A DNA stretch of 22,934 bases, taken from a virus. Below the pieces are notes generated by a model, which worked only from the letters and a program-made list of their open reading frames with translations, was not told where the DNA came from and did not search any database. The number at the start of each line of letters is the position of its first letter. The stretch's first letter is position 1. The position numbers and the translations under genes are program-made. The stretch spans positions 1-22,934 of the IMG/VR virus record IMGVR_UViG_3300025110_000140. One strand, written 5' to 3'. Below, piece by piece: positions 1-22,934 of the stretch.

Positions 1-1896
1 TACTTTAGACGTTTTAATATTACCACCCCAAAGAGCAAAAGATATATCACCACAAATTGGTTTACCTTTTTCATCTATATAGTCACCAGTAACATACTCG
101 TGAGCACGTGATAGATATGCAAATGTTTTTTTTACGATTGATAATGACATGCGTTTACCAGCTATTAAATCCGTTGCACGACCTTTGCCCACTAAAGTGG
201 CACAAGGATTATTAAATTCCTCATTTATAGATTTACTTCTTTCAGCATTTTTTCTAGCTGATTTAGGATAATCATCATAATATTCTTGTTTATTTATTTT
301 TAAAGCCTCATCTAGTTCTGTCATATTAGCACAAGGCATATAAATAGTACCTTCATCTGTATCATGTGAATGTGCAATATCACAACCAATTTCTTTTGCT
401 CTGTCTAACGCTTCTTCTTCAGTAGCATATACCTCATCACTAATTGCTTTTATATTTTTAGATTTTACTTCTTCTTCTTCAATTACTTCTTCAATAACTT
501 CTTCTTCAATCACATCTTCTTCTTCTATTACTGGAAACTCTACGTTATCAGAGACTCCCATATCTAAATCAGAAATAGGAATTAGGTTTGACGGCACTAA
601 ATAATCTTCCATTACTGGATTTTCTTCATCTACACCATACCCTTGTGCTTGTCTTTTTTCATTTGCACTTAACCAATATGACTTTGATAAAGTATCTACT
701 AACTTTTCTTGTTCAGGCATTAACTCAGGAACGGCACTATAATCAAAATCAAAATATAAATCTTCACCAAACATAGGTACTAACCACCTATTAAACTCAT
801 CTCTTATTTTATTTAATTCAGGTATTACTGCATTAGTAAATAAAACCTTTCTAGCGGTTCTATAATTATCATAAGTTGTTGATTCTGTGTTATTTAATAA
901 TTGAACTGGTATACCATATATGTTACATAAATCTTTAACAGTAGCGTTATAAGATTCTAATAATTGTAAATCAGAAGTTGAAAGACCAAAGTTTACCCAA
1001 CTAAATTTCTTTCCTGTAATCATTACATCATTAGCTGATTTAGTTCCTTGATAATTTCTTCTGAAAGCGTCTTTCATTTGTTGTGCTTGAGTCGGTGTTA
1101 ATTGGTCATCATCAGGAGTTAACATTCCTCTAGCAGATTGATTATGTAAGAATTTTAAATTAGTTTCTACCGCTTCATTACTTGTTGTTAATACCCTCAT
1201 GCCTGCTTGTATTGGAGATTGACCATATAAGTGAGAGCCATTACTAGAATAATCAGGATTAAAATCTGAAATATGTAATACTTCTTCGGCAGTTAAATCA
1301 TATCTATTATCATTATACATCATAGTATATTTTGATACTGGCTTAAATATTCCGTCTGATTTTATTTCTATTAAGTGTGCAGGTAGATTATATAACTGAT
1401 AATATATGTCTCTGTTCTCACCGTTTTCAGGAGAGATTCCATATACATATCTATTGCCAGTTAGTTTACCAAAACCAATAAGTTCCTCAAGAAATACTGC
1501 CCAAGATTGTGCTGGATTTGGTCTTTCTAATAACTTACCAAGTGCTGAATGTTCAACTTGTTCTAGTGTATGCTTTCTTAATAGCTTTGCTTTTAATACT
1601 GATTCTTCATTTAAGCTATTTGATGTTAAGGCTTTGTATTCTTTTAATGCACCGTCATCAACTTTTCTATAAATATTATAAGGTACTGTTACTGCTGATT
1701 TAGATATTAATTGAATCAATGAATATATTGTGGGATTGTAAGCATAACCTTTTTCTATATAATCTTCATTATATTGATTATTAGAAATTGTATTGTCACC
1801 CATAAAGTTATAAATGAATCTATTGTACGATTCATTCGTCTGTTGAGAATTAAATGCTTTTAATCCGTTTCTTAATCTTTGGAGAAAACTTGCCAT
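1..1896 (-). CDS. HK97-type portal protein with long C-terminal extension (3' end outside window)
   Basis: The ATG is at 1896 and 632 codons are open to the window edge, so the C-terminus is missing. Residues about 1-450 look like an HK97/SPP1-type portal, which forms the dodecameric ring at the head vertex through which DNA passes. Visible landmarks are NPTIYSLIQLISKSAVTVP near the N-terminus, NPAQSWAVFLEELIG, and the portal-typical NIYGIPVQLLNNTESTTYDN near residue 325. Residues about 453-476 are an acidic linker rich in EEE and VIEE. The tail that follows has GCDIAHSH near residue 504, MPC near 522, and CGDISFALWGG near 613-625. That tail resembles a domain I recall from head-gene proteins of other phages (often next to portal or protease), but I cannot name it. 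The gene follows terL, as expected of a packaging/head module. The portal call is confident; the role of the extension is unknown. Confidence 0.88.
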   Translation of the reverse strand, partial: MASFLQRLRNGLKAFNSQQTNESYNRFIYNFMGDNTISNNQYNEDYIEKGYAYNPTIYSLIQLISKSAVTVPYNIYRKVDDGALKEYKALTSNSLNEESVLKAKLLRKHTLEQVEHSALGKLLERPNPAQSWAVFLEELIGFGKLTGNRYVYGISPENGENRDIYYQLYNLPAHLIEIKSDGIFKPVSKYTMMYNDNRYDLTAEEVLHISDFNPDYSSNGSHLYGQSPIQAGMRVLTTSNEAVETNLKFLHNQSARGMLTPDDDQLTPTQAQQMKDAFRRNYQGTKSANDVMITGKKFSWVNFGLSTSDLQLLESYNATVKDLCNIYGIPVQLLNNTESTTYDNYRTARKVLFTNAVIPELNKIRDEFNRWLVPMFGEDLYFDFDYSAVPELMPEQEKLVDTLSKSYWLSANEKRQAQGYGVDEENPVMEDYLVPSNLIPISDLDMGVSDNVEFPVIEEEDVIEEEVIEEVIEEEEVKSKNIKAISDEVYATEEEALDRAKEIGCDIAHSHDTDEGTIYMPCANMTELDEALKINKQEYYDDYPKSARKNAERSKSINEEFNNPCATLVGKGRATDLIAGKRMSLSIVKKTFAYLSRAHEYVTGDYIDEKGKPICGDISFALWGGNIKTSKV

Positions 1897-1912
1897 AAAT
1901 AGAATTTATTTT

Positions 1913-1922
1913 CAAAAATACT
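1913..1922 (-). promoter_or_regulatory. Putative late promoter -7 element upstream of portal
   Basis: On the minus strand this reads AGTATTTTTG, which fits the Bacteroidota -7 consensus TAnnTTTG. Its final G lies 16 nt before the portal ATG. The same spacing and a similar AT-rich leader occur upstream of the tape measure and fiber genes. No clear -33 TTTG is present. Confidence 0.45.
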
Positions 1923-1930
1923 AAATTTAT

Positions 1931-3115
1931 TTAAACTATGATAAAATCTCTTGACCTAGCTAAGCCAGTTGTCACACCATAACGGAACGCGTCCATTAAA
2001 TGGTCTTGTCCATTTTGTTTTATCTTATTAATTCTTTGTCCGTCTTTATTAGATTCCCAAACGTAATATTGATATTCAGTAAATAGATTTTTGCTTTCCT
2101 TAGAAGCAAAAACTGTATACTCTTTTATAGTTTGTATGCCATTTAAAATACTATCTTTTCCTTTTTGTGATGGTTTAGCATATAAGCCTAGTCTCTTTAA
2201 CTCTTCAATGCTCTTAGGCTCTGCACTATCGCATATAAATATTTGTTCTTCTAATTTTAGATTTTTAATCTCTTGATAAATGTCTTGATTAGTTAATCCT
2301 TTTTTATATAATAATTCATTTACATATAGCCTATCATTCTTTCTTCTAATCTCTATTATTGTGGTAGGGTCATTTGAAAATCCAAAATCCATTGCATAAG
2401 CAACTTCACAATGTTCTTTATTTAAAAAATCTTTATAGTCTATCCATTGCCAGTTATCAAATATTGCACCAGTTTTAAAGTTTGCCCTTAATCCTAAACC
2501 AAATACTCGCCATCTATCGGTATCTGTTTCTTTCATTCTTAGTATTTCTTTTCTTATTTCTTCATCTAAGAAAGCATTATCCTCAAATGTTGTAATAAAT
2601 AACTCAGCATCTGAACGGTTACTAATATCATAAAGCCAATGAATAACATCTGACGGATTGAAGTCACATAATATTCTCTCACTTGTTCTAAGTGCTAACT
2701 GCTCAAAGTCTGATAAATAAAATTCATTTGCTTCATTTAACCAACATATATCTCGTTTTCTACCTCTTACTTTCATCTCATTATCAAGAGATATAAATTC
2801 TACTAAATGCTTTTTATATTTAAATGTCAATTCTGCTTTATTAATTTCTGCGAAATTATATATACCTACCTTTTGTGCTATCTCTATAAAGTCTCTATAG
2901 ACAGAGCCTTTGAGAGCAGGTAAGGTTTTTCTTGCTATGGTTATTACAAGTTTATCTTTTCTTGTTGTTAATAAGTATATAATATATTGACAAAGTGCAT
3001 ATGTCTTTCCGCTTCTTGATGAACCTTGATGTATGACTATTCTTTTATCTGTATTTATAGTTTGATAAAACTGAACATTACATTCTATTGTTTCTTTTTT
3101 CCTGCTGGTTTCCAT
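1931..3115 (-). CDS. terL: Terminase large subunit (DNA packaging ATPase/nuclease)
   Basis: This is the motor that pumps DNA into the prohead and cuts concatemers; 394 residues is a usual length. The N-terminal ATPase has Walker A GSSRSGKT (31-38) and a Walker B-like segment DICWLNEAN (122-130, with E128 as the likely catalytic carboxylate). The C-terminal RNase H-fold nuclease shows AMDFGFSNDP (240-250), FICDSAEPKS (293-302) and GQDHLMDAFRYG (369-380), which carry acidic residues D243, D296 and D375. The start codon overlaps the 3' end of the small terminase gene by 31 nt, and the portal gene follows after about 34 nt, a standard packaging cluster. The order of motifs fits the Terminase_3/Terminase_6 type. 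Whether packaging is headful or cos cannot be told from the sequence alone. Confidence 0.96.
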   Translation of the reverse strand: METSRKKETIECNVQFYQTINTDKRIVIHQGSSRSGKTYALCQYIIYLLTTRKDKLVITIARKTLPALKGSVYRDFIEIAQKVGIYNFAEINKAELTFKYKKHLVEFISLDNEMKVRGRKRDICWLNEANEFYLSDFEQLALRTSERILCDFNPSDVIHWLYDISNRSDAELFITTFEDNAFLDEEIRKEILRMKETDTDRWRVFGLGLRANFKTGAIFDNWQWIDYKDFLNKEHCEVAYAMDFGFSNDPTTIIEIRRKNDRLYVNELLYKKGLTNQDIYQEIKNLKLEEQIFICDSAEPKSIEELKRLGLYAKPSQKGKDSILNGIQTIKEYTVFASKESKNLFTEYQYYVWESNKDGQRINKIKQNGQDHLMDAFRYGVTTGLARSRDFIIV

Positions 3116-3444
3116 GTAATCAATTTGCTTTCTACTGAACCATTCACATCGTATTCCCTTCTTTCAATATAGCCTCTATCCTTTGCTTTTGTCTTTAAAT
3201 AAAATATTGTAGAGGTAGGGTTACCACCTTGTATTTGTTTAAATAATTGACTCTCTGCAAAGTCTTTTGCCACATTACTTAAATCATCTACTTGACTAGC
3301 AAACTCTTTATCTTCTTTGTAATACCTATAAAATGTAGTTCTATCTATACCTACTTGTTTACAAGCGGTAGTGACTACTCCTAAAGATTTTTCAAGTCCT
3401 TTTAGCAATGCCTTTTTAGTATGTTGTATTTTGTTGCTTTTCAT
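3085..3444 (-). CDS. terS: Terminase small subunit
   Basis: This is a 119-residue basic protein directly upstream of terL. Residues about 10-45 form a homeodomain-like helix-turn-helix (GVVTTACKQVGIDRTTFYRYYKED), as in many phage small terminases that recognise the packaging site. A helical segment follows (AKDFAESQLFKQIQ) and then the typical GNPTSTIFYLKTKAKDRGY, seen in many terS proteins just after the oligomerisation core. Its ATG overlaps the stop of the methyltransferase gene by 4 nt (ATGA) and its end overlaps terL by 31 nt, so it is translationally coupled on both sides. Confidence 0.88.
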   Translation of the reverse strand: MKSNKIQHTKKALLKGLEKSLGVVTTACKQVGIDRTTFYRYYKEDKEFASQVDDLSNVAKDFAESQLFKQIQGGNPTSTIFYLKTKAKDRGYIERREYDVNGSVESKLITWKPAGKKKQ

Positions 3445-4604
3445 TTTACAAAAGTATTATATTTTTTACCATTTATTTTAACTACTAAGTTTGAATCAAG
3501 TTTTATCATTCTATCTATTATAACTTGACAGTATTTTGGGTCAAGTTCCATTCCATAACATTTACGATAAAGTTGATGTGCTGCAACCATAGTAGAACCA
3601 CTGCCTAAATATAAGTCAATAATTATATTATCTTTTTTTGAATAATCTTTTATAAAAGGTGTTAAAACTTGCAAAGGTTTCTGTGTTGGGTGTATTCTTT
3701 TTTTTACATCTTGTTTACTCAATCCAAAATATCTAAACCAATTAAAGTGTATTACCTGTCTTTTATGTTTTTGTTTTGTCCATAATAATTCAAATTCAGA
3801 ATTACTATCTGCATCACCATTACTGTCAAGAGTTTTATCCCAAACTATATAATGTCCATTGTCAAAGTTTTCAATATACTTATAGTAATAGTCAGCACCC
3901 CATAAAAAAAACTCTTTGCAATAATTAAAGTTTTTAAATAAAGTAGTAATTAATTCAGGTTTAAAATCTTCATTATCTCCTATAACTTTTTCATATTTTT
4001 TTCCCTTTCTGTCTCCCCAATTTAAACCACTATAATCAGTATCTAAATTCATTCCATAAGGAGGGTCAGTAAACACCATATCTGCTTTTTCTCCGTTCAT
4101 TAATTTTGCTACTTGGTCTGCATCCGTACTATCACCACATAACAATCTATGTTCTCCTATTTCAATTAAATCACCTAAAACAACATCAACTTTTAAATCA
4201 TCAGGTTCATTGTAATCATCTTCTTCTGCTTCAGGTTCAATCTTAAAATCAAAATCTAAACCCCATTCATTTAGTTTTTCAGTATCCCATTCGTTTGCAA
4301 GAATATCAAAATCCCATTCACCAAATCCTACATTGTCTTTTATTATAAATTCTTTCTTTTGTTCATCTGTCCAACCTTCTGCAATATCAATTGGTATTTC
4401 TTTTATACCTGCTTTTTGTAGTGCTTTAAGCCTCATGTTGCCACCGAGTACAATCATATCTTCATCTACTACTAATGGTCTTTTATCAAGCATCTCAGGA
4501 AAATCTTTTATTGATTGCACTAATTTATCAAACTTTTTATCTGATATGTATCTAGGGTTTTCATTATTAGGAATAATCTCTTTTATGTTTACTTTTTTTC
4601 TCAT
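3441..4604 (-). CDS. ParB-like N-terminal domain fused to DNA N6-adenine/N4-cytosine methyltransferase
   Basis: I chose the ATG at 4604, just after the upstream stop, over a TTG at 4622 that would overlap that gene by 17 nt; the product is then 387 residues. Residues about 1-85 are a ParB/Sulfiredoxin-like domain (LGGNMRLKALQKAGI near 53-67). A short acidic linker leads into a methyltransferase with TDPPYGMN (motif IV, near 179-186), HPTQKP (near 305-310) and LYLGSGST (the SAM-binding motif, near 332-338). DPPY before the glycine-rich motif is the beta-class arrangement, usually N6-adenine or N4-cytosine. Such ParB-MTase fusions are common in phages beside the terminase genes and may protect phage DNA from host restriction or mark it. 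No cognate restriction nuclease is seen. The target sequence cannot be predicted here. Confidence 0.9.
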   Translation of the reverse strand: MRKKVNIKEIIPNNENPRYISDKKFDKLVQSIKDFPEMLDKRPLVVDEDMIVLGGNMRLKALQKAGIKEIPIDIAEGWTDEQKKEFIIKDNVGFGEWDFDILANEWDTEKLNEWGLDFDFKIEPEAEEDDYNEPDDLKVDVVLGDLIEIGEHRLLCGDSTDADQVAKLMNGEKADMVFTDPPYGMNLDTDYSGLNWGDRKGKKYEKVIGDNEDFKPELITTLFKNFNYCKEFFLWGADYYYKYIENFDNGHYIVWDKTLDSNGDADSNSEFELLWTKQKHKRQVIHFNWFRYFGLSKQDVKKRIHPTQKPLQVLTPFIKDYSKKDNIIIDLYLGSGSTMVAAHQLYRKCYGMELDPKYCQVIIDRMIKLDSNLVVKINGKKYNTFVK

Positions 4605-4605
4605 C

Positions 4606-4887
4606 TTAACAATATTTAGCAACTATGTTTGAATATTTTACCTTATTACCTTCAATACTTTCTTTAAAAAAAAAATATAAATACCATAAATCTTTAAAAA
4701 ACAATTCTACTTGTGGCTCATTTCTATAATATTTATCATCTACTGGAAAAAGTTCTGCTAATGCATAAATCATTTTATATGTTTCTATGTCATCATCATA
4801 ATTAAATAATCCCAACTTTGCTTTTTTTTTATTGTGTTCTATATATAATTTAAATATCTGAAATATCTTTTTTTTATTTTTCCTCAC
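4606..4887 (-). CDS. Hypothetical protein (93 aa)
   Basis: I do not recognise this family. The product is Lys-, Tyr- and Phe-rich with a basic N-terminus (MRKNKKK) and aromatic segments such as ELFFKDLWYLYFFFKES near residues 61-77. That segment is amphipathic rather than a clear membrane helix. It lies in the minus-strand operon, overlaps its upstream neighbour by 14 nt, and stops 1 nt before the ATG of the methyltransferase. Its operonic position suggests a role in replication or packaging, but nothing more can be said. Confidence 0.6.
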   Translation of the reverse strand: MRKNKKKIFQIFKLYIEHNKKKAKLGLFNYDDDIETYKMIYALAELFPVDDKYYRNEPQVELFFKDLWYLYFFFKESIEGNKVKYSNIVAKYC

Positions 4888-5176
4888 ATCCCAAAAGTAT
4901 TATAAAATCTTTTCTTGTTATAACTTTTCCTTGATATTTATATACTTTATTATTATTTATATCTTGATATTGTAATGTTTGTTCTCTATTTATATATACT
5001 TTTCTTGACTTGTCTATTTCAAAAAAAACATTTCTATTACGATTATCTCTAAACGCATTAAAAAGGTTTATCATTGTTTGGCACACATTGTCTGTAGTGC
5101 CAACTATTTCATTGTTATCGTCTAAGTATAAATATTTAGTCTTTAACTTCTTTCGCTTCTGTATCTTGTGCCTCAT
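4874..5176 (-). CDS. Hypothetical protein (100 aa)
   Basis: This is an unrecognised protein with a basic N-terminus (MRHKIQKRKKLKTK) followed by mixed alpha/beta-looking sequence and a Tyr/Gln-rich stretch (REQTLQYQDINNNKVYKY). The only sensible ATG is at 5176. It gives a 41-nt overlap with the preceding 63-residue gene, and the basic N-terminus falls in that overlap. The 3' end overlaps the 93-residue gene by 14 nt. Dense overlaps with both neighbours support cotranscription. No function is proposed. Confidence 0.55.
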   Translation of the reverse strand: MRHKIQKRKKLKTKYLYLDDNNEIVGTTDNVCQTMINLFNAFRDNRNRNVFFEIDKSRKVYINREQTLQYQDINNNKVYKYQGKVITRKDFIILLGCEEK

Positions 5177-5327
5177 CTTGTTCCAATTCTTCCGCTTTAG
5201 GTGGTGTCACACCATATTGTTCTAAAGCCTGTAAAACTAATGAAGATTCAGATAATGTAAAAAGTCCACTTTTGTTTCCTTTTTCACATACCTGAACGAT
5301 AACTTGCAATGCTTGTTCTTGTGTCAT
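5136..5327 (-). CDS. Small acidic hypothetical protein (63 aa)
   Basis: This is a short protein with a predicted helical N-terminal half (MTQEQALQVIVQVCEKGNKS, then LFTLSESSLVLQALEQYG) and a strongly acidic C-terminal tail (EELEQDEAQDTEAKEVKD). From memory, small proteins with this pattern are frequent in marine phage genomes near replication and packaging genes, but they have no assigned function. It lies 7 nt downstream of the helicase-like gene and overlaps the next gene by 41 nt. Confidence 0.6.
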   Translation of the reverse strand: MTQEQALQVIVQVCEKGNKSGLFTLSESSLVLQALEQYGVTPPKAEELEQDEAQDTEAKEVKD

Positions 5328-5334
5328 AATTTAT

Positions 5335-6282
5335 TTATTTATATCTACCTGTTTTTAAATCATATTGTATGAAACAACTTCCTAAAGTCCCATTTAATCT
5401 TTGAGACTTCATTTTAACTGTTTCAAACTCAACAAATTTAATATGTTTTTCTTGATTTAAAAGTAAACCTTCAACTAAATCTCTACCCTTAACTCTATCT
5501 TCTACCTCATCATCATTAATTCTGTGCATTACAACCATACAGTCCACCTTATTAAAATGCATAGTTCCTCCTGCTAAACTAAATGCCGTTGCCTTTGGTA
5601 TAACACCTCTAATCGGTGATGGCGTTTTAGGGTGTTCAACATATGTCATAATACTATCTGTCTTTTTTGCAAATTGTTTAAGGATAGTAAGTGTAAGTTT
5701 TAAATACTGATACATATTACTCTCTCCTGAGTTAGATTCTACTACCCAGTTCAAAGGGTCTATAACAAAATTATTATATCCTTTATCAGTATATTCCTCA
5801 AATTTATCTACAAGAGAATTTATTGTAGGCATCTCATCGTTATTTTCTAGAAACGCAAAATGATTTCCAATAAAGTCTATTGCATCATTCATTTCGTCTT
5901 CCGTACATTTATCTGCATAGTTAGGGTTAACATTCTTTCCTAGATATGCCTGACAAAGGTTTAGAACCAACTCTGCGGTGTTTGTTTCAGGTGAGTACAT
6001 CATAACCTTATCACCATAATGATATGCCCTTAAAATGCTTAAATAATTTAATACCTCTGACTTACCACTTTGAGGATATCCACTAAAACAATAAAGAAAT
6101 CCTTTACGCCATCTGAAATTTTCGTCCAATCCTTTTATATGAGATGTCTCTCCCATAGGGTAGCCTTCTTCAAAATAAGAAAACAATTTATCTTTTATGT
6201 CTTTTACAAATACTTCTTTACACGCATTTTTATTATAATCCTTTTTTAGGATGTCATCAAAATCTTTAACTTTTATCGGCAT
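5335..6282 (-). CDS. RecA-fold ATPase, DnaB/Twinkle-like replicative helicase domain
   Basis: This is a 315-residue protein made almost only of a RecA-like helicase core. Walker A is GYPQSGKS (68-75), followed by an ESP-like segment MMYSPETNTAELV (94-106). Walker B is NNFVIDPLNW (170-179, D175), and a sensor-like segment YVEHPKTP covers 214-221. AGGTMHFNKVD (237-247) and a basic C-terminal segment VKMKSQRLNGTLG follow; the latter is where DnaB-family proteins carry the inter-subunit arginine finger. No TOPRIM or zinc-binding primase domain precedes it, so it is a helicase domain without a fused primase. Expected role: ATP-driven unwinding at the phage fork, or a RadA-like recombination role. 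It starts 17 nt inside the preceding gene. Confidence 0.78.
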   Translation of the reverse strand: MPIKVKDFDDILKKDYNKNACKEVFVKDIKDKLFSYFEEGYPMGETSHIKGLDENFRWRKGFLYCFSGYPQSGKSEVLNYLSILRAYHYGDKVMMYSPETNTAELVLNLCQAYLGKNVNPNYADKCTEDEMNDAIDFIGNHFAFLENNDEMPTINSLVDKFEEYTDKGYNNFVIDPLNWVVESNSGESNMYQYLKLTLTILKQFAKKTDSIMTYVEHPKTPSPIRGVIPKATAFSLAGGTMHFNKVDCMVVMHRINDDEVEDRVKGRDLVEGLLLNQEKHIKFVEFETVKMKSQRLNGTLGSCFIQYDLKTGRYK

Positions 6283-6571
6283 TTTTTATTTTTTTTATAG
6301 TTGTTTCTAAATCGTCAATTATTGTAATATATTTTTCTTGTTCTTTCTGAATATTATTAATTATTAAATCACCACTATTTTGTGTGGTGCTAATTAAAAC
6401 TATCAACTTACATAATTTATTTATAGTTGATTGTACATATTCATAAAAACTTTTGTCTAGGTCTCTTTGATACTTACCTCTATTGTTAACTGATTCTATC
6501 CATTTAACTGTTATAGCATCTTTTTCAAATTCGTTAATAAATTTTTCTATTTTCTCTTTTGTTAATTGCAT
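6266..6571 (-). CDS. Hypothetical helical protein, first gene of the leftward operon
   Basis: A 101-residue Lys/Glu/Ile-rich protein that looks almost entirely helical. The C-terminal half (IQKEQEKYITIIDDLETTIKKI) has heptad-like hydrophobic spacing suggestive of a coiled coil. It is the first gene leftward of the divergent control region, and its stop overlaps the helicase-like gene by 17 nt, so it is probably cotranscribed and possibly translationally coupled with it. A helicase loader is one possibility from position alone; no motif supports it. Confidence 0.6.
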   Translation of the reverse strand: MQLTKEKIEKFINEFEKDAITVKWIESVNNRGKYQRDLDKSFYEYVQSTINKLCKLIVLISTTQNSGDLIINNIQKEQEKYITIIDDLETTIKKIKNADKS

Positions 6572-6590
6572 TTTTTTATTATTTTATTAT

Positions 6591-6662
6591 ATACATTGTA
6601 ATTAGTTACATAGTAATTAATTATTTTTTATTAATAAAAAATAATAGTAATTACATTGTAAT
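6591..6662. promoter_or_regulatory. Operator-like array: three TTAC-N3-GTAA dyads
   Basis: Three related dyads occur in the divergent intergenic region. Site 1, ATACATTGTAAT, is at 6591-6602 (arms TAC/GTA). Site 2, TTACATAGTAA, is at 6606-6616. Site 3, ATTACATTGTAAT, is at 6650-6662 and is a perfect dyad. Their centres at 6596, 6611 and 6656 are 15 and 45 bp apart. They lie 20-91 nt upstream of the leftward operon's ATG and upstream of the Cro-like gene, so they are plausible binding sites for that HTH protein. Confidence 0.55.
6620..6645. repeat. 26-bp perfect palindrome in divergent region
   Basis: The sequence is self-complementary around 6632/6633, made only of A and T, with A6 and T6 runs on either side of the central TTAA. 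It lies almost midway between operator-like sites 2 and 3. It could be a regulatory dyad, a bent or easily melted segment, or part of an origin. In such AT-rich DNA a palindrome built of A/T runs is less surprising than one of mixed bases. Confidence 0.5.
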
Positions 6663-6725
6663 AAGTAATTAACTAATTATAAAAATAAATTTAAAAAAAA
6701 ATTATAATAATTAAAAATAATTTTA

Positions 6726-6733
6726 TAAATTTG
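6726..6733 (+). promoter_or_regulatory. Putative -7 element for rightward early operon; near-leaderless start
   Basis: TAAATTTG matches the Bacteroidota -7 consensus TAnnTTTG. It ends only 4 nt before the ATG at 6738, so the transcript would begin at or within a few nt of the start codon. No good -33 TTTG is seen about 19 bp upstream. Confidence 0.4.
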
Positions 6734-6737
6734 TTTT

Positions 6738-6929
6738 ATGTTAACTAAAGAAATATTAGAAGGTCGTCTCAAGGAGATGAAACTAGATAAACAAAAATTA
6801 GCTAACAAGGTTGATGTAACATTGATGACAATGTATAACAAATTTAATAACCCTGATAGCTTTAAAATATCGGAATTAAAGAAACTTGCTAAGGTAGGAT
6901 TTATAACACATTTAAGAATTGATTTATGA
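6738..6929 (+). CDS. Cro-like small HTH (XRE-type) DNA-binding protein
   Basis: A 63-residue basic protein that is essentially one helix-turn-helix domain. LKEMKLDKQKLANKVDVTLMTMYNKFNNPD (about 11-40) matches the XRE/Cro pattern of a KLA helix, a turn, and a TMYNKF recognition helix. There is no dimerisation or protease-like domain as in CI repressors. It is the first gene of the rightward operon and sits beside three TTAC-N3-GTAA dyads that are candidate operators. Its stop overlaps the next gene by 4 nt (ATGA). The likely role is control of the divergent promoters, by analogy with Cro; the regulated promoter and the sign of the effect are inferred. Confidence 0.7.
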   Translation: MLTKEILEGRLKEMKLDKQKLANKVDVTLMTMYNKFNNPDSFKISELKKLAKVGFITHLRIDL

Positions 6930-7120
6930 TGGAAGATGTACAAAAAAGTATAATTAGACAGAGTTCAATCAAGGCTTCTATTGATTTTTTTAAAATCAAA
7001 TCAGAGCAAGGTAGTAATGAGGTTACCGTTGATGACGTAATAGATGTAGCAAGTGAGATTGCTTACTATTGTGCAACTGGTAAGAAGTATAATAATAATA
7101 ATAATAAACTTTTAAAATAA
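6926..7120 (+). CDS. Hypothetical protein (64 aa)
   Basis: A small unrecognised protein with a predicted helical core (SIKASIDFFKIKSEQGSN, then VDDVIDVASEIAYYC) and a low-complexity C-terminus of five Asn. These Asn come from a run of AAT repeats near 7090-7105. The helical DVI/ASEIA pattern is seen in small phage proteins next to SSB-like genes, but no function is known to me. It is coupled to both neighbours: a 4-nt ATGA overlap upstream and a 1-nt overlap (TAATG) downstream. Confidence 0.6.
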   Translation: MMEDVQKSIIRQSSIKASIDFFKIKSEQGSNEVTVDDVIDVASEIAYYCATGKKYNNNNNKLLK

Positions 7121-7383
7121 TGAAAAACAACAAATTGTATTTAGGTAGTGGATGGACAAGGACTGGAAAATATGGAGATTTTTATAATCTACAAATTGAT
7201 TTAAATTTACTTGCAGAGAATCCAAATTGTATTCAGAAAGTAGGTGATAAAAAATTTTTAAATCTTACTATGGGTAAACTTCAAGAGCCTTTAAGTGCAG
7301 GACAAGATTTATATGTAAGATGGAATGATTTTACTCCTGCCAAAACGGTAGAAGAAAAACAAGGCAACGATATGCCTTTCTAA
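7120..7383 (+). CDS. Small protein with SSB-like acidic DMPF tail (possible ssDNA-binding protein)
   Basis: This is an 87-residue protein with a beta-rich N-terminal part (LYLGSGWTRTGKYGDFYNLQIDL) and a disordered-looking end that finishes in GNDMPF. Bacterial and phage SSBs end in an acidic tip with Pro-Phe (DDDIPF type) that recruits partner proteins, and the length and alternating pattern are compatible with a minimal OB fold. It precedes recombination and replication-type genes, which fits an SSB. Against this, the protein is shorter than most SSBs, the tip has only one acidic residue next to MPF, and I do not recognise the core. The assignment is tentative. Confidence 0.5.
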   Translation: MKNNKLYLGSGWTRTGKYGDFYNLQIDLNLLAENPNCIQKVGDKKFLNLTMGKLQEPLSAGQDLYVRWNDFTPAKTVEEKQGNDMPF

Positions 7384-7414
7384 TTAATTATCGTATTTTT
7401 TTATAGTTTGGAAT

Positions 7415-7463
7415 AGTGCCTGATAAATATTTTTAAGTGGAATATTTTGATGGCACTTTTTTT
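7415..7463 (+). terminator. Possible intrinsic terminator after the SSB-like gene
   Basis: AGTGCC (7415-7420) pairs with GGCACT (7452-7457), and an inner arm AAATATT pairs with AATATTT across a symmetric internal loop. A run of seven T follows (7457-7463). It may attenuate transcription of the early operon between the regulatory genes and the nuclease/modification genes. Confidence 0.55.
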
Positions 7464-7474
7464 ATATTAGTAAT

Positions 7475-7624
7475 ATGATTGAATTAATAAAACATTTCTT
7501 AGGTTTCTGTGGAGAACATTGGCATCCTAATTTATGGACAATATTATACACCTCTCCTTTAATTATTTATAGTATATACTATCTCAGATATACTTTTAAA
7601 AGGTATTTAAAAAAAATTATATAA
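7475..7624 (+). CDS. Small predicted membrane protein (49 aa)
   Basis: ATG at 7475 to TAA at 7622-7624. The product begins MIELIKHFLGFCGEHWHP, then has a hydrophobic aromatic stretch (NLWTILYTSPLIIYSIYYL) that could span a membrane, and a basic C-terminus (KRYLKK). The order CGEHWHP, hydrophobic helix, basic end is like small phage proteins I recall from other genomes with no known function. It fills the otherwise empty gap after the terminator-like hairpin. The shortness limits certainty, but the composition is coding-like. Confidence 0.5.
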   Translation: MIELIKHFLGFCGEHWHPNLWTILYTSPLIIYSIYYLRYTFKRYLKKII

Positions 7625-7673
7625 AATATTTTTTCATATCAGATTAAAGTATTAAATTTATTTTTAATTTAAA

Positions 7674-8429
7674 ATGAAAAAAATAAAAGACAGCAACGAA
7701 GAATATCATTCACATAATAGTATTTCTGCTAGTGGATTAAAAACGATATATAAGAAGTCTATAAATCATTATTTCAATAGTGCATTTAAAATGACAGATG
7801 CAATGAACTTTGGTAGTGCAGTTCATTCTGCAATTCTTGAGGGTGGTCATGACCTTGCCGTCTTGCCTGAACTTAATCTCAGAACTAAAGAAGGTAAAAA
7901 GATAAAGCAAGATTTCATTAATGACAACAAAGGAAAAATTGTTATTAAACAAGAGGAAGAGGAAGCTATAAATAAAATAAAAAGAAATTTCAATAATCAT
8001 AGTTTGGCTAAGAAGTTGGTTCAACGATTGACTGAAACAGAAGTTTCATACTATGGTAATATAGATAATGTAGATGTAAGAGTAAGACCTGATGGCATTA
8101 AAGAAAACGATTATATTATAGATATAAAAACCTCTATGGATGCTAGTCCTAGATTTTTTAAAAGTTCTATATATAACTTTGCATATCATCTTCAAGCGTG
8201 CTTCTATAGTGAAGCACTTGGATATGACCCTGCTAAATTTAGATTTATAACTATTGAAAACAAATATCCTTATACCGTAGAAGTATTTTCTATGAGTGAA
8301 GACATGATTGAGTATGGTAGAAATGCTTGGAGAATAGCATTTGATGTATGGAAAGAATATTTAGAGACCGATAATATGAGAGGTTTCTACTGGGAACAAT
8401 TTAATAAAGACGGAAGTTTAATACTATGA
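7674..8429 (+). CDS. PD-(D/E)XK exonuclease, RecE-like
   Basis: 251 residues. The N-terminal SISASGLKTIYKKS is followed by NFGSAVHSAILEG (45-57, H51). The catalytic segment is VRVRPDGIKENDYIIDIKTS (135-154), giving D140, then D150 and K152. A conserved YHLQACFYSEAL (171-182) follows, with Q174. This H...RPD...DIKT...YhxQaxxY order is that of the RecE C-terminal/PDDEXK exonuclease group, which degrades the 5' strand of duplex DNA for single-strand annealing recombination. A RecT/Bet/Erf-type annealing partner is not visible in the window. The stop overlaps the next gene by 4 nt (ATGA). The 50 nt upstream hold no recognisable TAnnTTTG promoter. Confidence 0.85.
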   Translation: MKKIKDSNEEYHSHNSISASGLKTIYKKSINHYFNSAFKMTDAMNFGSAVHSAILEGGHDLAVLPELNLRTKEGKKIKQDFINDNKGKIVIKQEEEEAINKIKRNFNNHSLAKKLVQRLTETEVSYYGNIDNVDVRVRPDGIKENDYIIDIKTSMDASPRFFKSSIYNFAYHLQACFYSEALGYDPAKFRFITIENKYPYTVEVFSMSEDMIEYGRNAWRIAFDVWKEYLETDNMRGFYWEQFNKDGSLIL

Positions 8430-8671
8430 CAATATCAGATGATTTAAGCCAACACGAAAAACGTGAACTGTATGGTACATATCAAACCAATAAAATGACA
8501 CGAGCAAAGATAGACGCTCTTATGGAAGCTATGGCTCAAGCCGAATGTACATTAGGGATTGATAGTACAGATAAAGAAATAGAAAAAGTGAAGCAAGAAC
8601 AATTAATTTATTTATCTAAGATAAAAGATTTAGACCCTATTAAATATGACATACTAAAAAAAGTTTTGTGA
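8426..8671 (+). CDS. Hypothetical protein (81 aa)
   Basis: An unrecognised, probably all-helical, charged protein (MTISDDLSQHEKRELYGTYQ; KIDALMEAMAQAECTLGI; KVKQEQLIYLSKIKDL). It is locked between the RecE-like nuclease and the Mom-like gene by 4-nt overlaps on both sides (ATGA and GTGA), so the three are very likely cotranslated. This position would suit an accessory to the nuclease, but no annealing-protein motif is seen. Confidence 0.6.
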   Translation: MTISDDLSQHEKRELYGTYQTNKMTRAKIDALMEAMAQAECTLGIDSTDKEIEKVKQEQLIYLSKIKDLDPIKYDILKKVL

Positions 8672-9321
8672 TAAAAGATGAATATAATGTAATGTCAATA
8701 AAAAAAGAACTTTGTAAAGAATGGTTGTTACATAAACATTATGCAAAAAGAGTTCCTTCAATATCATATGCTTTTGGATTATTTGATTCTAAAATAATGC
8801 AGGGTATCTTAACAGTAGGCAAGCCTGCAAGTAATGCTTTATGTGTAGGAGTATGTGGCAAACATAATTCTAAATATGTTTATGAGTTAAACAGGCTTTG
8901 TGTAAACGATGGATTAAAAAAAAATGTATTAAGTTATTTTGTGTCTCAATCTCTTAAAATGCTTGAAAATATAATTTTAGTTAGTTATGCAGATACATCA
9001 CAAAATCACAATGGTTACATTTATCAAGCTACTAATTGGATATATACAGGATTATCTGCTAAAAGAACTGAAAGATATGACGTAAATAATCCAAATAGAC
9101 ACAGCAAATCTGTTACAGAAAATAAAAATCTAAAGTATCAAGAGTTAGCTATAAGAGAACGACCACAAAAACATAGATATATTTTTTTTATTTGTAATAA
9201 AAATCAAAAAAAACAATGGCTTAAAGATTTAAACTATAAAACAGATAAATACCCAAAAGGTAAAAATATAAATTATGATGCAAGTTATAAAACAACAACA
9301 CAAACAGAATTATTTAAATAA
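8668..9321 (+). CDS. Mom-like DNA adenine modification protein (GNAT-related)
   Basis: 217 residues from a GTG that overlaps the previous stop (GTGA); an internal ATG at 8692 is the alternative. Visible family features are HYAKRVPSISYAFGLFD (24-40), GILTVGKPASNA (46-57), YELNRLCVND (72-81), SYADTSQNHNGYIYQATNW (106-124) followed by IYTG, and KHRYIFF (168-174). This order matches the Mu Mom family as I know it, which modifies adenine at N6 (carbamoylmethyl-adenine in Mu) and protects phage DNA from many restriction enzymes. Mu needs a host-methylation-controlled promoter and the Com translation activator; I see neither here. It sits in an early-type operon directly before a possible nucleotide-modification-associated gene. 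Family membership is by motif recall, and the actual modification is inferred. Confidence 0.72.
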   Translation: MIKDEYNVMSIKKELCKEWLLHKHYAKRVPSISYAFGLFDSKIMQGILTVGKPASNALCVGVCGKHNSKYVYELNRLCVNDGLKKNVLSYFVSQSLKMLENIILVSYADTSQNHNGYIYQATNWIYTGLSAKRTERYDVNNPNRHSKSVTENKNLKYQELAIRERPQKHRYIFFICNKNQKKQWLKDLNYKTDKYPKGKNINYDASYKTTTQTELFK

Positions 9322-9326
9322 AAATT

Positions 9327-9653
9327 ATGACACAAAAAGAATTTGACAAATTAGTAAAACAATTAAATGATTATTCACTAGATATAATGGCAAATAAAAG
9401 ACCTGAATATACTAACGAAAATGAAGACGTATTAAATAATTTTAAGACTACCGCAGAAAGACTTGAAACTTCTGAACTAAAAGTGTGGGGTACATTTTTT
9501 GAAAAACAGATACAAAGCATTTTTGCACATTTAAAAAATGCTAATTTAAAAAAGAGTGAACCAATACATAGTAGATTTTCAGACATAATAAATTACTGTT
9601 ATCTAGGTTATGCGTTATTTACAGAAAGAGATGATAAAAAAAAGAATAATTAA
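9327..9653 (+). CDS. Possible Nmad1/DUF1599-like protein next to Mom-like gene
   Basis: 108 residues, helical. The pattern RPEYTNENEDVLNNFKTTAE (25-44), a FFEKQIQSIFAHL helix (57-69) and SRFSDIINYCYLGYALF (82-98) resembles small phage proteins with a KxxEY...NF...K(H)xxSI...D.INY layout. These are related to the nucleotide-modification-associated family (DUF1599, Nmad1), which was predicted from gene neighbourhoods to act with DNA base-modifying enzymes. Here the usual KH is KQ. Position 6 nt after the Mom-like gene is consistent with such a role. The similarity is from memory and moderate; a plain hypothetical protein is the alternative. Confidence 0.5.
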   Translation: MTQKEFDKLVKQLNDYSLDIMANKRPEYTNENEDVLNNFKTTAERLETSELKVWGTFFEKQIQSIFAHLKNANLKKSEPIHSRFSDIINYCYLGYALFTERDDKKKNN

Positions 9654-9759
9654 AATTGTTGCAATTATCCTAATCGGAGTGTTATCTTTATTCTATGTCA
9701 GGAATGAAATCACGAAGAAAGGGTCACGATTACGAAAGAGCGATACGGAAAGAGTTTAG
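9631..9759 (+). CDS. Possible small single-span membrane protein (42 aa)
   Basis: ATG at 9631 to TAG at 9757-9759. The product is MIKKRIIKIVAIILIGVLSLFYV followed by a basic tail: a positively charged start, one hydrophobic helix and a charged end. It bridges the 41-nt gap between its neighbours, but overlaps the upstream gene by 23 nt and the resolvase-like gene by 65 nt in a different frame. It may be a real small membrane peptide or a chance frame. Confidence 0.35.
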   Translation: MIKKRIIKIVAIILIGVLSLFYVRNEITKKGSRLRKSDTERV

Positions 9760-10045
9760 GAATTTAGGTTGGAAGTATTGTGAAACCTCTCGTTATGCTA
9801 GCAAAGCAATAGATGATGCTAAAATTGATTTAGTGGGTACAGACCCATTTGCAATACAATGCAAGGCTACTATTAACAATCCTAGTTATCATAAGATTCT
9901 TGACCAAATGAGACCCAACAAACCATTATATAAATTAATATACCACAAACGTCAAGGTGGTAGAGAGTACGTTATCATGGAAAAAAACGACTGGCTTGAG
10001 ATTCTAGAGATGCTAGTTGAAAATAATATATTAAAAAATTATTAA
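9695..10045 (+). CDS. Holliday-junction-resolvase-like PD-(D/E)XK nuclease
   Basis: 116 residues. KGHDYERAIRKEFRNLGW (9-26) supplies an N-terminal helix with E14. AIDDAKIDLVGTDPFAIQCKA (38-58) supplies the core D-(X)n-QxK motif (D45, Q54, K56). This is the arrangement of archaeal Hjc-like and phage resolvase-like nucleases that cut branched DNA during recombination or before packaging. The C-terminal GGREYVIMEKNDWLEIL is typical of the closing strand and helix. The start (ATG 9695, or M4 at 9704) is constrained by the conserved helix. An intergenic region with its own promoter-like element follows, so this may be the last gene of its transcription unit. Confidence 0.75.
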   Translation: MSGMKSRRKGHDYERAIRKEFRNLGWKYCETSRYASKAIDDAKIDLVGTDPFAIQCKATINNPSYHKILDQMRPNKPLYKLIYHKRQGGREYVIMEKNDWLEILEMLVENNILKNY

Positions 10046-10063
10046 AAATAATTTTAATTATCC

Positions 10064-10094
10064 TTTGTATTTATTAAAAAATTTTTTAAATTTG
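10064..10094 (+). promoter_or_regulatory. Bacteroidota-type promoter (TTTG-N19-TAAATTTG)
   Basis: TTTG at 10064-10067 and TAAATTTG at 10087-10094 are separated by 19 bp, matching the -33 TTTG / -7 TAnnTTTG consensus of Bacteroidota. The ATG at 10121 lies 26 nt after the -7 element, giving a short AT-rich leader. It probably drives the second half of the rightward gene block. Confidence 0.6.
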
Positions 10095-10120
10095 ATTATT
10101 GTTAAATTAAATAATTAAAA

Positions 10121-10408
10121 ATGGAAATACATAATTTTAACTTAATGGGAAGTTCAGACAAATATAGTTTAGAACTTATTTGGAAAGCATATAATAAATA
10201 TACTTCAAATGAAGATATTTTTGAAATAGGATTTAATGTGAATTCAGGATATGTCTATATAGCATTAGAAAATGGTGTTAGTATAGCATCATGTTTTGGA
10301 CAATCTGTAGATTATATAGTAACAGATATGGAAAATGGTGATGAATTTTTCTTTGATTTTTACAATCAAGCAATAAATAAATTAGAAAAATTATATGAAA
10401 CAGTATAG
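10121..10408 (+). CDS. Hypothetical protein (95 aa)
   Basis: An unrecognised acidic protein with alternating beta-like segments (IFEIGFNVNSGYVYIALENG; SVDYIVTDMENGDEFFFDF) and a helical C-terminus (YNQAINKLEKLYE). It is the first gene after the best-matching host-type promoter in the window, so it may be expressed strongly and early, as host-takeover proteins often are. That is inference from context only. Confidence 0.6.
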   Translation: MEIHNFNLMGSSDKYSLELIWKAYNKYTSNEDIFEIGFNVNSGYVYIALENGVSIASCFGQSVDYIVTDMENGDEFFFDFYNQAINKLEKLYETV

Positions 10409-10415
10409 TAACTTT

Positions 10416-10562
10416 ATGAATCAAAAAAAAGATTTAGAAGTAATGAAAGAAACTTGCAATCAATACATACAATGGTCAACAAGTGAGTTTGAAGCTGATA
10501 TGTGGGATGCAGTAGAAAATAAAATAAACAATTTAATTAAATATTATGAAACAGATAAATGA
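10416..10562 (+). CDS. Small hypothetical protein (48 aa)
   Basis: ATG at 10416 to TGA at 10560-10562. It encodes MNQKKDLEVMKETCNQYIQW followed by STSEFEADMWDAVENKINNL and a short end. The product is acidic and probably helical with two Trp. It lies 7 nt after the 95-residue gene and overlaps the next gene by 17 nt, filling the gap completely. The family is unrecognised. Confidence 0.55.
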   Translation: MNQKKDLEVMKETCNQYIQWSTSEFEADMWDAVENKINNLIKYYETDK

Positions 10563-10842
10563 AATAATGAAACATTCAGATGCTTATAAGCAACTGAAAA
10601 AAAGAAAAGAAACTTCAATAACTGAAGATGTCTTATCAATAAAAGATTTAGCAGACGGTATCTATGAAAATACTTGCACTAAATATTTAAAACCTAAATG
10701 GATAGAAATACAAAAAGACGATGACCCTGATATTTGGGAAGACCATTTAGATACTATAGGAATAGACCCAAATTCTAAATGTGATGCGGTCATCCTTAAA
10801 GTAGTTGCTTATGTAGAATGTGACCCTCCTATATATGTATAG
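10546..10842 (+). CDS. Hypothetical protein (98 aa)
   Basis: An unrecognised protein with a basic helical N-terminus (MKQINEIMKHSDAYKQLKKR) followed by an acidic, Pro/Asp-rich second half (DDDPDIWEDHLDTIGIDP) and a beta-like end (CDAVILKVVAYVECDPPIYV). It overlaps its upstream neighbour by 17 nt and the downstream Cys-rich gene by 8 nt. Confidence 0.55.
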   Translation: MKQINEIMKHSDAYKQLKKRKETSITEDVLSIKDLADGIYENTCTKYLKPKWIEIQKDDDPDIWEDHLDTIGIDPNSKCDAVILKVVAYVECDPPIYV

Positions 10843-10957
10843 TTTTATAAGAAGTATAATAAAAAGATTTCTTAACGTATGGCTCTGTAATAGAAATAAC
10901 TGTTACAGAGTTGTACCAAGAAAAAATGGAGTTTGTAAAAATTGTAAATGTAAATAA
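10835..10957 (+). CDS. Small Cys-rich, possibly zinc-binding protein (40 aa)
   Basis: ATG at 10835 to TAA at 10955-10957. The N-terminal half is basic and hydrophobic (MYSFIRSIIKRFLNVWLC). The rest, NRNNCYRVVPRKNGVCKNCK plus CK, has Cys at 18, 23, 34, 37 and 39. The C-x4-C...C-x2-C spacing suggests a small zinc ribbon. It overlaps the previous gene by 8 nt and ends 1 nt before the ATG chosen for the next gene, so the packing is exact. Its function is unknown; small zinc proteins of phages are often regulators. In Mu the Mom partner Com is a small zinc finger, but I see no sequence basis for equating the two. Confidence 0.5.
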   Translation: MYSFIRSIIKRFLNVWLCNRNNCYRVVPRKNGVCKNCKCK

Positions 10958-10958
10958 A

Positions 10959-11504
10959 ATGAATTTTAAAAAAGAATTAATAGAAATTAAAGAAATAAAA
11001 TATAAACAAAAATTATTTTATAAAAACATAAAAAAGTTTAAACAAAATTTACACACCTTATGTGAAAAATTGTTAACTAAAAACTTTGATGAGGATTATA
11101 GTTTTTTATATGAAAGTTTATATATAGACCAAATAGAAACTAAAGAAGATTTTGAAGAAATTATAGAAGATAAATGTGATTGGATTGGTGACTGTAATCA
11201 TTATGATGTAGAAACAGATTGTTGTAAAGATGACCCTGAATATAATTCTAGTTATAGAAGATACATGATGGATATATGGTCTGATGCAAATTTAAGTTTT
11301 ACAGAAAAGAAAAAAGATGTTGAATGGTATAATAGGGCTGATAGATATAGTATGGATGGTGTTATTGAATGTATGAACAGACAATATGAAGATTTTAAAG
11401 CATTATTATTTACTAGAGATGAATATGAAAAATATATTTATATGCCTAGAATATCAAAAGATAAAATGAATCATTATTTAGATGTAGAAAATAAAATGCC
11501 TTAA
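10959..11504 (+). CDS. Hypothetical protein (181 aa)
   Basis: I chose the ATG at 10959, which follows the stop of the 40-residue Cys-rich gene by one base. A longer TTG start at 10911 would overlap that gene by 47 nt. The protein is charged and helical. Its Lys-rich N-terminal part (MNFKKELIEIKEIKYKQKLF) is followed by a central Cys/Asp-rich segment, DKCDWIGDCNHYDVETDCC, that could bind metal. The C-terminus is helical (WYNRADRYSMDGVIECMNRQ). The family is unrecognised. Confidence 0.6.
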   Translation: MNFKKELIEIKEIKYKQKLFYKNIKKFKQNLHTLCEKLLTKNFDEDYSFLYESLYIDQIETKEDFEEIIEDKCDWIGDCNHYDVETDCCKDDPEYNSSYRRYMMDIWSDANLSFTEKKKDVEWYNRADRYSMDGVIECMNRQYEDFKALLFTRDEYEKYIYMPRISKDKMNHYLDVENKMP

Positions 11505-11505
11505 T

Positions 11506-11583
11506 ATGAAAAAGATAATAATAGAATTTTTATTCCTTGTAATGTTATTTGTGTTAACTTGGATGAGTTTAATAATTATATAA
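11506..11583 (+). CDS. Putative 25-residue membrane peptide
   Basis: ATG at 11506, TAA at 11581-11583. The product is MKKIIIEFLFLVMLFVLTWM plus SLIII: two Lys and then an unbroken hydrophobic helix. It starts 1 nt after the previous stop and ends 1 nt before the next ATG, so it accounts for the whole gap between two genes. A tiny holin-like or regulatory membrane peptide is possible; evidence is composition and packing only. Confidence 0.45.
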   Translation: MKKIIIEFLFLVMLFVLTWMSLIII

Positions 11584-11584
11584 A

Positions 11585-11773
11585 ATGGAAATCTCTGAAT
11601 ATATAAAGAAACATTTTTTAGATAGTTGTTCAGATAATATGCACGATTTAAAACATCGTAGACAAATAATAGAATTATATAAAGAACAATTAAAAACTCT
11701 TGAGGAGTTTATTAATATTGAAGATGAAAGTTTAAAAAAATTAGAAGATGGGATTAATAAAACATCCGAATAG
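11585..11773 (+). CDS. Small hypothetical coiled-coil-like protein (62 aa)
   Basis: A highly charged, probably helical protein (MEISEYIKKHFLDSCSDNMH; RRQIIELYKEQLKTLEEFIN; DESLKKLEDGINK). Heptad-like Ile/Leu spacing from about residue 26 suggests a coiled coil. It overlaps the downstream nuclease-like gene by 26 nt. Confidence 0.55.
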   Translation: MEISEYIKKHFLDSCSDNMHDLKHRRQIIELYKEQLKTLEEFINIEDESLKKLEDGINKTSE

Positions 11774-12140
11774 AGCAAAACAATTAATTGATTTTACAGG
11801 TGTACAAAGCGGTAACATATACCCTTCAGATATTGATGCGGTACTAGAATTTGATTCTAAATATTTGTTATTATTTGAATTAAAAAAAGTAGGAGTTCAA
11901 GTCCCATTAGGTCAAAGAATGATGCTTGAAAGAATTATTGATGCGTGGGAAGATAGTGGTAAGATTGGTAGTGTCGTTTATTGTGAACACGACACACGGT
12001 CTCATGAGACAATATACTTAAAAGATTGTGCGGTAGTTGGTTTATATAACAAAGGTGAATCTAAAGCGTTTAGAAAAGACCTTAGAGAGTTTCTATTCAG
12101 TTATGGGGAAAAGTATAATATTAAAAAGATAATCGCTTAA
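11748..12140 (+). CDS. PD-(D/E)XK nuclease-like protein (130 aa)
   Basis: The N-terminal IYPSDIDAVLEFDSKYLLLFELKK (24-47) has the D-x(n)-ExK signature: D28 or D30, then E44 and K46 in the strand LLFELKK. It is followed by GQRMMLERIIDAW (55-67), which resembles the helix that often follows the active site, and a strand VVYCEH. This fits a minimal PD-(D/E)XK endonuclease-like fold, as found in VRR-NUC or resolvase-like phage proteins. It is the last gene of the rightward block and lies just before the strong terminator. The catalytic assignment is inferred from the motif only. Confidence 0.55.
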   Translation: MGLIKHPNRAKQLIDFTGVQSGNIYPSDIDAVLEFDSKYLLLFELKKVGVQVPLGQRMMLERIIDAWEDSGKIGSVVYCEHDTRSHETIYLKDCAVVGLYNKGESKAFRKDLREFLFSYGEKYNIKKIIA

Positions 12141-12165
12141 AAGCGTTTATTTCATTTTCATTTTT

Positions 12166-12193
12166 AGGCTACTGGAAACGGTAGCCTTTTTTT
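12166..12193 (+). terminator. Strong intrinsic terminator closing the rightward operon
   Basis: AGGCTACTG pairs with CGGTAGCCT (one T-G wobble) around a GAAA tetraloop, and seven T follow (12187-12193). The GNRA loop and T-tract make it a textbook terminator for the plus strand. In the opposite direction the stem is followed by A-rich sequence, so it should not terminate the converging tail genes well. Confidence 0.9.
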
Positions 12194-14573
12194 ATCTGTT
12201 TCTAAAGTAAGCATATTGCATGAAAGGGTCAGCACTATCTTCAGGTCTTGAATTAAAATAACCTCTGTTAAAAGTAACATCACTAAATGCAGTTAAGTTT
12301 TGTTGATTAGGTGTATGTGTTCTTATTCTATATCTATTCTTTGCTACGTTCCATTCTAAATTGTCAATAGCCATTTGGTCTTGATTTGCAGGTAACGTTG
12401 TGAAATTTAATTTAGGAAATGTTAACATATTTATAGGTGTTAAATAATTATCAGAATCTGATATTTTTCTATAAGTACCTTCATATCTTCCGTTGTTTGT
12501 ACTCACATCTGCTAATCTTACTCTACACATCATAGTCTCTAAATCTTCAGTATAACTTCTATCAAAATGTCTATATGCTATAATAGGGCTACCTGATGAA
12601 TTTACTAAAGCGTTACTGTAACCTGCATCTTCAATTTGTCCAAATCTAACATCTACTGGAGGCACTACACCACTATTTAATCTAAATGTTTGATTTGCAA
12701 TATTTACTAAAGTAGAATAATATTCTAATTCAGTAGACGCTTGTAATTTAAACTCATCAAAATACATTCTAAAACTTGTTCCTAAAGGAAAGTTTGCTTC
12801 TTCAGGTTCATATAATTCAATTGTTAAAACTCCTGAAACTGGAACTGGTGTTATTTTAAAATTATACCTTACCCATTCATTAGCAATATCATTATTTATT
12901 CTATTAAAAGTTGATGTTGCAGTTTTCCATTCATTATCTTGTACAGACCAATATCTTGTGCTTCCACCACCGTCAGGAGTTAAAAATAATTTAAAGTATA
13001 AATTATAATTTAAAAGGTTACCATCATAAGTTGCAGGTTGGTCAGCAAATATTGAAAATTGAAAATTAAGGTCATTAGATAAAAAGGTGTTACTTAAATT
13101 TGCAGTATTATTTGTAGCAATAATATTAGTTGCACCACCACCACTTACATCATTACCTATATTTATCATAGAATAACTTCCTTGATATGGAGTAATTCCA
13201 TAAGTTGCGGTATCATCATCTATTGCAAATGTAGTTGCAGTATCAGTAATTGACCATGTGTTAATTGCATAAGCGTCAGCAGGGATAGAACCTGATGGTG
13301 CAGAAACGCTTTCAAAATTACCATTAGTTACATCTGATTGTATTGTATCTTTTATTCTTACATTTACTCTATTTCTTATTGCAGGTCTTCTAATACTTTT
13401 TACTAAATCGCTATTTAATGCTTGTATAGTATCTGCACCTTGTGTGCTATTAATATTTTTTATTGGGTTAGCTATAGAGTAAGTTCCTTCATTAGAACCA
13501 TTTTTGTCATAAGTAATAAACTCAGATGGGCTAGATGAAGAATAATCTTGATTAAAAGACGATAGTGATAAAGCGTCATTTGCTATAATAGTCCATGCAC
13601 CTTCGTGTTGAAATATTCTACAATTAAACATTAACAATAAATTGTTTAAAATAAATTTTGCGTCTAATGGATTACCGTTTTGATTTTGAAATGATTGTAC
13701 ATCATTAATAAATGTTTGAGCGAATGGATTGCCTTTTGCAGGAGTAACTGCTGAGGCGGAAGTTTGTTGTATTCTACATAAAAACTTATATGAAAAATCT
13801 AATGATTTACCAGCATCTCCTTGACCGTTTTCTAAATTTATTTGACGCATACATTCTCTTATTGCATCAAAAGCTGAAGGTCTAACTGTAGATAATTCAT
13901 AATCATATCCCTCAAGTGTACCTATTAAATCAGATGCGTATGCTTCAATAAGAAAAGGAAAAGATTGTAATGGTAAATTAAAAGAATCTTGTACTATAAA
14001 TCCAGTCCAATACTTTCTATAAATATCATAAGTTTCTCCGCCATCAACTGAAAATATATCTCCACTTAATTTTATAATTGTTGCACTACTAACTTGTGCA
14101 ACTGTAGTTGTTTCTCCAGTTGTTGTATTTATAACTACATCACCAACTTCTAGTGAAGTTGTAAAATCAACTGACGTATCTTTTAATCTATTAGCTACCG
14201 AATAAGCATCACTTGTACCATTTAGTTTTCTAGAAGAAACTACAACTTTAAATTCTCTATCATTACTAGGCTCAAGAAAATTAATACTTCCTTCTGCGTT
14301 CCATAAAAAATTAGCTAAATCCCAATTAGTATTTTCTAGTTCCCAAGCATCACCACCACTATTTTCATCTATATAAAATTGTAACTTACAAGAACTACCA
14401 ATAATAGGATTAAAAAAATCATCGTCTTGTTGGTATGATATTACTACTGGATTAGCACCTAGATTTAAATTACTAGAAACTAGACCACTATAACCGTCTT
14501 CATAAATCTGTAATAAAAACTTATGTTCATCAGGGTCAAAAAAATTAACTCTATATAATTCTCCGTATGCCAT
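12192..14573 (-). CDS. Tail hub/tip (minor tail) protein
   Basis: 793 residues, directly after the tape measure gene (2 nt gap), where siphoviruses encode distal tail and hub proteins. The N-terminal part (1-115) is beta-rich. Residues about 120-185 look like an inserted small beta module (YSVANRLKDTSVDFTTSLEV, ending GGETYDIY). YWTGFIVQDSFNLPLQSFPF (188-207) then resumes the hub-like sequence. VTNGNFES (415-422) opens a jelly-roll or carbohydrate-binding-like segment to about 610. The C-terminus (WNVAKNRYRIRTH to YFNSRPEDSADPF) is of the type seen in large tail proteins of Bacteroidota phages. Its role is probably baseplate or hub, with possible glycan contact. Assignment rests on position and architecture rather than on a diagnostic motif. 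It ends against the convergent terminator. Confidence 0.65.
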   Translation of the reverse strand: MAYGELYRVNFFDPDEHKFLLQIYEDGYSGLVSSNLNLGANPVVISYQQDDDFFNPIIGSSCKLQFYIDENSGGDAWELENTNWDLANFLWNAEGSINFLEPSNDREFKVVVSSRKLNGTSDAYSVANRLKDTSVDFTTSLEVGDVVINTTTGETTTVAQVSSATIIKLSGDIFSVDGGETYDIYRKYWTGFIVQDSFNLPLQSFPFLIEAYASDLIGTLEGYDYELSTVRPSAFDAIRECMRQINLENGQGDAGKSLDFSYKFLCRIQQTSASAVTPAKGNPFAQTFINDVQSFQNQNGNPLDAKFILNNLLLMFNCRIFQHEGAWTIIANDALSLSSFNQDYSSSSPSEFITYDKNGSNEGTYSIANPIKNINSTQGADTIQALNSDLVKSIRRPAIRNRVNVRIKDTIQSDVTNGNFESVSAPSGSIPADAYAINTWSITDTATTFAIDDDTATYGITPYQGSYSMINIGNDVSGGGATNIIATNNTANLSNTFLSNDLNFQFSIFADQPATYDGNLLNYNLYFKLFLTPDGGGSTRYWSVQDNEWKTATSTFNRINNDIANEWVRYNFKITPVPVSGVLTIELYEPEEANFPLGTSFRMYFDEFKLQASTELEYYSTLVNIANQTFRLNSGVVPPVDVRFGQIEDAGYSNALVNSSGSPIIAYRHFDRSYTEDLETMMCRVRLADVSTNNGRYEGTYRKISDSDNYLTPINMLTFPKLNFTTLPANQDQMAIDNLEWNVAKNRYRIRTHTPNQQNLTAFSDVTFNRGYFNSRPEDSADPFMQYAYFRNR

Positions 14574-14575
14574 GA

Positions 14576-16621
14576 TTATCCAGTTATTCTTGCTCTAAAA
14601 TCACTTGCCCTTTCTAAAGCTAGTATTAAGTCTTGACCTCTTAAAGTAAATTCTCCTTTACCCTTTGCTGATGTAGCACCCATCATTTGTGGTAATTTAT
14701 TAAGTGGTATAACCGCTTCAGATTGTCCACCCTCACCAATCATTGCTAAAGTAGGAGATGTAATAATTCCACCATTAGCTAAAAGAGGAATATCATCATT
14801 TTTATTTTTACCCCCAAATCCAAGTAATTTTTTGAATATGTCTTTAAACTTTATACTTGACCCACCTACAATAGACATTATACTAGCAATAGCAACCATA
14901 ATTGCTAATTGCTTTAATAATTGTACAATTACTCGTTTTATACTTTTTAGAAATGAATTAAAACCTTCAGGATTAGACATAACATCAAACATTAAATTAA
15001 ATCCTGTTGTAACTATATTAGTTACGGTAGCTAGTTGTTGAGAAAATTTTATGTTTTTTTGTAATTCTAAAATTACTTTTTTTGAGGCTTCTGATGCGTT
15101 TGCAAAAATAGTTGTTAAATCAACACCAGTTAAGACTAGAGTATTTAAATCAGTAAATCCAGTTTTTAAATCATTCACATTAGATATTAAATCATCAGAA
15201 GTTTCTACTGATTTTTTAGGTATTATTTCAGAAACATCAAACCCAATTCTTGACATTGAATCTCTTAATGTCATAAAATTTAAACCAAGCTCTTTGATTA
15301 TATCTAAACTTTCTTCATCTCCATCAAATGTTAAAATGTTATTTAACAACAAGTCTTTTTGTTTCGGTTTATCAATATCTTTGCCAAATAATGCTTGTGA
15401 TGAAAATAAACCTTTCATTGCTTTAGAAGCATCTAGTCCTGACTTTGTAAAGCCTTCCATAGATTTTTTATTTCTATCTATACTTCTTTGTATGTTATCT
15501 AATTCTCTAGGTGCTATTTTTCCTAAACCTTTAAATGCAGTTATTAAACCATTTGTAGCATTTACTAATCCAAGCAAAGCACTTTCAGCTACTGGAATTG
15601 TGCTATTTCCTAATTGAGCTAAAGCCTTATCTAATTTTTGTGAAGTTGATTCTTCAGTAATTATAAAAGCGTCATTAGTCGCATTTACTGATTGCGTTAA
15701 ATTATCAAATATTTTTCTTGTGCCATCAGCGTTTTCACCCATTAAATCTAATACTGCGGATAACGCTCTAACATTACCAAAGACTTGTGCCGCCGCTTCA
15801 TCATTTCCTTCAAACTCTTTTTTTAATGTTTGTAGTGTAGATAGTAACCCCTTTTCTCTTAATTGTGTTCTTAGTTCAGCAGAACTTAAAGACATTTTAT
15901 CTAATGCTTCTTCTGCTTGTTGAGTAGGTTTTAATAACGATGCAAAGATTCCTCTTATTTGTGTAGATGCTTCCGCCGCATTTGTACCAGTTCTAGAAAG
16001 TGCCGCAAACGCCGCACCGACTTCATGAAACTCTACACCCATAGCTGAAGCTAATGGTAAAACTCGTCCCATTGATTGTGCTAACTCTCCTGCTTCTAGT
16101 TTACCCTCACGAACCGCAGTTACCATAACATCCGTTGCATCAGTTGCAGAAAGATTTGCTGAACCATAAGCGTTAAGTGCAGAGGTAGCTAAATCAGCTA
16201 CAGTCTTAGTTTCACCTAATCCTACTGCCGCCGCCTTCAAAGAAGCCTCTAAAACTTCCATTGCTTCACTACCACGAAGACCTGCTGACGTTATAAAGAA
16301 TAATGCTTCAGCCGCTTCGTTTGCCCCTCTACCAGTTTTAGTTGCCATTTTTATGGCAGTTTCTCCCATTTTATCTACTTCAGCACTTGCAATTCCTACC
16401 AATGACTTTATTTGTGTCATTGATTTATCAAATTGTTTTGCACTTCTTAATGCTTGAACTCCACCTGCCGCTAATGCACCAACAAAAACTAGCTTTATTG
16501 TAGAGGCTACACCTTTTAATTTACTTTGAAATCCATTAACGGATTTTTCTGATTGTTTAATGGAATTACGAAAACTGGATGAGTCACCAGTTATTTTAAG
16601 TTCTAGTCTTTGTCTGCTCAT
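14576..16621 (-). CDS. Tail tape measure protein
   Basis: 681 residues. Residues about 60-270 match the TP901-type tape measure core (QFDKSMTQIKSLVGIASAEV, GRGANEAAEALFFITSAGLR, ALSRTGTNAAEASTQIRGIF). Hydrophobic segments occur near 43-58 and near 563-585 (LLKQLAIMVAIASIMSIVGG). The C-terminal signature NGGIITSPTLAMIGEGGQSE followed by AVIPLNKLP is common in tape measures. The protein sets tail length and helps DNA enter the cell. By the usual ~0.15 nm per residue rule it implies a tail near 100 nm, so a modest siphovirus. The gene follows the tail chaperones, as is standard, and has a TATATTTG element 16 nt before its ATG. Confidence 0.95.
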   Translation of the reverse strand: MSRQRLELKITGDSSSFRNSIKQSEKSVNGFQSKLKGVASTIKLVFVGALAAGGVQALRSAKQFDKSMTQIKSLVGIASAEVDKMGETAIKMATKTGRGANEAAEALFFITSAGLRGSEAMEVLEASLKAAAVGLGETKTVADLATSALNAYGSANLSATDATDVMVTAVREGKLEAGELAQSMGRVLPLASAMGVEFHEVGAAFAALSRTGTNAAEASTQIRGIFASLLKPTQQAEEALDKMSLSSAELRTQLREKGLLSTLQTLKKEFEGNDEAAAQVFGNVRALSAVLDLMGENADGTRKIFDNLTQSVNATNDAFIITEESTSQKLDKALAQLGNSTIPVAESALLGLVNATNGLITAFKGLGKIAPRELDNIQRSIDRNKKSMEGFTKSGLDASKAMKGLFSSQALFGKDIDKPKQKDLLLNNILTFDGDEESLDIIKELGLNFMTLRDSMSRIGFDVSEIIPKKSVETSDDLISNVNDLKTGFTDLNTLVLTGVDLTTIFANASEASKKVILELQKNIKFSQQLATVTNIVTTGFNLMFDVMSNPEGFNSFLKSIKRVIVQLLKQLAIMVAIASIMSIVGGSSIKFKDIFKKLLGFGGKNKNDDIPLLANGGIITSPTLAMIGEGGQSEAVIPLNKLPQMMGATSAKGKGEFTLRGQDLILALERASDFRARITG

Positions 16622-16637
16622 AAGGATAATTTGTTAA

Positions 16638-16647
16638 CAAATATAAA
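16638..16647 (-). promoter_or_regulatory. Putative late promoter -7 element upstream of tape measure
   Basis: On the minus strand this reads TTTATATTTG (TAnnTTTG type). The final G is 16 nt before the tape measure ATG, and the leader TTAACAAATTATCCTT resembles that of the fiber gene. The element sits just beyond the stop of the chaperone GT frame. Confidence 0.45.
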
Positions 16648-16651
16648 TATT

Positions 16652-17364
16652 TTAATACTTACGTTTCTTTCCAGTTTTTTCTATCTTATCCCACTTGTCA
16701 ATTACTTTGTCTAGTTCTTCTTTAGATAATGGTTTTGCTTGAGGCAAACCATCTCTTTTATCTTGTGGTAATTTGAATAATTTTTGTGGTTGTATTCTTT
16801 GTGATGCTTTTTGTGCTTTAAGATTTATCATCATAGTAGCGACATATCTAAGTCTCTCCCATTCTAGATTTTGTTGTATCTGATATGACTCAGATAATCT
16901 TATATTTTCATTTAATGTATTATTCCAAAATGTGTTTGGATTTATTCCACATTGACCAATGTAGAAATCAAGTATTAATTCCCAAGCGTCTTTGTCTACT
17001 TTTTTTTTTGATTCTTAGAATTTCTTTCTATACCCATGTTAAGGTCATTACCTAATATTCTAGATTGTGAAAGGGTATTCATAACTTTGGTAAGTTGTTC
17101 TGAATCAAAATCTTCAAGCCAAGAGCCAACGTCATATATAGTATAATCAATAGTGTTTTTTTCTTCTTGGTCATAAGATATTAATCCTGAATATACTAAT
17201 GCTCTAATCGTTGAAATGTTTATTCCTGAAGTGAAAAATTTATCTAAATCATTAAGACTGATATTTAGTGTCTCTGTAAAATGACACCAAAAATTCATAG
17301 AAAAATGGAGGGTTCTTTTTTTCCCTCCAATTTCTATTTCTACGTAACCTCTTTTGCTATTCAT
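16652..17364 (-). CDS. Tail assembly chaperone GT (made by -1 frameshift)
   Basis: The G reading frame ends at a TAG (16996-16998) right after an A10 run. The -1 frame stays open for 115 further codons to the TAA at 16652-16654, giving a fusion of about 237 residues. The extension reads KVDKDAWELILDFYIGQCGI, then contains NTFWNNTLNE, EWERLRYVATMMINLK and PQKLFKLPQDKRDG. The W..T..E spacing and the LPxDxR-like element are the style of T-type extensions of gpGT proteins. In lambda, gpG and gpGT coat and recruit the tape measure to start tail assembly. The gene lies between the major tail protein and tape measure, exactly where GT is expected. A standalone start at 16834 (MMINLK) would lose half of the clearly coding extension and is unlikely. 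Confidence 0.85.
16996..17364 (-). CDS. Tail assembly chaperone G (unshifted product)
   Basis: 122 residues ending SKNQKKK. Beta-like N-terminus (RGYVEIEIGGKKRTLHFSMN), then helices (LNDLDKFFTSGINISTIRAL; DYTIYDVGSWLEDFDSEQL). The small acidic alpha-rich form resembles phage tail assembly chaperones (gpG-like, DUF-type proteins before tape measure genes). It lies 38 nt after the major tail protein gene. Most ribosomes should end at the TAG after the A10 run; a minority shift to make GT. Start ATG 17364. Confidence 0.8.
   Translation of the reverse strand: MNSKRGYVEIEIGGKKRTLHFSMNFWCHFTETLNISLNDLDKFFTSGINISTIRALVYSGLISYDQEEKNTIDYTIYDVGSWLEDFDSEQLTKVMNTLSQSRILGNDLNMGIERNSKNQKKK
17000..17009 (-). 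promoter_or_regulatory. A10 slippery site for programmed -1 frameshift
   Basis: Ten consecutive A on the minus strand, read CAA AAA AAA AAG TAG in the G frame. Any A-AAA-AAA heptamer here permits tandem -1 slippage, and the stop codon follows at once. The -1 frame then continues without a stop to 16652. I do not see an obvious strong downstream hairpin; a long A run can suffice. Confidence 0.85.
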
Positions 17365-17374
17365 AAAGTAAATC

Positions 17375-17391
17375 TACAATTTAAAATTGTA
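17375..17391. repeat. 17-bp palindrome between major tail protein and chaperone genes
   Basis: TACAATTTAAAATTGTA is an inverted repeat with 8-nt arms and a single central base. It lies in the 38-nt gap between the two genes, 10 nt before the chaperone ATG in the direction of transcription. It could form a weak hairpin that tunes readthrough or translation initiation, or bind a protein. No T-tract follows. Confidence 0.4.
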
Positions 17392-17402
17392 AATTAAAAA
17401 TA

Positions 17403-17828
17403 TTAATTTGAGCCAATAGAGACTGTACCAGTTGAAGAAAAACTTCCTGAGTATGTAACAGGTGCTTCACTATCTGCACCATATTCTATAGATGTTAAAA
17501 ATCCATCACAAGAATATACAACGTCTCCTGAAAGTGCAGTAGCAAACTTGCAATTCACTTTAGTTCTGTTGTTGATAAATACCATTAATTCTTCAATATT
17601 TGTCGTATCGTCATATGCGACAAAGCCATCAAAACTCATATCCAAACTTCTCACTCCAGCAATTATTTCTCTGTAACCACCTGAGTCTTTTGAAGTAGCG
17701 TCAGGGGTGTCTAAAGTGTAACTTATAGAAGAAGATGTGGTATGTCCGATAGTAGTATAAGCACCACTATCTGCATTTTTGATACTTAGTACAACGGTAG
17801 TTCCGTTCATTAAACCAGTTGAAGGCAT
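17403..17828 (-). CDS. Major tail (tube) protein
   Basis: 141 residues, beta-rich. MPSTGLMNGTTVVLSIKNAD begins like TP901-1/lactococcal-type tail tube proteins. It continues with SSSISYTLDTPDATSKDSGG, then YREIIAGVRSLDMSFDGFVA and a C-terminal GFLTSIEYGADSEAPVTYSG. The pattern of 'T.D.ts.dsgg..e.i.g..s...s..g.v.yd' is typical of the phage tail tube family. The protein polymerises into the tail tube around the tape measure. It lies upstream of the chaperones and tape measure, the standard siphovirus order. It has its own TAnnTTTG element, 35 nt before the ATG. Confidence 0.88.
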   Translation of the reverse strand: MPSTGLMNGTTVVLSIKNADSGAYTTIGHTTSSSISYTLDTPDATSKDSGGYREIIAGVRSLDMSFDGFVAYDDTTNIEELMVFINNRTKVNCKFATALSGDVVYSCDGFLTSIEYGADSEAPVTYSGSFSSTGTVSIGSN

Positions 17829-17863
17829 AGTATTAAAATTTAATTGTTAAACATATAATACTA

Positions 17864-17873
17864 CAAAAATAAA
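17864..17873 (-). promoter_or_regulatory. Putative late promoter -7 element upstream of major tail protein
   Basis: The minus strand reads TTTATTTTTG; the core TATTTTTG fits TAnnTTTG. The G is 35 nt before the ATG, farther than at the other late genes, and no convincing TTTG -33 element lies about 19 bp upstream. Confidence 0.35.
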
Positions 17874-17894
17874 GAAACAATATTAAAATTATTT

Positions 17895-18239
17895 TTATTC
17901 TGCAACCTGTAAAGTAACAGATGTCGGATTGATTTGAGATTCAATGTTAGCGTCTAAAGATTCTTTTAATGAAGTAACCTTCTCTTCTCCCATTGTTGTT
18001 TCACACCATTCGGTAACAATAGTATTCGTTAAGTCTGCGAAAGGTATAAAGTTCTCAATGTCTTCTGTAGATATAGTTTCTGTACCATATATACTTGAAG
18101 TATAAGGGTTATCATTTGCGTCTACCTCTGAACTTGTAGCGTTTAAACGCCAATGTACGTTGTATACAACATCGGTTTCATCATCAAAAGTTGGATAGCA
18201 ATCTACCGTTCTGCAATTCCAAGAGTAAGTATTAGCCAT
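17895..18239 (-). CDS. Phage structural-region protein of unknown function (DUF7936-like)
   Basis: 114 residues. It begins ANTYSWNCRTVDCYPTFDDE, then TDVVYNVHWRLNATSSE, YTSSIYGTETIS, FIPFADLTNTIVTEWCE and ends IESQINPTSVTLQVAE. The layout (W and D/E-rich beta start, VHWR, YG, PF.dLT...v..W.....g....LK..Ld..I..Q..P) matches a small protein family frequent near fibers of tailed phages. I associate it with DUF7936, from memory. The function is unknown; it could be a tail or fiber accessory. A TATATTTG element lies 21 nt upstream of its ATG. Confidence 0.65.
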   Translation of the reverse strand: MANTYSWNCRTVDCYPTFDDETDVVYNVHWRLNATSSEVDANDNPYTSSIYGTETISTEDIENFIPFADLTNTIVTEWCETTMGEEKVTSLKESLDANIESQINPTSVTLQVAE

Positions 18240-18260
18240 AATTTTTTATTTTAATTTATA

Positions 18261-18270
18261 CAAATATACT
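18261..18270 (-). promoter_or_regulatory. Putative late promoter -7 element upstream of the 114-aa gene
   Basis: The minus strand reads AGTATATTTG, identical over ten bases to the element before the fiber gene (22581-22590). The final G is 21 nt before the ATG. It lies across the 3' end of the fiber gene. Confidence 0.45.
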
Positions 18271-21200
18271 ATTTATTTTTTTTCAATTCGTCTATCTCTG
18301 CTTTCAGTTCTTGTATAGCTTTTAATAAGACTGGTATTGTTTCGGTATATTTCATTCCTAATAAATCGTTTTCATCCTTATTAATTATTGGAGTAAAATC
18401 ATCTTCCCAATCTTGTGCAATAAAACCTATTTTTTTATCATTTGGTTCATCTTTAAAATTATATTCTACGCATCTATAATTTTTAATTTTATCTAAAACA
18501 TTTTCTAATGGTTTAATATTTTCTTTTAATGTTTCATCAGATTGAGCTGACCAAGAAGTTGCGCCATCATCTATATAAACACCTGTACCACCATTATCAA
18601 GTATGTAAAATCTATTATTAGCATCAATATCTAAATTCCAATATAATCCTGCCGTTGCCGTATTATTTCTTAAATGTATATGATTTCCATTAGTTTCTAC
18701 AGTTAATTTTCCAGTTGGCGAACCCGTTCCAATACCAACTTTTCCATTTGTGTCAATAACCATTCTATAATCCCCTGAATAAAAAGCAAGAGCACCGTCT
18801 GTACCTAAACCAGTATAGTCATTAAATATTTCCCAAGTAGCATTACCATTTTTTAGTGTTAAACCTGCGTTCCCACTAGCTGATTCTACAGTAGTAGAAC
18901 AAGATGTATTAGCCGATGTTTCTTCTACGTGAAGTTTCGTGTCCATAGAGGTCGTTCCAATTCCTACATTGTCGCAGTCAAATGTTACATTATCTTCTGC
19001 TGATATAGCCATATCACCAGTATTGTGATTATACCTAAAACCTGCTGCTGAACTACTTGCTGTATCGCCAAAGAATATTGTACCAGTTCCAGAATCTGAT
19101 GTGTTAGATATTGTCATACCAGTAGCTGTAGTACCTGGTCCTGTTATTACAAAGTCATCAGCGGCTGCGTTAGCAGCTGCTACAGTACCAGTTCCAACTG
19201 TTACTGTACCTGCAAAAGTTGCGCTATCATCAGCATTTAGCTTTAAAGGGGTAGAAAGTGGATTTGCATCTGAAGCCATTATATTAAATTCATAAGAACC
19301 TTTTGTAGAACCATCAGCTCCTGAAGAATAAAAACGAGAGTTACCACCGTTATTATCCATAAATAATGCGTTAGCTCTGTATGTTCCAGCTATTGTTGAA
19401 CCACCTATTACTATATTCGGTGTATCAAGTTTCTGTATAGGCAAAGTAGTTCCAATTCCTACATTACCGTCTGTGTCAATCACAAATCTATAAGCACTAT
19501 CAGTAACATCATAAATTCCAAATCCATTATTTGTTACATTATATATAGACGGTTGTAGTTCATATATTTGTGTAGTTCCATTTGATATTCTTAAATATTC
19601 ACCGTGAGTTGCTCCAGTCCCATTCACGTGAAATCTTGCAGTTGGGGAATCAGTTCCAATACCTACCTTACCGTCACTTGTAATACGCATACGTTCTGAA
19701 CTAGCACCTCCACCACCACCACCAGTATCAAAAGTTAAGAAACCACTTCCTGTTGATGCACCGTATGCTCTCATTTTAAACTGATTACTAAAATATTCTA
19801 ATGCACCTGCGTTAGTTTGATGGTCTGCTAAAGAACCTTTAAATATTACACCACCACTTGAATCAATACGCATACGTTCTGTTGAAGTAGTATTGTTTGC
19901 AGAAGCAGTTCCGAAGATAATTTTTGAGCCACCATCTGCGCCTTGTAATCCTATACTTGCGTGAGATTTTGCAGTATTAACAAAAGCTCCAGTATTAGGA
20001 TTTCTTTGTGTATTGAACTGTAAGTTTGTACTATCAAAATCTATGAATCCTGCATTTGTTGTTCCACCTATTTGTATCGCACCTGCACTATCAATACGCA
20101 TACGTTCTGATAAAGACCCACCTGATGCAGTTTGAAAAGCTAATTCACCAGCTAAAGGAGATGCTACAGTAATATCACCAATTATTTTAGAATAAACATT
20201 TCCTTTTGTTGCATAAGAAAATCCGATTTCTGTGTCTCCTGAAGAGTGTACCTCTAATGCGTTACTTGAATCAGTACCAACAATAACCTTACCCCCACTT
20301 GTAATACGCATACGTTCTGTATCGTTAGTTGTAAACATCATATCTGTGTTTTCTAAATTATGAAGAATTGCATTTTCATCTCCAGTAATTCCAACTAAAA
20401 AACCATCAGTTGAAGATACGCCAGTTGTATCGTTTGTGAATTTTAAATAATTTGAGCCACTACCAGTTACATTAGAGTGCATAAAACTTGATGGTGAACT
20501 TGTGCCAAAACCAAATTTACCTGCACTTGTGATACGCATCCTTTCATTTGCACTTGTTCCTAACGCAACAAAACCTGAACCACCAAATATTCCTGTTGTG
20601 TTATCTGTAGAAAAAGATATTGAAGGTCTTGTTTGTTTCCCATCTGCAATAGCAACTGTAGGGTCGTCAGAGTTCTGAAGTGTAAAAGTTGCTATTCTAC
20701 CTTTTGCACCAGTTATTCCAAATATATCAAGAGATGAATTAGCTGAAATTGAAGTTGTTGCAATGCCTACAGAACCCGCACTTGTGATACGCATACGTTC
20801 TGTATTTGTGTCATTTAGTGCAGTATAAAATTGAATATTACTGTCTGCGTTATCGGCAGAACCATAATTTGAATCTCTGCCAAATCTTATTTCTCCACCA
20901 TTTCTAATAGAATTTAATCTTGACCTTATTGCAGTATATGGTGTAGTAGAAGTACCACCATCCCCAATATTTGTTAATAAAAGTTCAACACCACCACTTG
21001 CTTGTGTATCAGATATCTCTAATTTTTCAGCAGGCAAATCAGTTCCGATACCTACTTTTCCTGAACTATCAATACGCATACGTTCTGTATCTACAGTAAA
21101 GAATTTCATATTACTACCTAAAGAAACTGCTTTAATATCTACATCATCTCTATCACTTGCATTTAATTGTATTTTACCTCTTGTTGTTCCTGCATCTGTA

Positions 21201-22564
21201 AGGAATAAATTATCTTCTACTGATACATCACCTGCAAAAGTTGCATTTTGTGAACTATCTATAGTCAAAGCAGTAGCACCACCATTTTGGAAAATTATTC
21301 CTTTGCCACTACCATTGTTTTTAATATATAAATCTCCATTACTTGTTGCTGTTTTTTCTATAAAAGCATTATCTCCAACTACTCCTATTTGTAATTCCCA
21401 AGCATTATTAGCACCCCCAAAAGTTGCATATTTATTGTCAGGTAAAAATACATTTCCTTCAAAAGTTGCATTACCTGAAGAAGTCATATTAAATAAAGTG
21501 CCTGTTCCAGGAGTTGAACCAGTACCAATCACAAATTTATCTGAATCTGAATTATCAATACCAACGTGATATTCTTGTACACCTGCAACGCTTATAACTA
21601 ATCTAGGGTCACCTGCACTTGCACCATTAACGGCAGTTATTAATCTAGAACCACTTGATGCGTTAGCACTTTCTGAATTATATACTCTTGCGTCAACAAG
21701 ACCACCAGCTTCTGATTTATTTACATCTAATTCATAACTCGGTGAACCACCTATACCTACTGAACCTGTAAAAGTTCCATCACCAGTTATTTCTACTCCT
21801 GTATTTGTTGTTTCTATTTTTTTTGAATTATTAAAATATAATCTTGAACTACCATTTGCGGTAGCTTCAAAAAAAGATTTACCTGCTCTATCAGCTAGTT
21901 CAATCCCTACATCAGAAGTTATAAATAATTGATGCGTATCACTTATTATTGAGTTTTGATTACCAGTACTTGAATGTTTAAATGTTAAATCAGAATCATC
22001 ACCAAGTATAAATTCTTTATTATCAGCTAGCTTAACGGCATCGGTTGTTTCTGTTAATAAAGAATCGCCTATAGTATCTGAATCAGTCCACTTTGTTATC
22101 TTACCTGCCGTACCACTACCATCTACCGCACCGCCACCAATAGGTATCTCAACAACTTGACCTGCTGATGTTACACCAAGTCTTTGTGTTACAGTACCAG
22201 TAATACTACCACTTCCATATTGAGCAAGTGTCAATCCAGTCGTTTGATGTAACGTTAATTTTGTTGCACCTTGTATACCGAGTTGTATATTATCAGTTGA
22301 AGTTGTACCGCTTATATAAACATCACTTGTTCCGAATTGTATTTTGTTATCATTAGATAATTGTATGTTACCACTAGATATTGTTAAAGCCTCTGTAGGT
22401 GTAACACCTATTCCCAATTTAGATGTAGATAAATATAACGGTGAATCTGTACCATTACCGTCAGTTAATCTTTTTGCAGTTGAGCCTATAACTGCATTAT
22501 CCGTAGTTTTAAGGAGTCCGAGATAGGTTGAACTTATATTTTTTCCAGTTAGCGATGTACCCAT
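18269..22564 (-). CDS. Long fiber/spike protein with C-terminal S74 intramolecular chaperone
   Basis: 1431 residues, the largest gene here. The body is a chain of repeats of the form ERMRI(T/D)S.GKVGIGT with linkers. Seven ERMRI copies and related YRFVIDTDGNVGIGT and YRMVIDTNGKVGIGT copies are present, typical of fibrous proteins that trimerise. The last 90 residues (1342-1431) are a peptidase S74 domain: SDETLKENIKPL, KIGFIAQDWEDDF, YTETIPVLLKAIQELK and a terminal coiled coil. In this family the domain drives trimer folding and then cleaves itself off, normally just before the Ser of the SD motif (S1342). The N-terminus (MGTSLTGKNISSTYLGLLKT) resembles the virion-attachment start of such fibers. 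Likely role: receptor-binding tail or side fiber. It is encoded before the major tail protein rather than after the hub. Confidence 0.88.
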   Translation of the reverse strand: MGTSLTGKNISSTYLGLLKTTDNAVIGSTAKRLTDGNGTDSPLYLSTSKLGIGVTPTEALTISSGNIQLSNDNKIQFGTSDVYISGTTSTDNIQLGIQGATKLTLHQTTGLTLAQYGSGSITGTVTQRLGVTSAGQVVEIPIGGGAVDGSGTAGKITKWTDSDTIGDSLLTETTDAVKLADNKEFILGDDSDLTFKHSSTGNQNSIISDTHQLFITSDVGIELADRAGKSFFEATANGSSRLYFNNSKKIETTNTGVEITGDGTFTGSVGIGGSPSYELDVNKSEAGGLVDARVYNSESANASSGSRLITAVNGASAGDPRLVISVAGVQEYHVGIDNSDSDKFVIGTGSTPGTGTLFNMTSSGNATFEGNVFLPDNKYATFGGANNAWELQIGVVGDNAFIEKTATSNGDLYIKNNGSGKGIIFQNGGATALTIDSSQNATFAGDVSVEDNLFLTDAGTTRGKIQLNASDRDDVDIKAVSLGSNMKFFTVDTERMRIDSSGKVGIGTDLPAEKLEISDTQASGGVELLLTNIGDGGTSTTPYTAIRSRLNSIRNGGEIRFGRDSNYGSADNADSNIQFYTALNDTNTERMRITSAGSVGIATTSISANSSLDIFGITGAKGRIATFTLQNSDDPTVAIADGKQTRPSISFSTDNTTGIFGGSGFVALGTSANERMRITSAGKFGFGTSSPSSFMHSNVTGSGSNYLKFTNDTTGVSSTDGFLVGITGDENAILHNLENTDMMFTTNDTERMRITSGGKVIVGTDSSNALEVHSSGDTEIGFSYATKGNVYSKIIGDITVASPLAGELAFQTASGGSLSERMRIDSAGAIQIGGTTNAGFIDFDSTNLQFNTQRNPNTGAFVNTAKSHASIGLQGADGGSKIIFGTASANNTTSTERMRIDSSGGVIFKGSLADHQTNAGALEYFSNQFKMRAYGASTGSGFLTFDTGGGGGGASSERMRITSDGKVGIGTDSPTARFHVNGTGATHGEYLRISNGTTQIYELQPSIYNVTNNGFGIYDVTDSAYRFVIDTDGNVGIGTTLPIQKLDTPNIVIGGSTIAGTYRANALFMDNNGGNSRFYSSGADGSTKGSYEFNIMASDANPLSTPLKLNADDSATFAGTVTVGTGTVAAANAAADDFVITGPGTTATGMTISNTSDSGTGTIFFGDTASSSAAGFRYNHNTGDMAISAEDNVTFDCDNVGIGTTSMDTKLHVEETSANTSCSTTVESASGNAGLTLKNGNATWEIFNDYTGLGTDGALAFYSGDYRMVIDTNGKVGIGTGSPTGKLTVETNGNHIHLRNNTATAGLYWNLDIDANNRFYILDNGGTGVYIDDGATSWSAQSDETLKENIKPLENVLDKIKNYRCVEYNFKDEPNDKKIGFIAQDWEDDFTPIINKDENDLLGMKYTETIPVLLKAIQELKAEIDELKKNK
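19683..21087 (-). repeat. Seven dispersed copies of a 16-bp repeat encoding ERMRI
   Basis: The plus strand shows ATACGCATACGTTCTG at 19683, 19866, 20094, 20304, 20787 and 21072, and a diverged copy at 20532. Spacings of 61, 76, 70, 76, 85 and 95 codons keep the frame. They mark successive repeat units of the fiber and are near-identical at DNA level, unlike the variable linkers. This suggests recent duplication or gene conversion. Confidence 0.85.
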
Positions 22565-22580
22565 AAGAATATTTTATTTA

Positions 22581-22590
22581 CAAATATACT
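22581..22590 (-). promoter_or_regulatory. Putative late promoter -7 element upstream of fiber gene
   Basis: The minus strand reads AGTATATTTG, with the G 16 nt before the fiber ATG and the leader TAAATAAAATATTCTT. It overlaps the end of the upstream HNH gene. No TTTG lies at the usual -33 distance. Confidence 0.45.
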
Positions 22591-22934
22591 ATTTTTTCAT
22601 TTTCATTATATGTTTGTTGTGATGTACACGATGACAGTTAGCACATAGTATCTCACAATTTACCATAATCTCATATAAGATGTCATCAACCTTACCATCA
22701 GAGAAACTTTTTTCAGATAAGTTTCTCAATACTCTAGCAACTTTATAACGTTTTTTTTTAATGTGGTGAAAGTCCAAAGCACTAAAGTTTTTATCATAAC
22801 CACAACCTACACATTCTATAGTAATGTGTTCGCTTAACTTATAAATAAATTGTTGTTTCCAATATCTATGCCTTTCCTCTCTGCGTATATTTCTACATTT
22901 CTTGCATTGTTTCTCAGGGTTGTTGTGTTGGTTT
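22589..22934 (-). CDS. HNH endonuclease (5' end outside window)
   Basis: The frame is open from the window edge to the stop at 22589, with 114 residues visible; an internal ATG-like start near 22777 would cut the domain and is unlikely. Two zinc-knuckle pairs, CKKC and CVGC (in IECVGCGYDKNFSALDFHHI), precede the HNH core DFHHIKKK...CEILCANCHRVHHNKH. This is the layout of stand-alone HNH nucleases: a metal-binding His pair (DFHH) followed by N and H in CANCHRVHH. Such proteins are either free-standing homing endonucleases or helpers of DNA packaging. It precedes the fiber gene on the same strand and is not beside terL, so a homing type is a little more likely. Confidence 0.85.
   Translation of the reverse strand, partial: NQHNNPEKQCKKCRNIRREERHRYWKQQFIYKLSEHITIECVGCGYDKNFSALDFHHIKKKRYKVARVLRNLSEKSFSDGKVDDILYEIMVNCEILCANCHRVHHNKHIMKMKK

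Follow-up and report, generated by a model that had tools for sequence, protein, structure and literature searches.

A gene pair in an IMG/VR virus record (22,934 bases, linear and probably a fragment, from a marine phage; hereafter the window) raises the question of whether a Mom-type DNA modification protein and the small gene directly downstream of it form a dedicated two-gene cassette, as had been proposed in the preliminary description of this DNA, or whether each of them has its own reason to be there. Both genes are encoded on the plus strand, the first at 8668..9321 (217 aa, GTG start) and the second at 9327..9653 (108 aa, ATG start), with a spacing of 5 nt (9322-9326) between them. 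They are preceded by an exonuclease VIII-like recombination gene at 7674..8429 (plus strand; phrog_412, 2e-59; PF12684, 2e-21), which forms the conserved left flank, and by a conserved 81-aa gene at 8426..8671 (plus strand) for which no family match was found in Pfam or PHROGs. On the right, a plus-strand gene at 9695..10045 encodes a RusA-like/PDDEXK protein of 116 aa (phrog_244, RusA-like, 2.5e-14; PF24608 at 0.0013, under the cut-off of the Pfam profile search), and its position in the gene order is kept among the relatives. A second DNA modification gene, located on the minus strand at 3441..4622, encodes a ParB-like domain together with an N6/N4 DNA methylase (PF01555, 1.3e-22; phrog_498, 5e-80). 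Besides the exonuclease VIII-like and RusA-like genes, the window contains terminase, primase/helicase-like and tail genes. The nearest terminases belong to Bacteroides and Phocaeicola phages (34% identity), and another window gene has its closest isolate homologue in a Tenacibaculum phage. The earlier designation as a Bacteroidota phage is thus plausible rather than established.

The Mom protein and its control

The 217-aa protein was found to match PF25680 from position 2 to 202 of the 202-position profile (3.8e-36; 125 bits, with the cut-off at 27.1) in the Pfam search, and phrog_1384, annotated as 'Mom-like DNA modification protein', in PHROGs (1e-60). The blocks on which the Mom assignment had originally been based (HYAKRVP, ELNRL, SYADTSQNHNGYIYQATNW and KHRYIFF) are all found in the translation. 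In an alignment of 21 sequences, comprising the window protein, Mu Mom, the Listeria A511 Mom and environmental homologues (18 in the set), the residues H24, Y25, E73, R76, N86, S89, D109, Y119, Q120, N123, R170, Y171, P196 and K197 are identical throughout, including Mu, where they correspond to H58, Y59, E108, R111, N121, S124, D149, Y159, Q160, N163, R216, Y217, P240 and K241 (241-residue numbering). S89 and about 20 more invariant positions are common to the window protein and the active-site region of Mu Mom, and S89 aligns with S124, the residue named in the title of PDB entry 8bv8 ('phage Mu protein Mom inactive mutant S124A'). The structure model of the window protein (pLDDT 81.6) has this same entry as its best match (Foldseek 2.6e-11; Z 18.3, rmsd 2.8 Å, 174 residues aligned), with the next-best GNAT at Z 12.1. 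Profile match, invariant residues and fold, all computed directly, agree with each other, so that the predicted membership of the Mom family is firm and an assignment to another GNAT group was rejected.

The overall identity to Mu Mom is only 25%, which could be read as a sign that the homologue is degenerate or performs a different GNAT reaction. We regard this as very improbable, since the invariant residues and the fold are retained and the dN/dS of 0.07-0.22 against relatives indicates purifying selection. Mu Mom transfers a carbamoylmethyl group onto N6 of adenine, by which many restriction enzymes are blocked. By analogy, the window Mom most likely adds a carbamoylmethyl (methylcarbamoyl) group to N6 of adenines in the phage DNA after its synthesis, and this modification would block many host restriction enzymes; activity, adduct and restriction protection are all predicted from the Mu enzyme. 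We found nothing that favours the different adduct or dedicated precursor suggested earlier: the window protein retains the residues it has in common with Mu, and Mom is not accompanied by any conserved precursor gene.

Mom homologues are common in phages, occurring in 285 isolate phage records, many of them annotated as Mom, and in at least 595 confirmed IMG/VR matches; the window Mom is therefore a new member of a known family. Bacteria rarely carry them: 37 loci were found in the GTDB set, and among 395 Bacteroidota genomes 4 have one. The Mom-like proteins of the Listeria phages A511, LP-026 and LP-114, the Bacillus phage Riggi and Staphylococcus phages are 43-50% identical to the window protein over nearly their full length, but the neighbours of their genes differ from those in the window, and A511 Mom has no adjoining Nmad1-like gene. 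With the Mu methylcarbamoylase (8bv8, PF25680) the window protein shares the family profile, the fold and the catalytic residue pattern including Ser124/S89, whereas its C-terminal tail runs beyond the end of the Mu protein and its gene is set among recombination genes of a non-Mu phage.

The control elements of Mu were also found to be absent, as the preliminary description had stated. The Com zinc-ribbon protein (PF10122) has no match in the record, which is possibly a fragment, and no GATC (Dam) site occurs upstream of Mom or anywhere else in the window, so that a switch of the Mu Dam/OxyR type cannot work here. The missing Com is nothing special, since most Moms of non-Mu phages are also without it; no Com partner is reported to adjoin A511 Mom, for example. 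Mom and the 81-aa gene preceding it share 4 nt (GTGA at 8668-8671), which suggests that Mom is translationally coupled to this gene, and its expression may proceed through this coupling without the Com, C and Dam controls of Mu.

The Nmad1-like neighbour

The 108-aa protein (phrog_6802, 5e-15) had been likened to the DUF1599/Nmad1 group (PF07659), which carries the Pfam name 'Nucleotide modification associated domain 1'. Against this profile it scores 14.1 bits, below the gathering cut-off of 25, and seven of its 15 relatives match weakly, the best with an E of 0.0032. A profile built from the 15 relatives, on the other hand, was aligned by hhalign to bona fide Bacteroidota DUF1599 domains with a probability of 94% (E 1.5e-7) over 69 columns, with K-x-x-x-Y and E-x-I...D-x-INY features in common, as against 0.03% in a control with MazG, whose kinship is thereby negative at the profile level. 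The resemblance thus holds as remote kinship and fails as formal membership, and we call the protein Nmad1-like because it appears to be a distant DUF1599 relative. Its Bacteroidota relatives in DUF1599 consist of two copies in about 180 aa, whereas the window protein is single-domain. The structure model is all-helical with four helices (pLDDT 79.6), and no significant structural neighbour was found with Foldseek or VIA-align; MazG-like folds (Z 5.3 or less), dCTPase-like folds and unrelated helical bundles are mixed in the list at low Z. The gene is under purifying selection (dN/dS 0-0.15).

Whether this gene is a dedicated partner that supplies or polices a precursor, leading to a new adenine adduct, can be judged from how often it accompanies Mom. 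It adjoins Mom directly in the window and also in the loci L003, L033 and L250, and whenever it is near Mom it is the immediate next gene (4/4), as a functional link would predict; its distant kinship to a domain associated with nucleotide modification points the same way. However, these are only four of the 158 non-redundant Mom loci, and Mom adjoins none of the close relatives of the Nmad1-like gene in 54 loci. The two genes also diverge discordantly, for between the window and L003 the Mom proteins are 79% identical and the Nmad1-like proteins 44%, from which we conclude that Mom moves independently and that the two do not co-evolve. C5 methylases located at the same position behave likewise (65-68% identity, compared with 45-49% for the Nmad1-like proteins). 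Moreover, the catalytic residues of the window Mom are Mu-like, and Mu Mom is not known to require such a partner. A dedicated cassette is therefore improbable to a high degree, and the proposal is not borne out: the neighbour occurs mostly without Mom, and close relatives have methylases or nothing at the Mom position. Within these phages the Nmad1-like gene belongs to the core set and is probably not dedicated to Mom.

An exchangeable slot beside the Nmad1-like gene

In the phage group of the window the gene order is constant, namely exonuclease, 81-aa gene, a variable slot, Nmad1-like gene and RusA-like gene. The slot (8672..9326 in the window), which has the 81-aa gene at its left edge and the RusA-like gene at the right edge of the region, contains Mom in the window and DNA methylases or nothing in the relatives. 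N6/N4 methylases of 302 aa (L074), 209-215 aa (L076, L077 and L097) and 247 aa (L098) were observed, as well as, in more distant relatives, C5 methylases (L078, L088, L090 and L091). Where the slot is empty (e.g., L075, L079 and L094), the stop of the 81-aa gene overlaps the start of the Nmad1-like gene by 4 nt. The exchange is seen in close relatives: L075 has no Mom and its DNA is 97-98% identical to the window on the flanks 7663-8429 and 9326-10119, and L074, with flanks 92-94% identical to the window DNA, has an N6/N4 methylase at the Mom position. In two further loci (L096 and L101) a C5 methylase is found on the opposite side of the Nmad1-like gene.

A second backbone shows the order 559-aa primase/helicase gene, slot and Nmad1-like gene, and its occupants comprise Mom (L003 and L250), C5 methylases (L118, L127 and L155) and an N6/N4 methylase (L120), with the slot being empty in L121, L124 and L125. 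Of the 145 positions adjoining the Nmad1-like gene in 75 non-redundant loci, 19 hold modification enzymes, compared with 30 of 1306 elsewhere (OR 6.4, p 4e-8); the enrichment persists in a within-locus permutation test (p 2e-4) and when the loci found through Mom are removed (16/139 versus 27/1225, p 1.4e-6). Since the loci are metagenomic fragments that are mutually related, these p-values are optimistic and overstate the independence of the sample. The occupants and the enrichment were computed directly, and the finding of a swap slot is new and useful for understanding the setting of Mom.

We therefore consider it probable, and hold with good confidence, that Mom is a functional enzyme and an interchangeable occupant of this slot, which would serve the defence of the phage against restriction, and that the Nmad1-like gene is a core gene rather than its partner. 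Mom would occupy an exchangeable position between the conserved 81-aa and Nmad1-like genes, inside an operon of recombination genes, and related phages would exchange it for N6/N4 or C5 DNA methylases or keep the slot empty. Points against this reading are that the slot comparison includes no Mom carrier besides the window within its exact backbone, and that the second methylase of the window (3441-4622) could provide protection alone. The slot may also be a generic insertion point for accessory genes, with modification genes only as its commonest passengers and with no functional significance in how close it lies to the Nmad1-like gene; we give this a chance only slightly short of even. Unrelated small ORFs adjoin the Nmad1-like gene in L080, L086 and L132, variation is also seen on the far side of the 81-aa gene, and modification enzymes are similarly enriched next to that gene (p 2e-4). 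Against a generic site, Mom, N6/N4 and C5 enzymes recur on the same side of the same gene in at least two backbones, and no such enrichment was found in the same loci beside the other conserved genes, namely the exonuclease, RusA-like and primase/helicase genes (EXO, RUS116 and PRIMHEL).

For the Nmad1-like gene itself, two roles carry about equal weight. It may be a general helper of modification, since it lies close to three classes of DNA-modifying enzymes, or a mere landmark at a tolerant insertion point, since it is also conserved where no modification enzyme adjoins it, for example in the 60-70 kb phages L135-L154. The role of phage genes of the Nmad1/DUF1599 type thus becomes testable. 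In addition, sister phages with Mom, an N6/N4 or C5 methylase, or no enzyme at the same junction provide a comparison of what each modification gains against restriction.

Several related arrangements were also observed. The gap between the exonuclease and the 81-aa gene (about 8429 in the window; 2350-3417 in L075, 5233-5784 in L113, and also in L076, L097 and L098) is a second variable spot, which is occupied in L075 and L101 by a 355-aa protein of zinc-ribbon/GIY-YIG appearance, in L076 and L113 by a protein of 171-183 aa whose E-x-K motif is nuclease-like, and in some relatives by other small ORFs; the window has nothing there. Close to the terminase of L102, the minus strand encodes a second, divergent Mom together with an N6/N4 methylase. 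L148, L151 and L153 show a third arrangement of such genes, in which the primase/helicase and Nmad1-like genes are followed first by a 72-aa gene, then by an N6/N4 methylase and finally by a divergent Mom-like protein that shares 35% identity with the window Mom. Finally, L100 encodes at 6710-7513, near a C5 methylase and an Nmad1-like gene, a 267-aa protein with an N-terminal ATP-pyrophosphatase motif (SGGVDSS) that is queuosine/QueC-like or asparagine-synthase-like.

GATC absence and a nuclease-like gene

The complete absence of GATC from the window, where shuffled sequences contain 53.7 +/- 7.4, turned out to be associated with a different gene, and this association is the more surprising feature of the window. 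Within the backbone of the window the loss is all-or-none, as close relatives have either exactly zero GATC or normal numbers. A link to Mom was rejected, given that the Mom-bearing L003 is normal (49 GATC, 48 expected) and that GATC-free relatives have any slot occupant or none. When the gene content of 43 contigs with this backbone was scanned, the gene best tied to GATC absence was found at 11748-12140 (plus strand), encoding a PD-(D/E)XK-like protein of 130 aa that belongs to no known family. It occurs in 12 of 18 GATC-free contigs, most of the missing cases being fragments, and in none of the 25 that contain GATC (p 1.2e-6). Among all contigs examined at that stage, 26 of 26 carriers are GATC-free and the gene is present in none of 170 GATC-containing contigs; for whole records of the two backbones, with GATC counted on the fetched stretches, it is present in 12 of the 12 GATC-free records tested and in none of 18 with GATC. 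A broader search, with identities down to 40%, identified 75 carrier stretches, of which some overlap and 70 are without GATC. Together these stretches contain 12 GATC in 795 kb where 1,700-2,370 are expected, while other palindromes are only partly reduced. The isolate Tenacibaculum phage pT24 (234,670 bases), which has a 41% identical homologue and was examined as a prediction, contains no GATC in the 182,300 bases fetched, with about 480 expected.

The pattern P-[ST]-D-I-D-A-V-L-E ... E-x-K is invariant in the family and is typical of PD-(D/E)XK nucleases. No match above noise level was obtained for the sequence of the 130-aa protein in Pfam, PHROGs, NCBIfam or PDB, and hhalign against three MutH sequences gave a probability of 0.1%, a comparison that PD-(D/E)XK families often escape. 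The gene was not found among the 395 Bacteroidota genomes, its neighbours vary, and no methylase consistently adjoins it. These observations make the protein a candidate GATC-cutting phage nuclease, with immunity through loss of the site, a proposal that we put forward tentatively and at somewhat below even chance. The wider picture of dual protection, in which an exchangeable modification slot occupied by Mom is combined with a stand-alone PD-(D/E)XK endonuclease that cuts host or rival DNA at GATC and in which immunity comes from purged sites and not from a methylase, is possible but equally tentative. The protein could then be a phage restriction enzyme to which its owner is immune for lack of sites; if this is confirmed, the virus would be carrying a sequence-specific nuclease in an unusual manner.

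The same association could arise if the gene only marks phages of certain hosts. The control phage PTm1, which infects the same host genus as pT24 and has no homologue, contains no GATC in 50 kb, where about 143 are expected, and one GATC in another 3.3 kb; a weak 15-bit match to the 130-aa protein in PTm1 was judged to be due to chance because the motif is missing. About a quarter of the non-carrier contigs are also GATC-free. Together with PTm1 they imply that there is a host-side pressure against GATC, and the gene might be a marker of phages that infect such hosts. A literature search on GATC-free Flavobacterium phages returned nothing relevant.

A combination of Mom with possible nuclease activity within one phage has a parallel in jumbo phages, where Moms are fused to REase domains (PMC7824862). 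The window Mom differs from these fusions in being single-domain, with the nuclease-like gene located separately at a distance of 2.4 kb.

GATC-free contigs of marine phages in which the 130-aa gene was not found in the available sequence include L103, L104, L108, L109 and L110, and likewise L008-L010, L016, L022, L024, L026, L067 and L068; the loss of GATC there must therefore have another cause. In the window itself, CATG was observed to be strongly reduced (17, with 65 expected), and CCGG, TCGA and GGCC each have a count of 0 where 8-11 are expected of each.
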